Below the pieces are notes generated by a model. That model searched no databases. It was not told the origin of the DNA and worked only from the letters and a program-made list of their open reading frames with translations. 64,000 bases of DNA. Source: Candidatus Rhodoblastus alkanivorans (GTDB taxonomy: Bacteria; Pseudomonadota; Alphaproteobacteria; Rhizobiales; Beijerinckiaceae). The translations under genes and the position numbers were made by a program. Below are positions 1 through 64,000 of this stretch, one piece after another. The stretch's first letter is position 1. Every line of letters begins with the position of its first letter. Location of the stretch: contig NZ_JAIVFP010000001.1 of the NCBI RefSeq assembly GCF_022760755.1, positions 3,638,001 to 3,702,000 on the forward strand, in the 5' to 3' direction.

Positions 1-1
1 G

Positions 2-112
2 AATGGCTACACGCTGAACGCCGCCATCCATGGCTTCACGCCGACCACCATCAGCAACGTCGGGACGCCGATCAACACCACGTCCGTCACGGTGAACCCC
101 GCAGCCCAATAA
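2..112 (+). CDS. C-terminal end of an unidentified protein (partial)
   Basis: An open frame runs in from the left edge and ends at TAA 110-112, giving a 36-residue tail rich in Thr, Asn and Ser with short beta-like stretches. It is followed directly by a strong hairpin, which fits a real gene end. Such Thr/Asn-rich tails are common in secreted or surface beta-repeat proteins, but the fragment is too short to name a family. Confidence 0.45.
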   Translation, partial: NGYTLNAAIHGFTPTTISNVGTPINTTSVTVNPAAQ

Positions 113-116
113 GCGA

Positions 117-148
117 CCAGTTCCTCGTCGGCAAAGACGAGGAACTGG
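117..148 (+). terminator. Perfect hairpin after the partial gene
   Basis: A 13-bp perfect stem (117-129 with 136-148) and a 6-nt loop begin 4 nt after the stop codon of the partial gene. There is no clear T-run, so it may act as a 3' stability hairpin or weak terminator. Confidence 0.6.
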
Positions 149-341
149 CCTTCGCCGATGAGGCGAAATCACACATCGCTGTCCGCGATTTTCGGAATTA
201 TATCCGCTAATTTAAATTTTGCCGCCTGCCCCATGAATGGCGGGGTTCTCGATCGCGCCCGGATAAATCCGGATGGCCCTTCCATTCCTTCCGCCCGCTT
301 CGCTGATCAATCTTATCCTGTCTTTCCGACTGAAAGACTGG

Positions 342-383
342 CTTGGGTTTGGGTTTGGGTTTGGGCTTGGGCTTGGGCTTGGG
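342..383. repeat. Seven-copy hexanucleotide tandem repeat (YTTGGG)7
   Basis: Seven consecutive 6-bp units, CTTGGG or TTTGGG, lie in an intergenic stretch. On the minus strand they would read Lys-Pro repeats in a short open frame (207-443), which otherwise shows no gene-like features. The G-rich strand resembles telomere-type repeats and could vary in copy number by slippage. Confidence 0.85.
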
Positions 384-529
384 CGCAGCCGCGCCGCGTG
401 AGGCCATTCCCGATTCGCCGGCGCCGCTTATATCGCGCTTCAATTAAATGTTAAAATTTAACGCTTGATTAATTAAATCCGCTCTGGTTAATTATTTAAA
501 TCAGCAACCGCACGCCATCGGTTTCGACG

Positions 530-1996
530 ATGAACGCTCATAATCGCATGATCGTCGCTGCGCGCGCGGAAAGCGCCGCGCCACGCGACGCTCCGCACCC
601 GCGTAAACGGCGGAAATGGCCGATTCGGCATCAGGCGGTCGCGCCGCTGGTCGCCTTGGCCGATGTCGCCGCGATCCTCGTCGCGAGCGTTCTGGCCGCT
701 CTGGCCGCACCGATCGAAAGCGGCGTCGTCGATTTTGGCAAAGCGCTCGGATCGACCATTCTGGTCTCGGCGCTTTTCGTTTCGCTGCAGCAAATTCGCG
801 ACAAATATCGCCCGGCCGAACTCCTCGCGCTCCGCAATCAGCTGCGCGCCGTCGCTCTCGCCTGGGCGTCGGTCTTCATCCTGCTCGCCGCCGTCGTCGC
901 AGCATCCGATATCGGCGGCCATATGCCTCGCGGCGCCGGCCTGTTCGCCGCCCTCAGCCTCTTCATGCTGACCGCGGTCCGCATCCTCGCCAAGCGCCTG
1001 CTCGCGATCGGGATCGGCGGTCGCAGGTTCGCCGGCCACAAGGCCCTCCTGCTCACCGACCAGCCAAAGCGATCAGCGGTCGATTCCGATCAGACGCTTG
1101 CAACCCTTGGCTTTTCGGTGGCGCAGAGCTTCGTTTTGCCGCCGCCGGACGCCGGCTCAGGCGAACGGAAACGGTTCAGCGCCCGGGTGATCGACTATGT
1201 CCAGGGGTCCGACGTCGAAGAAATTGTCATCGACGCGGATCCCAAGAGCTGGCGTCAATTGCGCTCTTTCCTGGGAGATCTGAGGGTTCTGCCACTCCCC
1301 ATCCTGTTTGTTCCCATTGGCGCCCCCGCGGACTTTTTCAGGCGTCCGACCCGCGACCTCGGCGGCGCCCTATGCGTCGAGCTTCAGCCCAGCCCACTCG
1401 CCGAAGCCGAACATGCGGCAAAACGCGCCCTCGATCTCATCGGCGCCGGGCTCGCGCTGGTTCTGCTCGCGCCCTTGCTGGTCGCCGCGGCGATCGCGAT
1501 CAAGCTGGATTCGCCGGGACCGGTTCTTTTCCGGCAACAGCGTTGCGGCTTCAACGGCCGTAGCTTCACCATCCGGAAATTCCGGACCATGTCGGTGCTC
1601 GAAGACGGCCCGACTGTGGTTCAGGCGCGTCAGGACGATCAAAGGGTGACCCGCGTCGGAAAATGGCTGCGCCGGACCAGCATCGACGAGTTGCCGCAAT
1701 TGTTCAACGTGATCGGCGGCAGCATGTGCCTCGTCGGACCGCGCCCTCACGCCCTTGCGCATGACAATGAGTTCGACAAGCTCGTACGCAATTACGCCTT
1801 CCGGCGTCGCGTCAAACCCGGCCTGACCGGCTGGGCGCAGATACACGGTTGCCGCGGACCAACCCCGAACGCCGCGGCGGTAGAACGGCGGGTCGAATAC
1901 GACCTGTGGTATGTCGATAATTGGAGCCTGCGGCTGGACATGGTCATTCTGCTGAAGACTCCATTCGAGCTGCTGCGCGGCCGCAATGCGTTTTGA
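530..1996 (+). CDS. Polyprenyl glycosyl-1-phosphate transferase (exopolysaccharide initiation)
   Basis: This 488-residue inner-membrane protein should transfer a hexose-1-phosphate to undecaprenyl phosphate, the first step of exopolysaccharide or O-antigen building. Hydrophobic segments fill roughly residues 35-60, 130-155 and 300-325. The C-terminal catalytic domain has the family motifs KFRTM (about 350), a [11 protein letters not shown] stretch (about 385), GPRP (about 403) and [10 protein letters not shown] (about 431). The size and N-terminal membrane region match the WbaP/WcaJ-type long form rather than the short ExoY form. No other polysaccharide genes are visible next to it, so the sugar and polymer cannot be inferred. 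Confidence 0.88.
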
Positions 1997-1997
1997 A

Positions 1998-2405
1998 TCA
2001 AGCGCTCCGCTCGATGGAGCCGTCGGGCGGCGCCGGCGAAGCCGGATTGAATTTCAGGTCGCCCGGGTCCTTGATGCGGAAATCTTCGATGTCATGGCCC
2101 GACGCCATGGCGAGGACGACCCAGCGCGGCCGCTTGCCGCGCCCCGACCATGTTTCGAACGTCTCGGGATTGCGATATTGAGGCACGACCTTCGGATATT
2201 TCCGGCGCGGCTTCGCCTCCGGCGCGAAACGCGGCGGGGTACCATTGACGACCATGTCCGCGCCGCGGCTGAGGATTGCGAGACGCTTCTCCAGCTCGCG
2301 CTTCTCCTCCAAAATCCGCGCCGACAGAATCGCGCTGACTTCCTCGTGGAGCGACCATAGCTCGTCCACGGTCATTGAATTAAAATCGACTTTGTTCCCA
2401 ACCAT
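1998..2405 (-). CDS. H-NS family nucleoid-associated DNA-binding protein
   Basis: This 135-residue protein has an N-terminal coiled-coil-like oligomerization region (residues about 10-50, charged and Leu-rich) and the C-terminal H-NS DNA-binding signature: KYPKV, YRNP, then TWSGRGKRPRW. H-NS proteins bind curved AT-rich DNA and silence transcription. It converges on the glycosyl-transferase gene, ending one base past that gene's stop. A paralog on the plus strand lies about 0.9 kb away (3277-3642). The family is clear; its regulon is not. Confidence 0.88.
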   Translation of the reverse strand: MVGNKVDFNSMTVDELWSLHEEVSAILSARILEEKRELEKRLAILSRGADMVVNGTPPRFAPEAKPRRKYPKVVPQYRNPETFETWSGRGKRPRWVVLAMASGHDIEDFRIKDPGDLKFNPASPAPPDGSIERSA

Positions 2406-3276
2406 AGCGCCGGTTTCCCGCCATAACGCCGCTTGCGAATCGACATTTTATGATCTCCAATTATATCGTCGGATCGATGATCTCCACAAGCGCCAACTAG
2501 GTATTTTCCGCAGGTTATGCCAAACAGGCGATCAAGTGACGGAAATATGACCGAAAATCCGGAGCGAAACCGTCCCGAGCGGCCTTTTGGTCCGGCCGGA
2601 CGACAAAGGCACATATGGCGCAGAATTTCGCAGGTTATCCTGAGGATTCCGAATCTCTTTGATTAAACTAGATAAAATTTATCGAATTCGGCGCTGCCAT
2701 GGGCGCGCGCCGAGTGGGCAGGCGCCCCAGCCCGCAATCAGAAAAATAATAAGCAAGAAACATGCCGAACGCCGGAGATTCGCCGCCCCGCCGGACAAAC
2801 CGCCGGACAAGCGGTCGCCCTTCGACGCCCGCTGAAGCCTGGAACGCAGGGCCTGGCGCGTCACACGGCCGCTTCGCCGGACAGAGCCGCCCGCAGCCGC
2901 GACGCCGAAACCGAAGCCGGCAAATCAGCAGGATGCAGGTCTGTTATTTATTTATTAATTCCCGCCTGGCAATTTAATAATTAACTCTTGACATAATAAA
3001 TTAAATGTCGTTTTATAAATCCCCACGATTGAAATTGGCTTACCGCACACAGTTGAAGCGTTCCGTTCGGGAAACAATTTCGGTCATGTGGCAGAAACGC
3101 GAACACCGCGCGTCTTTGCGCAGTACGGTCATTAGAGACTGCGCAAAGACGAAGGCGTTCGACAATCAACCGAAACTCGGCGTCCAATACCGGCGGGCGC
3201 TCGCGGAGTGGATGCGGCGCCGCGGCGTTTCCGCGCCGAATGTTGGCGTAACCTGTCGGAAAATCGCGAGAGCACG
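2406..3276. other. Gene-free stretch between two H-NS paralogs
   Basis: About 870 bp without a credible gene, locally richer in A+T than the neighbourhood (notably 2640-2690 and 2940-3030). It holds the promoter regions of both divergently oriented H-NS genes. AT-rich DNA next to H-NS genes fits autoregulation, but I see no defined operator. Confidence 0.5.
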
Positions 3277-3642
3277 ATGCGCAGACAGGATCTCGAGACA
3301 ATGGACTTCGAAGAACTCTGGATTTTACACGAAGAGCTCACGAAGGTCCTGGTCGAGAAGATCAAGACCGAAAAGGTTCAGCTGGAAAGGCGCCTCGCCC
3401 AACTCAGCCAGAGGCGTGGCGATATCGGCGGCGCGACCGGCATGGCGGCGCCGCGTAAATATCCGAAGGTAAAGCCGAAATATCGCAATCCCGCAGCACC
3501 AAACGAGACATGGTCGGGACGGGGCAAGCATCCGCGGTGGCTTGCCGCGGCGCTGAAGGCGGGTCACAGGATCGAAGAGTTCAAAATCGAGGGAGCAGAA
3601 GACTCGCTGGCCGGCGAGAAGACAGGCGGAAAGCGCAGCTAA
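3277..3642 (+). CDS. H-NS family nucleoid-associated DNA-binding protein (second paralog)
   Basis: From ATG 3277 this is a 121-residue protein with an N-terminal helical, charged region (FEELWILHEEL and on) and the C-terminal signature KYPKV, YRNP, ETWSGRGKHPRW. It aligns throughout with the protein at 1998-2405, so the two are local paralogs in opposite orientation. A longer open frame starts at 3208, but its extra 23 residues are unlike the family, so the internal ATG is preferred. Heteromeric H-NS complexes are known in other bacteria; whether these two interact is unknown. Confidence 0.87.
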   Translation: MRRQDLETMDFEELWILHEELTKVLVEKIKTEKVQLERRLAQLSQRRGDIGGATGMAAPRKYPKVKPKYRNPAAPNETWSGRGKHPRWLAAALKAGHRIEEFKIEGAEDSLAGEKTGGKRS

Positions 3643-3645
3643 AAA

Positions 3646-3668
3646 GCCGGCCCCTCAATGAGGCCGGC
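3646..3668. terminator. GC-rich hairpin between convergent genes
   Basis: A 7-bp GCCGGCC/GGCCGGC stem follows the H-NS stop codon and overlaps the end of the convergent small gene. An A-run before it gives a T-run on the minus strand, so it may serve both directions. Confidence 0.6.
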
Positions 3669-3915
3669 GGAAACGATCGGGCGCGGCGCCGCACGGGCTT
3701 GACCGCCCAATCTTGACGTCCTTTTCGAGCCGCCTACGAATTCCAGAGATTTCGCTGAGCAGAACATTGCAGAGCTGGATCCGCCGCACCAAAGCCGCGG
3801 GCGTAGCCGATCCGTCTCCTAAATAATGCAAGCGAAAATGGGCGTTCCTGATCGTGTTTAATGAACGACCGACAGAATCCCTACCCATTCCATCCGAAAT
3901 GTCTATGTGTTTCAT
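3655..3915 (-). CDS. Small hypothetical protein
   Basis: Start ATG 3915 is preferred because a run of Gs ending in GGGGAG sits just upstream; the product is 86 residues. A longer frame reaches 3966 but without such a site. It is predicted mostly helical (TIRNAHFRLHYLGDG, then an Arg-rich stretch ending EKDVKIG), with no signal peptide or membrane segment. It is convergent with the second H-NS gene. I do not recognise the family and propose no function. Confidence 0.45.
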   Translation of the reverse strand: MKHIDISDGMGRDSVGRSLNTIRNAHFRLHYLGDGSATPAALVRRIQLCNVLLSEISGIRRRLEKDVKIGRSSPCGAAPDRFRRPH

Positions 3916-4518
3916 CTTACTCCCCCCCAACAACAATCCAAGCCCCGATGCAAAGATATTTTTCACATGGCCTGACCAGCTAGTGATTTTTATTTTAACT
4001 CTAACCTATTTTACTAGCTACGCTATACATCGCAGTAAAAGTAAGGATAAATTTTCGTCTCGAAACCATGTTCCACCGACAGCTTGCATCGTCAAGGTTA
4101 TCGCACGGCCGCCTCACTTGGTGCAATGCAAACAGTTTACGTAATTTTACGGTCACATGAAAAAACGGCCTGCTGAGCTGGAGCTGCAAGCGTTTTCATT
4201 TGTGCGCGCCGACATGGCGGGACACCGCCACTCGATATTTCAACGACACCCTGCTGGTTACACCGGAGTTCCCACGGATGCCGCGAACCCCGCCGAAGGA
4301 GAATTTCTTTCGCCCGCCTTCAAACGTAAGCTTTCAATGCGGCAGACGTTTAAGTCAAAACGATCTAGTCAGCGGTACGGCGTCGTAATAATGCGTAGCG
4401 GATTCTACGGATTGCTCAGAACGTGACTTTCTTTATTAACTTACCTGACCGCGACGGCGCCAAAGCGCAAACAGAACGACGGCGCGTCGTCCGGGCGGTT
4501 GAAACGGGGGAGGACAGA
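3916..4518. other. AT-rich gene-poor stretch
   Basis: About 600 bp, clearly lower in G+C than the window average around 3990-4080 and 4310-4440. Short open frames occur on both strands, but none has a convincing ribosome site, codon bias or family resemblance. I see no repeat or RNA gene in it. Confidence 0.5.
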
Positions 4519-4848
4519 ATGTTGCACGCGTTTCAAAATCTCGCCCAAAGCCCGCTTCGGGGAGCGGTGGCGAACAGCGCGGGAAATCTCGTTCAGGCGA
4601 TGATCGACCAAGCCCGGAAACCCCGCGCCATCGTTTCGGCGATTGCGGAAGGCGTTTTGAATGCAACCCCATCCGAGGCTTTCAACAGCCGGGCGACGCG
4701 GGATGCGGCCTTCCCACCTGCGCGCGAACGCCAATATAAAGACGGTTTGAAACCGGCGCCGGGCGTCAAGATCCCACAGGCAATGGCCAAGCCAAGCGCG
4801 CGCCATGCGTGCATGAGCGCATCCGGCTGGGTCGGCAGCGCCCTCTAG
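4519..4848 (+). CDS. Hypothetical protein, weakly supported
   Basis: ATG 4519 has a strong GGGGGAGGAC site 5 nt upstream and opens a 109-residue frame (start residues MLHAFQNLAQ). The protein is Ala-rich, with a helical first half and a Pro/Lys-rich second half, without membrane or secretion signals. A shadow frame on the minus strand (4441-4806) has a similar length, so coding status is uncertain; the ribosome site is the main support. Confidence 0.35.
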   Translation: MLHAFQNLAQSPLRGAVANSAGNLVQAMIDQARKPRAIVSAIAEGVLNATPSEAFNSRATRDAAFPPARERQYKDGLKPAPGVKIPQAMAKPSARHACMSASGWVGSAL

Positions 4849-4906
4849 CTGGCCCTGGTTTCCGGCCGCACAACCCGATCTTCCACGAACAAAATTGAGT
4901 TCGTCA

Positions 4907-5122
4907 ATGGCGCGCTATAGTTTTCTGCTGCGTAAGATCGACGGCGCCACCGTCTTCAAACGCACCATGGATTGCGAGGACGTCGCCGACGCCTGGCAGG
5001 CGATCGGAGAAATCGCGCGGCAGACCGACCCTGAAGCGGGCGAGAGCATTATCGTCAGGGACGAGCGCGGCGAACTTGTCGTTTTCGTGGGGATAGCCTC
5101 GGCGCGCGTCCTTGCCGCCTGA
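4907..5122 (+). CDS. Small DUF6894-like protein
   Basis: A 71-residue protein beginning MARYSFLLRKIDG. The opening aromatic beta-strand, the acidic DCEDVADAWQAIGEIARQ helix and the closing ERGELVVFVGIASARVL strand resemble the small DUF6894 proteins common in Rhizobiales. The function of this family is not known. A TTG start 12 nt upstream is possible, but ATG 4907 matches the usual MxRY/F start of the family. Identification is by pattern memory, not a search. Confidence 0.6.
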   Translation: MARYSFLLRKIDGATVFKRTMDCEDVADAWQAIGEIARQTDPEAGESIIVRDERGELVVFVGIASARVLAA

Positions 5123-5255
5123 AACGCTTTCGCGACGATGGCGACGCCACGCCAACGCCAGCCGCGGGCGAGCGAGACAAACTCAAGCGGAACAAAAAGG
5201 CGCGCCGCGCGTCCTATCCGGAAATGGCCAACGTCGGACCAGGCATGCGCGCAAA

Positions 5256-5978
5256 ATGATGAAAGTTTTTGTCCGAACCCGCGAAAAGGCGTTGGCGCCG
5301 CGGCGGACCAGGCTCGAAATCCCCGGCTGGGCGGGCGAACGAACGCCTCGCGGCGAGGGCGCGCGCGAGCAGCCTTGGCATTGCGCCCTTTTCTCCGAGG
5401 GTGCTCAATATGGAATCGAGCTGTTTTATCCTTACAGAAATGAATTGCGGGTCGAAACCCGCGACGGCCGGTTGCACCTGGAGGGCGATTTCGGCCCCTG
5501 CCCCGAAGAAGGCCTGCAATGGCCGCCATTCCGCGATTTCGGCGGGAATTACTACACCTATCAAATCCTGCTCGACCTGAAAGTCCCCCCGGGCTTTGCG
5601 CTGCGCATCGAGCCGCATCCACGCTTTTACACCGACCGCACTGACACCTGCCCCATTGCTGTGCAGGCGCTCATCCGGCGCTGGTGGCCGATGATGTTTT
5701 TCTGCGTGTTCAAATCGCCGGCGGAGGGACGCGTTCATATTTTTCGTCCAGGCGAACCTTTCGCGCAAATCCTGGTCATTCCCGAGGAAGCGCCGTTCGA
5801 CCTGGAGGAAATGGCGCCCGAGGAAGCGGCCGAGCGCGAATTGCAGGCGCGCCGCATTCACGCCAATCGCGACCGGCTGAGCGGGGACTCGCGTTGGGTT
5901 TCGCAGACCGACACCGTCTTCGACGGCACTTATCGCCAGATGTTGCGCGCCGCAAAAACCCTCGCCAAAGACAAGTGA
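5256..5978 (+). CDS. Uncharacterised protein, possibly DUF6065
   Basis: From ATG 5256 the protein is 240 residues and cytosolic in character. Recognisable stretches are IELFYPYRNEL, WPPFRDFGGNYYTYQI, RRWWPMMFFCVFKSP and HIFRPGEPFAQILVIP, followed by an acidic helix (FDLEEMAPEEAAERELQ) and a C-terminal DGTYRQMLRAAKTL helix. These recall the DUF6065 family, whose role is unknown; the assignment is tentative. The open frame extends upstream to 5112, but that part is Arg-rich and looks like frame noise. A hairpin terminator follows immediately. Confidence 0.65.
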   Translation: MMKVFVRTREKALAPRRTRLEIPGWAGERTPRGEGAREQPWHCALFSEGAQYGIELFYPYRNELRVETRDGRLHLEGDFGPCPEEGLQWPPFRDFGGNYYTYQILLDLKVPPGFALRIEPHPRFYTDRTDTCPIAVQALIRRWWPMMFFCVFKSPAEGRVHIFRPGEPFAQILVIPEEAPFDLEEMAPEEAAERELQARRIHANRDRLSGDSRWVSQTDTVFDGTYRQMLRAAKTLAKDK

Positions 5979-5979
5979 A

Positions 5980-6001
5980 AAGCCGGCCATGGGGCCGGCT
6001 T
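5980..6001. terminator. Bidirectional hairpin terminator
   Basis: A 9-bp stem (5980-5988 with 5993-6001, AAGCCGGCC/GGCCGGCTT) with an ATGG loop lies between two convergent genes. A-runs before and T-rich bases after suit both directions. Confidence 0.75.
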
Positions 6002-6005
6002 CTCG

Positions 6006-6335
6006 TCACCAATAGTTGTGATGGTGATGATGGTGGTGGTGATGGTGATGGTGACGCCAGAAGGGGAGCGGATAGGGGTAATAGCGCCGCCAATGGTGAT
6101 GATGATGGTGGTGGTGATGGTTGTAATATTGCACGAGTTGGACCTTCCCACGCGCGGCCCCACCCACGGCGCGCGGCGCTGAATCGATCGCGGCCAGCTT
6201 TTCCTGCGCATTCGGAATCGGCTGCAACAGTTCCGCGAAGGAATAGGCTTCAAGCGCCTGCGCCGGAGCGGCCGGCGCGGCGCCGACGATGGCAAGCGCG
6301 GCGGCGCCGGCGAGAAGAGGAAGTTTTTCGGACAT
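6006..6335 (-). CDS. Secreted poly-histidine protein, possible metal binder
   Basis: ATG 6335 lies 9 nt after GGAG; the product is 109 residues. Residues 1-28 look like a signal peptide (MSEKLPLLAG, Ala-rich hydrophobic core, APAQA cleavage region). The mature part has a helical stretch, then two uninterrupted His runs of 9 and 12 separated by a Tyr/Pro/Trp-rich segment, ending HNYW. Poly-His tracts bind Ni, Zn, Co or Cu, so a periplasmic metal buffer or chaperone is plausible but inferred. No metal transporter is adjacent. Confidence 0.65.
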   Translation of the reverse strand: MSEKLPLLAGAAALAIVGAAPAAPAQALEAYSFAELLQPIPNAQEKLAAIDSAPRAVGGAARGKVQLVQYYNHHHHHHHHHWRRYYPYPLPFWRHHHHHHHHHHHHNYW

Positions 6336-6472
6336 GGGCATTTTCTCCAATAGTCCAAGCCGGCTCCTGCCGAAGCCGGCGAGAGCTGACGAAGAGCCAA
6401 CGTCGCCCGCGCTAATATGTTCCGCGTCGAATTTGCCCGAGTCTTTCCGTAACGCGCGTTGATGAAAGGAAA

Positions 6473-6504
6473 ATCCCGCGCGCCGCGTTAACGGCGCGCG
6501 GGAT
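6473..6504 (-). terminator. Strong hairpin terminator for the SHOCT gene
   Basis: A perfect 13-bp stem (6473-6485 with 6492-6504) and 6-nt loop lies 30 nt past the stop of the minus-strand gene ending at 6535. It is followed on that strand by TTTTCCTTT. Confidence 0.8.
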
Positions 6505-6534
6505 CATGGCGCGGGGCGAAGAACAGGGCTTGAA

Positions 6535-6915
6535 TCAATCAACCATCCGGGCGCGCAGCCGGGCATATTCCTCGTCCGTGATTGTCTTGGATTCTTTGAG
6601 CTTTTCGAGCTTGGCCAGTTCGTCGGCGACGCTGAAGCCGGCGAAACGGCGCATATCGTCGCGCGCATGCTTGGCGTCCTGCAGGCGGCGCTCAGCCATG
6701 CCGCGCCCCTGGAAGATCAGATAGGCGAGCACGCCGAGATAGGGCACGAAGATCAGAACGACGATCCAGACCGCCTTGATCCAGCCCGAAACATCGTGAC
6801 GGCGGAACAAATCGCTGATCACATTGATCAGAATCCAGATCCACATGATGAAAAGAAAGATCGTGATGGCGTCCGCCAGAAAATTCCAAAAATTGAAGCC
6901 GCCGTCGAACAACAT
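6535..6915 (-). CDS. Membrane protein with PLDc_N-type segment and SHOCT domain
   Basis: This 126-residue protein has two transmembrane helices (about 10-32 and 45-68), with the PLDc_N-like pattern WILINVISDLFRR and VWIVVLIFVPYLGVLAYLI. A soluble tail ends in a SHOCT motif (KLEKLKESKTITDEEYARLRARM). SHOCT domains are short oligomerization or membrane-associated modules; the protein's function is unknown. It is transcribed alone on the minus strand and followed by a strong hairpin. Confidence 0.78.
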   Translation of the reverse strand: MLFDGGFNFWNFLADAITIFLFIMWIWILINVISDLFRRHDVSGWIKAVWIVVLIFVPYLGVLAYLIFQGRGMAERRLQDAKHARDDMRRFAGFSVADELAKLEKLKESKTITDEEYARLRARMVD

Positions 6916-7139
6916 GATCGAACTCCCAGGATCGCTTGAAATTTAAGATCACTTTAACTTTAATGTTCTCATTGCCGCTGTCACGATCAGCAGCAAGTAT
7001 GCACGAAGTTCTTCACTCAATAGCCTAGCTAGCGCCGACGAGCAAGCCGAACTGACGCCATCGCGCCGCGCGGGCGCGCCTTAATTAAGCCTTTACCATG
7101 TGGCTTCAAAACTGGTGCGATAGTCGGGATCGGAGAGCC

Positions 7140-8006
7140 ATGGGATATTTGCATCCGCCGCCGGGCAATGCGCCGGTCGTCGTGATCAAGGACGTCGGCG
7201 GCGACGTCCGGCAATATGCCGCCCAGACCAATGCTTATATTCGCAGCGGCCGCGAGGTGCGCCTGCACGAATGCCGCTCGGCCTGCACCCTGGCGTTGGC
7301 CGTGCCCAATGTCTGCGTCTATCCGAACAGCCTCCTGCGGTTCCACAAGGCTTATAATCCGATCACGAAAGCGACCAACGACTGGGTTTCCGACGCGATG
7401 ATGGTGGCCTATCCGCCGGCAGTGCGCGCGCGGCTCGGCATCCTCAACCGCCAATATAAGACGCTGACGGGCTCCGAGTTGATCCGGCTCGGCGTGCGCG
7501 ACTGCAACGCGCCGGCGAGCCCGGGGATCATGGTCGCGCGGGCGAGCGCCCGGCCGGTTGGCCCGCGAAATCCCCTCTCCAACGCCTTCGCCGCGCTGAC
7601 CGTCGGCTTTAGCGCGCCCGATATTCCCGTTTACCACGGATATGGCGCGCCGGTCCGGGTCGCGCGCGTCAAAATCCCGCCCGCCCAAGACCAGCGCGCC
7701 CAAGACCAGCCCGCTGAAGCCGGGCCCGTCCCGGCGTCCCAAGGCGACGCGACCGCGACATCGCCCGCGACCGCGCCAAGCATGGAAGCGCCCCTCCCGC
7801 CGCCCCGTCCGCTGGAACTGGCCGGCCTGCCCGATCCTGCGGCCGCGCCCCCGGAAGCGGCTCCGCCCGTCCCCGCGCCGCCCGATCGTCCGCCTGCTCC
7901 GCGGACCCGGTTTTCCGCCTGGACCGCCCAGATCCGCGGCTCGGCGCCGGTTCTGGCATCGGCGCGCTTTACGCCCTTTCCCTATCGCCTGACTGGCGAC
8001 GGCTGA
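7140..8006 (+). CDS. ClpP-like (COG3904-type) protein with proline-rich tail
   Basis: The product is 288 residues from ATG 7140 (GGAGAG just upstream); an in-frame ATG at 7098 adds 14 residues. The N-terminal part has the crotonase/ClpP-like pattern of COG3904 proteins: a GGDVRQYA turn, CRSACTLAL with a candidate nucleophilic Ser, and LLRFHKAYN with a candidate His. From about residue 190 it is Pro/Ala-rich and low in complexity. Relatives usually begin with a signal peptide and an extra beta-strand, which are not visible here, so the N-terminus may be shortened. Activity is not established. Confidence 0.6.
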   Translation: MGYLHPPPGNAPVVVIKDVGGDVRQYAAQTNAYIRSGREVRLHECRSACTLALAVPNVCVYPNSLLRFHKAYNPITKATNDWVSDAMMVAYPPAVRARLGILNRQYKTLTGSELIRLGVRDCNAPASPGIMVARASARPVGPRNPLSNAFAALTVGFSAPDIPVYHGYGAPVRVARVKIPPAQDQRAQDQPAEAGPVPASQGDATATSPATAPSMEAPLPPPRPLELAGLPDPAAAPPEAAPPVPAPPDRPPAPRTRFSAWTAQIRGSAPVLASARFTPFPYRLTGDG

Positions 8007-8009
8007 TCT

Positions 8010-9113
8010 CTAAAAGAGGCTCAGCTGGCGCTCGCCTCCTTCCGGCGGGCGGAAAAGGTCGGTTCGCAACCTGATTTTCGTCTTGCCGAAGCCGAGCTTT
8101 TCGCTGGCAAGCTCGAAGCGCCGGCCAATCATCCAGGCGTAGGGCCCGGTTCCGGTCATGCGCTTGCCCCAGGCGGCGTCGTAGAGCTTGCCTTCCCTGG
8201 TCGAGCGCAGCAGCGCCAGCACCTTGCGATATTTGTCGGGGAAATGCTCCAACAGCCAATTGGCGAACAGGTCCTGCGTCTCCAGCGGCAGGCGCAGCAG
8301 GATATAGCCCGCCTCCCGCGCGCCGTGGGCGAAGGCGCGGGCAAGAATGGTTTCGATCTCCTGATCGGTGACGCCGGGAATGACCGGCGCGACCATGACC
8401 GCCGTCGGAACGCCGGCCTGAGTGAGTTTTTCTATCGCCTCCAGCCGGCGCGCCGGCGTGGTCGCGCGCGGCTCCATCGCCCGCGCCAGAGCGCGATCGA
8501 GCGTGGTCACCGACAACGCGACCTTGACCAGACCTTTTTCGGCCATCGGCGCGAGCAGATCGAGATCGCGCAGCACCAGCGCCGATTTGGTGACGATCGC
8601 GACCGGATGGTTGGCCGCCGCCAGCACCTCCAATATGCCGCGCATGACCCGATGCTCGTGCTCGATCGGCTGATAGGGATCGGTATTGGTCCCGATCGCC
8701 AGTACCTTGGGCTGATAGCCGGGAGCCGACAATTCGCGCCGCAGCGCCTCCGCCGCGCCGTCCTTGACGAACAGCCGGCTCTCGAAATCGAGACCCGGCG
8801 AGAGGCCGAGATAAGCGTGGGTGGGGCGAGCGAAACAATAGACGCAGCCGTGTTCGCAACCCCGATACGGATTGATCGAGCGTTCGAAGGCGATGTCCGG
8901 AGAATCGTTGCGGGTGATGAGCCTGCGCGGCTTTTCATGCGTGATCTCGGTCCTGAACGGCGGCAACTCGTCCAGCGAACCCCAGCCGTCGTCGAGATCG
9001 ACGCGCTGGAATTTTTCGAAACGCCCGGACACATTGTTCGCCGCCGCGCGGCCGCGCCGCCGCCCGGGCGCGACCGCGGCGCTCGAAACCGGGGATGAGG
9101 CCAGGGAAGCCAT
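8010..9113 (-). CDS. PA0069/Rv2578c-family radical SAM protein
   Basis: This 367-residue protein carries the radical-SAM cluster motif CEHGCVYC, flanked by the family-typical SINPYRGCEHGC and FARPTHAYLGLSPGLDFE. Later stretches (IGTNTDPYQPIE, TKSALVLRDLDLL, MVAPVIPGVTD) match PA0069-type proteins, whose substrate is unknown. ATG 9113 has AAGGAA 7 nt upstream; the frame extends to 9200 without a better start. The C-terminal QLSLF is a possible clamp-interaction-like peptide, which is only a resemblance. It is divergent from the gene at 9230. Confidence 0.88.
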   Translation of the reverse strand: MASLASSPVSSAAVAPGRRRGRAAANNVSGRFEKFQRVDLDDGWGSLDELPPFRTEITHEKPRRLITRNDSPDIAFERSINPYRGCEHGCVYCFARPTHAYLGLSPGLDFESRLFVKDGAAEALRRELSAPGYQPKVLAIGTNTDPYQPIEHEHRVMRGILEVLAAANHPVAIVTKSALVLRDLDLLAPMAEKGLVKVALSVTTLDRALARAMEPRATTPARRLEAIEKLTQAGVPTAVMVAPVIPGVTDQEIETILARAFAHGAREAGYILLRLPLETQDLFANWLLEHFPDKYRKVLALLRSTREGKLYDAAWGKRMTGTGPYAWMIGRRFELASEKLGFGKTKIRLRTDLFRPPEGGERQLSLF

Positions 9114-9229
9114 TGACGTTCCTTGAGAACAAATCAGATACAAAGAACAATTAAAGAACGGTAACGCGTTGTCAACCGGTTTGGTCAAGCCGCTTGCCAA
9201 AACAGCGAAAACATTTAAAGCGATCCGCC

Positions 9230-9754
9230 ATGGTTACCGTTATCGTCCTTTCCCCCTCGCTTGACGCGACCGCCCCGGTCCAGCGCGCGGCCGAGGCGGT
9301 GGCGCGCAGCCTGTGCGCCCTGGTGCGCGCCTCGGTGGAGGGGATCGTCCGCGACGCCCTCATCATCGGCCCCGCCGAGGACCAACTCGCCGAAATCGCC
9401 GACGAGGCCGGCTGCTCCTATATCGAGGCCTCTTCCGCGCAGGAAGGTTTCGCGCGCGCCGTCGCCCAGTCGCGCAGTGACATCGCCTTCGTGCTCGAAG
9501 GCGGCTATGCGCCGCAGCAGGGCTTTGTCGAAGAAGCTGGCGACCTTCTGCATGACGCCGGCTTCCGCGGCGCGCTGTTGCGGCGCTCGCCGGACAGTCT
9601 GATGACCTGGCTCGCGCCTTCGCTGGCGCGGCCGGTGGGGGCCTTCGCGGCGCGCGACGATTTGCGCGGCGCGGCCCCGCGCGACCTCGCCGAATTGATC
9701 CGGCGTCTCAAGATCCGGCACACGCTCACCGCCCGCGCCCACAAAATCCTGTGA
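9230..9754 (+). CDS. Small divergent family-2 glycosyltransferase-like protein
   Basis: A 174-residue protein from ATG 9230. Its layout resembles compact GT-A fold glycosyltransferases of Rhizobiales: an initial VTVIVLSPSLDA strand, SVEGIVRDALIIG, a DEAGCSYIEA strand and a C-terminal aromatic/basic helix ending TARAHKIL. The DXD metal motif is not evident where expected (VLEGGYAP), so it may be inactive or use a different site. I base this on overall pattern; the alternative is an unrelated conserved hypothetical protein. Confidence 0.5.
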   Translation: MVTVIVLSPSLDATAPVQRAAEAVARSLCALVRASVEGIVRDALIIGPAEDQLAEIADEAGCSYIEASSAQEGFARAVAQSRSDIAFVLEGGYAPQQGFVEEAGDLLHDAGFRGALLRRSPDSLMTWLAPSLARPVGAFAARDDLRGAAPRDLAELIRRLKIRHTLTARAHKIL

Positions 9755-9891
9755 CATTTGCGCCGAAGGCGAGAATCTGACGCAGGAAAAACGCCTTTGT
9801 CGCTTTCCCCCCTCAAGGGGATCGGCTAAGGTCGCGCGTCTATCTGCAATGAAATCAATGATTATAGTTTCGCTTTAGCAAAGGAGGCGGC

Positions 9892-11718
9892 ATGGCGCCC
9901 GCATCGAACTGCGAACAGGCCGCCCGCATCTTCAATGTCGTGCTGATCAAACCCACGCATTACGACGACCAGGGCTATCCGATCCAATGGTTTCGTTCGG
10001 CCATCCCGTCCAATACGCTCGCCTGCATGTTTGGACTGGCGCAGGACGCCGCGCGGCGGCAAATCCTCGGCTCCGGCGTCGAGCTTCGTCTCCATACGTT
10101 CGACGAGACCAACACCCGCATTCGCCCGAAAGAAATTGCCGCGCTGGTGCGCGAGGCCGGCGGCGAGGGCGTGATCTGCCTGGTCGGCGTGCAGTCGAAC
10201 CAGTTTCCCCGCGCCCTCGACCTCGCGCGGATGTTTCGCGCCGAAGGGCTCCAGGTCGGCATCGGCGGCTTTCACGTGTCCGGCTGCCTCGCCATGCTGC
10301 CCGAACTGCCGCCCGAAATCCGCGAGGCCCAGGCGCTCGGCATTTCGCTGTTCGCCGGCGAATCCGAGAACTGCCGCCTCGAAGGCTTTCTGCAGGACGC
10401 CTTCGCGCGAAAACTTCAGCCGCTCTATAATTATCTCGACGACCTGCCCTCGCTCGAGGGCGAGCCCCTGCCGATTTTGCCGCGCGCCCGCGTCCGCCGC
10501 ACCATGGGCAAATTGTCGAGCCTCGATTTCGGGCGCGGCTGCCCCTATCAATGCTCGTTCTGCACCATTATCAATGTGCAGGGCCGCAAAAGCCGCTTCC
10601 GCAACGCCGACGATCTCGAACGCATCCTGCGCGAGAACCAGGCGCAGGGCGTGAACCGCTTCTTCATCACTGACGACAATTTCGCCCGCAATCAGGAGTG
10701 GGAGGCTTTGTTCGACCGCATCATCAAGCTGCGGGAAGAAGAAGGCATGACCTTCGGCTTTACAATTCAAGTGGATACGCTCTGCCACAAGATTCCGAAT
10801 TTCATCGAAAAGGCGGCGCGTGCCGGCGCCAACCGCGTCTTCATCGGGCTCGAGAACATCAACCCCGACAATCTGATCGGGGCCAACAAGCGCCAGAACA
10901 AGATCACCGAATATCGCGCCATGCTGCAGAAATGGCGCGAGCATGGCGCCCATACCGCCGCCGGTTATATTCTGGGCTTTCCCGCCGACACCAAGGAAAG
11001 CATCTTGCGCGATGTCGAGATCATCAAGCGCGAACTGCCGCTCGACATTCTCGAATTCTTTTTCCTCACGCCCCTGCCGGGCTCGGAGGACCACAAGCGC
11101 CTGCTCGCCAAGGGCGTGTGGATGGACGCGGACCTCAACAAATATGACCTCAACCATCGCGTCACCCATCATGGGAAAATGACGGACGCCGAATGGGAAG
11201 AGGCCTATCACGCCGCCTGGGCGGCCTATTACACCGACGACCATGTCAAGACGGTCCTGCGCCGTTCGGCCGTCCATGGACTACGCTCGATCAAATCGCT
11301 GCGCTCCAAGCTTTTGATGTTCCACCTCATGATCAAATATGAGGGCGTCCATCCGCTGGAAGGCGGGGCCTTGCGCCTGAAATTCCGCAGGGACCGCCGC
11401 CCCGGGATGAAATTGGAAAATCCGCTGCTTTTCTATCCGCGTTTCGCGTTCGACACCCTGCGCAAGGGCGTCGGCTATTGGCGAACAATCCGCAAATTCG
11501 ACGGATTCATGAAGGAAGTCATGGAGGCCCCGGACCGCGAAAGCTATACGGATATCGCGGTCGCCCATCCCGGCGCCGCGGAATTCGAGGAAATGGCCCT
11601 CTATCACGCCACCTCGGGCGGTGAGAACGCACTCGCCCGCAAGCGCCGCGACGAGGCGATCCGCAAGGGCTCCCAAAAGCCGGCGGCGGAGGACGTGGCC
11701 GCGCCGGCGGCGGAATGA
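9892..11718 (+). CDS. B12-binding-type radical SAM protein
   Basis: This 608-residue protein has an N-terminal cobalamin-binding-like Rossmann part (about 15-160, with CLVGVQSNQFPRALDLARMF and GGFHVSG). A radical-SAM barrel follows, with the cluster motif GRGCPYQCSFC near residue 221 and family stretches RFFITDDNF, GANRVFIGLENIN and GYILGFPADT. It belongs with the B12-dependent Elp3/MiaB-like group whose members methylate or rearrange lipids and cofactors. The specific substrate is unknown. The C-terminal 200 residues are less conserved and end in an Ala-rich tail. Confidence 0.85.
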   Translation: MAPASNCEQAARIFNVVLIKPTHYDDQGYPIQWFRSAIPSNTLACMFGLAQDAARRQILGSGVELRLHTFDETNTRIRPKEIAALVREAGGEGVICLVGVQSNQFPRALDLARMFRAEGLQVGIGGFHVSGCLAMLPELPPEIREAQALGISLFAGESENCRLEGFLQDAFARKLQPLYNYLDDLPSLEGEPLPILPRARVRRTMGKLSSLDFGRGCPYQCSFCTIINVQGRKSRFRNADDLERILRENQAQGVNRFFITDDNFARNQEWEALFDRIIKLREEEGMTFGFTIQVDTLCHKIPNFIEKAARAGANRVFIGLENINPDNLIGANKRQNKITEYRAMLQKWREHGAHTAAGYILGFPADTKESILRDVEIIKRELPLDILEFFFLTPLPGSEDHKRLLAKGVWMDADLNKYDLNHRVTHHGKMTDAEWEEAYHAAWAAYYTDDHVKTVLRRSAVHGLRSIKSLRSKLLMFHLMIKYEGVHPLEGGALRLKFRRDRRPGMKLENPLLFYPRFAFDTLRKGVGYWRTIRKFDGFMKEVMEAPDRESYTDIAVAHPGAAEFEEMALYHATSGGENALARKRRDEAIRKGSQKPAAEDVAAPAAE

Positions 11719-11725
11719 TCCCAAA

Positions 11726-12169
11726 ATGATCGATCTGCGCGATCCCGCGCTCGACGCGCAGGCCGTGCGCGACGCGCTCGGCCTCGTCCCACATCCGGAA
11801 GGCGGCGCTTTTCGTGAAATCTGGCGCGACGCGCCGCAAGGCGGCGCGCGCGGCGCCGCGACCAGCATCTATTTCCTGCTGGCGGCCGGCGAGCGCTCGC
11901 ACTGGCATCGGGTGGACGCCGCCGAACTTTGGATCTGGCAGGCGGGCGCGCCCTTGCGGCTGGCGTTCAGCACCGTGGCGGGAAGGGTCGAGCAGATCCG
12001 TCTCGGCCCAAATCTCGGCGCCGGCGAAGCCTTTCAGGCCGTCGTTCCCGTCGGCGCCTGGCAGGCGGCGGAAAGCCTCGGCGCCTGGACGCTGGCGTCA
12101 TGCGTCGTGGCGCCGGCGTTCCAATTTTCGGGCTTCGAACTGGCGCCGCCGGGCTGGTCGCCGGGCTGA
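11726..12169 (+). CDS. Cupin_5 (DUF985) family protein
   Basis: A 147-residue single-domain protein beginning 8 nt after the radical-SAM gene and probably co-transcribed with it. Family features include LGLVPHPEGGAFREIWRD, the cupin strand TSIYFLLAAGERSHWHRVDAAELW, and the closing CVVAPAFQFSGFELAPPGW. DUF985 members are beta-barrel cupins related to sugar epimerase-like proteins, without an agreed reaction. ATG 11726 is chosen because the homologous region begins there; the frame is open further upstream only as overlap. Confidence 0.88.
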   Translation: MIDLRDPALDAQAVRDALGLVPHPEGGAFREIWRDAPQGGARGAATSIYFLLAAGERSHWHRVDAAELWIWQAGAPLRLAFSTVAGRVEQIRLGPNLGAGEAFQAVVPVGAWQAAESLGAWTLASCVVAPAFQFSGFELAPPGWSPG

Positions 12170-12171
12170 GA

Positions 12172-13059
12172 TCACTGCGCGAAAGTGTTGCAATCCTTGA
12201 CCTTCCCCGAATGCAGGCCTCGCTCCAACCATTGCACGCGCTGGGCCGACGTGCCGTGGGTGAAGGAATCCGGCACCGCATAGCCGCGCGAGGCCTTCTG
12301 CAGGCGGTCGTCGCCGATGGCCTGGGCGGTGGCGACCGCCTTTTCGATGTCGCCCGGCTCGATCACCTGCCATTTCTGGTTGGCGTTGGCCGCCCATACG
12401 CCGGCGAAGCAATCCGCCTGCAACTCGATGCGCACGGAAATGGCGTTGGCCCGTTCCCGCGACGAAGCGTTCTGCTCCGCGGCCTGGGCTTTGCGCAGGA
12501 TGCCGAGCAGGTCCTGAATGTGGTGACCCATTTCATGCGAGATCACATAGGCATAGGCGAAATCGCCGCCGCCGCCGAATTTGGTCTTCATGTCGCGGAA
12601 AAAGGACGTGTCGAGATAGATTTTCCCGTCAAGCGGGCAATAGAACGGCCCCATCGCCGATTGCGCCACGCCGCAGGCGGAACGGGTCGCGCCGTTGAAC
12701 AGCACGATCGGGGCCGGCTTGAACTTCACGCCGGTCTGGGCAGGCAGGACGTCGGACCAGACGTCCTCGTTTTCGGCGAGGATCGCGGCGACGAAACGGC
12801 CGACCTGGTCCTTGGGCGCGCCCCGCTGGCCCTGCGGCCCGGCCTGCTGCTGCTGCGAGCGTCCGCCCATATGGCTGACCATTTCGGCGCCGCCGATCAG
12901 GACGCGCGGGTCGATGCCGAGCGCATAGCCGATCAAACCGAGTACGATGATCGCGCCAAGGCCGAGATGGCCCGACGACCCGCCGCCGCCGGCCATCATC
13001 GGGCCGTCGCCGCGGCGGTCTTCGATATTTTCGGACTGACGGAAATCTTCCCATTTCAT
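12172..13059 (-). CDS. ypfJ: YpfJ-type neutral zinc metallopeptidase
   Basis: A 295-residue membrane-anchored protein with the zincin motif HEMGHHIQ (about residue 173), preceded by YVIS and followed by ELQADCFAGVWA, which supplies the third ligand region. One transmembrane helix lies near residues 33-52 (LGLGAIIVLGLIGYALGI), after a short Gly-rich cytosolic start. Conserved RSACG, GPFYCP and IYLDTSFF stretches match the YpfJ/COG2321 family. The substrate is unknown. The coding region converges on the cupin gene with only 2 nt between stops. Confidence 0.88.
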   Translation of the reverse strand: MKWEDFRQSENIEDRRGDGPMMAGGGGSSGHLGLGAIIVLGLIGYALGIDPRVLIGGAEMVSHMGGRSQQQQAGPQGQRGAPKDQVGRFVAAILAENEDVWSDVLPAQTGVKFKPAPIVLFNGATRSACGVAQSAMGPFYCPLDGKIYLDTSFFRDMKTKFGGGGDFAYAYVISHEMGHHIQDLLGILRKAQAAEQNASSRERANAISVRIELQADCFAGVWAANANQKWQVIEPGDIEKAVATAQAIGDDRLQKASRGYAVPDSFTHGTSAQRVQWLERGLHSGKVKDCNTFAQ

Positions 13060-13123
13060 CGCACTTGGTCTCCGCGAAGGCGCGCGAGTCTTTTAGCAGC
13101 CTGCCCCTTCCCTGAGGAGCGGG

Positions 13124-13393
13124 TCATTCATAGGCTACTTCAAGGCCGAGCCGGTCGAACGCCTCGTCGATCGCCTCGAGAATCCGCTGCAATTCGTTCA
13201 TTTCGATTTCGGTCTCTTCGTCCGGCGGATCCCAGCATACGAGATCGTCCAGGACGACGATGAAATCCGCCTTCTCCTCGCAGCCGGGCGGCGGCGGAGC
13301 CGACAGGATGGTGCGGGCGCGGCCCCGCCAGACGACGCGGATCGCGCCCTCCGTCAGTTCCACCTCCGGCTTGTCGCCGCGTTTCTTCGCCAT
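13124..13393 (-). CDS. Small acidic protein, possibly Imm74-like
   Basis: An 89-residue protein with an N-terminal beta-rich half (EVELTEGAIRVVWRGRARTIL), a central DDLVCWDPPDEETEIEMNELQRI segment and a terminal LGLEVAYE strand. The WxPP followed by an acidic helix and a Gly-x-beta end is reminiscent of Imm74-type proteins. No toxin gene is adjacent, so an immunity role is not supported by context. The gene sits between ypfJ and mutY on the same strand. Confidence 0.5.
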   Translation of the reverse strand: MAKKRGDKPEVELTEGAIRVVWRGRARTILSAPPPPGCEEKADFIVVLDDLVCWDPPDEETEIEMNELQRILEAIDEAFDRLGLEVAYE

Positions 13394-13431
13394 GCCCGCC
13401 TCCGGTCCCGCATCATGGACGGATCTGCGCG

Positions 13432-14496
13432 TCAGGCAAGACGGGCGCTCAGAAATTTATGCGCTCGCGCCTCCGCCTTGCGCATGACGCTTGGCAGCGC
13501 GGCGGCCTTCATATCCGCCGCGCCGCGCCAGCGCCCGCCCTCCGGCGCCGGCGCCCCGCGCGGCGCTTCCCCGACGAATATCGAAAGCTTCAACGCGAAA
13601 TGGGTGAAAACATGGTCGATTTCCCCGGCAAAGGCCCAGTTGGCGCCAAAAGCGGGCATATCGGGGTTGGCGGGAAAATCCTCGCGCCAGTCGGCGCCGA
13701 AAAATTCCTCCATGCCGCCGAGCAGACCGTGCGGTGGGCGGGTCCGCGTCAGCACCGCGCCGTCGGCGCGGCGCAGGTAAAAAACCGCTCCCCGCCGCGA
13801 CGGCCGCGGCTTTTTCGCCGCCTTGCGCGGAAAATCCTGGGCCGCGCCCAGTTTTCGCGCCGCGCATTCCCCGCTCAGCGGGCAGAGGACGCAGGCGGGC
13901 CTGCGCGGCGTGCAGATGGTGGCGCCGAGGTCCATCATCGCCTGGGCGAAATCCCCCGGCCTTTGGCGCGGCGCAATTTCGGCGACGAGGCCGGGCATCT
14001 CCTTTTTCGCTGCCGGCAATGGAGTCTCCAGCGCCCATAGCCGCGCGATCACCCGTTCGACATTACCGTCCACCACGATCGCCGGCCGGTCAAAGGCGAT
14101 CGCGGCGATCGCCGCCGCCGTATAGGGCCCGATCCCCGGCAGGCGGCGCAGTTCCGCCTCGTCCTCGGGAAAGCGCCCGCCATGGTCCGCGACCAGCTTT
14201 TGGGCGCAGGCGTGCAGATTGCGGGCGCGCGAATAATAGCCCAGGCCCGCCCAGGCCTGCATCACCGCCTCGACCGGCGCCGCCGCAAGATTTTCCACGC
14301 GCGGCCACAGCGCCAGGAATTTTTGGAAATAGGCCGCGACGGCGGCGACCGTGGTCTGCTGCAGCATGACCTCCGACAGCCAGACCGCATAGGGGTCGGG
14401 CCGCTGGCCCGGCCTTGCCCGCCAGGGCAGGTCGCGGCGATGGCGGTCATACCAGGCAAGCAGTTTTTCGCTCGCTTGCATCTTGCTTTTGGCCAT
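13432..14496 (-). CDS. mutY: A/G-specific adenine glycosylase MutY
   Basis: A 354-residue base-excision repair enzyme that removes adenine mispaired with 8-oxoguanine. The helix-hairpin-helix region LRRLPGIGPYTAAAIAAIAF and the catalytic Asp in IVVDGNVERVIARL are present. The 4Fe-4S cysteines follow the usual C-x6-C-x2-C-x5-C pattern in the CTPRRPACVLCPLSGEC stretch. The C-terminal NUDIX-like domain begins near residue 230. ATG 14496 is preferred; the frame upstream to 14679 overlaps the divergent gene. Only 19 nt separate it from that gene's start. Confidence 0.93.
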   Translation of the reverse strand: MAKSKMQASEKLLAWYDRHRRDLPWRARPGQRPDPYAVWLSEVMLQQTTVAAVAAYFQKFLALWPRVENLAAAPVEAVMQAWAGLGYYSRARNLHACAQKLVADHGGRFPEDEAELRRLPGIGPYTAAAIAAIAFDRPAIVVDGNVERVIARLWALETPLPAAKKEMPGLVAEIAPRQRPGDFAQAMMDLGATICTPRRPACVLCPLSGECAARKLGAAQDFPRKAAKKPRPSRRGAVFYLRRADGAVLTRTRPPHGLLGGMEEFFGADWREDFPANPDMPAFGANWAFAGEIDHVFTHFALKLSIFVGEAPRGAPAPEGGRWRGAADMKAAALPSVMRKAEARAHKFLSARLA

Positions 14497-14515
14497 GACC
14501 CTCCCACAATGGCTT

Positions 14516-15127
14516 ATGGTTCCGCACCGGAAAAAATCGCGCCCCGCGCCGCTCGCCGATTTTGTCGGCGCGGCGGTCGATCCCGTTTTGGCCAAACTCG
14601 GATTCGGCCAGTCTAGTCTTATTTTGCACTGGGACGACATCGTCGGCGAGCGGATCGCCGCCTGTTGCGAGCCGATCAAGCTGCAATGGCCGCAGCGGCC
14701 CGCGAAGCGCCCCGATGACGCCGCTCCAAAGCGTTTTCAAGCGGAAGGGGAACCCGGAGGCGTAAAGAAAACGCGCCCTCATAGGAAGCCAGAGCCCCGG
14801 TTCGAATATTTCGAACCGGAAAAGGCTCTGGAGCCCGCGACGCTCGTCCTGCGTGTTGCCGGGGCCATGGCGCTCGAAATCCAGCATAGCGCGCCACAGC
14901 TCATCGCGCGCGTCAACGCCCATCTCGGCTGGCGCGCGGTCGGCAGATTGGCTATCCGCCAGGGCCCTCTGACCCGCGCCGCGCGCCCCGGACGCCCGCC
15001 CCCGCCCGACCCGCGGGCCATCGCCCGCGCCGAACAGGCCGTAACGGGCGTCGAGGACGAGGCGCTGCGCAAAGCGCTGGTCGCGCTCGGCGCCCGCGCG
15101 CTCGGCGGCCCCGGTCAAGACGCGTGA
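14516..15127 (+). CDS. DciA-like DUF721 protein
   Basis: A 203-residue protein with the DUF721 core: the ADFVGAAVDPVLAKLGF helix, the WDDIVGERIAACCEP helix, and the beta-strand pair ALEPATLVLRVAGAMALEIQH then LIARVNAHLGW. In other bacteria DciA loads the replicative helicase DnaB. Between these parts is an unusual basic insert (about 60-95). An earlier in-frame ATG at 14495 would overlap mutY's start. It is divergent from mutY with almost no intergenic room, so promoters must overlap the genes. Confidence 0.75.
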   Translation: MVPHRKKSRPAPLADFVGAAVDPVLAKLGFGQSSLILHWDDIVGERIAACCEPIKLQWPQRPAKRPDDAAPKRFQAEGEPGGVKKTRPHRKPEPRFEYFEPEKALEPATLVLRVAGAMALEIQHSAPQLIARVNAHLGWRAVGRLAIRQGPLTRAARPGRPPPPDPRAIARAEQAVTGVEDEALRKALVALGARALGGPGQDA

Positions 15128-15254
15128 GGCCGCCGAGTTTTTTGCCCCAAGTTCCTTGTGCCGAGTTTCTTGTGCATCGCGGCGGGACGGCTTTACGAGT
15201 CGCCGCGCCGAAGTATAAGAATGTCCGGTTGTTCCCTTCAGGCAGGCTCGCCCC

Positions 15255-15926
15255 ATGTCACTCACCCGGTCCGGCGCGACGCGCCGTTTTCTCCTCGCTT
15301 TCGCCGCCGTCCTGTGCGTGGCCCCTTTCGCCGCTCATGCACAGGCCGCGAAGCCCGGCCCAGCGCATGACGCCGGCAAGGAGACCGTCGACGCGCTGAT
15401 GGCCGCGCCGCCCCTGCCCGACGTCTGGCTCGGCAGCCCCGATGCGCCGGTCACCATCATCGAATATGCCTCGATGACCTGCGGCCATTGCGCGCGATTC
15501 GAGGACGAGGTCTTCCCGATCCTGAAAAAGAAATATATCGACACCGGCAAGGTGCGCTACACCATGCGCGAGTTCCCGCTCGATCCGCTCGCCGCCGCCG
15601 CCGCCATGCTGGCGCGCTGCTCGGGCGACAAGCGCCAGGCCATGATCGAGCTGTTGTTCACGCAGCAGAAGAACTGGGCTTACGTGGACAAGCCGCTGGA
15701 GGCTTTGCGCGACGTCGTCAAGCAGACCGGCATCGGGCCGAAGGAATTCGACGCCTGCCTGAACAACCAGTCCATGTTCGACAAGGTCAGCCAGGAACGG
15801 AACATCGCCGCGCAGAAATTCGGCATCGACGCCACCCCGACCTTCTTCATCAATGGCGACAAGAAGACCGGCGAAATTCCTCCCGACGCGCTCGACGGCG
15901 TGCTCGCCCCCTATCTCAAGAAGTGA
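15255..15926 (+). CDS. DsbA-like periplasmic thioredoxin-fold oxidoreductase
   Basis: A 223-residue exported protein. Residues 1-30 form a signal peptide with a basic start, hydrophobic core and AHAQA cleavage site. The mature domain has [19 protein letters not shown] with the redox CGHC pair (about 75-78) and the cis-Pro region [10 protein letters not shown] (about 196). This matches the DsbA/BdbD group (Thioredoxin_4) that forms or isomerises disulfides in the periplasm. No DsbB partner is adjacent. The gene precedes gcvPA by 10 nt, so the two may share a transcript. Confidence 0.9.
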
Positions 15927-15936
15927 AGCGGATCGG

Positions 15937-17283
15937 ATGCGTTATCTGCCGCTCAGCCTCCAGGAACGCGACGACATGCTGCTGCGCATCGGCGCGGCGG
16001 CCATCGACGACCTCTATGCCGACGCGCCGCGCGACGCCCTGCTGAAAGGGCCGCTCGACCTGCCTTTGCGCAAGACGGAGCCGGAGGTCGAGCGCCGGCT
16101 GGCGGCGCTGGCCGCGAAAAATGTCGCCGCGGGCGCCGCTCCCTTCTTCGTCGGGGCCGGCGCCTATAAGCACCATGTGCCGGCGACGGTCGATCATCTG
16201 ATCCAGCGCTCGGAATTCCTGACCGCCTATACGCCCTACCAGCCGGAAATTTCCCAGGGCACGCTGCAGGTCCTGTTCGAATTCCAGACCCAGGTCGCCA
16301 ATCTCACCGGCATGGAGGTCGCCAACGCCTCGATGTATGACGGCTCGACCGCGACCGCCGAGGCGATTTTGATGGCGCATCGCGTGACGCGCCGCCGCAA
16401 GGCCCTGCTTTCGGGCGGGCTGCACCCGCATTATGCCGAAACCGCGCGCACCCTCTCGGACATGGCGGAGGACGAGATCGCGATCCTGCCGCCGGACCCG
16501 CGCGCTTCGGAAGATCTGATCGGCGCGCTTGACAGCGGCCTGTCCTGCGTCGTCGTCCAAAACCCCGACTTCTTCGGCAATCTGCGCGATCTTACGCCGC
16601 TGGCGGAGGCCTGCCGGGCCAAGGGCGTGCTGCTGGTCGTCGTGGTGACCGAAATCCTCTCGCTCGGCCTCGTCGAAGCGCCCGGGACCATGGGCGCCGA
16701 CATCGTCGTCGGCGAGGGCCAGTCGATCGGCAACGGCCTCAATTTCGGCGGTCCCTATCTCGGCCTCTTCGCGACCAGGGAAAAATATCTGCGCCAGACG
16801 CCGGGCCGGCTGTGCGGCCAGACCGTGGACGCCGACGGGCGGCGCGGCTTCGTCCTGACGCTCTCGACCCGCGAGCAGCATATCCGCCGCGAGAAGGCGA
16901 CCTCGAACATCTGCACCAATTCCGGCCTGTGCGCCCTCGCCTTCTCGATCCATATGGCCATGCTCGGCGAAACGGGATTGAAGCAGCTGGCGCTGATCAA
17001 CCACGCCAACGCCGTGTCCTTGGCGGAGGCGCTGGAGAAGACCTCCGGCGTCGAAGTGCTGAACCGCAGCTTCTTCAACGAATTCACATTGCGGGTGAAA
17101 GGCTCGGCGGCGCAAGTTGTCGAAGGCATGGCGGAGCGCGGCGTGCTCGCCGGCGTCCCGGTCTCGCGTCTGCTGCCCAAGGCCGGCCTCGACGATCTGC
17201 TGCTCGTCGCTTCGAGCGAAGTCAACACCGACGAGGATCGCGCCGCCTTTGTCACGGCGCTCACGGAGGAGCTGCGCGCATGA
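15937..17283 (+). CDS. gcvPA: Glycine dehydrogenase (decarboxylating) subunit 1
   Basis: A 448-residue N-terminal half of the split P-protein of the glycine cleavage system. It opens [14 protein letters not shown] and carries the family stretches [40 protein letters not shown] and the [17 protein letters not shown] region near residue 325. It forms a heterotetramer with subunit 2, which carries PLP. Its stop overlaps the gcvPB start (ATGA), showing tight coupling. Confidence 0.95.
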
Positions 17284-18830
17284 ACAGCGAAGGCCGCCCC
17301 ACCCAGCCGCAGATCGCGACGCCCCTCGCGCCGCAAACCTTTACCGGCGCGCGGGCGCTGCAGATTCACGAAGCCCTCATTTTCGACACCGGCCGCCTCG
17401 ATTTCACCGGCGTCGATCTGGATCCGCCAAAGCCCTTCACGCCGCGCCTCGGCGGGCTGGAGCGCAAGAGCGAGATCGGCCTTCCCGGCCTGTCCGAGCC
17501 GGAAACGATGCGCCATTATGTCCGGCTGTCGCAGAAGAATTACGCCATCGACATGGGGCCCTATCCGCTCGGCTCCTGCACGATGAAGCACAATCCGCGC
17601 CTCAACGAGAAAATGGCTCGCCTGCCCGGCTTTGCCGACATCCATCCGCTGCAGCCGGTCTCCACCGTCCAGGGCGCGCTGGCGCTGATGGAGGAACTGG
17701 CCGACTGGCTGCTGAAGCTGACCAATATGGACGCCGTGGCGCTGACGCCGAAGGCCGGGGCGCATGGCGAAATGTGCGGCATGATGGCGATCAAGGCCGC
17801 GATTTCCGCGCGCGGGGAGGCGGAGACGCGCAAGGTCGTGCTGGCGCCCGAATCCGCCCATGGCACCAACCCCGCGACCGCCGCCGCGCTCGGCTTTTCC
17901 GTGCGCGCCGTACCCGCCGGGGCGGACGGGCTCGTCCATCCCGAAGCTGTCGCCGCCGCGCTCGGACCGGACGTCGCGGCGATCATGCTCACCAACCCCA
18001 ACACCTGCGGGCTGTTCGAGCGCGACATCGTCGAGATCGCCCGTCTCGTCCACGAGGCCGGGGCCTATTTTTACTGCGACGGCGCCAATTTCAACGCCAT
18101 CGTCGGCAAGGTGCGGCCCGGCGACCTCGGCGTGGACGCAATGCATATCAATCTGCACAAGACCTTTTCGACGCCGCATGGCGGCGGCGGGCCCGGCGCC
18201 GGCCCGGTAGTGCTGTCGAGCCGGCTCGCGCCTTTCGCTCCCGTTCCCTTCCTCAAGCGCGAAGGCGACAGGCTGACGCTCGTCGAAGAGACGGAGGGAA
18301 CCCAATCTTTCGGTCGCATGGCCGCCTTCCACGGCCAGATGGGCATGTTCGTGCGCGCGCTGGCCTATATGCTGTCCCACGGCGCCGACGGCCTCGCCAA
18401 GGCCTCGGAGGACGCGGTGCTCGCCGCCAATTATGTCCGGGTCTGCCTGAACGACCTGTTCTCATCGCCCTTCGGCGACCGCATCTGCATGCACGAGGTC
18501 CTGTTCGACGACCGCTGGCTCAAGGACACCGGAATCACCACGCTCGATTTCGCCAAGGCGATGATCGACGAGGGCATCCATCCGATGACGGTCTATTTCC
18601 CGCTCGTGGTCCATGGCGCCATGCTGATCGAGCCGACTGAATCGGAATCGATCGTCTCCCTGACGCTCTTCATCGCCACCTTGCGCGATCTAGCCATCCG
18701 GGCGCTGCGTGGCGAGACCGAGCGCTTCCTCGGCGCCCCTTATTACGCCCCGCGCAAGAGGCTCGACGAGACGGCCGCCGCGCGCAAGCCGGTCCTGCGC
18801 TGGACCCCGCCCGAACCGATCGAGGATTGA
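17280..18830 (+). CDS. gcvPB: Glycine dehydrogenase (decarboxylating) subunit 2
   Basis: A 516-residue PLP-binding half of the P-protein. The PLP lysine lies in [16 protein letters not shown] (about residue 291); other markers are [37 protein letters not shown] and the [24 protein letters not shown] stretch. With GcvPA it decarboxylates glycine and loads the aminomethyl group on GcvH. No gcvT or gcvH lies in the sequenced flank, so they must be elsewhere. A strong terminator follows, separating it from the convergent nif island. Confidence 0.95.
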
Positions 18831-18847
18831 CCCTCGACCGCAAAGCA

Positions 18848-18882
18848 AACCCGCCGGGGCGGCGCCTCCGGCGGGTTCTTTT
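18848..18882 (+). terminator. Rho-independent terminator after gcvPB
   Basis: A 10-bp stem (18848-18857 with 18868-18877, AACCCGCCGG/CCGGCGGGTT) is followed by CTTTTG. It lies 17 nt after gcvPB and marks the left border of the nif island. Confidence 0.85.
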
Positions 18883-18899
18883 GTTGCGTTCGGCCGAAA

Positions 18900-19115
18900 T
18901 CAGGCGGCGGCGGCGGTCTGATGCTTTTCCAGGTCCGTCGCCGGCACGCGGAAGATCAACCGGCCGCCGGAAAGCGGCTGGGCGCTCTCGCCGACATTTT
19001 CATACAGATATTTGAACCAGGCCTGCGGCGTGAGGCTCGCAGGGCGTTCCCCGATTTCCATGCAGGTGCCATCGGGGGCGTAACGCGCGTGAATCACGAT
19101 TTCGGAAGGCGCCAT
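18900..19115 (-). CDS. Small nif-cluster-associated protein
   Basis: A 71-residue protein at the distal end of the left nif operon. It begins MAPSEIVIHARYAPDG and has IGERPASLTPQAWFKYLYENVG and LSGGRLIFRVPATDLEKHQ, suggesting a compact beta-alpha fold without cysteines. Similar small open frames occur at operon ends in nif clusters of other alphaproteobacteria (recollection, not checked). Function unknown. It sits 117 nt beyond the ferredoxin gene on the same strand. Confidence 0.7.
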   Translation of the reverse strand: MAPSEIVIHARYAPDGTCMEIGERPASLTPQAWFKYLYENVGESAQPLSGGRLIFRVPATDLEKHQTAAAA

Positions 19116-19232
19116 CTCTCACACTCCTTTTCCCTGAGACAATCCCGCCGGACGGGCCGCGCCCGACGGTTCGCGCGCGCATATTTGCGTCGCGCTTTTT
19201 CGTCGCCCCGGCCCTCTCGCCGGCGCGATGCT

Positions 19233-19532
19233 TCAGACGAAGCTCAGAATTTCGACCTTGATGTTTTCCGTGCCGAGCACCTTCACCTGGCAGGCGAGAC
19301 GCGACTTGGAGCCGACGCCGACGATCGCGTCGAGCTTTTCGTTTTCCTCGCGGGTGGTCTTGGTCACTCCTTTGCGGCCTTCGAGTACGAAGATGTGGCA
19401 GGAGCCGCATTGGGCGTTGCCGTCGCATTTATGCGGAAAGTCGGGATCGGCCTGAAGGATTGCCGCCAGCAGGGTCGTTCCCTCACCAACTTCAACTGAC
19501 TTTCCCGAAGGCGCCAAGGTAACCAAAGACAT
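19233..19532 (-). CDS. Nif-associated [2Fe-2S] plant/adrenodoxin-type ferredoxin
   Basis: A 99-residue protein with the ferredoxin loop CDGNAQCGSCHIFVLEG (C-x5-C-x2-C) and a fourth Cys in SRLACQVKV. The start MSLVTLAPSGKSVEVGEGTTLLAAILQAD is the usual beta-grasp beginning. It likely carries electrons in the nitrogenase system, either to NifH or for cofactor assembly; the context, not the sequence, gives this role. It lies downstream of the DegT-like gene in the left nif operon. Confidence 0.88.
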   Translation of the reverse strand: MSLVTLAPSGKSVEVGEGTTLLAAILQADPDFPHKCDGNAQCGSCHIFVLEGRKGVTKTTREENEKLDAIVGVGSKSRLACQVKVLGTENIKVEILSFV

Positions 19533-19566
19533 CGTATTTCCCTCTCATTTTCAGGTGACGCGAGCG

Positions 19567-20760
19567 TCAATAAATCGCCGCGCCGGCTCCCACATTGATC
19601 GACGCGTCCTTCATGGTCGCGACGATGAATTCGATCTGCCCTTCGGTAAGATGGCAGTGGTAAGGCAAGGCCACCGCACGGTCCGCGACCTTTTCGGTGA
19701 CGAAGAGATCCCCGCGCCGCCAGCCCCGATCGACGTAGAACCGCTGGAGATGCAATGGATTGCAATAGCCCGTCGCCTCGACGTGCTCGGTCGCGAGATC
19801 GTCCACTATGGCGTCGCGGCTTGACTTGGAGAAGCGCGTGCCGAGATGGACGACATAGAGGAACCAATGAACCTCGGTCACGTCCGGCGCGACATAGGGC
19901 GGCTTGATCCCCTCGAACGACTGAACATATTTGTTGTAGAGATGCTCGATCGTCAGCCGCTTTTCGAGGATCTCCTCCAGCCGCCGCAATTGCGCGAGGC
20001 CGAGCGCCGCGGTGATGTCGCTCATCTGCAATTGCAGCGCCGGCGCGGTCGTCACCGCGACCGATCCGCGCTCTTCCGGGGCATGGGCGCGGCGGCGCTT
20101 GATCGCCATGGCGAGGTCCGGATCGTCGGTGACGATCATGCCGCCCTCGCCGCAGGTCAGCGGCATGGGCTGGGCGAAATCGAAAACCGAAGCGTCGCCG
20201 AATGTCCCGACCAATTGGTCCTTGTATTTCGAGCCGATCGCCTCGCTCGAATCCTCGATCAGCATCAGCCCGGCCTTGTCGGCGAGTTCGCGCAGGCTCG
20301 ACCAATCCGCCGGATGGCCGTTGGGATTGGCGGCGAGAATCGCCCGCGTTTTCGGCGTAATCTTCGCTTCCGCCTTTGGCGCGACCATCGCGCCGGACCA
20401 GTAATCGATATCGGCGAAGACCGGCGTGGCGCCGATGGCGGCGATGGCCTGCGCCGTCTCGCGAAAGGAAAAGCTCGGCGCGATCACCTCGTCGCCGGGC
20501 CCAATTCCCTTGGCCATCAGAATGAGAAAGAGCCCGATCGTTCCGCTCGGAACCGCGATCGCGTAACGCCGGCCGAGATAAGCCGCGAACGCCGCCTCGA
20601 ATTCGGCGACCGTTGCGCCGTTGGAAACGCGCGACGTGCGCAGGACGGAATCGACCGCCTGCAACTCATCCATCGTCATGTCCGGGTCGGACAGAGGAAT
20701 GCGGACCGACTCGACGTCCTCGTCCTCGATCTCGTCGGGCTCGTAAGCCGGCTCTGTCAT
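19567..20760 (-). CDS. DegT/DnrJ/EryC1/StrS-like protein lacking the PLP lysine
   Basis: A 397-residue fold-type I aminotransferase homolog, with SRVSNGATVAEFEAAFAAYL, AVPSGTIGLFL, PGDEVIAPSFSFRETAQAI and LMLIEDSSEAIGSKY. In active relatives a lysine precedes the TxGEGG motif and forms the Schiff base with PLP. Here that site reads FDFAQPMPLTCGEGG, with Met199 (codon 20166-20164) at the lysine position. The rest of the fold is intact, so it may bind PLP non-covalently, act as a PLP-dependent dehydratase-like enzyme, or be a structural protein. It overlaps the DUF6129 gene by 4 bp inside the nif operon. The acidic N-terminus (about 1-25) is unusual. Confidence 0.85.
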   Translation of the reverse strand: MTEPAYEPDEIEDEDVESVRIPLSDPDMTMDELQAVDSVLRTSRVSNGATVAEFEAAFAAYLGRRYAIAVPSGTIGLFLILMAKGIGPGDEVIAPSFSFRETAQAIAAIGATPVFADIDYWSGAMVAPKAEAKITPKTRAILAANPNGHPADWSSLRELADKAGLMLIEDSSEAIGSKYKDQLVGTFGDASVFDFAQPMPLTCGEGGMIVTDDPDLAMAIKRRRAHAPEERGSVAVTTAPALQLQMSDITAALGLAQLRRLEEILEKRLTIEHLYNKYVQSFEGIKPPYVAPDVTEVHWFLYVVHLGTRFSKSSRDAIVDDLATEHVEATGYCNPLHLQRFYVDRGWRRGDLFVTEKVADRAVALPYHCHLTEGQIEFIVATMKDASINVGAGAAIY

Positions 20761-21026
20761 CTTGTGACGCTCCGCGTCGCGAGAATGGCGCCGCTGGCGG
20801 CCGCCGGATCGGCGACGACCGCCACGCAATGATTGCTCGCGTCCATCAGATGAAGGTCATAGGCGGGAAAGGAGCGATAGGGCTCCTCGAGCACGTCGGA
20901 GGCGTCGCAGCGCGACCATTTGAGATGCGGGAATTTCAGCCGCAGCGCGGCGAGAACCGAACCGTCGGCTTCCGCGCCAGTCAGCAGCGTTTCGATTTCC
21001 TGCAATTCTTCCGCCTGGATCGCCAT
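20757..21026 (-). CDS. DUF6129-like nif-cluster protein
   Basis: An 89-residue protein with an N-terminal acidic helix (EELQEIETLLTGAEADGSVLAALRLKFP), a strand KWSRCDASDVLEEPYRSF and a terminal beta part YDLHLMDASNHCVAVVADP. This arrangement matches the small DUF6129 proteins found next to nifZ in other clusters (from memory). Function unknown. It overlaps the DegT-like gene by 4 bp and follows nifZ, so it is translated as part of the same unit. Confidence 0.72.
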   Translation of the reverse strand: MAIQAEELQEIETLLTGAEADGSVLAALRLKFPHLKWSRCDASDVLEEPYRSFPAYDLHLMDASNHCVAVVADPAAASGAILATRSVTR

Positions 21027-21051
21027 GTTTCGCCCTCTGCCTCATCACGCG

Positions 21052-21291
21052 TCACGCCAGCTCGATTTCTTCCTCGACGCAGCCGATCACATATTTCTCT
21101 TCAAATTCAACAATATATACGGGCGTGTTGGAATCGACATGCGAGCCGACCTGGACGATCTCGCCGACGGCGCCGGCGGCCGCCAGAAGAGCGTCCTCGG
21201 GCGCGTTGGGATAGGAGCCGTCGTTCACTAGATCGATCAGGCAGCGCACGCGCTGGCCCCATTGATATTTCGGCACACGCGGGTCGATCAT
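21052..21291 (-). CDS. NifZ-domain protein (short, second copy)
   Basis: A 79-residue protein from ATG 21291, which overlaps the stop of the preceding nifZ gene. Markers are PKYQWGQRVRCLIDLVNDGSYPN, VGEIVQVGSHVDSNTPVYIVEF and GCVEEEIEL, the same SH3-like beta fold as NifZ. NifZ helps convert a P-cluster precursor in NifDK. Here the function appears split or duplicated into two tandem single-domain genes. No cysteines suitable for cluster binding are conserved. Confidence 0.85.
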   Translation of the reverse strand: MIDPRVPKYQWGQRVRCLIDLVNDGSYPNAPEDALLAAAGAVGEIVQVGSHVDSNTPVYIVEFEEKYVIGCVEEEIELA

Positions 21292-21608
21292 GCGGGCAAC
21301 TCCGCTGGCAAGGGGATATCGCCGATTTCGTCGCGCGGAACGGCCAGCTCCAGTTCCTTGCGCTTCATGCCGACGCGATGGCCGGTGTCCGTGAATTCGA
21401 CGCCATAGATATAGAATTGCTGCAGGAACGTGCCGATGCTGACGACGTAGCCGACCTCGCCTTTGCGGCAAAGAATCTCGCCGATTTCCTTGCCCGCATA
21501 AGTGCCGTCGTTGCGGACCGTGCGCTTGGCCAGAACCTTGTCGCCGAAGGTGAAATAGGCTGGCTTATCCAGCTCGACCACTTCGCTGTCGCGAACGATA
21601 TTGCTCAT
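21288..21608 (-). CDS. nifZ: NifZ, P-cluster maturation protein
   Basis: A 106-residue protein with the classic NifZ pattern: FTFGDKVLAKRTVRNDGTYAGKEIG, KGEVGYVVSIGTFLQQFYIYGVEF and a basic MKRKELEL stretch. NifZ acts with NifH on the second P-cluster of the MoFe protein in Azotobacter. It is sandwiched between the LRV Fe-S gene (4-bp overlap) and a shorter NifZ-domain gene (4-bp overlap), a layout that suggests translational coupling. Confidence 0.9.
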   Translation of the reverse strand: MSNIVRDSEVVELDKPAYFTFGDKVLAKRTVRNDGTYAGKEIGEILCRKGEVGYVVSIGTFLQQFYIYGVEFTDTGHRVGMKRKELELAVPRDEIGDIPLPAELPA

Positions 21609-22378
21609 AATGGCCCCTCCTTCCTTCGCCTCTCGCCACCCGACGCCCGCGCGCAGGCGGTCTCACGCACCAATTCGTCCTCGTCCGCGATCAGCGATCC
21701 GATCTCCTCCGGCGCGATCCGGCTCGCCACTTCGTGCCGGATGCGCCAGTCGGAATCGCCGCGCATCTCGCCGAGCTTCTCGGCCGGAAGCCGCTGGACG
21801 ATTTCCAACCGCACCCGCGGCTCCGGATCGCCAGCCATGCGCATCAGCCAGTCCGGCGGGATGCGTTGGGCGACCACGCGCCGGACTTCCGCCTCCTCGT
21901 CATGCAGCATCCATTCCAGAAGCTCCGGCGCCAGTCGCCGCGCCACCGAAAGGCGGACGTAATAATCGCGGTCCTGCAACATCGGGACCAGATCGGAATC
22001 GTCGAGCAAAGTGACGATGCGGATTCGCACTTCGCGATGCGGATCGTCGCGCAATTTCAAAATGTGCTTTTTCGGCAACCGGCGCGCGGCGTTCCAACGC
22101 ACCGTTTCTTCGGGATCGTCGAGCAAAGGCGGCAGCAGGAAAACCGCGGCGTGCTTGGCCGCGATCGCGCGCACCTCGAAATGGGGATGGCTCACATATT
22201 GATTGGCGAGACCGGGATTCCAGTTGAAGAAACGGTCGATGCGCCGCGCGTAACGGTCGTTCACGCAGGCGTGCGAAAGCCGACATTTGCCGCTCGCCAG
22301 CATGTCGCAATGCGCACAGGACGCACAATCGACCTCACTGCCCTGCCAGTCGATGGTCTCTTCGATGTCGTCATTCAT
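21605..22378 (-). CDS. LRV (leucine-rich repeat variant) 4Fe-4S protein
   Basis: A 257-residue protein with an N-terminal cysteine cluster (Cys18, 21, 24, 32, 38; four can bind a 4Fe-4S cluster). Tandem LRV helical repeats of about 24 residues follow, for example RDYYVRLSVARRLAPELLEW then EEAEVRRVVAQRIPPDWL. It matches the Azotobacter nif-associated LRV protein, whose role remains unclear. ATG 22378 is preferred, overlapping the TPR gene stop by 8 bp. A paralog lies at 61075-61836, the other end of the island. Confidence 0.88.
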   Translation of the reverse strand: MNDDIEETIDWQGSEVDCASCAHCDMLASGKCRLSHACVNDRYARRIDRFFNWNPGLANQYVSHPHFEVRAIAAKHAAVFLLPPLLDDPEETVRWNAARRLPKKHILKLRDDPHREVRIRIVTLLDDSDLVPMLQDRDYYVRLSVARRLAPELLEWMLHDEEAEVRRVVAQRIPPDWLMRMAGDPEPRVRLEIVQRLPAEKLGEMRGDSDWRIRHEVASRIAPEEIGSLIADEDELVRETACARASGGERRRKEGPL

Positions 22379-22907
22379 CGTCAGCCTCCTGACGCGCGAC
22401 GATATCCAGAAGCAGACCGGCGTTGATCTTGTCGCCGGCGTCCAGCTCAAGACATTTTTCGGCGGCCGCGCAGCCCTCCGCCAGGTCGCCGAGCCGCAGG
22501 TTCAAATAGGCGTAGCCCTTGAGACAGAACATGAAAAAGCGGGCGATGACGTCGTCGTAATCGCCGAAGCGCGCGTCGCTCGCGCGCACCGCGCGCCAAT
22601 CGGTCGCGAAATTTTTCTCCCGCGCCGCCTTGGCCATGCAAATGTTGGAAATGGCCAGCGCCTCGTTCAGGCGCCCCTTGTAGAAATAATAGCGATAGAA
22701 GCCGATCAAGACAGCGAAATGATCGGGCGCGATTTTTTGCGCTTCGCTCAGATGATATTCGGCGAGTCCGTCGGCGGAATAATTCAGCCCGGCTTCAACG
22801 AGATGCTGGTCCGCCAGCGGCGGCAGACCGCCGCCGAACAGGGGATGTGAAAGCAGGGCGTCATCGAAGGACGAAGACTCCCTGCTCAGTTGTTGCGCCG
22901 CAGCCAT
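22371..22907 (-). CDS. TPR-like helical nif-cluster protein
   Basis: A 178-residue all-helical protein. Helix pairs resembling tetratricopeptide repeats occur at roughly 45-80 (GLAEYHLSEAQKIAPDHFAVLIGFYRYYFYKG region) and 125-165 (MFCLKGYAYLNLRLGDLAEG with AAAEKCLELD). It may scaffold nitrogenase assembly factors, an inference from context. It precedes the LRV gene, overlapping it, and shares overall plan with the gene at 50623-51111. No signal peptide. Confidence 0.75.
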   Translation of the reverse strand: MAAAQQLSRESSSFDDALLSHPLFGGGLPPLADQHLVEAGLNYSADGLAEYHLSEAQKIAPDHFAVLIGFYRYYFYKGRLNEALAISNICMAKAAREKNFATDWRAVRASDARFGDYDDVIARFFMFCLKGYAYLNLRLGDLAEGCAAAEKCLELDAGDKINAGLLLDIVARQEADDE

Positions 22908-22926
22908 TGGTTCAACCGAGTCGCGT

Positions 22927-23032
22927 TAGAGCATTTTCCGTTCGTTCCGAATCGGAAGAATGCTCTAGTTCATTGTTTTGACGCATATTCTTATCCAAAA
23001 AGTCTGCAACTTTTTGGGAATATGCTCTAGCC
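22927..23032. repeat. Dispersed palindromic repeat element
   Basis: The arms TAGAGCATT (22927-22935) and AATGCTCTA (22959-22967) form one hairpin, followed by a second (AAAAAGT/ACTTTTT near 22999-23018) and a closing ATGCTCTAG. Its consensus-like GAGCAT...ATGCTC ends resemble intergenic repeats scattered in Rhizobiales genomes. It supplies the TAG stop of the neighbouring iscA gene. Confidence 0.7.
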
Positions 23033-23344
23033 CGCATTGCTGCCGCAGGTCGCCGGGGCCTTGGGGTCGTAAAACACCAGGCCGGTGCTGGTCGGAGTCT
23101 CGGCGAAGTCGATCGTGACGCCTTGCAGCAGCAGGCGGCTTTCCGCCGGCAGGAAGAGCTTCAGGCCGGAATGCGCGACCACCGCGTCGCCGGGCTCGGG
23201 CTCGGGCTTCACGGAAATATCCGCTGCGAGTCCCGAACATCCGCCAGGACTGACAGAGAGCCGGAAGCCAGCTCCCTGACCACCATCCGCCATCACCATC
23301 ATCCGCATGAATTTCGCGGCCTTGGGGGTAATTTCGAAATTCAT
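23027..23344 (-). CDS. Nif-associated A-type Fe-S carrier, atypical
   Basis: A 105-residue IscA/HesB-fold protein downstream of fdxN in the nifB operon. The first cluster cysteine is present in VSPGGCSGL (Cys36). The C-terminal pair, normally C-x-C, is reduced to a single Cys100 in ATCGSNAG. The protein ends exactly where a dispersed repeat begins, so its tail may have been altered. It could still bind a cluster as a dimer with external thiols. It likely delivers Fe-S units for NifB or ferredoxin; this is inference. Confidence 0.85.
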   Translation of the reverse strand: MNFEITPKAAKFMRMMVMADGGQGAGFRLSVSPGGCSGLAADISVKPEPEPGDAVVAHSGLKLFLPAESRLLLQGVTIDFAETPTSTGLVFYDPKAPATCGSNAG

Positions 23345-23354
23345 GCCGTCGTCC

Positions 23355-23576
23355 TCACGGAGCCTGATAACGGGGATAATTCTTGTCGACGACGCAGGTT
23401 TCATCGACCGGACAAACCGCGACACATTGCGGCGTGTCGAAATGGCCGATGCATTCGGTGCATTTCGCCGGATCGATGATGAAGGTTCCACCCTTCTCCG
23501 AAATGGCCTCGTTCGGACATTCCGCCTCGCAGGCCGAGCAACTCGTGCATTGCGACGAGACGATTCTATACGCCAT
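23355..23576 (-). CDS. fdxN: Ferredoxin FdxN, 2[4Fe-4S]
   Basis: A 73-residue bacterial-type ferredoxin with C-x2-C-x2-C-x3-C at [11 protein letters not shown] and a second cluster set at [17 protein letters not shown], the longer loop usual in FdxN/nif ferredoxins. FdxN serves NifB (cofactor synthesis) or NifH reduction in related organisms. It lies directly downstream of nifB in the same orientation (134 nt apart), and 10 nt before iscA. Confidence 0.92.
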
Positions 23577-23710
23577 GGTTCATTCCTCGTTGTTCGGAAA
23601 TCATATCGGGCCCCCACGCCTCTGGCGGGAACGCCTTTCTCCGCGCTTGCGCTGGATTCGGCGCGATGGCGCGCCCGCGGATCGCCGCACGATCCGCGGG
23701 CGCCGCATCA

Positions 23711-25285
23711 TCACTCGGCGGCGGCGGCGGTCGCGATCAGCGCGCCCTGACGGATCACGGCGTCGCCGCGCTCCTCATGGACGATTTCGCCGCTCTTGAC
23801 CTTTTCCAGATAGGCCTTGAACCAGGCGATCGCCGATTTCTCGATGAACTCGTGGGCATATTCGTCCACGGCCTCGATGCCGGCCTTGGCGAGATCGCCC
23901 TTCGGGCAGCCGCCGATCTTGGCGACAAACACCGCATGGCAATCGTTGATCGCGCGGATCACGGTTTCGAGCGAGTCCTCGTCGCCGAAACCGCCCTGGC
24001 AATAGAGGTCGACGCGGCGATGCCCGACGAATTTCGCGCCCGAGGTCGAGAGTTCGTAGATCTGGAACTCCTTGGCGTGGCCGAAATGCTCGTTGATGAG
24101 GCCCGAGCCCTTGGTCGCGACGGCGGTCAGGATCTTGATGTCGCTGGCGACGCCGGCGAGCGTCTCAAGCTCTTCCTTCTTGGCCTCGACCTTGGCGACG
24201 CGCTCCAGTTCGACCGCAGCCTGATAGGCCTTGCGGCTTTCGAGATCGTAATTGACCTCCATCGCCATGATCTTGTCGGTGGTGAATTCCTCCGACCGAT
24301 CCTCGCCCAGCAGACCCACGGCGTCGGCGCGACACTGGCGGCAATGCCGCATCATGTTCATTTCGCCTTCGCAGGAGTCCTGCAGCGCCTTCAGTTCCTG
24401 GGCGGACGGGCCGCGTTGACCAGTGAGGCCGAACACCGTGCCATGCTCAGGCGCCGAGATCAGCGGCATGATGTTGTGCAGGAAGGCGCCGCGGGATTTG
24501 ACCGCCTTGTTGACCTCGACAAGATGCTTGTCGTTGACGCCGGGGATCATCACCGAATTGACCTTGCACAGAATGCCGCGCTCGGTCAGCATTTCGAGCC
24601 CTTGCATCTGGCGCTCGGTGAGTATGCGGGCCGCCTCGATGCCCTCGACCCGCTTGTGTTTCCAGAAGATCCACGGATAGATCTTCGCGCCGACTTCCGG
24701 ATCGACCATGTTGATGGTGATCGTGACGTGATCGACGTTATATTTCGCGATGGTGTCGACGTGATCGGGCAGCGCCAGACCATTGGTCGAGAGGCACAGC
24801 TTGATGTCCGGCGCCGTCTTCGAGATCAGCTCGAAGGTCTTGAAGGTCTTGGCCGGATTGGCGAGCGGGTCGCCCGGGCCGGCGATGCCGAGCACCGTCA
24901 TCTGCGGAATGGTCGAGGCGACCGCCAGGACCTTCTTCGCGGCCTGTTCCGGCGACAGCTTCTCGGAAACGACGCCCGGACGCGATTCATTGGCGCAATC
25001 GTATTTGCGGTTGCAATAGTTGCACTGGATGTTGCAGGCCGGCGCGACCGCGACATGCATGCGCGCGTAATGGTGATGCGCTTCTTCGCTGTAGCAGGGA
25101 TGGTTCTTGACCTTGTCCCAGATTTCCGGAGGCAGGTCGTTCTCGCCCGCGCCCGAGCCGCAGCTCGCCTTGCCGCTGCCGCCCGAAGTGCCGCAGCCCT
25201 TGTGCTCGGCAACCTGCTGCATGACAGCGTCCATATCGACGTCAGTCGCGGACGCGCCCGTTTCAAGATGTCCCGTGGAATCCAT
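23711..25285 (-). CDS. nifB: FeMo-cofactor biosynthesis radical SAM protein NifB
   Basis: A 524-residue enzyme building NifB-co, the 8Fe-9S-C precursor of FeMo-co. The radical-SAM cysteines are in [23 protein letters not shown] (about 85-100), with extra Cys residues near 44 (HKGCGTSG) and in ADAVG-proximal [12 protein letters not shown] (about 320) for auxiliary clusters. The C-terminal about 150 residues form a NifX/NafY-type domain ([21 protein letters not shown]). The standard two-domain form is intact. A sigma-54 promoter and two NifA sites lie upstream (25345-25478). Confidence 0.96.
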
Positions 25286-25344
25286 GTCCGACCCTCTCTC
25301 AACTTCCAGCTCAAGCCATTAAAGCTTTGCCCTGCCCTGAAATT

Positions 25345-25360
25345 AGCAACGCATGTGCCA
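25345..25360 (-). promoter_or_regulatory. Sigma-54 (-24/-12) promoter of nifB
   Basis: Minus-strand TGGCACATGCGTTGCT fits the consensus TGGCAC-N5-TTGCW exactly, 60 nt upstream of the nifB ATG. Two perfect NifA sites lie 63 and 102 nt further upstream. Confidence 0.92.
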
Positions 25361-25423
25361 GAACCGGCTCCTGTCAATTATCACCATTTATTCAATAACT
25401 TATGCACATCCAACGTGGCCACA

Positions 25424-25439
25424 TGTCGGTTTGCGCACA
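25424..25439. promoter_or_regulatory. NifA upstream activator site 1 of nifB
   Basis: TGTCGGTTTGCGCACA matches TGT-N10-ACA, 63 nt upstream of the -24 element. Confidence 0.88.
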
Positions 25440-25462
25440 GCGTTTTCGGGGACTTTTCTACC

Positions 25463-25478
25463 TGTTGCAAAGCCGACA
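25463..25478. promoter_or_regulatory. NifA upstream activator site 2 of nifB
   Basis: TGTTGCAAAGCCGACA matches TGT-N10-ACA, 102 nt upstream of the -24 element, two sites in tandem with 23 nt between them. Confidence 0.85.
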
Positions 25479-25505
25479 AGGTATTTTTCCGAGCGGCGGG
25501 AAAAG

Positions 25506-25533
25506 CGAAGGGAGCCGCAAGCGGCTCCCTTCG
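25506..25533 (-). terminator. Terminator after the SIR2-like gene
   Basis: A 13-bp perfect stem (25506-25518 with 25521-25533) followed on the minus strand by TTTTC, 23 nt after the stop of the upstream gene. It insulates the nifB promoter. Confidence 0.85.
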
Positions 25534-25556
25534 CGTGACGCGGATTGCGCGCGAAT

Positions 25557-26423
25557 TCACGCCGTGACGAGAAGATCGCAGACGCGGGCCAGAGGCAGCG
25601 CGATCGGCACGATGCCTTCCGAAGCGAAGAAGCGGCGCTCGTTCGCCGTCATCTGGTCGCGATCGACCACGGCGTAATGCGGCGCCGCGGAACGTTTGCT
25701 GATCTGGCGCGCGTAGGTGCGCAGCATCTGGTCGTGGAACCGACAGCCCAGGAACAGGAAACTGCGCTCGGCGCGGCGGTTCTTGACCACGTCCGGGATG
25801 GGGGTCTGAATGTCGATTTCGGTGAGAACCTCGACATAATCGGCGTCGGAGATCAAAAAATTCTTTGCCGGCTGAACGCCGCCATGCGGCTTGTAGAGGA
25901 TTGTCTTCCAGCCCTCGGCGTCGTCGCGGCTCGCCTCGTTTTCCTTGGCGTCATAGAAGCGATACCAGCGATCCTCGCCGACGCCGGCGCGGGTATTGCC
26001 CTGGATTTCGCCCCAGTCGTCTCGCGTTTCCAACGCCGCGCGGAAAGCGCCATCATACCATGTATCCACGATCAGCGGCAGCGGCAGCGAAGCGAGAAAA
26101 GCATGCAAGGGAGTCGGCGCGACCGGCGCGGAAAAAGCCTCCGCCATGAGCGCGGTCACGGTCGAGCGATGCTTGAAACTTTCGATATGCTGGCCGGCGG
26201 CCCAGGCGTTGCCCTTGGCGCGGCGCGGCAGCGCCACCTTGGTTCCGAAGAAGGCGGCGAGATCCTCCGGCGTCAGCGGGACGGAAGGCGTCGACAAAGC
26301 CGCAAGGCCCGGTCCGACATAGGGAATGATTTCGCCGGCGCGCAGGCGGCCCGAAAGGGTCGCGACGAGCTTTTCCGCTTCCTGCGGCGGCATCAGGTCC
26401 TGATCGAGGATCGCCGCGTTCAT
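25557..26423 (-). CDS. SIR2-like family protein in nif cluster
   Basis: A 288-residue protein (ATG 26423, GGAGG 7 nt upstream; a TTG at 26429 also fits). It has an N-terminal nucleotide-binding turn EIIPYVGPGLAAL, a middle PLPLIVDTWYDGAFRAAL, KPHGGVQPAKNFLISDADY and FLFLGCRFHDQMLR, matching bacterial SIR2_2-type proteins. Such domains bind or cleave NAD. In a nif cluster it might link NAD state to nitrogenase, but that is speculation. It starts 2 nt after the nifT stop. Confidence 0.8.
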   Translation of the reverse strand: MNAAILDQDLMPPQEAEKLVATLSGRLRAGEIIPYVGPGLAALSTPSVPLTPEDLAAFFGTKVALPRRAKGNAWAAGQHIESFKHRSTVTALMAEAFSAPVAPTPLHAFLASLPLPLIVDTWYDGAFRAALETRDDWGEIQGNTRAGVGEDRWYRFYDAKENEASRDDAEGWKTILYKPHGGVQPAKNFLISDADYVEVLTEIDIQTPIPDVVKNRRAERSFLFLGCRFHDQMLRTYARQISKRSAAPHYAVVDRDQMTANERRFFASEGIVPIALPLARVCDLLVTA

Positions 26424-26425
26424 GT

Positions 26426-26641
26426 TCAATCCTCCTCGCCGCGCTTCTTGGCGTTGACGGTGATCGGCAGGCGGGTGTCCGCCGCCATTTCGGGAAGTTC
26501 GAGCACCCAGCCGTTGGCGATTTTGATCCAGCCGCCCCAGAGGGTCTCGAACTCCGACTCGACGATCGGCTCTTCGAGGTCCTTCTTCGGAACATAGATC
26601 GAGAGCCCGGTATCCTCGGAGCGTCGGATCATGACCTTCAT
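26426..26641 (-). CDS. nifT: NifT/FixU nitrogen-fixation protein
   Basis: A 71-residue protein with the NifT pattern MKVMIRRSEDTGLSIYVPKKDLEE, then WGGWIKIANGWVLELPEM. It is small, beta-rich and cytosolic. NifT is conserved with nitrogenase but its loss has little effect in known organisms. It follows fdxN by 102 nt and is tightly coupled to the SIR2-like gene. Confidence 0.92.
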   Translation of the reverse strand: MKVMIRRSEDTGLSIYVPKKDLEEPIVESEFETLWGGWIKIANGWVLELPEMAADTRLPITVNAKKRGEED

Positions 26642-26743
26642 AATGTCTTCCTTTGGCGGCGACGGTTTCTCAAACAACGCGCCGGCGAGAAAGCCGGCGC
26701 GATTTGCCGGAGCCGGACCAAACGGCCCGGCGTCCGAGCGCAA

Positions 26744-26938
26744 TCAGGCTTTCACGCAGGTCCCGGGAACCGGGCAGACCTCGTCGCACTTCGCATGGTC
26801 GAAATGACCTTCGCATTCGGTGCATTTCTTGGGGTCGATCACGAAAGTGTCGCCCTTCATCGAGATCGCGGCGTTGGGGCATTCGAATTCGCAAAGGCTG
26901 CAGCCCGTGCACTGCGAAGCGATGATCTTGTAGCTCAT
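26744..26938 (-). CDS. fdxN: Second FdxN-type ferredoxin, 2[4Fe-4S]
   Basis: A 64-residue ferredoxin with [11 protein letters not shown] and [17 protein letters not shown] cysteine sets. It is a close relative of the product at 23355-23576 (same length of inter-cluster loop and TFVIDPKKC turn), so the island encodes two such carriers. It begins an operon with nifT and the SIR2-like gene; a sigma-54 promoter lies upstream at 27029-27044. Confidence 0.92.
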
Positions 26939-27028
26939 CGAAAACTCTCCTCAATCCTGGCGCGTTCGCAACCGGCGTCGGGAGCCCTGGGGACGAACCG
27001 GCTCGCGGACGAACGTCGCATCCAGTCG

Positions 27029-27044
27029 AGCAAGGCGCGTGCCA
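27029..27044 (-). promoter_or_regulatory. Sigma-54 promoter of fdxN-nifT-SIR2 operon
   Basis: Minus-strand TGGCACGCGCCTTGCT fits TGGCAC-N5-TTGCW exactly, about 90 nt before the fdxN ATG. Confidence 0.88.
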
Positions 27045-27103
27045 GCCTATAATCGAGGGTTTTCGGGCCGCGCCGCGACGCTTTGGAGGTTTCGCAACGT
27101 CCG

Positions 27104-27119
27104 CGTTGGCAATGCGACA
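27104..27119. promoter_or_regulatory. Imperfect NifA site upstream of fdxN
   Basis: Minus-strand TGT-N10-ACG (one mismatch to TGT-N10-ACA), 59 nt upstream of the -24 element. Confidence 0.5.
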
Positions 27120-27156
27120 AGGGGCCGGGCGCCCGGCCGCCAAATCGCACGACGCT

Positions 27157-28935
27157 TCAGAATTTCTTGATCGGGATGTTGTGTTTGGCGAGCGCGTAAG
27201 CGATCTGGCGCGGCGTCAGATTGAGGAGGCGCGCCGCCTTCGCCTGCACCCAGCCGGCCTTTTCCATTGCATCGATCAGACTGTCGCGATCCGGCGTTTT
27301 CGAAAGCGCGGCGCGCGCGCTCGCGCGTGACCGCAAGGCGTCGGCGCGCGAGGCCGCCGCAATCGCCGCGCGCCGCGCCACGCCCTCATCGAACGGGGCG
27401 GAATCGACCGCGGCCGGCGGCGCATGGCGCTCCCCGAACGCGTCCTGGGGCTTGGGCGCGGAAAAATCCTTCCAAAGGGTCGAGGACAGGCAGGCGCCGA
27501 CGGTGCAGGCGAAATCGCCCTCGACCAGGGCGTCGCCATGCGACAAGGTCGCTGTGCGGCGCACACAGTTTTCCAGCTCGCGGACGTTGCCGGGGAAGTT
27601 GCAACCCTGCAGCAACTGCACCGCCGCCGGGGTCAGGCGCTTGCGGGCGCCGTTTTCCTCGTTGAACCGGCGGAGGAATTCCTGCGCCAGCAGCGACACG
27701 TCCTCGGGCCGCTCACGCAAGGCCGGCAGCAGAATTGGCACGACATTGATGCGATAATAAAGATCGGCGCGGAAATCGCCGCGCTCGACGGCCGCCTCGA
27801 GATTCTTGTTGGTCGCGAAGACGAAACGGACATCGACCTTGACCGTCCGCGTTCCCCCGACCCGCTCGAATTCGCCCTCCTGCAGCACGCGCAGCAATTT
27901 GGCCTGGAAGGCGGGCGAGATTTCGCCGATCTCGTCAAGAAAAAGCGTGCCCTTGTCGGCCAGTTCGAACCGGCCCTTGCGCTGGCCGACAGCGCCGGTG
28001 AACGAACCTTTCTCATGTCCGAACAACTCGGATTCCAGCATGGATTCGGGCAGCGCCGCGCAGTTCAAACGGATGAAGGGGCCATCCTTGCGCGGCGAGA
28101 GGTCGTGGGCGGCGCGGGCGAACAATTCCTTGCCCGTGCCGGATTCCCCGCGCAGCAGAATGGTCGTATGGGTGCGCGCCACGACATTGATCTGGTCGAA
28201 CACCGCGCGGATGGCCCGGCTCGCGCCGACAATGCCGATCAAGGCCTGCTCGCCGCTTATTTCCGCGTGGCGCGGCGATTCCTTTTCGAGCCGGCGCTGG
28301 TCCTCCATCAGCCGCTCGCGATCGCGCGTGACGACATCATAGAGATGCAGGGTCTGACCGATCATATTGGCGATCATGCCGAGGAAGCGCGCGTCGTCGT
28401 CGGTCGCCACGCGATAGCTTGCCGTCGAAGGGCGGTCGATCGCGAGGAGCCCGATGACCTCGCCGCGATCGAAGATCGGGGCCGCGATCACCGCCTGGCG
28501 CGCGCCTGAAGGACCGGCCGGCCAGGCTGCGAAATCGGCGTCGCCGTCGACGTTTTCCACAATCACCGGCGCCCGCGTGGTGACGACGCGGCCGATGGCG
28601 CGCTCCGGCAGGCGGGCGCCGCCCGGCCGCGCCGAGAATCCGCCCAGGCCGACCACCGGCCTGACCTCGCCGAAAGAGTCGATCAAGGCGATGACCCCAC
28701 GGCGCAGATCGACGAAACTTGCGAGCAGGTCGAGAACCTGCGCCAGCACCTCGTCAAGCCGCCCAGGCGCCCCCAAAACTTTGGAAATCTCGTAAATGCC
28801 GCGCAAGGCGACATCCGCCCGGCACGACAGAGCGGGCATGGGGGGAAGAATCGTCGCGTCCGCCCTAGCCATTGCGGCGACGCTCCGGATCGCCCCGGCC
28901 TCCGTCACGCAGGCCGGTCCTGGACGCCGCTCCAT
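27157..28935 (-). CDS. nifA: NifA, sigma-54-dependent nif activator (copy 1)
   Basis: A 592-residue bacterial enhancer-binding protein. A GAF sensor domain spans about 40-195. The AAA+ domain follows with Walker A GESGTGKELFA, GSFTGA loop and Walker B TLFLDEIGEI. The interdomain linker carries the alphaproteobacterial oxygen-sensing cysteines C-x11-C-x19-C-x4-C, starting at GCNFPGNVRELENC. A C-terminal Fis-type HTH (QAKAARLLNLTPRQIAYAL) ends the protein. In-frame ATGs at 28872 and 28839 are alternative starts; 28872 has GGAG 11 nt upstream. It is downstream of nifW and possibly in the same transcript. A second nifA is at 59163-60956. Confidence 0.95.
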   Translation of the reverse strand: MERRPGPACVTEAGAIRSVAAMARADATILPPMPALSCRADVALRGIYEISKVLGAPGRLDEVLAQVLDLLASFVDLRRGVIALIDSFGEVRPVVGLGGFSARPGGARLPERAIGRVVTTRAPVIVENVDGDADFAAWPAGPSGARQAVIAAPIFDRGEVIGLLAIDRPSTASYRVATDDDARFLGMIANMIGQTLHLYDVVTRDRERLMEDQRRLEKESPRHAEISGEQALIGIVGASRAIRAVFDQINVVARTHTTILLRGESGTGKELFARAAHDLSPRKDGPFIRLNCAALPESMLESELFGHEKGSFTGAVGQRKGRFELADKGTLFLDEIGEISPAFQAKLLRVLQEGEFERVGGTRTVKVDVRFVFATNKNLEAAVERGDFRADLYYRINVVPILLPALRERPEDVSLLAQEFLRRFNEENGARKRLTPAAVQLLQGCNFPGNVRELENCVRRTATLSHGDALVEGDFACTVGACLSSTLWKDFSAPKPQDAFGERHAPPAAVDSAPFDEGVARRAAIAAASRADALRSRASARAALSKTPDRDSLIDAMEKAGWVQAKAARLLNLTPRQIAYALAKHNIPIKKF

Positions 28936-29046
28936 GAGCGCCGCTCATTCCATTCCGCATCGAACAAAGGACGGAAGTCATCTTCTCCTCCAAGACCCGT
29001 TGTCGGGGCCGGCGGATATCGCCCTGTCGCGTCGCCGACCGGATCG

Positions 29047-29388
29047 TCAGATCACCTTGAGGGAATCCAACGGCACGAAATTGCCAGCCGGTTCCAGCTT
29101 CGGCTCGATAGCCTCCTTGTGCACCTTGAACAGGCGCTCCTGAATCGGCGTCGAAGCAATGAAGTCCTGATAGGCCTGTTCGAGATGCGCGCGGCACTGA
29201 GCCTTGATCTCGTCGTCGCCGAGACCGTCGAAAGCCCCATCGACCTCGCTGCCCTTGAGATATTGGCCCATGCGCCGCAGAATGTGCAGACGCGAAACAT
29301 GGACGACGGTGGGCTCGAACGGCACGTCGAGATAGTTGAAGAAGTCTTCGGCCGAAGACAGTCTGCCCAGATCCTGCAATACGCTCAT
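29047..29388 (-). CDS. nifW: NifW nitrogenase-stabilising protein
   Basis: A 113-residue protein with the NifW features LSSAEDFFNYLDVPFEPTVV, HVSRLHILRRMGQYL and AYQDFIASTPIQERLFKVHK. NifW binds and protects MoFe protein during maturation or from oxygen. It follows the cysE-like gene by 3 nt and precedes nifA, in the iscA operon. Confidence 0.94.
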   Translation of the reverse strand: MSVLQDLGRLSSAEDFFNYLDVPFEPTVVHVSRLHILRRMGQYLKGSEVDGAFDGLGDDEIKAQCRAHLEQAYQDFIASTPIQERLFKVHKEAIEPKLEPAGNFVPLDSLKVI

Positions 29389-29391
29389 AAT

Positions 29392-30141
29392 CTATCCCTC
29401 CACTCGCTCGTCGCTTCGGGCGCCCGTCTTTTTCAGACGGCGCTGCGTGTGATTGAGCCGCGCCTCCAGAAAATCGACGCGGTCGAGCAGGAGCGACAAG
29501 ATTTCGCCGACCGGATCGGCGATGAGATGATGGTCGAGATTGACCCGGGCGCCGGCGGCGTTCCGCGGCAACGCGGCCTTCACCACCTTCGCCGGGATTC
29601 CGACCGCCGTCACGCCGGGCGGCACTTCCTCGACCACCACCGAATTGGCGCCGATCCGCGCGCCGGCGCCGACTTTGATCGGCCCCAGAATTTTCGCGCC
29701 CGCCCCGATCAGCACGCCATCCTCGATCGTAGGATGGCGCTTGCCCTGCGACCAACTCACGCCGCCCAGCGTCACGCCATGATACATTGTCACATTGTCG
29801 CCGATCTCGGCGGTTTCGCCGATCACCACACCGGCGCCATGGTCGATGAAGAATCCGTGGCCAATGGTTGCGCCGGGATGAATATCGACATTGGTCACGA
29901 CCCGCGCGAACCAGGAAATGAACCGCGCGGGGAATTTGAAGTCCGACCGCCACAGGCGATGGGCAAGGCGGTGCCAGATGATGGCGTGAACACCCGGATA
30001 GGTGAGCGCCACTTCAAGGGTGTTGCGGGCGGCCGGATCGCGCGCCTTGACGCAGCCGAGATCCTCGCGCCACATTTTCCACAGGCTGGCGGAAGATCCC
30101 ACTTCAGCGCCTCTATCAAGTGATGTGGCGGCCAAGGACAT
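29392..30141 (-). CDS. cysE: Serine O-acetyltransferase (CysE/NifP type)
   Basis: A 249-residue left-handed beta-helix acetyltransferase making O-acetylserine for cysteine, and thus sulfur for Fe-S clusters. The N-terminal helical part ([22 protein letters not shown]) and hexapeptide repeats from about 120 ([34 protein letters not shown]) include the catalytic Asp-His region. In nif clusters this copy is called nifP. ATG 30141 is taken; a TTG at 30153 is also possible. It starts 8 nt after the nifU-like stop. Confidence 0.93.
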
Positions 30142-30149
30142 GATCGCGC

Positions 30150-30446
30150 TCAATGACCCGGGCGGAAGCCCATCGGAACGGGCACGACACGGACGAACTC
30201 ACCAAGCGCCTCGACCACTTTCGCCTGAATCCCTTCGAGCGTCGCGCTGGCCAGCTTGCAGAACACGCAGGCGCCGGTCAGCCTGACATTGACCTTATTG
30301 CCTTCGACGGAGATCAGCTCGCAGTCGCCGCCATCGCGCTTCAAGGCGGGACGAACTTCCTCGATCGCCTCGCGGATCAACCGGATGCGTTCGCTCTCGG
30401 GCGCCGTGGAGGACTTGGCCACAGAAACATCGGTCTGCATCGTCAT
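30150..30446 (-). CDS. NifU C-terminal (Nfu) domain protein
   Basis: A 98-residue stand-alone Nfu domain: [26 protein letters not shown] then [23 protein letters not shown]. The CVFC pair binds a labile 4Fe-4S cluster for transfer. The N-terminal scaffold and 2Fe-2S domains of full-length NifU are absent, and I see no separate gene for them. ATG 30446 has AAGGAG about 8 nt upstream. It fits an assembly branch with the A-type carrier just upstream. Confidence 0.9.
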
Positions 30447-30469
30447 CTACCCTCTCCTTGCGGCAAAGA

Positions 30470-30790
30470 TCAGCCAAAACTCTTGCCGCAGGAGCAAGAA
30501 TGCGTGGCGTTGGGATTTTCGAATGTGAAGCCGGCGCCCTCGATGGCGACGACGAAGTCGATGGTGACGCCGGCAAGAAGCTCGCGGCTGGCGCTCTCGA
30601 CGAAAACCTTGACGCCGTCGCGCTCGACGACCTCGTCATTCTCTTCCGGAGTCTTCACCAGACCCATCATATATTTGTTGCCCGCACAGCCGCCCGTCTC
30701 GACTTTGAGACGCAAGCCCTGGACAGGCTCCGACGCCCCCTTGATGGCGTTGCGGACAGCGTTGATGGCGCTGTCGGTGAGTTGGATCAT
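30470..30790 (-). CDS. Nif-specific A-type Fe-S carrier (IscA/HesB)
   Basis: A 106-residue carrier with all three cluster cysteines: GGCAGNKY (Cys35) and the terminal CSCGKSF pair. The start IQLTDSAINAVRNAI is typical. It heads the operon that includes the Nfu-domain gene, cysE, nifW and probably nifA. ATG 30790 has GGAGG 7 nt upstream. It differs clearly from the atypical A-type protein in the nifB operon, which lacks one cysteine. Confidence 0.92.
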   Translation of the reverse strand: MIQLTDSAINAVRNAIKGASEPVQGLRLKVETGGCAGNKYMMGLVKTPEENDEVVERDGVKVFVESASRELLAGVTIDFVVAIEGAGFTFENPNATHSCSCGKSFG

Positions 30791-30831
30791 TGCTGGTCCT
30801 CCAGAATGCAAGACGTTTCGCTCAAAGGATT

Positions 30832-30847
30832 AGCAAGACCCGCGCCA
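30832..30847 (-). promoter_or_regulatory. Sigma-54 promoter of iscA-nfu-cysE-nifW operon
   Basis: Minus-strand TGGCGCGGGTCTTGCT has the invariant GG-N10-GC; one mismatch to TGGCAC in the -24 box. It lies 42 nt before the iscA ATG with a perfect NifA site 62 nt upstream. Confidence 0.82.
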
Positions 30848-30909
30848 ATGGCCTGACGCCGCTTTCGATCTTGTTTTTATTCGAACTCCTAATGGCGGCG
30901 GCGCGCCAT

Positions 30910-30925
30910 TGTCGGCAAGCCGACA
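30910..30925. promoter_or_regulatory. NifA site within a long perfect dyad
   Basis: TGTCGGCAAGCCGACA matches TGT-N10-ACA and is the core of a 14-bp perfect inverted repeat (30903-30916 with 30919-30932). It lies between the AAA+ ATPase stop and the iscA promoter. Confidence 0.88.
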
Positions 30926-30936
30926 ATGGCGCATGG

Positions 30937-32634
30937 TCATGATGCAGCCGCTTGGTCGAGGCCGCGAAAGATCGCGCAACGCTTGAACACGCCGAGGTCC
31001 GGCGGCGTGTCGCGATGGCGACAATATTTCGAAACGAGCTTGGCCAGCCCCTTGATGTCGCGTCCGCTGGTCTGCGGGTAGAACTCGACCAGCGTCGAGA
31101 TCAGCTTTTCGTCGAGGCTCAAGGCGAATTGCTCCGACATCACCTTCCAGATGCGCGTACGCGCCTCGGCGTCCGGGGAATGAAAGCGGATCAGGGCGAT
31201 GCAGCGCGACACGATCGCCTCGTCGATGTCGTCGATCCGGTTTGTGGTGAGGAAGAGCAGGCCGTTGAAATATTCCAGCACGCGCAGGAACACGCCGACG
31301 ACCGCATTCATGGTCATGTCGTCCTGGCGACGCTTGATATAGACGTCGGCCTCGTCGATCAGCATCACCGCGCCCCAGCGCTGGGCGCGCAGCAGAGCCT
31401 CTTTCAGCGAGGTCTCCATCGCCGCGACATTGAGGCCGAGTTGGCCGGAATGAACGCGATAGAGCGGGCGCTTGACGATCTCGGAATAGACTTCGGCCGT
31501 CAAAGTCTTGCCGACCCCCGGCGGGCCGGCGCAGAGCACGGTCGTGCCGCCGGACTTGCCGGCGACGATATCGTCCATCAGCACATCCATCTCAGCGGTG
31601 AGAATGTCGATCAGATCGGTCTGCTCCTCGGGCAGAACCAGCTTCTGCTTGAGGTCCGGCTGATAAACATAGGGTTCGATGTCCTCGACATGAGCCCAGA
31701 CGTAATGATGGAGGTCGAGATGGAACATCAGGATGAAGGGATGGACCGGGATCTGACGGAACAGATCCTTGCCGATATTGGCCCGGGCCGCCGCGACCTC
31801 GTCCTCCTCCGCGTAGAGATTGCTCTTGGCCGCCTTGCGCAGATAATTGCCGAAAATGTCGCCGGTAAGTTCGAGCGTGAGCGCACGATTGGCCAGCAGA
31901 CTCTCGTCATTGACGAGCCGCGCCGGATTGCCGCCTGACGACAGAATGACCGTGTCCTTGCGCGTCCAATCATTGCTGCGATGGGAGGACGAGGGGTCCT
32001 CGGCGAAAAAGCCGAGCCCGCTGCCGGCGAATTGCGCGCCATAATGCGCGCGCCATTCGAAATAATTCTCGGCGTTGGCGTCATAGGCCGCGATCAGTTC
32101 CGGCGTCTCGCGCAGAAAGCCTTTTCCCGCGAAAATTTCCGCCACCGTCCTGCCCGCGATATCGCCGGCCATGATGCGAACCTGGACGGTCGTCAGCTCG
32201 CCTTTGGAATTGGCCTTGAGCTCGACGAAGATGCGCCCCGTCTCGTCGTTGGACGGCGGGGTGTAATCGATGCGCGCGACGACATAGGGCAACGGCCGCC
32301 CGCCGACATTCATGGCGAACAGCCAGCCGCGCTGGGCGCCGTCGATGAGGAAGCTCGCGATGGCCGGAACCACCGATTCGAGATCGTCGGCGGCGAAACG
32401 CGCTCCGCTTCCCTCGAAAGCGTCGCGCAAGGTCGCAAGCTGCGCGCGCGCGCTCTGCATCGGCGGGCCAGCCTCGCCATAGAGGTCATGCAGGCGATCG
32501 ACCTGCGCGCCGGACAGCTGCTGGAAAGGAATCTCGACCTTGTCGCCGAACAGCAATTGCGCCTTGAGGGATTCGAGCTCGGGAAAATCCGCAGCCAGAG
32601 CCTCGACATAAGGGCGCGCGATGTGAAGCTTCAT
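30937..32634 (-). CDS. AAA+ ATPase of unknown role in nif cluster
   Basis: A 565-residue protein. Residues 1-330 are a novel-looking N-terminal region. The AAA+ domain (about 360-500) has Walker A GPPGVGKTLTAE, Walker B VMLIDEADVY, sensor 1 FLTTNRIDDID and arginine-finger-like AIVSRCIALIRF. This is the domain type of remodelling ATPases such as CbbX-like activases. Its place among nif genes suggests conformational repair or maturation of a nitrogenase component, an inference. It is divergent from the gene at 32784, with which it may act. Confidence 0.85.
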   Translation of the reverse strand: MKLHIARPYVEALAADFPELESLKAQLLFGDKVEIPFQQLSGAQVDRLHDLYGEAGPPMQSARAQLATLRDAFEGSGARFAADDLESVVPAIASFLIDGAQRGWLFAMNVGGRPLPYVVARIDYTPPSNDETGRIFVELKANSKGELTTVQVRIMAGDIAGRTVAEIFAGKGFLRETPELIAAYDANAENYFEWRAHYGAQFAGSGLGFFAEDPSSSHRSNDWTRKDTVILSSGGNPARLVNDESLLANRALTLELTGDIFGNYLRKAAKSNLYAEEDEVAAARANIGKDLFRQIPVHPFILMFHLDLHHYVWAHVEDIEPYVYQPDLKQKLVLPEEQTDLIDILTAEMDVLMDDIVAGKSGGTTVLCAGPPGVGKTLTAEVYSEIVKRPLYRVHSGQLGLNVAAMETSLKEALLRAQRWGAVMLIDEADVYIKRRQDDMTMNAVVGVFLRVLEYFNGLLFLTTNRIDDIDEAIVSRCIALIRFHSPDAEARTRIWKVMSEQFALSLDEKLISTLVEFYPQTSGRDIKGLAKLVSKYCRHRDTPPDLGVFKRCAIFRGLDQAAAS

Positions 32635-32678
32635 GCCCTTGTCGCCTTCCGTTTACTTGGAGCCAATGGATTGCGACA

Positions 32679-32694
32679 AGCAGGGTTCAGGCCA
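32679..32694 (-). promoter_or_regulatory. Candidate sigma-54 promoter of the AAA+ gene
   Basis: Minus-strand TGGCCTGAACCCTGCT keeps GG-N10-GC, with mismatches in both boxes. No perfect NifA site accompanies it. Confidence 0.5.
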
Positions 32695-32715
32695 GACAAT
32701 TTGTGGCGCAAAAAG

Positions 32716-32731
32716 CGGCAGATCATTTGCA
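32716..32731 (+). promoter_or_regulatory. Candidate sigma-54 promoter of the divergent unknown gene
   Basis: CGGCAGATCATTTGCA keeps GG-N10-GC and the TTGCA -12 box, 53 nt before ATG 32784. A degenerate TGT-N10-TTA site is 60 nt upstream. Confidence 0.6.
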
Positions 32732-32783
32732 TGACGGGTTGGCGCGCGGAGACGCGAACAGTTTTTTCAAGCGGAGAATGACA

Positions 32784-33374
32784 ATGACATCGATCGAATC
32801 CACCGCCTTCGCCGGCCTGGAGAAGGAGAAGCGGCTGCTCAACGCGACCTTCAAGGGCCCGACCGGCAAGCCCGGCTATTTCGGCTTCCGCGGCGACTTC
32901 GCGCTGGAGTTCCAGCAGCAGCTCGCCGACGAGGCGCGCCCGCCGGAATTCAAGCTCGAACAGATTCTCTCAGTGGCCAAGGAAGGCGCGGGCAAAATCG
33001 AAATCCTGGTCGGCTATCTGCACGATTTCGCTTATTTCGACGCCTTCAAGAAAGTCGTCCTGCCGCTGCTGGCGCCGGAAGGCACCTATTTCATCTTCGT
33101 CAACAACATCGACCTGCTCGCCAAATATACCGTCGAGGTCGACGGCGTGACCTTCACCATCCTGCCCTGCGACGAATCCACGGTCTGGAAGGAAGTCAAC
33201 GACTTCTGCGGCCTCGATAAGAACGACTACAAGAAGCTCGACGCCGGGGGCAAGCTGCAATTCGTGCTCGACAAACTGGTCGAGGCCAAGGAAACCTTTG
33301 AAACGCTTTCCCTCTCCGACGCGCTGTCGCGCGCCGAGCCTGTCAAGAACCGCAACGAAAACCGCCCGGTCTGA
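32784..33374 (+). CDS. Unknown protein divergent from the AAA+ ATPase
   Basis: A 196-residue cytosolic protein. ATG 32784 is chosen because GGAG lies 7 nt upstream; ATG 32778 would be too close. Notable stretches: KPGYFGFRGDFALEFQQQL, GKIEILVGYLHDFAYFDAF, GTYFIFVNNIDLLAKYTV and a C-terminal helix rich in Lys/Glu. A mixed alpha/beta fold is likely, with two cysteines (ILPCDES, NDFCGL). I recognise no family. Its divergent layout with the AAA+ gene suggests an adaptor or substrate. Confidence 0.75.
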   Translation: MTSIESTAFAGLEKEKRLLNATFKGPTGKPGYFGFRGDFALEFQQQLADEARPPEFKLEQILSVAKEGAGKIEILVGYLHDFAYFDAFKKVVLPLLAPEGTYFIFVNNIDLLAKYTVEVDGVTFTILPCDESTVWKEVNDFCGLDKNDYKKLDAGGKLQFVLDKLVEAKETFETLSLSDALSRAEPVKNRNENRPV

Positions 33375-33421
33375 TTTGCTGCGATTTCGGCGGATGGCGG
33401 CGCGCCGTTCGCACGGAAAGA

Positions 33422-33447
33422 GGAGGCGTTTCCGTGGAAACGCCTCC
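33422..33447 (+). terminator. Hairpin after the unknown gene
   Basis: An 11-bp perfect stem (33422-33432 with 33437-33447) with a CGTG loop, 47 nt past the stop codon, followed by a weak T-rich tract. Confidence 0.65.
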
Positions 33448-33454
33448 CGCGTTA

Positions 33455-33515
33455 TTGTTCTGTCTGAGCGTGATCTTTTCCGAAAAGCGGTTCCCGCTTT
33501 TCGGAGTCATGCGCG
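33455..33515. repeat. Dispersed REP-like palindrome
   Basis: A core hairpin of 11 bp (33480-33490 with 33494-33504; CCGAAAAGCGG arms, TTC loop), flanked by GTGATC and GTCATG. It resembles the abundant GATC-TTTTCC-GAAAA-type palindromes in Rhizobiales genomes. Confidence 0.65.
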
Positions 33516-33558
33516 CGGCGGCGCGCCGTTTTCCAATCGCACCTCGACACCTTTCCAA

Positions 33559-33978
33559 TCACGCCTCGACACTGCTGGCGTCCGCCTCGTCCTCGTCCTC
33601 GTCCTCCTCCTCGGCCAGGCTGACGCCAGTGATGCAGATGTCGCCGTCGATCACCTGCAATTCCACCGGCTTGAGATGGTCGTTCTTGCAGGGACCAGCC
33701 GAGCAGCGTCCGGTGCCCAGCTCGAACAGCGCGCCGTGCTTGCCGCACATCAGGCGCAGGCCGGTCGGATCGAGAAACTGCTCGCGCTCCCAATCGAGGC
33801 GCGCGCCGTGATGCGGGCAGGAATTGACATAGCCAAAAACCTGCTTGCCCCAGCGCACCACCACGATCGGGAAATTCTTCTCCTCGCCCGCCTCATCGAG
33901 GACGGCGAGATCGAATCCCTGCGCGCGCTGGCTCTGAATATCGTCGAGGGCGCAGATCACATAAGCGACATCGGACAT
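33559..33978 (-). CDS. Rieske [2Fe-2S] ferredoxin-like protein
   Basis: A 139-residue protein with both Rieske boxes: CPHHGARL and CGKHGALF (C-x-H...C-x2-H style ligands). It ends in an acidic Glu/Asp tail (EEEDEDEDEADAS). Small soluble Rieske proteins accompany oxygenases but also appear in nif clusters as electron carriers. It shares strand with, and follows by 24 nt, the flavoprotein gene, so it may pass electrons to or from it. A paralog is at 56373-56801. Confidence 0.88.
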   Translation of the reverse strand: MSDVAYVICALDDIQSQRAQGFDLAVLDEAGEEKNFPIVVVRWGKQVFGYVNSCPHHGARLDWEREQFLDPTGLRLMCGKHGALFELGTGRCSAGPCKNDHLKPVELQVIDGDICITGVSLAEEEDEDEDEADASSVEA

Positions 33979-34002
33979 AAGTTTCGCTACTCCTTGCATG
34001 AT

Positions 34003-35601
34003 TCAGGCGGCGGCGCCGTCCTGCGCCTCGACTTCGCCGAGGAAACGGGTGTTCAGCGCCAGTGAAAATTCGGTCCAGGCGGCGGCGACGTCGCGCATGA
34101 TCACCTGAACATATTCCCGCGCAAGCCTATGTTCGTCGGGAAAATTCGACAAAGCGCAGGACGTGGCGTTGAATGCCGCGACATCGTCGAAAAACTGCTT
34201 CAGCACGCCGCCGAACGGTTCTTGCGCCAGCGGCGTCAAGGCGCTGCGGCCCTTCTCGACCGCGACGCCGCGCACATCGAAGGGCAGACTTTCGACCCTG
34301 GCGAGAGCCTGGGCGAAAAAGGCCTCGACAGAGCCGAGCATCGCGCGCTGGGTCAATTGGTCACGCGCCTGGTTCGCAAGACTGGCGTTGAGCCGGCGGC
34401 GGTAGTCGTCCAGAAGTCCTGGCGCCTTGCGCTCGACCCAGGCCGTAAAGCGGCGCAGGCTGGCGTCATTCGCATTTTCGCCCTGGCGCAGCGCCGCATC
34501 GTCCTCGGGGGCCGTGTCGCGAAAAATGTCGCGCGCGATGCGCTGGGCCGCCTCCAGCGCGCCTTCCATATAGCCAGCCTGGATCGATCCCGTCTCCGAG
34601 CCGCCAAGATGTAGACGCCCCTGCCACAACGCGCGCCGCAGCAGCGGATTGGCGGCTGAGCGCTGCTCCTCGCGGCCGCGCTCGCGGTCGAGCGCACTGC
34701 AGGTTTCGGCATCCTTGGCCCAGTCCTGATAGAAATGCTCGCGGCCATCGGGCAGGCCGCCGAACACCTGTTCGAACTGGCTTTGCATCAGCATGGGCAG
34801 GCCGTCGCGAAAGGCCTCGCGCAATTCCGGGCCCATGGCCAAAAAGCCGCCAAGCGCGGCTTCGCCGCCGCGCGGATCGCTGGCGTCGAAAATCTCGTCG
34901 AACACCGCCTGTTCGTGGCTGACGAAGGCGTTCCCGGAATGCCCCGCCTCGCGCCATGCCGGCGCGGCGAAAGTCGTCACCGCCTTGGCCTGCGCCGCCA
35001 TCCAGGTCGGCGCGTCGCGCATGACCTGGCGCATCGACCCGTCGAGACCCGGCGCGAAGATGATGCGCTCCTCGGCAAGACGCGGCGGCAACGCCAAAAC
35101 GACGCGATCCGCCTCGACCACGCGGGTCGCGCCCGCTTCATTGATCGTGAGCACGACATGATCGTCGCCGTCGCGGATGCCCCTGATCTGGCAATCGAGA
35201 TGAAGCCGCTCCTGCGGCAGCAATCGGCGCAAGGCTTCGACTATTTTCTGGGCGCCGCCGACCACGCGCCGGGCGCCGCCATGCACGCCGCCCGCGACAT
35301 CGATCCGTTCCGGCGTGGCGTCCGCCTCGTTCAGCCGCAGCACGGCGCCGTCGTCGAACTGGGCGAAGCTCTCCAGGCCCAGTTCGCCGAGCAGCGCCGT
35401 CAGCAGCGGCTGGCGGTCCGGCCAGAACCATGACGCGCCGAGATCGACCGCGTGGCCCGACAATTTGCAATCGACCGACAGGATGCGCCCGCCCCAGCGT
35501 TGACGGGCCTCGAACAGTTCGAAATCCCGCCCCCGCCGCGCCAATTGCGCCGCAAGGGCCAAGCCGCACAAGCCGCCGCCGACGATCGCCGTTTCCACCA
35601 T
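34003..35601 (-). CDS. FAD-dependent amine oxidase-like flavoprotein
   Basis: A 532-residue flavoprotein with the ADP-binding motif AIVGGGLCGLALAAQL at the N-terminus, the FELFEARQRWGGRILS loop and the second FAD region GSETGSIQAGYMEGALEA (about 350). This is the monoamine/polyamine oxidase superfamily. Its substrate is unknown. It precedes the Rieske gene in a probable two-gene operon within the nif island. ATG 35601 is chosen; the frame reaches 35637 with less typical residues. Confidence 0.85.
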   Translation of the reverse strand: MVETAIVGGGLCGLALAAQLARRGRDFELFEARQRWGGRILSVDCKLSGHAVDLGASWFWPDRQPLLTALLGELGLESFAQFDDGAVLRLNEADATPERIDVAGGVHGGARRVVGGAQKIVEALRRLLPQERLHLDCQIRGIRDGDDHVVLTINEAGATRVVEADRVVLALPPRLAEERIIFAPGLDGSMRQVMRDAPTWMAAQAKAVTTFAAPAWREAGHSGNAFVSHEQAVFDEIFDASDPRGGEAALGGFLAMGPELREAFRDGLPMLMQSQFEQVFGGLPDGREHFYQDWAKDAETCSALDRERGREEQRSAANPLLRRALWQGRLHLGGSETGSIQAGYMEGALEAAQRIARDIFRDTAPEDDAALRQGENANDASLRRFTAWVERKAPGLLDDYRRRLNASLANQARDQLTQRAMLGSVEAFFAQALARVESLPFDVRGVAVEKGRSALTPLAQEPFGGVLKQFFDDVAAFNATSCALSNFPDEHRLAREYVQVIMRDVAAAWTEFSLALNTRFLGEVEAQDGAAA

Positions 35602-35742
35602 GTCGTCCTCCGTCTGGTCTCCGCGCGTCCCAAGCAAGATTCGCGCAGATTTTCCGACACCCTGACAAAAGGCGACAACTTAGTCGCGATGCCGACGCTC
35701 GCGCCGCTGTTCCCGACAGGCCGCGTCCGGTAACACCGAGAT

Positions 35743-35758
35743 TGGCACAGATTTTGAT
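35743..35758 (+). promoter_or_regulatory. Weak candidate sigma-54 promoter
   Basis: TGGCACAGATTTTGAT has a perfect -24 box but TTGA instead of TTGC at -12. It lies 33 nt before ATG 35792. Confidence 0.45.
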
Positions 35759-35791
35759 GCTGTCGCACGAGGGTTACAACAGGAGATGGGA

Positions 35792-36250
35792 ATGAACCTC
35801 GCTTCCGCTTTCGCCGATCTGTCCACGGACGACATCAAGGCCTTGCTTGATGGCGGCACTTTGACAATCTATTCGGTCGCGCGCCCGATCAGCGCCGACA
35901 TTCCGGTCGAATTTTCGAGCGCTCTGGTGAGTTTCACCTTCGCGACTCCCGCCTTCGGCGCCGCCGACGGCGAATTCGAAACCCCGGCTTTCGTCGAAGC
36001 CTCTGTCGCCGCCGCCCATGTCGGCACCCCCGGCTTCGCCCGCGCCTGCAAGGCCGACGGCACGGTGGTCGCCGATTTCTCGGTCGGCCCTGGAAGCCGC
36101 GAGGTCAAGCTCGGCGAAGTCTCGGTTTCGCCCGGCGCGCCGGTGGTGGTGAAGGCGTTCAAATTCGGAACCGTCGGCGATTGGCCGGAGCGTCCCGATT
36201 ACTACAATTCCAAGCCGAAGCCGGGCTATGCGCTGGCGGCTCAGGACTGA
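35792..36250 (+). CDS. Phage-structural-like beta-sandwich protein in nif island
   Basis: A 152-residue protein; ATG 35792 lies 6 nt after AGGAG. The middle resembles small phage structural proteins with the pattern TLTIYSVARPISADIPVE, LVSFTFATPAFGAADGEFETP and ACKADGTVVADFSVG, then acidic-Tyr tail RPDYYNSKPKPGYAL. This resemblance is by eye and no phage genes are nearby. With the next gene it forms a small plus-strand pair inside the nif island. Function unknown. Confidence 0.7.
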   Translation: MNLASAFADLSTDDIKALLDGGTLTIYSVARPISADIPVEFSSALVSFTFATPAFGAADGEFETPAFVEASVAAAHVGTPGFARACKADGTVVADFSVGPGSREVKLGEVSVSPGAPVVVKAFKFGTVGDWPERPDYYNSKPKPGYALAAQD

Positions 36251-36329
36251 TTTTCGTCGGATGGCCGAGCGGCGCGCCCGCCCGCCGTCCGCCTCATTGA
36301 GGAAGGTTTTCGGAGGAAGGTTTTCGTCC

Positions 36330-36644
36330 ATGGCGACTCTGGTGAAGACAACGCAGGATGGCCGCAAGGTCGAGGTGACCGGCCAGGCGATCACGCTGGG
36401 CGGCAAGCTCGAAGCGGTCGAATTGATTCCGGTGAAGGACCATCCCAACCGCGCCAAAATTTTCCAGGTCATGCCCGAGGCGGCCTATATGGCCGGCCGC
36501 GTCGCGCTGACCGAAGAGGAAGGCCGGATCGTGCTCGAAGCTTTGGCCAATGGCGAGGCGGAATTCCTTTCCAACCCCAAAGCGATCGAAGAGCGTTTTC
36601 GCTATGCCGCGAACCGCCGCGAGCAGGAACTCGGCATTGAGTGA
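36330..36644 (+). CDS. Unknown small protein of the nif island
   Basis: A 104-residue protein with GGAGG 14 nt before ATG 36330. It begins MATLVKTTQDGRKVEVTGQA and has LEAVELIPVKDHPNRAKIFQ, then a helical tail LTEEEGRIVLEALANGEAEFL, ending RYAANRREQELGIE. Fold type cannot be recognised. It follows the phage-like gene by 79 nt and is closed by a strong terminator, so both form one transcription unit. Confidence 0.65.
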   Translation: MATLVKTTQDGRKVEVTGQAITLGGKLEAVELIPVKDHPNRAKIFQVMPEAAYMAGRVALTEEEGRIVLEALANGEAEFLSNPKAIEERFRYAANRREQELGIE

Positions 36645-36662
36645 GGACTGCGCTTGTTCGGC

Positions 36663-36699
36663 AAAATCCCGCCGCGGCGTCATCGCGGCGGGATTTTTT
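36663..36699. terminator. Strong rho-independent terminator
   Basis: A 14-bp perfect stem (36663-36676 with 36684-36697) and T-run. AAAA on the left makes it usable in both directions between the convergent gene pair and nifQ. Confidence 0.92.
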
Positions 36700-36715
36700 C
36701 ATGAGCATGCCAGCG

Positions 36716-36783
36716 CCGTCATTGCGAGCGGAGCGAAGCTGTCTTTCGGCAGTTGGACAATTTCGCTCCGCTCACAATGACGG
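36716..36783. repeat. Long imperfect inverted repeat, dispersed element
   Basis: 22-nt arms (36716-36737 and 36762-36783) with a single mismatch contain GTCATTGCGAGCGGAGCGAA. A second, shorter copy of this element lies at 56820-56878. The type resembles common intergenic GTCATTGCGAGCGAAGCGAA repeats. Confidence 0.75.
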
Positions 36784-36790
36784 CATCGCG

Positions 36791-37405
36791 CTATAAGCGT
36801 TCTTCCTGATAGGCGTGGCTCAATTGCGCGACGCCCTCCTCCGACCCGAAACAGGAAGCGAAATCGTCGCAGTCGGAGCACACCGGCGCCGGACACAAAG
36901 TGAATCCTTCTGCGCCGCACACCATGCGATAGAGGAATTTCTTCCACTTCATGTCGCCGGAATTGCGCTCTATCAGGCGCGGAAAATGGCGCGCCATCAG
37001 TTGAGACAGTTCTCCGCGATTTCTCAAGCCGAGATCCTGCCACAGATGATGCGGCTCCTGACAGCGGCGCGCGATCATCGTCGCCAGGGGACGCAGGAAA
37101 TCAATCGGCCCATTCGCGTAGATCAGCAAAATGTCGATGACCGATTTTTCCTCGATTTGCGGGGACGGCCCGACAGCGCCCGCCATCGCCGCAAGAGCCG
37201 GCGCCGCAGCCGGAAACAACTCGTGCGCCACTTGCGACAGCGTCGCGCAATCAAGGCCTGAGGTTCGCGCGAGCGGCGCCCCCTCCTCGTCGGCTTGCGC
37301 GATCGCCACCGCCAGAATGCTGGCGACGACATGCAGATCGAACCTCTCGCTGGTGGAGGCGTCACCCGCCTCCATCAGCCAGCGATAGGCGCGATCGGCG
37401 TTCAT
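36791..37405 (-). CDS. nifQ: NifQ, molybdenum donor for FeMo-co
   Basis: A 204-residue protein with the hallmark C-x4-C-x2-C-x5-C motif (CPAPVCSDCDDFASC) near its end, the site of a Mo-Fe-S cluster. A helical N-terminal part includes MIARRCQEPHHLWQDLGL and LMARHFPRLIERN. NifQ passes Mo to the NifEN/NifH complex. Its start overlaps the fdxB stop by 1 nt (TGATG). It is the last gene of the nifENX operon. Confidence 0.94.
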   Translation of the reverse strand: MNADRAYRWLMEAGDASTSERFDLHVVASILAVAIAQADEEGAPLARTSGLDCATLSQVAHELFPAAAPALAAMAGAVGPSPQIEEKSVIDILLIYANGPIDFLRPLATMIARRCQEPHHLWQDLGLRNRGELSQLMARHFPRLIERNSGDMKWKKFLYRMVCGAEGFTLCPAPVCSDCDDFASCFGSEEGVAQLSHAYQEERL

Positions 37406-37698
37406 CACGCGGCCAGGGATTCGGAGCCGTGGGTCTGGCAATTGGCCGGGCAGACCCGCGCACAGGCGCCGCAGCCGACGCAGGCGCCGACGTCGGCCAT
37501 CACCATGACCTTCTTCTCGACTTCATCATCCTCGTCATCGTCGAGTTCGACAATATCGCCGTCCTCATTGATGCCCTTGAGGGTCATCACCTCGCGGCCG
37601 CAGACCTTGTAGCAGCGGCCACAGCCGATGCATTTCTCGGCATCGATGGCCAGAAGATAATCGGGCGCCCACTCGCGCCCGTCGCGCGCAATCGCCAT
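37405..37698 (-). CDS. fdxB: Nif-specific ferredoxin III (FdxB)
   Basis: A 97-residue 2[4Fe-4S] ferredoxin with CIGCGRCYKVC and CVGCGACARVC sets, separated by a long acidic loop (DGDIVELDDDEDDEVE) typical of FdxB. ATG 37698 is used. It supplies electrons in FeMo-co synthesis or to nitrogenase. Transcribed between the CCE_0567-like gene and nifQ. Confidence 0.93.
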   Translation of the reverse strand: MAIARDGREWAPDYLLAIDAEKCIGCGRCYKVCGREVMTLKGINEDGDIVELDDDEDDEVEKKVMVMADVGACVGCGACARVCPANCQTHGSESLAA

Positions 37699-37715
37699 TG
37701 AAATCGCCTTTCCCG

Positions 37716-37916
37716 TCACGCCGTTTCGAGTGTCTTCAGTTGCTCGCGCTTCGCCTCAAGCTCGGCGAAGGCGTCATAGGTTTTTTGCGCGACATCGAGA
37801 ACCGTCTGCCAGTTCAACGGCAGTTCCTCGGAGAGGTCGTGCAGATTCATTTTCGCGTTCATTGCGCGCGCCGAAAGCTTTTTGATTTCAGCTTTCAAGG
37901 TTTCAACGTCGCTCAT
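37716..37916 (-). CDS. CCE_0567-family small metalloprotein
   Basis: A 66-residue two-helix protein ([27 protein letters not shown], then TYDAFAELEAKREQLK) with the conserved LPxNWQTV turn. This small nif-linked family forms helical bundles that can bind metal. Its role is unclear. It sits 9 nt after the DUF269 gene, in the nifENX operon. Confidence 0.9.
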   Translation of the reverse strand: MSDVETLKAEIKKLSARAMNAKMNLHDLSEELPLNWQTVLDVAQKTYDAFAELEAKREQLKTLETA

Positions 37917-37925
37917 GATGGGACC

Positions 37926-38396
37926 TCAATATTTCGCCGCTTCGGGGAATTTCTCGATCATTTCGAGACCGCCCTTGATTTGCTTCTCGCCCTCCTCGGC
38001 GAGTTTGGCGAAAGTCTCGAAACCGAAGCGGTGCACGTCGCGCAATTGCTTGTTGACGACAATGAGACGGCCGCCGATCAGCACCATGCGGCCAAAGCCC
38101 TCGTGGCTCATTTTCAGCATCGGCGTGATCATGACCTTCGACGCATGTTCGATGGCGAGGCCGATCGCATTGTAGAACAGTTCGAGCCGCCAGATCGTCT
38201 CCGGATCGGGATCGGCGATGATCGGGATCGCCTTGCGCTGCTCCTTGGTGACGATGTAATCGGCGATGAGTTGCGCGTCGCTCTTGTTCTCCCAGGTCCC
38301 ATGCGAATCCTGCGCCCGCCAGACTTTGACGAGTTGCTTCAGGAAGGGCGATTCCGCAATGATCGCGGCGTCGTCGAGTGTGGCGGCTTCAGTCAT
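37926..38396 (-). CDS. NifX-associated protein (DUF269)
   Basis: A 156-residue protein with [46 protein letters not shown] and the family centre [26 protein letters not shown]. It follows nifX in many nif operons, where its job is unknown. ATG 38396 is preferred, with GAGG 7 nt upstream; ATG 38408 is an alternative. Confidence 0.92.
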
Positions 38397-38439
38397 CTCA
38401 ATCCTCATTGTGCTGGCCGGCGTGGGCCAAGTGCGAAAA

Positions 38440-38835
38440 TCAGTCTTCGAGGTCGAAGACGCGCTCCTTGCCCTTGCCCATGGCCTTGCGCAGGAAGGGC
38501 GGCGGATTGCCCTTGAGCACGTCCTGCAATTTCTTGAGCAGGTCTTCGATATTCTCGGGCTGCGTAACCTTGATCGGGTGGATATTCTGCGCGACCACGC
38601 GCGCGGCGCCCGAACCGCCGATCGCCGCCACGTAAAGAATGGCGCAATCCTTCACCGCCTCGATCTTCGGCGCGAGCTTGTCCTCGTTGCCGTCTTCCTG
38701 GAGATCGCCGTCGAAAGTAAAGGCCTCCAGGAAGCTATAGCCATTTTCGTCGAGCTCGTAGACCGCGACGTTCTTGGCCCAGCCGAAATGCGCGTCGACC
38801 CGCTTCAAGTCCTGTGTAGCAAATGCGACTTTCAT
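38440..38835 (-). CDS. nifX: NifX, FeMo-co carrier protein
   Basis: A 131-residue protein with the dinitrogenase-cofactor domain: [27 protein letters not shown] and [20 protein letters not shown]. It binds NifB-co or VK-cluster and shuttles it to NifEN. The C-terminal Lys-rich tail is typical. It follows nifN by 24 nt. Confidence 0.95.
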
Positions 38836-38859
38836 CGGCCTGCCCTTTCTCCCGAAAAC

Positions 38860-40263
38860 TCAGCTCGCGGCTATCGTTGCAATCGCGGCGCCATCCGCGT
38901 CACTGGCGTCGAGGCCCCAGGGATTGCGCCACTTATCCGGCGTAACCTCATGATTTTCTTCGCGGTCTTCGATCAGCAGATTGGCGACCTGGAAGATGAG
39001 GTCGCGGCTTCCGCGATAGCCGACCGACAATTTATGGCCCGCGCCCAACCGGTCGAACATCGGAATGCCGATGCGATGAAACGGGATTTTCAGACGTCCC
39101 GCCGCCTGCCGGCCGTGCGAATGGGTAACGAGCAGGTCGCAGGCTTTTTCGCGCGCCAATGTCTCGAGATCTTCGAGATCGCCGATCCACACTTCCTCCG
39201 CCGGGATCTTTTCCAGCACCGGCGATTGCGTCGTCGTGACCGCAGCCACGATTTGCGCGCCCATTTCGTTGAGGCAAGAGCCGACATCGTAGAGCAGGTC
39301 CGGCTCGGCGCCGATCGCGAGCTTGCGCCCGCCGAGATGGAAATGTCCATCGAGCATGGCGTCCACCAATTGCCCGCGCTGGCGGCGATATTTCATCGGC
39401 GCCGGACGGCCGGAAATTTCGCTAAGGAAACCGATCAGTTCATCGTTCGCCGCAAGGCCGCACAGACGTTCGAACAGGCGATAGGGAACGCCGGTCTTTT
39501 TCTGCATCGCTTCGGCGGCGGCAAGCATCTGGGCGCCGACGGCGATCGTCCAGCCCGCGTCGCCCATGGTCGCCACCTCGTCCACCCCGACGCCGCCGAT
39601 TGTGGTCGGCGTGAAATCATCGGGGATATGGCCGTCGAGCGAGCCGCCGAGGTCGGGCAGGAAGGTCGGCTCCAGGCCGAAATCCTCGATGATCGTGCGC
39701 AATTCATCGATGTCGCCGGGCGTGAGATGGCTGCCGGGCAACACATTGACGCGCGAAAAATCGCGGCGCGCCGGATTGACCGGCGGCTCCACCAGTTCCT
39801 CGACCAGACGGGTCACCGCCTTTTCCCAGCCGTCCTGAAACGCGTCCTTGAAATCCGGCGTCGAGACATAGACGATCGGGAAATCTTTCAGCTCGGGATG
39901 GTTCTGGCGGATCAGCCCGATATAGCCGATGACGTCGTCGCCCTTGGTTTCCGTGACGCCGGTCGATGCTATGCCGATGAGCTCCGGCTTGGTGCGCTTG
40001 ATGATGTTGAGCACCGCCTGTTCGACATTCTCATAGCCGCCGAGCACGGTTGCGACTTCGCTCATCGCCGTGGTCTGCAGCGGTATGGCTTCCTTGAAAT
40101 GGCGCACGAACAACACCAGTCCGAAGGAGGTGCAGCCTTGCGAGCCATGCAGCAGCGGCATCGAACCGCGCAGGCCCATGAAGGCCAGAGCCGCGCCGAT
40201 CGGCTGGCTCATCTTCAGCGGATTGACGGAGCAGGATTTTTTCGGAATGACGACCTTGGCCAT
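38860..40263 (-). CDS. nifN: NifN, FeMo-co scaffold beta subunit
   Basis: A 467-residue nitrogenase-fold protein. Markers are KSCSVNPLKMSQPIGAALAFMG, LHGSQGCTSFGLVLFVRHF and IGIASTGVTETKGDDV. It pairs with NifE to form the scaffold for FeMo-co completion. The Cys ligands for the interface 4Fe-4S cluster (Cys11 and Cys44 region) are visible. It begins 5 nt after the nifE stop. Confidence 0.95.
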   Translation of the reverse strand: MAKVVIPKKSCSVNPLKMSQPIGAALAFMGLRGSMPLLHGSQGCTSFGLVLFVRHFKEAIPLQTTAMSEVATVLGGYENVEQAVLNIIKRTKPELIGIASTGVTETKGDDVIGYIGLIRQNHPELKDFPIVYVSTPDFKDAFQDGWEKAVTRLVEELVEPPVNPARRDFSRVNVLPGSHLTPGDIDELRTIIEDFGLEPTFLPDLGGSLDGHIPDDFTPTTIGGVGVDEVATMGDAGWTIAVGAQMLAAAEAMQKKTGVPYRLFERLCGLAANDELIGFLSEISGRPAPMKYRRQRGQLVDAMLDGHFHLGGRKLAIGAEPDLLYDVGSCLNEMGAQIVAAVTTTQSPVLEKIPAEEVWIGDLEDLETLAREKACDLLVTHSHGRQAAGRLKIPFHRIGIPMFDRLGAGHKLSVGYRGSRDLIFQVANLLIEDREENHEVTPDKWRNPWGLDASDADGAAIATIAAS

Positions 40264-40268
40264 GGCGC

Positions 40269-41954
40269 TTACTCCGCCGCCACGTTCTGGACCTGTGTCG
40301 GTTGTCCGACATCGGCCTGAGCCTCCAGGATTTCCTCGATGCGGACCGCGCAGGCGCCGCAGCCACCGGAGGCGTTGGTCTTTTCCTTGACGCCTTCGAC
40401 AGTGGTCAGGCCGAAGTCGCGGATCGCATCCTCAATGGTTCCCAGCGTGACGCTTTTGCACATGCAGATCGCCTTGGCGCGGCGCGCGTCTTCCGCCTTG
40501 ACCGGATCTGCGGCAAGTTCGGCCGCCTCGGCCTCGATCTGCGCGAGCGCTCTTTCCTGCCAGCTTTCGCCGGCGCGGGCCCACGGCGCGGGTCGGCGCA
40601 CCTCCTGCCACACCGGATTGTAAAGCGTCTTCTCGATCTCCTTGACCAGTTTCACCATGCCGACATAGCCCATATAGGCGTGGTGGCGCTCCTGGTTGAT
40701 GTCGAGCCAGGGCATGGTCGCTTTCAGCGCGATGAATTGCGAACGCCCGCCCGACAGCATGATGTCCGCCCTGGCGTCCTTCAGCATTTTGTACATTTCG
40801 CGCGGGGTCATGTCCTCGATCATATGGGCGTCCTGGCCCATCAACTCCTTGATGCGCTCCTTGTCCTCGCGGGTCGACTTCTTGACGCTGGTGCCGACGA
40901 GTTCGAGACCGGCCTCCTGCAGCGCCGCGACCACGGACCAGGATTTGACACCGCCGGTGATGAGCAGAACTTTTTTGTTCTTGAAGCGCTCCTTGTAGGC
41001 GGCGATCGCCGCATAGGCGTTCTTTTCCTCCCGGGCGATCAGCTTTTCCGTCCGCTCCATCAATTCGGCGGGCGCGCCCTGCTGGACCAGAAGGCCCGCG
41101 AGTTCGCGCAGGGAGTCGCTGGTGTCCTCGATGCCGTAGAACGAGCCTTCGAAGAAGGGAATGCCGTAGCGCTCCTCCATCTTGCGGGCGACATTGATCA
41201 TCGCCTTGGAGCACACCATCATCGAGGCGCGCGCGCGATGCGACGACGCCACCTCATTGTAACGGCCGTCGCCGGAAATGCAGGACAGGATGCGGATGCC
41301 GAGTTCATCGAGCAATGGCTTCACCTGCCACAATTCTCCCGACAGGTTGAACTCGCCAATGATGTTGACGTCATAGGGCGTGGTGTATTCCGGCTCGACC
41401 GTGCCGATCACATGGTCGAGAAGCGCCTCGCCGGCGAGCTTGTTGCCGAGGTTTTTCGGACCGACGAAACCCGGCGCGTTGACCGGAATCACCGGCTTGC
41501 CGAATTTTTCCGTCGCCGCCTTGCATACCGCATTGATGTCGTCGCCGATCATCGCCGGGACGCAGGTCTGATAGACGAAGATCGCGGGCGGATCATATTT
41601 GTCGATGATTTCCTTGCACGATTTGAACAGGCGCTTCTCGCCGCCGAACACGACGTCGGTCTCGTTCATGTCGGTGGTGAAACTGGTGCGCCACAGGTTC
41701 GAACCGGACGAAGCCGCGCCGCGATTGTCCCAGGAATTGCCTTCGCAGGCGATGGGGCCATGGACCAGATGGGCGACGTCGGTGAAGGGCTGGAGCGCGA
41801 TCTTGGCGCCGTCGAAAGCGCAACCGCCGGCGGCTCCCCCGGGCTGCAATTGCTTTGTGCAGCCTTTCTTCTTTTCAGCCGCCGATTTATTGGCGTTTTT
41901 CGCGCAGCCCGGCTCGTTGAAAACATCCTGAATGGTTGCCGAAAGAGAAGCCAT
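40269..41954 (-). CDS. nifE: NifE with C-terminal BFD-like [2Fe-2S] domain
   Basis: A 561-residue scaffold subunit. The NifE core has GCAFDGAKIALQPFTDVAHLVHGPIACEGN, QTCVPAMIGDDINAVC and GVKSWSVVAALQEAG. Beyond the usual end (about 480) it extends into a bacterioferritin-ferredoxin (BFD)-like region: ICMCKSVTLGTIEDAI then ASGGCGACAVRIEEIL, with four Cys for a 2Fe-2S cluster. Such extended forms occur in several alphaproteobacteria. ATG 41954 follows a GGAG-like site (GAGATCTCC region). A candidate sigma-54 promoter lies upstream. Confidence 0.94.
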   Translation of the reverse strand: MASLSATIQDVFNEPGCAKNANKSAAEKKKGCTKQLQPGGAAGGCAFDGAKIALQPFTDVAHLVHGPIACEGNSWDNRGAASSGSNLWRTSFTTDMNETDVVFGGEKRLFKSCKEIIDKYDPPAIFVYQTCVPAMIGDDINAVCKAATEKFGKPVIPVNAPGFVGPKNLGNKLAGEALLDHVIGTVEPEYTTPYDVNIIGEFNLSGELWQVKPLLDELGIRILSCISGDGRYNEVASSHRARASMMVCSKAMINVARKMEERYGIPFFEGSFYGIEDTSDSLRELAGLLVQQGAPAELMERTEKLIAREEKNAYAAIAAYKERFKNKKVLLITGGVKSWSVVAALQEAGLELVGTSVKKSTREDKERIKELMGQDAHMIEDMTPREMYKMLKDARADIMLSGGRSQFIALKATMPWLDINQERHHAYMGYVGMVKLVKEIEKTLYNPVWQEVRRPAPWARAGESWQERALAQIEAEAAELAADPVKAEDARRAKAICMCKSVTLGTIEDAIRDFGLTTVEGVKEKTNASGGCGACAVRIEEILEAQADVGQPTQVQNVAAE

Positions 41955-42044
41955 GGAGATCTCCTGTCCGGATTTCTTCTCGCCCTGGACGCTCGGCGCG
42001 AACAGGCCATGCGGGAAAGGAATCGTTTTGCTGGCCAGGGTTTG

Positions 42045-42060
42045 AGCAAGTTTCGCGCCG
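42045..42060 (-). promoter_or_regulatory. Candidate sigma-54 promoter of nifENX operon
   Basis: Minus-strand CGGCGCGAAACTTGCT keeps GG-N10-GC and the TTGCT -12 box, 90 nt before the nifE ATG. A perfect NifA site lies 81 nt upstream. Confidence 0.75.
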
Positions 42061-42082
42061 CATCTGCAAAGGCCCGGGACGC

Positions 42083-42119
42083 AAAGAAAAAAGCCCGGAG
42101 CGGCAGATGCGCTCCGGGC
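42083..42119 (-). terminator. Terminator or attenuator between nifK and nifE
   Basis: A 9-bp stem (42093-42101 with 42111-42119, GCCCGGAGC type) followed on the minus strand by a TTTTTTCTTT run, 49 nt after nifK. It lies between the nifE promoter and its NifA site. Confidence 0.88.
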
Positions 42120-42141
42120 CCTTGGAGGAGGATTGTCGGTT

Positions 42142-42157
42142 TGTCGCCAAACCGACA
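42142..42157. promoter_or_regulatory. NifA site of nifENX inside a perfect palindrome
   Basis: TGTCGCCAAACCGACA matches TGT-N10-ACA. It is the right part of a 12-bp perfect inverted repeat (42132-42143 with 42148-42159) just past the nifK stop. Confidence 0.82.
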
Positions 42158-42167
42158 ATGAACAGGA

Positions 42168-43727
42168 TCAGCGGATGATGTCGAACGAATAGTCGGTCTT
42201 GGCCGGCATAATGGTGGCGAGATCGATCGTGTCGAAGATCTTGTCGAGGATCGTCACGAGAACGTTCATGCCGCCCTGATAGCCCCACACCGGATAGCGG
42301 TGCTTGTGGTGACGGTCGAAGATCGGGAAGCCGATGCGGATCAGCGGGGTGCCGGTGTCGCGCTCCAGATATTTGCCGTAGGTGTTGCCGATGATGAAGT
42401 CGACCGGATCGGTGAACAGCAGCGAGCGCATGTGCCACAGGTCCTTGCCGGGATAGACCTTGCAGTTCTTGCCGAAGGGCGAGCTGTCGAACAGCGCGTG
42501 CATCTTCTTTTCCCATTCCTTGCCGCCATTGGTGGCGAGCACGGTGGTCGGCTCGGCGCCGAGTTCGAGCAGGAATTCGGCGAGGCCGTAGCAGAGGTCC
42601 GGATCGCCATAGATCGCGAACTTCTTGCCGTGGATGTGGGCGCTGGAGTCGGCGATGGCGTCAACCAGGCGGCCGCGCTCCTTGGCAAGCGATTCCGGAA
42701 TTTCGACGCCGGCGATCCGCGCGATTTCCATCAGGAAATTGTCGGTCGCCTTGACGGAGATCGGGTGGTTGAAGGCCACCACTTCCTGGCCGTGCTCGGC
42801 GATGAACGGCAGGGTCTTTTCGGTGCAATATTGCTGCATCGAAATCGTCGCCTTGGCGTTGATCGCGTTGGCCGCCTCTTCGAGCGTCGTGCCGCCGTCA
42901 TACATGCGGAACTCGCCGTCGGTCGGGGTGTCCCACACGTCCGAATTGTCGCCGAGGATGGTGTATTCGATGCCCATCTCGTTGAAGATGCGCTTGATTT
43001 CGCGGAGGTTGCCAACAGTGTAGCCGTCGAAGCCGCCGAGGAAATTGATCGAGTTGTTCGGCTTGCGCTCGAGCTTCTCGGCCGTGCCGGCCTTGCCGTC
43101 CCAGAAATGCCACAGAATTCCCTTCATGGCGTTGTCGTAGCCGGTGATGTGGCTGCCGACGAAGGCCGGGGTATGGGCGAAGGGAACGTCGTACTCGGCA
43201 GGAACCGAACCCTTTTCCTTCGAGGTCTTGATGAAGGCGTTCAGGTCGTCGCCGATCACTTCCGCCATGCAGGTGGTGGAGACGGCGATCATCTTCGGCT
43301 TGTACATGTTATAGGTGTTGGCCAGGCCGTCGATCATGTTGTTCAGGCCGCCGAACACCGCCGCGTCTTCGGTCATCGAGGAGGAGACGCAGGAGGTCGG
43401 CTCCTTGAAGTGACGCGAGAAGTGCGAGCGATAATACGCGACGCAACCCTGCGAGCCATGGACGAAGGGAACGGTCTTTTCGAAGCCGACCGCGACGAAC
43501 ACGGCGCCGAGCGGCTGGCAGGCCTTGGCCGGGTTGACCGTCAGAGCTTCGCGGGCGAAGTTCTTTTCCTTGTATTCTTCAGTCTTGGCCCATTCGCGAA
43601 TGCGTTCGACTTCCGCCGGGTCACGAGCGTTTTCGAACAAGGCCCGCTTGTTCGCCAGCATTTCCTGGTATTCGGGACCGCGGAACAGGTCAAAATGGTC
43701 TAGGACGTGATCGGCGTTCTGCGTCAT
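42168..43727 (-). CDS. nifK: Mo-nitrogenase MoFe protein beta chain NifK
   Basis: A 519-residue subunit of dinitrogenase. P-cluster ligands lie in [27 protein letters not shown] and [12 protein letters not shown]. Other markers: [20 protein letters not shown] and [22 protein letters not shown]. Length is normal for group I NifK. Start ATG 43727 follows an AGAGGG site. It is the third gene of nifHDK. Confidence 0.97.
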
Positions 43728-43796
43728 GATAATGCCCTCTGCTGTCGGTGGGTCGCGGTCGGCGCCCGTCTTTCGACGGGCGCCAACCACGCGCGG

Positions 43797-45299
43797 TCAT
43801 TCGGCCGCGAGGAGGTTGGAATTTTCGTCTTTCTTCCAGGGCGCCTTGGCCATTTTCCAGACCGGGGCGTTGATGGCCATGTCCATGTCCCGCGCGAAGA
43901 TCGCGAAACCGTCATAGCCGTGGTACGGGCCGGAATAGTCCCAGGAGTGCATCTGGCGGAACGGCACGCCCATCTTCTGGAAGACGTACTTTTCCTTGAT
44001 GCCCGAGCCGACCAGATCCGGCTGGATCTTTTCCACGAATTTCTCGAATTCGTAGCCGGTGACGTCGTCATAGATCAGCGTGCCGTCCTTGACATAGTGC
44101 TGGGCGGTGCGCTGATAGTCGTCGTTGTGGCCGAATTCATAGCCCGTGCCGACAACTTCCATACCGAGGTCTTCGTAGGCGCCGATGACGTGGCGCGGAC
44201 GCAGGCCGCCGACATAGAGCATGACCTTCTTGCCTTCGAGGCGCGGACGGTATTTGGCGATGACCGCGTCCATCAGAGGCTGGTACTTGGCGATGACGCG
44301 CTCGGCGCCTTCCTTGATCTTGTCGTCGAAGAAGCTGGCGATCTTGCGCAGCGATTCGGCGATCTTCGACGGGCCGAAGAAGTTATATTCGCACCACGGA
44401 ATACCGAACTTCTCTTCCATGTGGCGGGAGATATAGTTCATCGAGCGGTAGCAGTGCAGAACGTTGAGCTTCGCCTTGGGGGTGTTCTCGAGCTCCGCCA
44501 GCGAGCCGTCGCCAGACCACTGAGCGATCACGCGCAGACCCATCTCTTCGAGCAGGATGCGCGAGGACCAGGCGTCGCCGCCGATGTTGTAGTCGCCGAT
44601 GATCGCGACGTCATAGGGCGTCGGCTCGAACAGCGGGGCCTTGTTCGGGTCGAGCTTGTCGAAGACATAGTCGCGCACCGCGTCGTTGGCGATATGGTGG
44701 CCAAGCGACTGGGAGACGCCACGGAAGCCTTCGCAGCGGACCGGAACGATGGTCTTGCCGGCATATTCCTTCGACTTCGCCTTCGACACCGCCTCGATGT
44801 CGTCGCCGATCAGGCCGATCGGGCATTCCGACTGAACAGTGATGCCGTTGTTGAGCGGGAACAGCTCCTGGATCTCGTCCATGATCTTGGCGAGCTTCTT
44901 GTCGCCGCCGAACACGATGTCCTTTTCCTGGAAGTCCGACGTGAACTGCATGGTCACGAAGGTGTCGATGCCGGTCGTGCCGATGTAGTAGTTACGACGC
45001 GCAGCCCAAGAATACTGGCCGCAGCCGACGGGGCCGTGGCTGATGTGGATCATGTCCTTGATCGGACCCCAGACGACGCCCTTCGAGCCGGCGTAAGCGC
45101 AGCCGCGAATGGTCATCACGCCGGGGATCGACTTGATGTTGGACTTAACGCCGCAATCGGACTTGCCGGCTTCGTGAACGTTAAGATGTTTGGCACGGCG
45201 CTTGGCGGTCTTTTCGGGATAAACCGCGAGCACCTCTTTGATCAATTCCTTGTTGCGCGCCTTGATCTCGGCAACGCTCTCATTGTTCGCAACACTCAT
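43797..45299 (-). CDS. nifD: Mo-nitrogenase MoFe protein alpha chain NifD
   Basis: A 500-residue subunit holding FeMo-co. P-cluster cysteines lie in [20 protein letters not shown] and [11 protein letters not shown]. FeMo-co ligands are the Cys in [12 protein letters not shown] and the His in [17 protein letters not shown]. This is the Mo-type, not V or Fe-only. It is 76 nt downstream of nifH and 69 nt before nifK. Confidence 0.98.
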
Positions 45300-45375
45300 G
45301 TCGCCACCTCTCGCAATCCGTTGCGCCGTTCGGGAATCCGGCCCCCGGAATGGGGGCCGGACCATTTCAGGCGAA

Positions 45376-46329
<954 letters not shown>

Positions 46330-46422
46330 CTAGAAACGGACCCGCTTTGACGGGAAGGAACGCAGCGCTCGTCTCGCGTCTACGTGCGTTCAGCCCTCAC
46401 TCGCCGTTCCGCCGACTAGGAC

Positions 46423-46438
46423 TGCAACGGGCGTGCCA
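46423..46438 (-). promoter_or_regulatory. Sigma-54 promoter of nifHDK
   Basis: Minus-strand TGGCACGCCCGTTGCA fits TGGCAC-N5-TTGCW exactly. It leaves a leader of about 155 nt before the nifH ATG. Confidence 0.93.
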
Positions 46439-46500
46439 GAAAATTTTTATTTCCACTTTGTTGTTTTTAAATGCGTTACTGACACAGGTACCTAACTATT

Positions 46501-46522
46501 TTGTCGGGAAAGAACACGACAA
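46501..46522. promoter_or_regulatory. Symmetric variant NifA-type operator shared by nifH and the divergent gene
   Basis: The dyad TTGTCG-N10-CGACAA holds TGT-N9-ACA and TGT-N14-ACA, but no TGT-N10-ACA. Its TGT and distal ACA are each exactly 63 nt from the two divergent sigma-54 promoters. Confidence 0.65.
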
Positions 46523-46584
46523 CGCCGTCACGGCTGCGGCAAACAAGACACGATTGTCGCAAATTCAGGGCCTTGCGCCCCAGC

Positions 46585-46600
46585 CGGAACGAAATTTGCT
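46585..46600 (+). promoter_or_regulatory. Sigma-54 promoter of the divergent plus-strand operon
   Basis: CGGAACGAAATTTGCT keeps GG-N10-GC and TTGCT, 65 nt before the pseudo-receiver ATG. Confidence 0.72.
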
Positions 46601-46665
46601 TTTTCGCCATGGGTCGGCGCAGCGGTATGTTCCGGCCATCAGTGTTTTTTATCAGAGAGGCGGCG

Positions 46666-47097
46666 ATGCAGATTGGCGTTGAGACTTCCAAAGCGGTCGA
46701 CCAGCGGCGGGTGTTTGTCGTCGACGAGGACGAAGTCACCCGAGCGGTGTTGCAATTCATGCTTCATGACGAGATCGAGACCCACGAACTCGTCTCGCCG
46801 GACGAGGCTTTCGAAAAAGGTCAAGACTGGCTTAAGCCCGATCTGGTCCTCCTCGGAATCTCCTGGATTCAAAAGAACGGCGTGGGCGTCCTGAGCGCCT
46901 TTAATAAAGCCTATCCTGGCGTCCGCATCCTGATCGTTTGCGGCAAGGATGAAGAAAAGCTCGCGGTCGAGGCGATGCAGGCGGGCGCCCACGGCGCCAT
47001 CGTCAAGCCTTTGACCATCGAGGCCGTGCGCAAGAAGGTCGACACCGTGCTTGGCCGCGGCGGGGCCGCGCCGCTCGTCCAGCTCAATATCATCTGA
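46666..47097 (+). CDS. Pseudo-receiver (CheY-like) protein divergent from nifH
   Basis: A 143-residue single receiver domain without an output domain. It keeps the acidic pocket (FVVDEDEV) and the conserved Lys-Pro (AIVKPLT). At the phosphoacceptor position, after the beta-3 strand PDLVLLG, Gly64 (codon 46855-46857) replaces Asp. The hydroxyl position is also altered (LIVCGKDEE). So it probably cannot be phosphorylated and would act as a binding protein. It starts a plus-strand operon with the ArsC-like and SagB-like genes. Confidence 0.88.
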   Translation: MQIGVETSKAVDQRRVFVVDEDEVTRAVLQFMLHDEIETHELVSPDEAFEKGQDWLKPDLVLLGISWIQKNGVGVLSAFNKAYPGVRILIVCGKDEEKLAVEAMQAGAHGAIVKPLTIEAVRKKVDTVLGRGGAAPLVQLNII

Positions 47098-47111
47098 ATG
47101 CCTGGAAGCCG

Positions 47112-47546
47112 ATGACCCGCGTGATTTTCTATGAAAAGCCAGGCTGTGGCACGAACCGCAAGCAGAAGGCGATGCTCGCCGCCGCCGGCCACGCGGTTGA
47201 CGAACGCAATCTCCTGACCGAGCCCTGGACCGAAGAGCGTCTGCTCGGCTTTCTCGGCGACATGCCGGTCTCGGCCTGGTTCAACCCGGCGGCGCCGCGG
47301 GTGAAAACGGGCGAGATCGACCCCGCGGCCGCCACGGCGGCCGAGGCGCTCGCTTTGATGATCAAAGAGCCGCTGCTGATCCGCCGGCCGCTGATCGAGG
47401 CGGGCGGACAGCGCTGCGCCGGTTTCGACAAGGAGCCGGTCCTGTCGCTACTCGGACAAAACGAAGGCCTTGAAGCGGCGCAGGGCTGCTCCCGTCCCGC
47501 CGGCCCGCCCTGCCCCGCGCCCGGCGCAAAAGCGCAAGTCGAATGA
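47112..47546 (+). CDS. ArsC-like nitrogenase-associated protein (NifO type)
   Basis: A 144-residue thioredoxin-fold protein starting TRVIFYEKPGCGTNRKQKAML, the ArsC/Spx-like loop, with SAWFNPAAPRVKTGE and the PLLIRRPLIEAGG stretch. In nif clusters this is the NifO/nitrogenase-associated group, linked to Mo partitioning in Azotobacter. Only one Cys is in the active loop. The C-terminal tail is Pro/Cys-rich. Its stop overlaps the next start (ATGA). Confidence 0.9.
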   Translation: MTRVIFYEKPGCGTNRKQKAMLAAAGHAVDERNLLTEPWTEERLLGFLGDMPVSAWFNPAAPRVKTGEIDPAAATAAEALALMIKEPLLIRRPLIEAGGQRCAGFDKEPVLSLLGQNEGLEAAQGCSRPAGPPCPAPGAKAQVE

Positions 47547-49159
47547 TGTCGAATAAGGCGCTGCTCTATCACGAGCGAACCAAACATCGCTTTGCCGGCT
47601 ACGCCAAGGGGCCGGACACTCTGGATTGGGAAATGCAGCCCAATCCATTCCGCACCTTTGACGGCGCCGCGCAAGTCGAGCTACCCTTGGCCCCGGAGAA
47701 CATTTTCGCGCCTGCGCTGAATGTGAATTCCATCGGCGCCCTGCTGCATCTCGCCATGGGCCTCTCGGCCTGGAAGGAATTCGGCCCCGACCGTTGGGCT
47801 TTGCGCTGCAATCCGTCGAGCGGAAACCTCCATCCGACCGAAGCTTATGTTCTGGCGGAGGGAATCGCCGGCCTCGACGACGGGCTCTACCATTATGTTT
47901 CGCGCGATCACGTCCTCGAACAAAGGCGGCGCGACGATTCTGGACAAAATTCCGACAATCCGCGCCTGTGGATCGGCCTGTCCTCGATCCATTGGCGCGA
48001 GGCGTGGAAATATGGCGAGCGCGCCTTTCGTTATTGCCAGCTCGACCTCGGCCATGCGCTCGGCGCCTTCGCTTATGCGGCCCAGGCGCTCGGCTGGCGG
48101 GCGCGCGCGATCGAAAATCTCGACAGCGCCTTCATCGCCGCCCGCCTCGGCCTCGACCGCGACGAGGATTTCGGCCGCGCCGAGCGCGAGGACCCCGACG
48201 CCTTGTTGCAGATTTGTCTGGAGCCAGACTCGGCGCCCGCCACGCCCAAACCGAAAGCCGGCGTCTGGGCGGGCAAGGCCAATCTGCTCGACCGCCGGCC
48301 GATGTATCGCTGGCCGGTGATCGACGAGGTTTCGCAAGCGACGCTTCGTTCCCCTCTCCCCACAAGCGAGGAGACGGCGAGGGACAGCGCTGCTGGCGGC
48401 AATATCGAGGCTAGTCGCCCGAACTCTCTTCCGATAGCCCGCCGAGAGACCGCCGGCGAGGGCGAAAAACCCTGGTCCGGCGCCGATCTGATCCTGCAGC
48501 GGCGCAGCGCGCAACATTTCGACGCGCGCCACATCATGCCGGCGGAGGATTTTTTTTCCATCCTCCAAAGCCTCCTGCCGCAGGAGCGCGCGCCCTGGAC
48601 CGTCTGGGATTTTCCCCCGGCCGTCCATCCCATCCTGTTCGTCCATCGCGTCGGCGAGGTCGAACCGGGCCTCTACGCCCTGCCGCGCCATTCGCAGGCC
48701 TTGGCGCTTTTGCGACAATTGCTCGATCCCGAATTCGTCTGGTCGCGCGTCGCCGGCGCCCCGGATGAGCTGCCGCTGTTTCAACTCCGGGCCGGCGACG
48801 CGCGCGGCGCGGCGCGGCGCCTGTTCTGTAACCAGGCGATCGCCTCGGACTGCTGTTTCGGCATGGCGATGCTGGCTGAATTCGACGCGGTCGAACGAGA
48901 TCCCTGGACCTATCGCCGCCTCCATTGGGAGGCCGGCCTGATCGGCCAGGCCCTTTATCTCGAAGCCGAGGGTTTCGGCTTGCGCGGCACCGGCGTCGGT
49001 TGTTTCTTCGACGACGAAACCCACGCCTTCCTCGGCATGAAATCGACGCAGCTGCAAACGATCTATCATTTCACGATCGGCGCGCCGCTCAACGATACGC
49101 GCATCGCGACCGAGCCCGCCTATCCGCAGAAACAGCGCCCGAAAGCTTTCGCCCCATGA
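47543..49159 (+). CDS. SagB-type dehydrogenase with two nitroreductase domains
   Basis: A 538-residue protein of the SagB/ThcOx family, FMN-dependent oxidoreductases. The N-terminal nitroreductase half has LRCNPSSGNLHPTEAYVLAE and LDLGHALGAFAYAAQALG. The C-terminal half has LQRRSAQHFDARHIMPAEDF, HWEAGLIGQALYLEAEGF and GLRGTGVGCFFDDETHAFLG. The two are joined by a linker (about 265-310) that appears to contain translated repeat DNA. The substrate is unknown; it is a recurrent nif neighbour. It overlaps the ArsC-like gene by 4 bp. Confidence 0.88.
   Translation: MMSNKALLYHERTKHRFAGYAKGPDTLDWEMQPNPFRTFDGAAQVELPLAPENIFAPALNVNSIGALLHLAMGLSAWKEFGPDRWALRCNPSSGNLHPTEAYVLAEGIAGLDDGLYHYVSRDHVLEQRRRDDSGQNSDNPRLWIGLSSIHWREAWKYGERAFRYCQLDLGHALGAFAYAAQALGWRARAIENLDSAFIAARLGLDRDEDFGRAEREDPDALLQICLEPDSAPATPKPKAGVWAGKANLLDRRPMYRWPVIDEVSQATLRSPLPTSEETARDSAAGGNIEASRPNSLPIARRETAGEGEKPWSGADLILQRRSAQHFDARHIMPAEDFFSILQSLLPQERAPWTVWDFPPAVHPILFVHRVGEVEPGLYALPRHSQALALLRQLLDPEFVWSRVAGAPDELPLFQLRAGDARGAARRLFCNQAIASDCCFGMAMLAEFDAVERDPWTYRRLHWEAGLIGQALYLEAEGFGLRGTGVGCFFDDETHAFLGMKSTQLQTIYHFTIGAPLNDTRIATEPAYPQKQRPKAFAP
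48345..48480. repeat. Possible intergenic-type repeat inserted in-frame in the SagB-like gene
   Basis: The region contains a CCCCTCTCCCC tract followed by AGGAGACGGCGAGGG, and later AGAGACCGCCGGCGAGGGCG, the kind of pattern found in intergenic CTCTCCCC/GGGGAGAG repeats. It encodes a Ser/Arg/Glu-rich linker between the two domains and keeps the frame open. Confidence 0.4.
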
Positions 49160-49618
49160 TCGACGATTCCGCTCTGCTCGCCTGGCTTCGGCACGAAGGC
49201 TTTTCAAGCGACGACATCAACGCCCGCGTCGCCAATGCGACAACGCCGCTGATGCGCGCCGCGCTGAAAGGCGACTGCGACATGGCGAAGAAAATTCTCG
49301 GGAACGGCGCCGACCCCACCCTGTGCAACGCCGACGGCAACAACGCTTTATGGCTCGCCTGCGTCGAACGTCATCTCGACATGATCGACCTGCTGATCGA
49401 AGCCGGGATCGACATCGACAATCGCAACGACAGCGCTGATGTATGCTTCTTCCTCCGGCCGCACCGAAGTCGTCGCCCATCTGCTGGCGCGCGGCGCCGA
49501 CATCAGGCCCGAGACGCTGGACGGCTTTTCCGCCATGGACATGGCCAGCAATATCGAAATCCTGAACGTGCTGCGCGCGGCGCATAAGAAGGCGCGGGCG
49601 CAAAGCGCCAGCGCATAA
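49156..49618 (+). pseudogene. Frameshifted ankyrin-repeat gene
   Basis: The first frame reads MIDDSALLAWLRHEGFSSDD, then ankyrin repeats TTPLMRAALKGDCDMAKKIL and NNALWLACVERHLDMIDLLI. At about 49434-49440 the homology jumps frame: the next repeat, LMYASSSGRTEVVAHLLARG and beyond, continues one frame off to TAA 49616-49618. Loss of two bases in a GCGC run explains it. Without the shift the first frame runs on to 49587 with unlike sequence. It could be a sequencing error, a real inactivation or, less likely, programmed shifting. It is the fourth gene of the plus-strand operon. Confidence 0.8.
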
Positions 49619-49621
49619 AAA

Positions 49622-49668
49622 AGCGGGAAGCGATCCGGAAGGGCTTGCGGTCCCCGGCGCTTCCCGCT
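49622..49668. terminator. Hairpin between convergent ankyrin and ferredoxin genes
   Basis: An 11-bp stem (49622-49632 with 49658-49668, AGCGGGAAGCG type) with a long loop; the A-run before it is a T-run for the minus-strand operon. Confidence 0.6.
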
Positions 49669-49701
49669 CGTCCGGCGACATGCGCCGGACGTCAAGCTTT
49701 T

Positions 49702-50052
49702 TCAGCGTTGCAGCACCACCACCAGGCGCTCGACCAACTGGCCGCCCTTGAGATGGGTTTCGACGATTTCGTCGACGTCTTCCGGCGTCTTGGGCGCATA
49801 CCAGACGCCTTCGGGATAGACCACCATCAGCGGGCCGGCGCGGCAGAAGCCGAGGCAGCCAGATGGCGTAAAGCCGACGTCGGCGAGGCCTCCGGCCTCG
49901 ATCTGACGCCCCAGGCGATCCCATAAAGGCTGGGCGCCCTGCGCGCCGCAGGAGCCGCGCGGATGTCCCGACGGACGCTGGGTGAAACAGGCGAAGACAT
50001 GACGTTTATAGAGTTGCGGGACGTCGGCGAAAGTCGCGGTTTCCGTGCTCAT
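49702..50052 (-). CDS. Thioredoxin-like [2Fe-2S] ferredoxin
   Basis: A 116-residue thioredoxin-fold ferredoxin. Cluster cysteines lie in [22 protein letters not shown] and [20 protein letters not shown]. This family resembles the clostridial/Azotobacter 2Fe-2S ferredoxin (FdI-type), which can bind nitrogenase. It overlaps the glutaredoxin gene by 4 bp, so the two form a redox pair transcribed toward the ankyrin gene. Confidence 0.9.
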
Positions 50053-50384
50053 GCCTCGACCTTCTCCACGCCCTTGTCGGCGAAGAGCTGCGTGAGTTCG
50101 CCGGACGCGGCCATTTCGCGCACAATGTCGCAACCGCCGACGAATTCGCCTTTCACATAGAGCTGCGGAATGGTCGGCCAGTTCGAAAACTCTTTGATGC
50201 CTTCGCGGACGAAAGGATCGGCGAGAACATTCACCGCCTGATATTTCACCCCGAAAGCGCCCAGCACCTGAACCACGGCGGCGGAGAAGCCGCATTGCGG
50301 CTGGGCCGGAACGCCTTTCATGAACAGAACCACATCGGCGCCGTCGATAATCGACTTGATGCGTTCTCCAGTTTTTTCCGTCAT
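50049..50384 (-). CDS. grxD: Monothiol glutaredoxin (Grx4/GrxD type)
   Basis: A 111-residue monothiol glutaredoxin with the CGFS active site in [14 protein letters not shown] and the [20 protein letters not shown] stretch. CGFS glutaredoxins bind a glutathione-ligated 2Fe-2S cluster and transfer it. Its place in the nif island supports a nif-dedicated copy. ATG 50384 is used; the frame reaches 50444. Confidence 0.93.
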
Positions 50385-50464
50385 CGGAGCGACCTTTCCA
50401 TTGGCTCGCCCATCCGGGCGAAGCGAATTATGCGCGGACTTCATTGCCCGCTCGCATCATGCGA

Positions 50465-50480
50465 TGCAAAAGCGGGACCA
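50465..50480 (-). promoter_or_regulatory. Candidate sigma-54 promoter of the grxD operon
   Basis: Minus-strand TGGTCCCGCTTTTGCA keeps GG-N10-GC and TTGCA, 80 nt before grxD. A near-perfect NifA site lies 64 nt upstream. Confidence 0.65.
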
Positions 50481-50544
50481 TGACAAAGCCCCGCGCCGCG
50501 GCGAAAGGCCGGGAAAGGGCGCGTCGCTTGTGCGACAGAGCCTT

Positions 50545-50560
50545 TGTCCGAAACGCGACG
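50545..50560. promoter_or_regulatory. Near-perfect NifA site for grxD
   Basis: TGTCCGAAACGCGACG is TGT-N10-ACG (one mismatch), at the same 63-64 nt distance from the -24 element as at nifB, iscA and nifH. Confidence 0.5.
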
Positions 50561-50568
50561 CGCCGCCC

Positions 50569-50584
50569 CGGCCCCGCTTTTGCA
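50569..50584 (+). promoter_or_regulatory. Candidate sigma-54 promoter of the right-arm TPR gene
   Basis: CGGCCCCGCTTTTGCA keeps GG-N10-GC and TTGCA, 38 nt before ATG 50623. It faces away from the grxD promoter. No good NifA site at the expected distance. Confidence 0.5.
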
Positions 50585-50622
50585 GGCCTGCGAGCCGAAA
50601 CCTCCCGTCTGGAAAAAGCGCA

Positions 50623-51111
50623 ATGATCGTTCCCTTTCCCGCTCCCGAGAGCGACCCCATCAATTTCGGCGACCTTCCCCCCGCCATCGACGACCTGCTG
50701 CAGAAGGGTGTGATCGCCTATCGGCGCGATTTCGCTTTGGCGGAAAAATTTTTCCGCGAGGCGCTCGCGGCCGGCCCGGACGAACTGCCGACTTTCTTCT
50801 GTCTCTATAAAATCCACACCTATCATGGCAATCTCGACGAGGCGCGCGCCGTGGCCCTCGCCGGCATGCTGAAAGCCGTGCGTCAGGCCGGCTGGCCGGA
50901 CGATTTTCGCGAATGGGTCCCGCAGCCCGAGATCTCCGACGGACCCGCGCGTTTCGCGCTTTATACCTTGAAGGCCCTGGCTTTCATCCATTTGCGCCGC
51001 GACGAGAGGGCGGCGGCGGAGGAAATCCTCGACGCCTTGCGCAAGCTCGACCCGACCGGCGCAGTCGGCTGGCCGGTCGTCGCAGAACTCGCGGCGGGAG
51101 TCGCGCGCTGA
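50623..51111 (+). CDS. TPR-like helical nif protein (second copy)
   Basis: A 162-residue helical protein similar in plan to that at 22371-22907: FALAEKFFREALAAGPDELPTFFCLYKIHTYHGNLDEARA and FALYTLKALAFIHLRRDERAAAEEIL. Both precede a nif Fe-S or assembly gene. It may be a scaffold or regulator of nitrogenase assembly; this is inference. It is upstream of the suf operon on the same strand, 132 nt away. Confidence 0.75.
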   Translation: MIVPFPAPESDPINFGDLPPAIDDLLQKGVIAYRRDFALAEKFFREALAAGPDELPTFFCLYKIHTYHGNLDEARAVALAGMLKAVRQAGWPDDFREWVPQPEISDGPARFALYTLKALAFIHLRRDERAAAEEILDALRKLDPTGAVGWPVVAELAAGVAR

Positions 51112-51130
51112 AAAAGCGCGCTGAACAAGA

Positions 51131-51146
51131 TGGCGCCTCGCTTGCA
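51131..51146 (+). promoter_or_regulatory. Sigma-54 promoter of the suf operon
   Basis: TGGCGCCTCGCTTGCA fits TGGCRC-N5-TTGCA with one mismatch, 97 nt before sufB. I find no TGT-N10-ACA at the usual distance. Confidence 0.7.
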
Positions 51147-51243
51147 TTCCTCCTGCAGGGCGCCGCGCCGCACAATGAAAGCTGCGGCACGAGCCGAGGC
51201 AAGCCTCTGATCGGCAAATATTTTCGTAGGTCGGAAGTGTGAC

Positions 51244-52707
51244 ATGAGCGAAGAAACGGATACCCTTCAGGATCTCGCAGACCGTAAATACAAATACGGC
51301 TTCGTGTCCGATATCGAGTCCGATCTCGCGCCGAAGGGCCTGAGTGAAGAGGTTATCCGCTTCATCTCGGCGAAAAAGGAAGAGCCGGACTGGCTCCTCC
51401 AATATCGGCTCGACGCGTTCCGCCGCTGGCAGGCGCTCGAAGAGCCGCACTGGGCCAAGCTGCATTATCCCAAGATCGACTTCCAGGACGCCTATTATTA
51501 CGCGGCGCCCAAGAGCGAGAAGGAAGGCCCGAAAACCATCGACGAAGTCGATCCGGAATTGCTGCGCACCTATGAAAAGCTCGGCATTCCCCTCCACGAG
51601 CAGGAGGTTCTCGCTGGCGTTCAGGTGCGCAAGGTCGCGGTGGACGCGGTGTTCGATTCCGTCTCCGTCGTCACCACCTTCAAGGAAGAGCTCGCCAAGG
51701 TCGGCGTGATTTTCTGCCCGATCTCCGAGGCGCTCAAAACCCATCCCGATCTGGTCAAGCAATATCTCGGTTCGGTGGTGCCGGCGACCGACAATTTCTA
51801 CGCCACGCTGAATGCCGCGGTCTTTTCCGAAGGCTCCTTCGTCTACATCCCGCCGGGCGTGCGCTGCCCGATGGAATTGTCCACCTATTTCCGCATCAAC
51901 GCCGCCAAATCCGGCCAGTTCGAGCGCACGCTCATCATCGCCGACAAGGGCTCCTACGTCTCCTATCTCGAAGGCTGCACCGCGCCCCAGCGCGACGAAA
52001 ACCAGCTCCATGCGGCGGTGGTCGAACTGGTCGCGATGGAAGACGCCGAGATCAAATATTCCACTGTGCAGAACTGGTTTCCCGGCGACGAAAACGGCAA
52101 GGGCGGCATCTATAATTTCGTCACCAAGCGCGGCGACTGCCGCGGGGCGAATTCCAAAATTTCCTGGACCCAGGTCGAGACCGGCTCGGCCATCACCTGG
52201 AAATATCCGTCCTGCATTCTGCGCGGCGACAATTCGGTCGGCGAATTCTATTCGATCGCCATCGCCAACAATTACCAGCAGGCCGACACCGGCACCAAGA
52301 TGCTGCATCTCGGCAAGAACACGACCAGCCGCATCATCTCCAAGGGCATTTCGGCCGGCAAGGCGCAGAACACCTATCGCGGCCTCGTCAGCATCCATGC
52401 CAAGGCGGACGGCGCGCGCAATTTCACCCAATGCGACTCGCTGCTGCTCGGCGACCAGTGCGGCGCCCATACCGTGCCCTACATCCAGTCGAAAAATCCA
52501 AAGGCCATTCTGGAGCACGAAGCGACCACGTCGAAAATCTCCGACGACCAGCTTTTCTACTGCCTTTCCCGCGGCATCCCCACGGAGGAAGCGGTGGCTC
52601 TGATCGTCAATGGCTTCTGCCGCGAAGTGTTGCAGCAATTGCCCATGGAATTCGCTGTCGAGGCGCAAAAGCTCGTCGGCATCAGCCTCGAAGGGAGCGT
52701 TGGATAA
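51244..52707 (+). CDS. sufB: Fe-S scaffold protein SufB
   Basis: A 487-residue subunit of the SufBCD scaffold. Markers are [72 protein letters not shown] and [16 protein letters not shown]; the conserved Cys and Glu for persulfide and cluster binding lie in the EGCTAP and CDSLL regions. Its stop overlaps the sufC start (TAATG). It lies inside the nif island. Confidence 0.96.
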
Positions 52708-53456
52708 TGCTTGAGATCAAGAACCTTCACGTCAACGTTCACGGCAAGGAAATCTTGAAGGGCCTTTCGCTGAAGGTCCCGCCGGGCGAAGTCCATGCGA
52801 TCATGGGCCCGAACGGCGCCGGCAAGTCCACGACCTCCTATACGCTCGCCGGCCGCGCCGGCTATGAGGTGACCGGCGGCGAAATCGACTTTTTCGGCGA
52901 GGACGTCACGGCGCTTTCGCCCGAAGAGCGCGCGGCGAAAGGCATCTTTCTCGCCTTCCAATATCCGATGGAAATTCCCGGCGTCTCGAGCATGAATTTC
53001 CTCAAGACCGCGATGAACAGCCAGGCCAAATTACGCGGCGAGCCTGAACTCGACGCGGCGCAATTCCTGCGCACCGTGCGCGCGGCGGCGAAGGAGCTGA
53101 ACATTTCGGAAGACATGCTCAAACGCCCGCTCAACGTCGGCTTTTCCGGCGGCGAGAAGAAGCGCAACGAGACCCTGCAGATGGCTTTGCTGAAGCCGAA
53201 GCTGGCGATTCTCGACGAAATGGATTCCGGCCTCGACATCGACGCGCTGAAGCTGGTCGCGGAAGGCGTCAACAAGCTGCGCGCGCCGGACCGCTCCTTC
53301 CTAGTCATCACCCATTACCAGCGCCTGCTCGATTATATCGTGCCCGACGTCATTCACATTCTCTCGGGCGGAAAGATCGTGCTGTCGGGCGACAAAAGCC
53401 TGGCGCTGCAGCTCGAAGAAAATGGCTACGACGCCGTCATCAACAAGGCCGCGTGA
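52707..53456 (+). CDS. sufC: Fe-S assembly ATPase SufC
   Basis: A 249-residue ABC-type ATPase. Walker A MGPNGAGKSTTSYTL, signature GFSGGEKKRNETLQM and Walker B AILDEMDSGLDIDAL are intact. It powers the SufBCD complex. Start ATG 52707 overlaps the sufB TAA. sufD follows after 7 nt. Confidence 0.96.
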   Translation: MLEIKNLHVNVHGKEILKGLSLKVPPGEVHAIMGPNGAGKSTTSYTLAGRAGYEVTGGEIDFFGEDVTALSPEERAAKGIFLAFQYPMEIPGVSSMNFLKTAMNSQAKLRGEPELDAAQFLRTVRAAAKELNISEDMLKRPLNVGFSGGEKKRNETLQMALLKPKLAILDEMDSGLDIDALKLVAEGVNKLRAPDRSFLVITHYQRLLDYIVPDVIHILSGGKIVLSGDKSLALQLEENGYDAVINKAA

Positions 53457-53463
53457 GGGCGAA

Positions 53464-54750
53464 ATGGCAAAGGTGGTTTCGCTCGACAATCTCCTCGCCA
53501 GCGCGGCCGCAAGGCGCAGCGAAGCCGCGCCCTGGCTCGGCGCCCTGATCGACGAGGCGACGGAAAAATTCGCCCATGCCGGTCTGCCGAACCGCCGCAA
53601 CGAGGCCTGGCGTTATTCGGACCTCGCCAAGGCGTTGCACGAGACGGTGAAGCTCGAGTCCGGCTTCGACGCCCCGCCCGCGCTGGCGGAAGCCTGCGTA
53701 GCCGCCTTCGAGGATGGCGTGCTGGACGAGGCCAAATCCTCCTATGGCGCCATGGGCGCGCAGAGCCTGCGCAAGATCCTGGGCGAGAAGGATTCCCCCT
53801 TCGCCGCGATCATCGGCCGCGTCAATCCCCAGGCCGATCATCCGATCATCAATCTCAATACCGCACTCATGGAGGAAGGGCTCGTGCTGCGCGTGCCCGC
53901 CGGCGTCATCCTCGCGACCCCGCTCCGTCTGCGTTTCAACTGGACCGGCGCGGACCCGCAGTCGGAGGACGGCCGCCATCTGCGCATCCTGATCGTGCTG
54001 GAGGACGGCGCGCAGGCGACTTTGTTCGAATCCCATGACGGCGCCCCGAGTTTCGCGACCGTGGTGACCGAAGTAAGCCTCGCCACCAACGCCAAGCTCA
54101 CTCATGTCCGGCTGGAAAATTTTGCCGCGACCGCCCGCCAGACGGCGGCGACCGTCGGCGAGATCGGCGAAAAGGCGCTTTATCGCGGTTTCTATTTCAC
54201 ACAGGGCGGCCATTTCGCCCGCCACGAGGCGCTGTTGAAGCTCGCAGGCGAGGAGGCCCATGCCGGCATCGACGCCGCCTATATGGTCGCCGACAGGCGC
54301 CATTGCGACAATACCACCGTGTTCGACCACGCGGTTCCGAACACCACGTCGAACCAGGTGTTCCGCGGCGTGCTCACTGGCTCCTCGCGGGGCGTCTATC
54401 AGGGCTGCGTGAAGGTCGCGCAGGGCGCGCAAAAGACGGATGCGCGCCAACTCTCCCGCGCCATGCTGCTTTCCCATCGCTCCGAGATCGTCACCAAGCC
54501 CGAGCTTGAAATCTTTGCCGACGACGTGAAATGCAGCCACGGCGCCACGGCCGGCGAACTCGACGCCAACGCCTTGTTCTTCCTGCGCGCGCGCGGCATC
54601 CCCGAGGCGGAGGCGCGGGCCATGCTGGTCGAGGCCTTTCTGGTCGAGGCGATGGACACGATCGAGAGCGAGACGATGCGCGAACTTGTCACGAATTGCG
54701 CGCGGCTGTGGATGAAGCGCCACGCGGGCGAGGCCTCGCATGTCGAATAA
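53464..54750 (+). CDS. sufD: Fe-S assembly protein SufD
   Basis: A 428-residue protein sharing the beta-helix core with SufB: NEAWRYSDLAKAL at the start, GFYFTQGGHFARHEALLKL, DHAVPNTTSNQVFRGVL, GVYQGCVKVAQGAQKTDARQLSR and CSHGATAGELDANALFFLRARGI. It completes the scaffold with SufB and SufC. It overlaps sufS by 11 bp. Confidence 0.95.
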   Translation: MAKVVSLDNLLASAAARRSEAAPWLGALIDEATEKFAHAGLPNRRNEAWRYSDLAKALHETVKLESGFDAPPALAEACVAAFEDGVLDEAKSSYGAMGAQSLRKILGEKDSPFAAIIGRVNPQADHPIINLNTALMEEGLVLRVPAGVILATPLRLRFNWTGADPQSEDGRHLRILIVLEDGAQATLFESHDGAPSFATVVTEVSLATNAKLTHVRLENFAATARQTAATVGEIGEKALYRGFYFTQGGHFARHEALLKLAGEEAHAGIDAAYMVADRRHCDNTTVFDHAVPNTTSNQVFRGVLTGSSRGVYQGCVKVAQGAQKTDARQLSRAMLLSHRSEIVTKPELEIFADDVKCSHGATAGELDANALFFLRARGIPEAEARAMLVEAFLVEAMDTIESETMRELVTNCARLWMKRHAGEASHVE

Positions 54751-55993
54751 AGCCCTTGCGCTGAACCCGGCCGCGCCGGCTTTCGACGTCAACGCCGCGA
54801 GGATGGATTTCCCCATCCTTTCGCGCCTCGTCCATAACAAGCCGCTGGTCTATCTCGACAATGGCGCCTCAGCGCAGAAGCCGAAAGTGGTTCTGGACGC
54901 CATCCTGTCCGGCTATTCCGACACCTATGCCAATGTCCATCGCGGCGCCCATTTCCTCTCCAACGAATCGACCAACCTGTTCGAAAAGGCGCGCGAATCC
55001 TGCCGCTGCTTCGTGAACGCCGAACGCGTCGAGGAAATCGTCTTCACCAAGGGCGGAACCGAGGCGATCAATCTGGTCGCGTCGAGCCTCGGCGCGGAAA
55101 TCGGCGAAGGCGATGAAATCGTGATCTCCGAAATGGAGCATCACTCCAATATCGTGCCGTGGAATTTTCTGCGCGAACGCAAAGGCGCGAAGCTGATCTG
55201 GGCGCCTCTTGCCGCGGACGACAGTTTCGATCTGGAAGCCTTCGCCAAACTGCTGACGAAGAAGACCAGGATCGTCGCGATTACCCATATGTCGAATGTG
55301 CTCGGCACGGTCACGCCGATCGCGGATATCATCCGCCTCGCCCATGCCGCCGGCGCCAAGGTCCTGATCGACGGCTGCCAGGGCTCGGTCCATGAAATCG
55401 TCGACGTGCAGGCGCTCGACGTCGATTTCTATGTCACCACCGGCCACAAGCTTTACGGGCCTTCGGGCATAGGCTTCCTCTACGGCAAATACGAATTGCT
55501 GGAGGCGATGCAGCCCTACCAGGGCGGCGGCGAAATGATCGCCGACGTGTTCCGCGACGTCGTCACTTACGCCGCGCCGCCGCATCGTTTCGAGGCCGGC
55601 ACGCCGCCGATCGTCGAAGCGATCGGCCTCGGCGTCGCGCTGGATTATCTCCAAAACCTCGACCGCGCGGGAATCGCCGCTCATGAGGCGGCCCTGCTCG
55701 CTCATGCGACCGAAGAAATCGACAGGATCGGCAAGGTCCGCATTTTCGGCCGCGCGCCCAACAAGGGCGCGATCGTGACCTTCGACGTCGAAGGCGCTCA
55801 TCCCCAGGATGTGTCGATGATCCTCGACCGCGCCGGCGTCGCGGTGCGCGCCGGCTCGCATTGCGCCCAGCCCCTGATGACCAAGCTGGGCCTGACGGCT
55901 TCCGCCCGCGCCTCCTTCGCGCTCTACAACACCCATGAAGAGGTCGAGGCCCTGGTCAAGGGCATCCGCCGCGTATTGGAGCTGTTTGCATGA
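54740..55993 (+). CDS. sufS: Cysteine desulfurase SufS
   Basis: A 417-residue group II cysteine desulfurase. PLP Lys in FYVTTGHKLYGPSGIGFLYG and the catalytic Cys in AGSHCAQPLMTKLGL are present, plus NVHRGAHFLSNEST near the start. It provides sulfur for clusters. With no nifS in the window, it may serve nitrogenase. It overlaps sufT by 4 bp. Confidence 0.96.
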   Translation: MSNKALALNPAAPAFDVNAARMDFPILSRLVHNKPLVYLDNGASAQKPKVVLDAILSGYSDTYANVHRGAHFLSNESTNLFEKARESCRCFVNAERVEEIVFTKGGTEAINLVASSLGAEIGEGDEIVISEMEHHSNIVPWNFLRERKGAKLIWAPLAADDSFDLEAFAKLLTKKTRIVAITHMSNVLGTVTPIADIIRLAHAAGAKVLIDGCQGSVHEIVDVQALDVDFYVTTGHKLYGPSGIGFLYGKYELLEAMQPYQGGGEMIADVFRDVVTYAAPPHRFEAGTPPIVEAIGLGVALDYLQNLDRAGIAAHEAALLAHATEEIDRIGKVRIFGRAPNKGAIVTFDVEGAHPQDVSMILDRAGVAVRAGSHCAQPLMTKLGLTASARASFALYNTHEEVEALVKGIRRVLELFA

Positions 55994-56352
55994 TCGACGG
56001 CCATACGCCCGCCATGGCGCCAGAGCCGGTCGAACTGCCCGAATGGACCGGCGATCTCGAATCCGACGTGATCGCCGCGATCCGCACGGTGTTCGATCCG
56101 GAAATCCCGGTCAATGTCTATGACCTCGGCCTGATCTACCGCCTCGATCTTTCGAACCCGGAACTGATCGAGGTCGACATGACCCTCACCGCGCCTGGCT
56201 GCCCGGTCGCCGGCGAAATGCTGAACCAAGTGCGCAAGGCCGTGCTCCTCGCGCCCGGAACCAAGGCGGCCAAGGTCAATCTGGTGTTCGATCCGCCCTG
56301 GGACGCCCAGAGAATGTCCGACGAGGCCAAGCTCGAACTTGGCATGTTCTGA
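55990..56352 (+). CDS. sufT: SufT-like DUF59/MIP18 protein
   Basis: A 120-residue protein with VFDPEIPVNVYDLGLIYRLDL and the MTLTAPGCPVAGEM loop with its conserved Cys. DUF59 proteins at the end of suf operons help maturation of Fe-S proteins. It has an N-terminal extension of about 20 residues. Overlaps sufS by ATGA. Confidence 0.92.
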   Translation: MIDGHTPAMAPEPVELPEWTGDLESDVIAAIRTVFDPEIPVNVYDLGLIYRLDLSNPELIEVDMTLTAPGCPVAGEMLNQVRKAVLLAPGTKAAKVNLVFDPPWDAQRMSDEAKLELGMF

Positions 56353-56372
56353 AATCTTGACAGGAGTCCGCC

Positions 56373-56801
56373 ATGGACGAGCTCTACGCGATCTGCCAGA
56401 CCTTCGAAATTGACGACAATGACGCCAGAAGTTTCGTTCTGAAAAAGGCGGGCGGCGAGGATGGCGAAGGCGTCGCTTGGCCGATCATCATCTCCCGCAA
56501 GGGAAACAATTATTACGGCTTCGAAAACGCATGCCCCCATCAGGGCCTGCAACTCGGCGCCGGCGGCGCCGAAGTGATGGACGACGAGGGCAATTTCCTG
56601 GTCTGCCGCCATCATGGCGCGCAATTCGATATCGACAGCGGCAAATGTTTTTCCGGCCCCTGCCAGGGCAAGGAGCTGACGCCGATTGCGATCGTCGTGG
56701 ACGACGGCGACGTTTGCATCACCGGCGTCGAACTCGCCGAAGAGGATGGCCTCGACCTGCCTGATTCCGACATGCCCGAAGTCGTGATCACCGGCGACTG
56801 A
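56373..56801 (+). CDS. Rieske [2Fe-2S] protein (second copy)
   Basis: A 142-residue protein with CPHQGLQLG and CRHHGAQFD Rieske boxes and the end DGDVCITGVEL, matching the paralog at 33559-33978 (DGDICITGVSL). It has an acidic C-terminal tail. It lies 20 nt after sufT and so probably belongs to the suf transcript. It may carry electrons in nitrogenase-related redox; this is inference. Confidence 0.88.
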   Translation: MDELYAICQTFEIDDNDARSFVLKKAGGEDGEGVAWPIIISRKGNNYYGFENACPHQGLQLGAGGAEVMDDEGNFLVCRHHGAQFDIDSGKCFSGPCQGKELTPIAIVVDDGDVCITGVELAEEDGLDLPDSDMPEVVITGD

Positions 56802-56819
56802 ATTCCGCCAGCCCGGAGG

Positions 56820-56878
56820 CGTCATGGCGAGCGAAGCGAACCAATCCGGTCATCGGCCGGATCCTCCTCGCAATGACG
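56820..56878. repeat. Second copy of the dispersed GTCATTGCGAG-type inverted repeat
   Basis: 12-nt arms (56820-56831 and 56867-56878) with one mismatch, containing GAGCGAAGCGAA. It shares its arms with the element at 36716-36783. Confidence 0.7.
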
Positions 56879-56921
56879 ACGCGGGCCTCATCCCATCCAA
56901 TCCGTTCCGGAGCCGAACGCC

Positions 56922-57674
56922 ATGACCGACAACGCGGAACTCATCCGGCGCAAACAGGCGATCAATCTCGCCGTGGTCCATACCGACGCGGAGGCCTTCG
57001 TCGCCGCTTTTCCGGGATGGCTGGAAATCACCGCCTTCATCAGCGCCTTGCGCGCGGGAACGGCCGAACCACCGGCCGACGGCGTTACGCCGAAATTGAC
57101 CCCGCAGCAACTCAAGAGCGGTGGCGTGCTCCATGTCGCCAGGGACGCCTTGTTTTCATTCTGCATGACCGCCTCGCTCAAAGGCGACAAGGCGGCGATC
57201 GACAAGGTCGATGCGGGACTCAAACAGCTTTATGGCGACGATTTCCCCGGCGCCGTCGCTTTGTGGAGCTTCCGCTCGCCGATCGCCGAACCGATGTCGC
57301 TCGAAGACCATGTCGGCCAGGCCGCGCAGAAAATGCTGAACGACGAACCGCCGCCGCCGCCGATGCGGGCGGCGGAGAACTGGACAACGGGCCTGCGTTT
57401 CCTGGAAAAGGCGCGCAAGTCCAATTTCCCGCAGGAGATCATCTATCCGCTGGCTTTGTGGACCCGGGGAAAATGGAGCGAGACGCTGGAAAAAGGCGTC
57501 GCTTTCCTGCATCACATCGAGGACAATGTGCCGGTGCTGCGCGAGGCGCTTGACGAGCCCCGTAATGACGAGCCATTTATCGCCAATATTCTGTTGAAAA
57601 TGGCCCCGGCCGTCGATCGCGAACTCAATGACGAAGCTCAGGGCTTCCTCAAGTCATTGGCGCGACGCGGCTGA
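56922..57674 (+). CDS. Unknown nif-island protein
   Basis: A 250-residue cytosolic, mainly helical protein. Stretches are DAEAFVAAFPGWLEITAFISAL, LKQLYGDDFPGAVALWSFRSPIAEPMSLEDH and EIIYPLALWTRGKWSETLEKG. A Pro run interrupts it near 142. No cysteine motif; two Cys at most. I recognise no family. It lies between a repeat element and the ABM gene, among nif genes. Confidence 0.75.
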   Translation: MTDNAELIRRKQAINLAVVHTDAEAFVAAFPGWLEITAFISALRAGTAEPPADGVTPKLTPQQLKSGGVLHVARDALFSFCMTASLKGDKAAIDKVDAGLKQLYGDDFPGAVALWSFRSPIAEPMSLEDHVGQAAQKMLNDEPPPPPMRAAENWTTGLRFLEKARKSNFPQEIIYPLALWTRGKWSETLEKGVAFLHHIEDNVPVLREALDEPRNDEPFIANILLKMAPAVDRELNDEAQGFLKSLARRG

Positions 57675-57708
57675 CCGGCCGTCCAGCGGACCGACTTCTG
57701 GAGTTCCC

Positions 57709-58032
57709 ATGACTTTCATCGCCATGAACCGTTTTCGCGTCGCGCGCGGCCGTGAGGCGGATTTTGAGGAGGTCTGGCGGAACCGTCAGACCGACTTGCC
57801 CGCCATGCCCGGCTTTGTCGTCTTCCACCTTCTGCGGGGGCCGAGCGACGAGCAGGCGACGCTTTTCGTCTCCCACACCATCTGGGAGACGCAGAAACAT
57901 TTCGAAGACTGGACCCGTTCGGAGGCCTTCCGCCGCGCCCATTCCGGCGCGCCGAAAACCAAGGGAATTTATCTCGGGCCCCCGCAGTTCGAAGGGTTCG
58001 AGGCAGTCGCCGAGACGACCCGGCCGGCCTGA
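57709..58032 (+). CDS. Antibiotic biosynthesis monooxygenase (ABM)-domain protein
   Basis: A 107-residue dimeric alpha-beta barrel protein: MTFIAMNRFRVARGREADFEEVWRNR, then MPGFVVFHLLRGPSDEQATLF and HTIWETQKHFEDWTRSEAFRRAH, the IsdG/HmoA-like pattern. Related proteins degrade haem or act on small aromatics; the conserved Asn and His for haem are partly present. GGAG lies 5 nt before the ATG. It precedes modD by 11 nt. Confidence 0.82.
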   Translation: MTFIAMNRFRVARGREADFEEVWRNRQTDLPAMPGFVVFHLLRGPSDEQATLFVSHTIWETQKHFEDWTRSEAFRRAHSGAPKTKGIYLGPPQFEGFEAVAETTRPA

Positions 58033-58043
58033 ACAACTTTCCC

Positions 58044-58889
58044 ATGGCTTCCAGCATTCCGCGCGCCGAACTGGAGCGCCTGCTTTTCGACGACGCCCCG
58101 CATGGCGATCTGACCACGGAAACGCTTGGTCTCGCCGACCGGCCGGGCGTCATGCGCTTCGCCGCGCGCGAAAAAATGGTGGCGGCGTTGACGGCGGAGG
58201 CGGCGACAATTCTCGAACTCGCGGGCGCGCGGGTCGAGCTTTGCGTCGCGGACGGACAGAGCCTTGAAAGCGGCGCTGAAATCCTATGCGCGCGCGGCCC
58301 GGCGGGCGCGCTGCTGCGCGGCTGGAAGGTCGCGCAAACGCTGATCGAAATCTGGGCCGGCGTCGCGACGTCGGCGCGCGCCATCGTCGAGGCCGCCGGC
58401 GCCGTCTCGCCCGGCGTCTGCGTCGCCTGCACCCGCAAAAACATTCCCGGCGTGAAGAATTTCGCCATCGCCGCGGTCAAGGCCGGCGGCGCCGTGATGC
58501 ACCGGCTCGGACTGTCCGAAACAATCCTCGTTTTTCCCGAACATCGCGCCTTCCTGCAAAACGAATCGCTTGCCGATCTGGTCGCGCGGATGCGGGCGTC
58601 GGCGCCAGAGAAAAAGCTCGTCATCGAGGTCAGGAACGCTTCGGAAGGCGCAGCGGCCGCGCAGGCCGGCTTCGACGTGATCCAGGCGGAGAAATTCTCG
58701 CCCATGCAAATCGCCGAACTCGCGGCGGCGACGCGCGATCTCGCGCGTCCTCCGGTGATCGCCGCCGCCGGGGGCGTCAAGGCCGACAATGCGCGCGACT
58801 ATGTGCTGGCCGGCGCGCGACTGCTGGTGACGTCGGCTCCCTATCATGCGCCGCCCCGCGACGTTTCGGTGCGGATATCGGCCGAATGA
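58044..58889 (+). CDS. modD: ModD, NadC-like molybdenum-related protein
   Basis: A 281-residue homolog of nicotinate-nucleotide pyrophosphorylase. It has APHGDLTTETLGL, the CTRKNIPGVKNFAIAAVKAGGAVMHRLGLSETIL stretch (Arg-Lys active-site pair region) and a beta/alpha barrel with the end AAGGVKADNARDYV. In other bacteria this ModD type is tied to Mo/Fe transport operons, hence a Mo role here, though its reaction is not known. No modABC is adjacent. It could instead be a true nadC. Confidence 0.85.
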   Translation: MASSIPRAELERLLFDDAPHGDLTTETLGLADRPGVMRFAAREKMVAALTAEAATILELAGARVELCVADGQSLESGAEILCARGPAGALLRGWKVAQTLIEIWAGVATSARAIVEAAGAVSPGVCVACTRKNIPGVKNFAIAAVKAGGAVMHRLGLSETILVFPEHRAFLQNESLADLVARMRASAPEKKLVIEVRNASEGAAAAQAGFDVIQAEKFSPMQIAELAAATRDLARPPVIAAAGGVKADNARDYVLAGARLLVTSAPYHAPPRDVSVRISAE

Positions 58890-58949
58890 AGCCTGGCTTT
58901 CGCTTGTGTTAAACATGTTTCTGGAACGCTTCAAACAAAGCGCGCCTTT

Positions 58950-58965
58950 TGTTCAGTTTGCGACA
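58950..58965. promoter_or_regulatory. NifA site upstream of the second nifA
   Basis: TGTTCAGTTTGCGACA matches TGT-N10-ACA, 213 nt before ATG 59163. The best sigma-54-like match between, TGGCTGGACCTGCGCG at 59057-59072, is weak. Confidence 0.6.
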
Positions 58966-59162
58966 AATATGGGCGGTAGCGTCTGGACCTGCTTGTTTTT
59001 TGATGTTTCAAAGGCGACATCGCAGGCTTATTTTGAATCGACAAAGGCAAAGCAGGTGGCTGGACCTGCGCGACGCGAACGTGGCGCCTTCCGTTCGCGT
59101 AATGTGTGCCGTTTGCGTGGAGAAGACGATCTTTCGGGCTGCGCCAATTGATCGGGAGCCGC

Positions 59163-60956
<1,794 letters not shown>

Positions 60957-60984
60957 TTTCCCCTGTTTCTCCCGAGCGACTTGG

Positions 60985-61011
60985 CTCACGGGCGCAAGCC
61001 CGTGAGTTTTT
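60985..61011 (+). terminator. Rho-independent terminator after nifA copy 2
   Basis: 9-bp perfect stem (60985-60993 with 60998-61006), GCAA tetraloop, then TTTTT. Confidence 0.93.
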
Positions 61012-61022
61012 GTCGTGAAAAT

Positions 61023-61038
61023 TGGCGCATGCCTTGCA
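61023..61038 (+). promoter_or_regulatory. Sigma-54 promoter of the second LRV gene
   Basis: TGGCGCATGCCTTGCA, one mismatch to TGGCAC-N5-TTGCA, 36 nt before ATG 61075 and just after the nifA terminator. No standard NifA site at 60-100 nt upstream. Confidence 0.78.
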
Positions 61039-61074
61039 CCCGTGTCGCGCGACGCGACAGTCAAGAGGCGGAGC

Positions 61075-61836
61075 ATGGCGACGACGGAAGAGACGGAGGC
61101 CGCGACCGATTGGACGGGCCGGCCCTTCTCCTGCCAGGACTGCCCCCACAAGGATTTGCGCGCGGGCGGGCGCTGTGTGCTCGGCCGCATTTGCGTACGC
61201 GACAAACGCTCCAAGCGCATCGATCGCTTCTTCGCGCAAAATCAGGAACTCGCCGGAGATTATCTCAACCATCTCTATTTCGAGGTGCGCGCGCTCGCCG
61301 CCAAATACGCCAATCCTTTCCAGATCGCGCGGCTGATGAAGGACCGCGAGCCGGAAGTGCGCGCCATGGCCGCTCTGCGCCTGCCGATCGCAAAAGTGCG
61401 CGAGATGCGGATCGACAAGGACCGCGCCGTGCGCATCGCCTGCGCCCTGCGTCTCGATGGCGCCGATCTCGTCGCCATGGCCCATGACGAGGACGAGCAT
61501 GTCCGCCTCACCGTGGCGCGTCGGCTCGATCCCGCCGTGCTCCCTATCATGTTCGACGATCCTTCAGCGACGGTGCGCCGCTATATCGTCGGGCGCCTGC
61601 CGCCCGAACGCCTTTACACCATGCTGCATGACCCGGACGCTTTGGTGCGGCGCGAGGCGGCCGAGCGTATTTCGCCCGACGCCCTGGGCCAACTCGTCCG
61701 CGACCCCGATCTGCGCGTGCGCTTCATGGTCGCCGACCGCGCGCCGCGCGAGATCGCGCTCAAATTGATTGACGACGAGGATGAGGAAGTCGCGCGGCGC
61801 GCGCGCGAAAGGCTGCGCGAAGGCCCTTCTGCGTGA
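61075..61836 (+). CDS. LRV 4Fe-4S protein (second copy)
   Basis: A 253-residue protein with cluster Cys20, 23, 34 and 40 (SCQDCPHKDLRAGGRCVLGRIC) and LRV repeats such as DEHVRLTVARRLDPAVLPIM and DALVRREAAERISPDALGQL. It is a paralog of the gene at 21605-22378, matched along the whole length (RxxRIDRFF and FEVRALAAKYA). It lies alone behind its own promoter. Confidence 0.88.
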   Translation: MATTEETEAATDWTGRPFSCQDCPHKDLRAGGRCVLGRICVRDKRSKRIDRFFAQNQELAGDYLNHLYFEVRALAAKYANPFQIARLMKDREPEVRAMAALRLPIAKVREMRIDKDRAVRIACALRLDGADLVAMAHDEDEHVRLTVARRLDPAVLPIMFDDPSATVRRYIVGRLPPERLYTMLHDPDALVRREAAERISPDALGQLVRDPDLRVRFMVADRAPREIALKLIDDEDEEVARRARERLREGPSA

Positions 61837-62003
61837 AACTCTCGCGCTGGAAAGGCGCGAAGAATCGTGCGTCAAGCCGCTGACGCGGCGCCCCGAGCAG
61901 ATCACGAGCGCGTCGCGCGGTGGCATGGCCGAGGCCAGGCTCGCGCCGACAGGACGAACGCCGGACAATCTGGAAGCCTTTCGGAAATCGCGCCCAACAC
62001 TTC

Positions 62004-62019
62004 TGTAGCAATGCCGACA
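62004..62019. promoter_or_regulatory. NifA site of fixAB
   Basis: TGTAGCAATGCCGACA matches TGT-N10-ACA, 82 nt upstream of the -24 element. Confidence 0.85.
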
Positions 62020-62077
62020 GGTTCGTCCTGGGGCGCACGCGCAATGAAACGATCCCCCAATATTAATATATATTTTT

Positions 62078-62090
62078 CAATATGTTGATG
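62078..62090 (-). promoter_or_regulatory. Possible IHF-binding site
   Basis: Minus-strand CATCAACATATTG has one mismatch to WATCAA-N4-TTR, in an AT-rich stretch between the NifA site and the fixA promoter, where IHF bending usually acts. Confidence 0.4.
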
Positions 62091-62101
62091 ATCAAAAGCC
62101 G

Positions 62102-62117
62102 GTTGGTATGGAGCTTG
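62102..62117 (+). promoter_or_regulatory. Sigma-54 promoter of fixAB
   Basis: TGGTATGGAGCTTGCG keeps GG-N10-GC and TTGC, 66 nt before fixA. Confidence 0.7.
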
Positions 62118-62183
62118 CGACGTCTGCTGCGAAACCAGGCGCTCCCGTTTTGCACATCGCGGCTGAAGCCGCCGGAGGCTCAT

Positions 62184-63035
62184 ATGCATTTTGTCGTCTG
62201 CATCAAACAGGTTCCGGATTCGGCGCAGATCCGCGTCCATCCGGTCACCAACACGATCATGCGGCAAGGCGTGCCCACGATCATCAATCCTTACGACCTG
62301 TTCTCGCTCGAAGAGGCCCTGCGGCTCCGCGACAAGGTCGGCGGCGAAGTAACTGTCCTGACCATGGGCCCGCCCATGGCCGCCGATTCCCTGCGCAAGG
62401 CGCTCACCATCGGCGCCGACCGCGCGGTGCTGCTGACCGACCGCTTCTTCGCCGGCTCGGACACGCTCGCCACCACTTATGCGCTCGCCCAGGCGATCCG
62501 CAAGATCGGCGAAACTTTCGGCAAGCCGGACATCGTCTTCGCCGGCAAGCAGACCATCGACGGCGACACCGCCCAGGTCGGCCCCGGCATCGCCAAGCGT
62601 CTCGACATGCTGCAGCTCACCTATGTTTCGGCAATCACCGAACTCGATCAGGAAAACGGCTCGATCACGCTCGAGCGCCGCTCCGAGGGCGGCACGCAGG
62701 TGCTGAAATCGCAGCTCCCCTGCCTCATCACCATGCTCGAAGGCTCGAATATCGTGCGTCGCGGCAAGATCGACGACGCCTTGCGCGCCGCCCGGGCCGA
62801 AATCGTCACCTGGAACGCCAAGGACGCCGGCATCGAGGATCTGCAGCTCTGTGGCTTGCGCGGCTCGCCGACCGTGGTGAAGCGCGTGTTCGCGCCGCAG
62901 GCCCGCGCGGAAAAGGCCGCTTTGGTCGAAGTCGGGGCAACCCCTGCCGACACCGCCGAAGCTTTCATCGAAGCGATCTTCGCCAAGGCCCCCACGCTCG
63001 AGGCCGACATGACCAAGCTCGCTTCAGGATTTTGA
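62184..63035 (+). CDS. fixA: Electron-transfer flavoprotein beta, FixA
   Basis: A 283-residue EtfB homolog: HFVVCIKQVPDSAQIRVHP, TVLTMGPPMAADSLRKALTIGADR, GKQTIDGDTAQVGPGIAKRL and the RRGKIDDALRA end. FixAB with FixCX bifurcates electrons from NADH to quinone and ferredoxin/flavodoxin for nitrogenase. GGAGG lies 5 nt before ATG 62184. fixB follows at 63060. Confidence 0.95.
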   Translation: MHFVVCIKQVPDSAQIRVHPVTNTIMRQGVPTIINPYDLFSLEEALRLRDKVGGEVTVLTMGPPMAADSLRKALTIGADRAVLLTDRFFAGSDTLATTYALAQAIRKIGETFGKPDIVFAGKQTIDGDTAQVGPGIAKRLDMLQLTYVSAITELDQENGSITLERRSEGGTQVLKSQLPCLITMLEGSNIVRRGKIDDALRAARAEIVTWNAKDAGIEDLQLCGLRGSPTVVKRVFAPQARAEKAALVEVGATPADTAEAFIEAIFAKAPTLEADMTKLASGF

Positions 63036-63059
63036 CGCCGCCGTTTTGAGGATGGGAAC

Positions 63060-64000
63060 ATGAGCGACCAGAAACCCGCGCCGCAGGCGGCAAGCAGCCG
63101 CGCTTCGATGAAGAAGGAGCTGCCGGAAAAATATCGCGACCACAAGCATGTCTGGGTCTTCATGGAGATGGAGCGCGGAATCGTGCATCCGGTCTCGTTC
63201 GAATTGCTCGGCGAAGGCCGCAAGCTCGCCGACAAGCTCGGCGTGGAGCTTGCCGGCGTGGTGATGGGCCCCCCCGGCGAAGACGTGAAACACGCCGCGC
63301 AAGAGGCTTTCGCCTATGGCGCCGACCTCTGCTACATCGTCGAAAATCCGGTGCTGGCGGACTATCGCAACGAGCCCTATTCCAAGGGCCTGACCCAGCT
63401 CGTGAACACCCACAAGCCGGAAATCCTGCTGCTCGGCGCGACCACGCTCGGCCGCGACCTCGCCGGCTCGGTCGCCACCACCCTGCTCACCGGCCTCACC
63501 GCCGACTGCACCGAGCTGAACGTCGACGACGACAAGTCGCTCGCCGCGACCCGCCCGACCTTCGGCGGCTCGCTACTGTGCACGATCTACACACTGAACT
63601 ATCGCCCGCAGATGGCCACCGTCCGTCCGCGCGTCATGGCCATGCCCGAGCGTCAGGAAGGCCGCGCCGGCCGCGTCGTGTCGTTCCAGATCGACCTGAC
63701 GGAATCGGACATCATTACCAAAATCCTGAGCTTCGTCCCGGACCGCGACTCCAGCAAGTCGAATCTCGCCTTCGCCGATATCGTGGTCGCCGGCGGCATG
63801 GGCCTGCAGAGCCCGGAAAATTATCAATTGGTGAAAAATCTGGCGTCGGTGCTCGGCGCGGAATTCGGCGCCTCGCGCCCGCTGATCCAGAAGGGCTGGA
63901 TCACGTCGGATCGCCAGATCGGCCAGACCGGCAAGACCATCCGCCCCAAACTCTATATCGCCGCCGGCATTTCGGGCGCGATCCAGCATCGCGTCGGCGT
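63060..64000 (+). CDS. fixB: Electron-transfer flavoprotein alpha, FixB (partial)
   Basis: The first 313 residues of FixB, cut by the window end. Seen: [47 protein letters not shown], and the FAD/AMP-binding C-terminal part [47 protein letters not shown] short N-terminal extension ([18 protein letters not shown]) precedes the domain. GAGG lies before ATG 63060. fixC and fixX probably continue beyond the window. Confidence 0.94.

Follow-up and report, generated by a model that had tools for sequence, protein, structure and literature searches.

The window, a 64,000-nucleotide stretch of the 4.35 Mb genome of Candidatus Rhodoblastus alkanivorans, contains a nif cluster in which nifA, a gene for a nif-specific ferredoxin and nifQ were found by profile and nifH by search; nifD-K-E-N-X, nifB, nifW, nifT, nifZ and others, which served as queries, were assigned by the look of their sequences. 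nifA is located at positions 27157..28935 on the reverse strand (TIGR01817, 671.8 bits, cut-off 528.85), and an additional NifA-like ORF of 616 amino acids, called by eye from the sequence, lies at 59106-60956. Inside the cluster, two divergent ORFs, both with coding-type GC3, are separated by a gap of 149 bases. The first, at 30937..32634 on the reverse strand, encodes a protein of 565 amino acids, referred to here as the AAA protein, with an N-terminal region (residues 1-331) without family match and a classical AAA domain (residues of about 362-560). The second, at 32784..33374 on the forward strand, encodes a nif-linked protein of 196 amino acids without family match, referred to as P2; the ATG at 32784 coincides with the aligned start of its relatives, and an in-frame ATG at 32778 is also possible. 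Genes, coordinates and strands agree with the initial annotation of this DNA. On its downstream side, the AAA gene adjoins a gene on the same strand (30470..30811), presumably IscA-like by its sequence, and this order is kept in relatives. P2 is convergent with the gene for a Rieske-type 2Fe-2S protein (33559..33999, reverse strand; PF00355), next to which an FAD amine-oxidase-like protein is encoded (34003..35637, reverse strand; PF01593).

The gap contains one good sigma-54-type (-24/-12) site per direction, GCGGCAGATCATTTGCA at 32715..32731 on the forward strand for P2 and CTGGCCTGAACCCTGCT at 32679..32695 on the reverse strand for the AAA gene, in agreement with the GG-N10-GC promoter candidates proposed earlier for both genes. 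A second, weaker site in the direction of P2 reaches a score of 7 of 13. Sites scoring at least 9 of 13 in both directions were found in all 13 related gaps, whereas dinucleotide shuffles would yield 1.5 and 1.1; these gaps include Azorhizobium and other genera, but are not independent since 8 of them come from one genus. A 14th gap of 738 bases (L052), which also has sites both ways, was excluded from this test. Upstream of the AAA gene, a site scoring at least 11 is present at 10 of 79 loci versus 44 of 926 control genes, only a modest excess. The exact upstream site of NifA (TGT-N10-ACA) is absent from the gap of the window and present in 2 of the 14 gaps examined. Regarding the earlier suggestion that both genes sit among NifA-controlled genes, the sigma-54-type sites and the location within the nif cluster are thus in its favor, whereas the exact NifA site is not, and we infer NifA control of both genes from the former two.

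Domain organization and relatives of the AAA protein

The AAA protein matches PF00004 over residues 366-484 (E 2.2e-16, 60.9 bits versus a gathering threshold of 21.2), with a core of the classical p97/VCP type. All motifs expected of an ATPase are preserved, namely Walker A GPPGVGKT, Walker B LIDEAD, sensor-1 N465 and the arginine finger R477, and residues K376, T377, D427, E428, N465 and R477 are invariant across 64 aligned AAA rows. In contrast to proteins of the p97/Cdc48 type, it possesses a single AAA domain, its N-terminal region resembles no sequence searched, and the pore loop is devoid of an aromatic residue, as N402-V403-A404 align to W-V-G of a VCP-like ATPase. The N-terminal region had been described as large and unfamiliar, and indeed, for residues 1-331, no Pfam hit reaches E ≤ 1 and, using a profile of 24 rows, no PDB chain sequence was matched at E ≤ 10; the whole-model fold search probed mainly the AAA part. 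A histidine-rich stretch at residues 296-326, just before the core, contains H298, H309 and H315, which are invariant in all 64 rows including the phage relative, and is possibly a metal or active-site feature.

By sequence, the 565-residue protein is a member of an uncharacterized classical-AAA family, in which it falls into a clade linked to diazotrophs. In a maximum-likelihood tree of 64 rows, it groups with 55 others in a 56-row clade with a support of 100/100 and a long stem, with the tree program warning of long branches among the outgroup rows. Eight rows, five from plasmids, one from a phage and one each from the genomes G461 and G467, fall outside the clade, and each of them deviates at 13 positions that do not vary within the nif clade. 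Such distant sisters are encoded by plasmids and jumbo phages, and full-length relatives are present in G461 and G467, both of which lack nifH. Among the rows listed, the plasmid-encoded "ATP-binding proteins" are near full-length homologs with 34-42% identity, which share the layout of the AAA protein. The phage relatives show about 36%; they include gp276 of the Bacillus jumbo phage PBS1, an "ATP-dependent metalloprotease" represented by phrog_29662, which is likewise homologous over nearly its full length and has the same layout. The phrog_29662 profile is matched by residues 72-559 of the AAA protein over positions 80-545 of 548 (E 7.3e-105), and the phage and plasmid relatives that were aligned share the three invariant histidines. 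They lie outside the nif clade; the annotations of the plasmid and jumbo phage relatives read protease or ATP-binding protein, of which the former has no support, since those aligned lack an HExxH motif. One plasmid row, from Methylococcus EFPC2, is found inside the nif clade (68.6% identity); on this plasmid, nifL, isc genes, nifV and nifW surround the AAA gene, with an isc-nifV-nifW-grxD-bolA run. Paraburkholderia phymatum, one of the hosts of plasmid-borne sisters, is a diazotroph. Two further assignments were rejected: an FtsH-like protease, as the zinc-protease motif HExxH is present in 0 of the 64 rows, and a defense role, for which only partial matches to the AAA models of IetA, TRIP13 and others were obtained (best E 8e-14, over the core).

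Co-occurrence of the AAA gene with nif genes

The proposed link to nitrogen fixation is strongly supported by genome counts, in which, as in the Fisher values calculated from them, kinship is ignored. Among 199 genomes of the family, 36 carry the AAA gene, 40 carry nifH over the curated cut-off and 33 carry both, that is, the AAA gene is present in 33 of 40 nifH genomes versus 3 of 159 others. In three AAA genomes, no nifH was called, namely G165, which has a complete nifD and a nifH cut by the contig end, G075, which lacks nifD and whose nif contig ends after nifB, and G083, which is 78% complete and yields only weak nifD-like matches. Conversely, seven nifH genomes of the family are devoid of the AAA gene (G003, G010, whose contig ends beside P2, G027, G127, G136, G168 and G183). 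Of the 80 best AAA loci out of 325 found, 50 named genomes of alpha-, beta- and gammaproteobacteria, picked for spread before the result, were tested, and nifH was detected in 43 of them, in 41 over the cut-off, compared with 36 of the 329 genomes of the phylum sample described below; the seven without nifH (L049, L058, L069, L070, L079, L099, L120) are, by title, five MAGs and two isolate drafts. In a sample of 329 genomes of the phylum, strong AAA matches were obtained in five genomes, four of them intact and with nifH and one broken and without it (G286), and weak matches in two genomes without nifH. Since 32 of the 36 nifH genomes of this sample lack the AAA gene, nitrogen fixation does not generally require it. 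Taken together, the counts of both samples indicate that AAA nearly implies nif, whereas nif does not imply AAA. According to the initial annotation, homologs residing mostly in non-diazotrophs would have refuted its proposal; within the clade, they are found mostly with nifH (33/36 and 43/50), whereas this may be different for the distant sisters.

Among the best 80 loci, a nif gene was matched in the fetched flanks of 30 and absent from those of 50, for example in Azotobacter, Derxia and Beijerinckia; the flanks comprised up to 10 kb and were often ended by contig ends. A gene for a FeMo-co-binding-domain protein directly follows the AAA gene in G294 and the broken AAA gene in G286. In the latter, nifH-free genome, the AAA frame is broken (L169:2835-4534) and followed by the FeMo-co-binding-domain-like gene and a GST gene, possibly due to decay after nif loss. 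In G007, of the same genus, the nif genes are kept and only AAA remnants are left, covering residues 6-76 and 524-564 (L037, about 9.7-10.0 kb).

Features and distribution of P2

P2 had been assigned to no known family, and this still holds: no Pfam family scores above its cut-off (best DUF3862, 16.3 bits versus 25), and searches of NCBIfam, PHROG and PADLOC gave no match at E ≤ 0.1. Its structure model is confident (pLDDT 92), with no convincing match among solved structures. A role as McrC-like AAA partner was rejected; the top six Foldseek rows include four McrC chains, yet with E values of 0.1-0.41 and TM scores of 0.21-0.28 on the query. The C-terminal tail NRNENRPV is conserved. Paralogs of P2 are present in many P2 genomes, and the two that were aligned lack this tail; in the genome of the window, a paralog of 175 amino acids is encoded next to a tpiA-like gene and away from the nif cluster (G000:C1:3440169-3440696; L152:9670-10197).

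P2 was found in 38 of 52 tested genomes of the family: in 36 of 36 AAA genomes (in G181 as a weak match only), in 2 of 7 nifH genomes without AAA and in 0 of 9 with neither. In the phylum sample, the P2 profile finds 12 of 329 genomes, six by distant matches of 64-78 bits; all 12 carry nifH and 8 lack AAA. Of the 50 named AAA genomes, 43 contain P2, five by distant matches, and in these 43, the start of P2 is at most 2.4 kb away from nifH in 15 and at most 40 kb away in a further 8, whereas the remaining 20 have it at a greater distance or on another contig. The initial annotation had suggested that the two proteins might form a pair. AAA genomes indeed nearly always contain P2; however, each is also found without the other, which weakens this proposal. 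Four nifH genomes, three of which are MAGs, possess AAA without P2 (G562, G563, G568, G574), five genomes without AAA have a P2 that aligns with the profile up to its final position (G027, G255, G344, G412, G458), and the two genes are far apart in many genomes. Hence, AAA and P2 are not an obligate pair, and a joint action can at most be presumed. The distribution supports a nesting of AAA within P2 within nif that applies to the majority of genomes, though not to every one.

Among 51 distinct P2-family loci, including two paralogs, the gene is divergent from AAA in 15, is next to DraT in 3 and, in 18, either overlaps a globin gene or is no more than 40 bases away from one; in profile checks, two globins matched PF01152 and two DraT proteins PF07357. 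The globin gene directly precedes or overlaps P2 at L153, L162, L090, L067, L103-L105 and L182, and at three of these loci (L090, L067 and L182), DraT comes after P2 while nifH flanks the globin gene on its far side. A function of P2 in the DraT/DraG switch was nevertheless rejected, as DraT is missing from 23 of the 37 P2 genomes of the family and P2 from many of those with DraT (of 77 genomes searched, 40 have DraT). The distant P2 of Azotobacter chroococcum is divergent from nifH and lies behind a presumably SIR2-like ORF.

Possible roles in nitrogenase maturation

Accessory factors decide over the assembly of nitrogenase and its survival in aerobes, and they are a bottleneck for its transfer to other hosts. 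The AAA protein and P2 represent two conserved nif-linked families for which no assigned function was found, and one of them is, by its motifs, an ATP-driven remodeler. Close relatives of either protein were encountered nearly exclusively in nitrogen-fixing bacteria, which makes them good candidates for nitrogenase helpers that have gone unrecognized. The most likely reading, at about even odds, is that the AAA protein is a non-proteolytic remodeler for the maturation or repair of nitrogenase and P2 a separate nitrogenase-linked factor. The AAA protein would act as a hexameric, ATP-driven machine, whose family-specific N-terminal domain would hold a maturation client, either an Fe-S/FeMo-co carrier or assembly intermediate of the NifB/NifEN/NifX type, or NifH or NifDK themselves, and it would drive the conformational change, disassembly or cofactor hand-over of this client. 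The missing aromatic pore residue argues for levering over threading, and the neighboring genes in several lineages, the FeMo-co-binding-domain gene and the isc-nifV-nifW-grxD-bolA run, point to the supply side of Fe-S clusters and FeMo-co. ATP-driven remodeling of a maturation client without proteolysis may be the most economical mechanism. P2, with its own sigma-54-type site and often encoded near nifH or a globin gene, would be a separate accessory protein, which probably protects or tunes nitrogenase rather than serving as an obligate adaptor of the AAA protein.

It is also conceivable, though we consider it rather improbable, that a non-threading AAA ring, derived from a different AAA family than the Rubisco activases, remodels nitrogenase or its cofactor scaffold and that P2 contributes to this process at the Fe protein. 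Remodeling without threading is possible by analogy with the CbbQO-type and plant Rubisco activases, which, according to PMC5385338, remodel without a canonical pore loop. If true, this would constitute a dedicated nitrogenase activase or repair machine and a functional analog of the non-threading Rubisco activases.

That the AAA protein has a general stress or Fe-S repair role and merely travels with diazotrophs seems unlikely. Homologs of GST, FAD amine-oxidase-like and nitroreductase genes were found among the called genes of 30, 22 and 22 of the best 80 loci, respectively, full-length relatives exist in the two genomes without nifH, and an esterase-type gene is a neighbor of AAA both in G461 and on a Variovorax plasmid; the nif-linked distribution of the clade and the sigma-54-type sites, however, argue against such a role.

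Still more doubtful is a CbbX-like activase with P2 as adaptor or client, which would pull NifDK, NifEN, NifH or the P2 tail NRNENRPV into its pore. The initial annotation had drawn the analogy to CbbX, with which the protein shares that it is encoded beside the genes of the enzyme it possibly serves. In PMC5385338, CbbX is described as having a mass of about 35 kDa, an N-terminal extension that is compact and helical, and a Tyr/Ile/Gly pore loop, on which remodeling depends; the AAA protein, in contrast, has 565 residues, of which 1-331 lie outside the core, and N-V-A at the pore-loop position. Among the 20 NCBIfam rows at E ≤ 0.1, no cbbX model was listed. The analogy is weak, as size, pore loop and the p97/VCP-type core all differ. 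The presence of P2 in nearly all AAA genomes, its conserved tail that is missing from the paralog and the non-canonical activases mentioned above would fit such a pair, but AAA without P2 in four nifH genomes, full-tail P2 without AAA in five genomes and the distance between the genes in many others speak against it. As a simple rule, recognition of the tail as a tag by the AAA protein was likewise rejected, given that genomes without AAA contain P2 proteins aligning with the profile up to its final position.

ClpX2 of Azotobacter vinelandii differs from the AAA protein in that ClpX belongs to another AAA+ group. By the title of a paper published by Martinez-Noel in 2011, ClpX2 reportedly regulates the levels of NifB and NifEN. 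Its gene ends the iscA-nifUSV-cysE-nifWZM operon; like the AAA gene, it codes for an AAA+ protein within a nif cluster and has nifV/nifW-type genes as neighbors. Least probable of all is that the AAA protein replaces such a proteostasis branch by unfolding NifB/NifEN-type proteins or handing them to a separate protease: the Methylococcus AAA gene resides in a comparable Fe-S/nifV/nifW gene run, but the family lacks the aromatic pore-loop residue for threading and HExxH, and its core is of the p97/VCP type.

No name for either family was found in the available parts of PMC3916325, PMC9866876, PMC5715403, PMC3912193 and PMC5385338. PMC3916325 describes Azoarcus azo3791 as a "conserved hypothetical ATPase" with RpoN and NifA sites and NifA-regulated expression, which could, as a lead only, be this AAA protein. 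Both AAA and P2 are present in Methylococcus capsulatus and, with P2 in its distant form, in Azotobacter chroococcum, so that their roles can be tested in tractable organisms.
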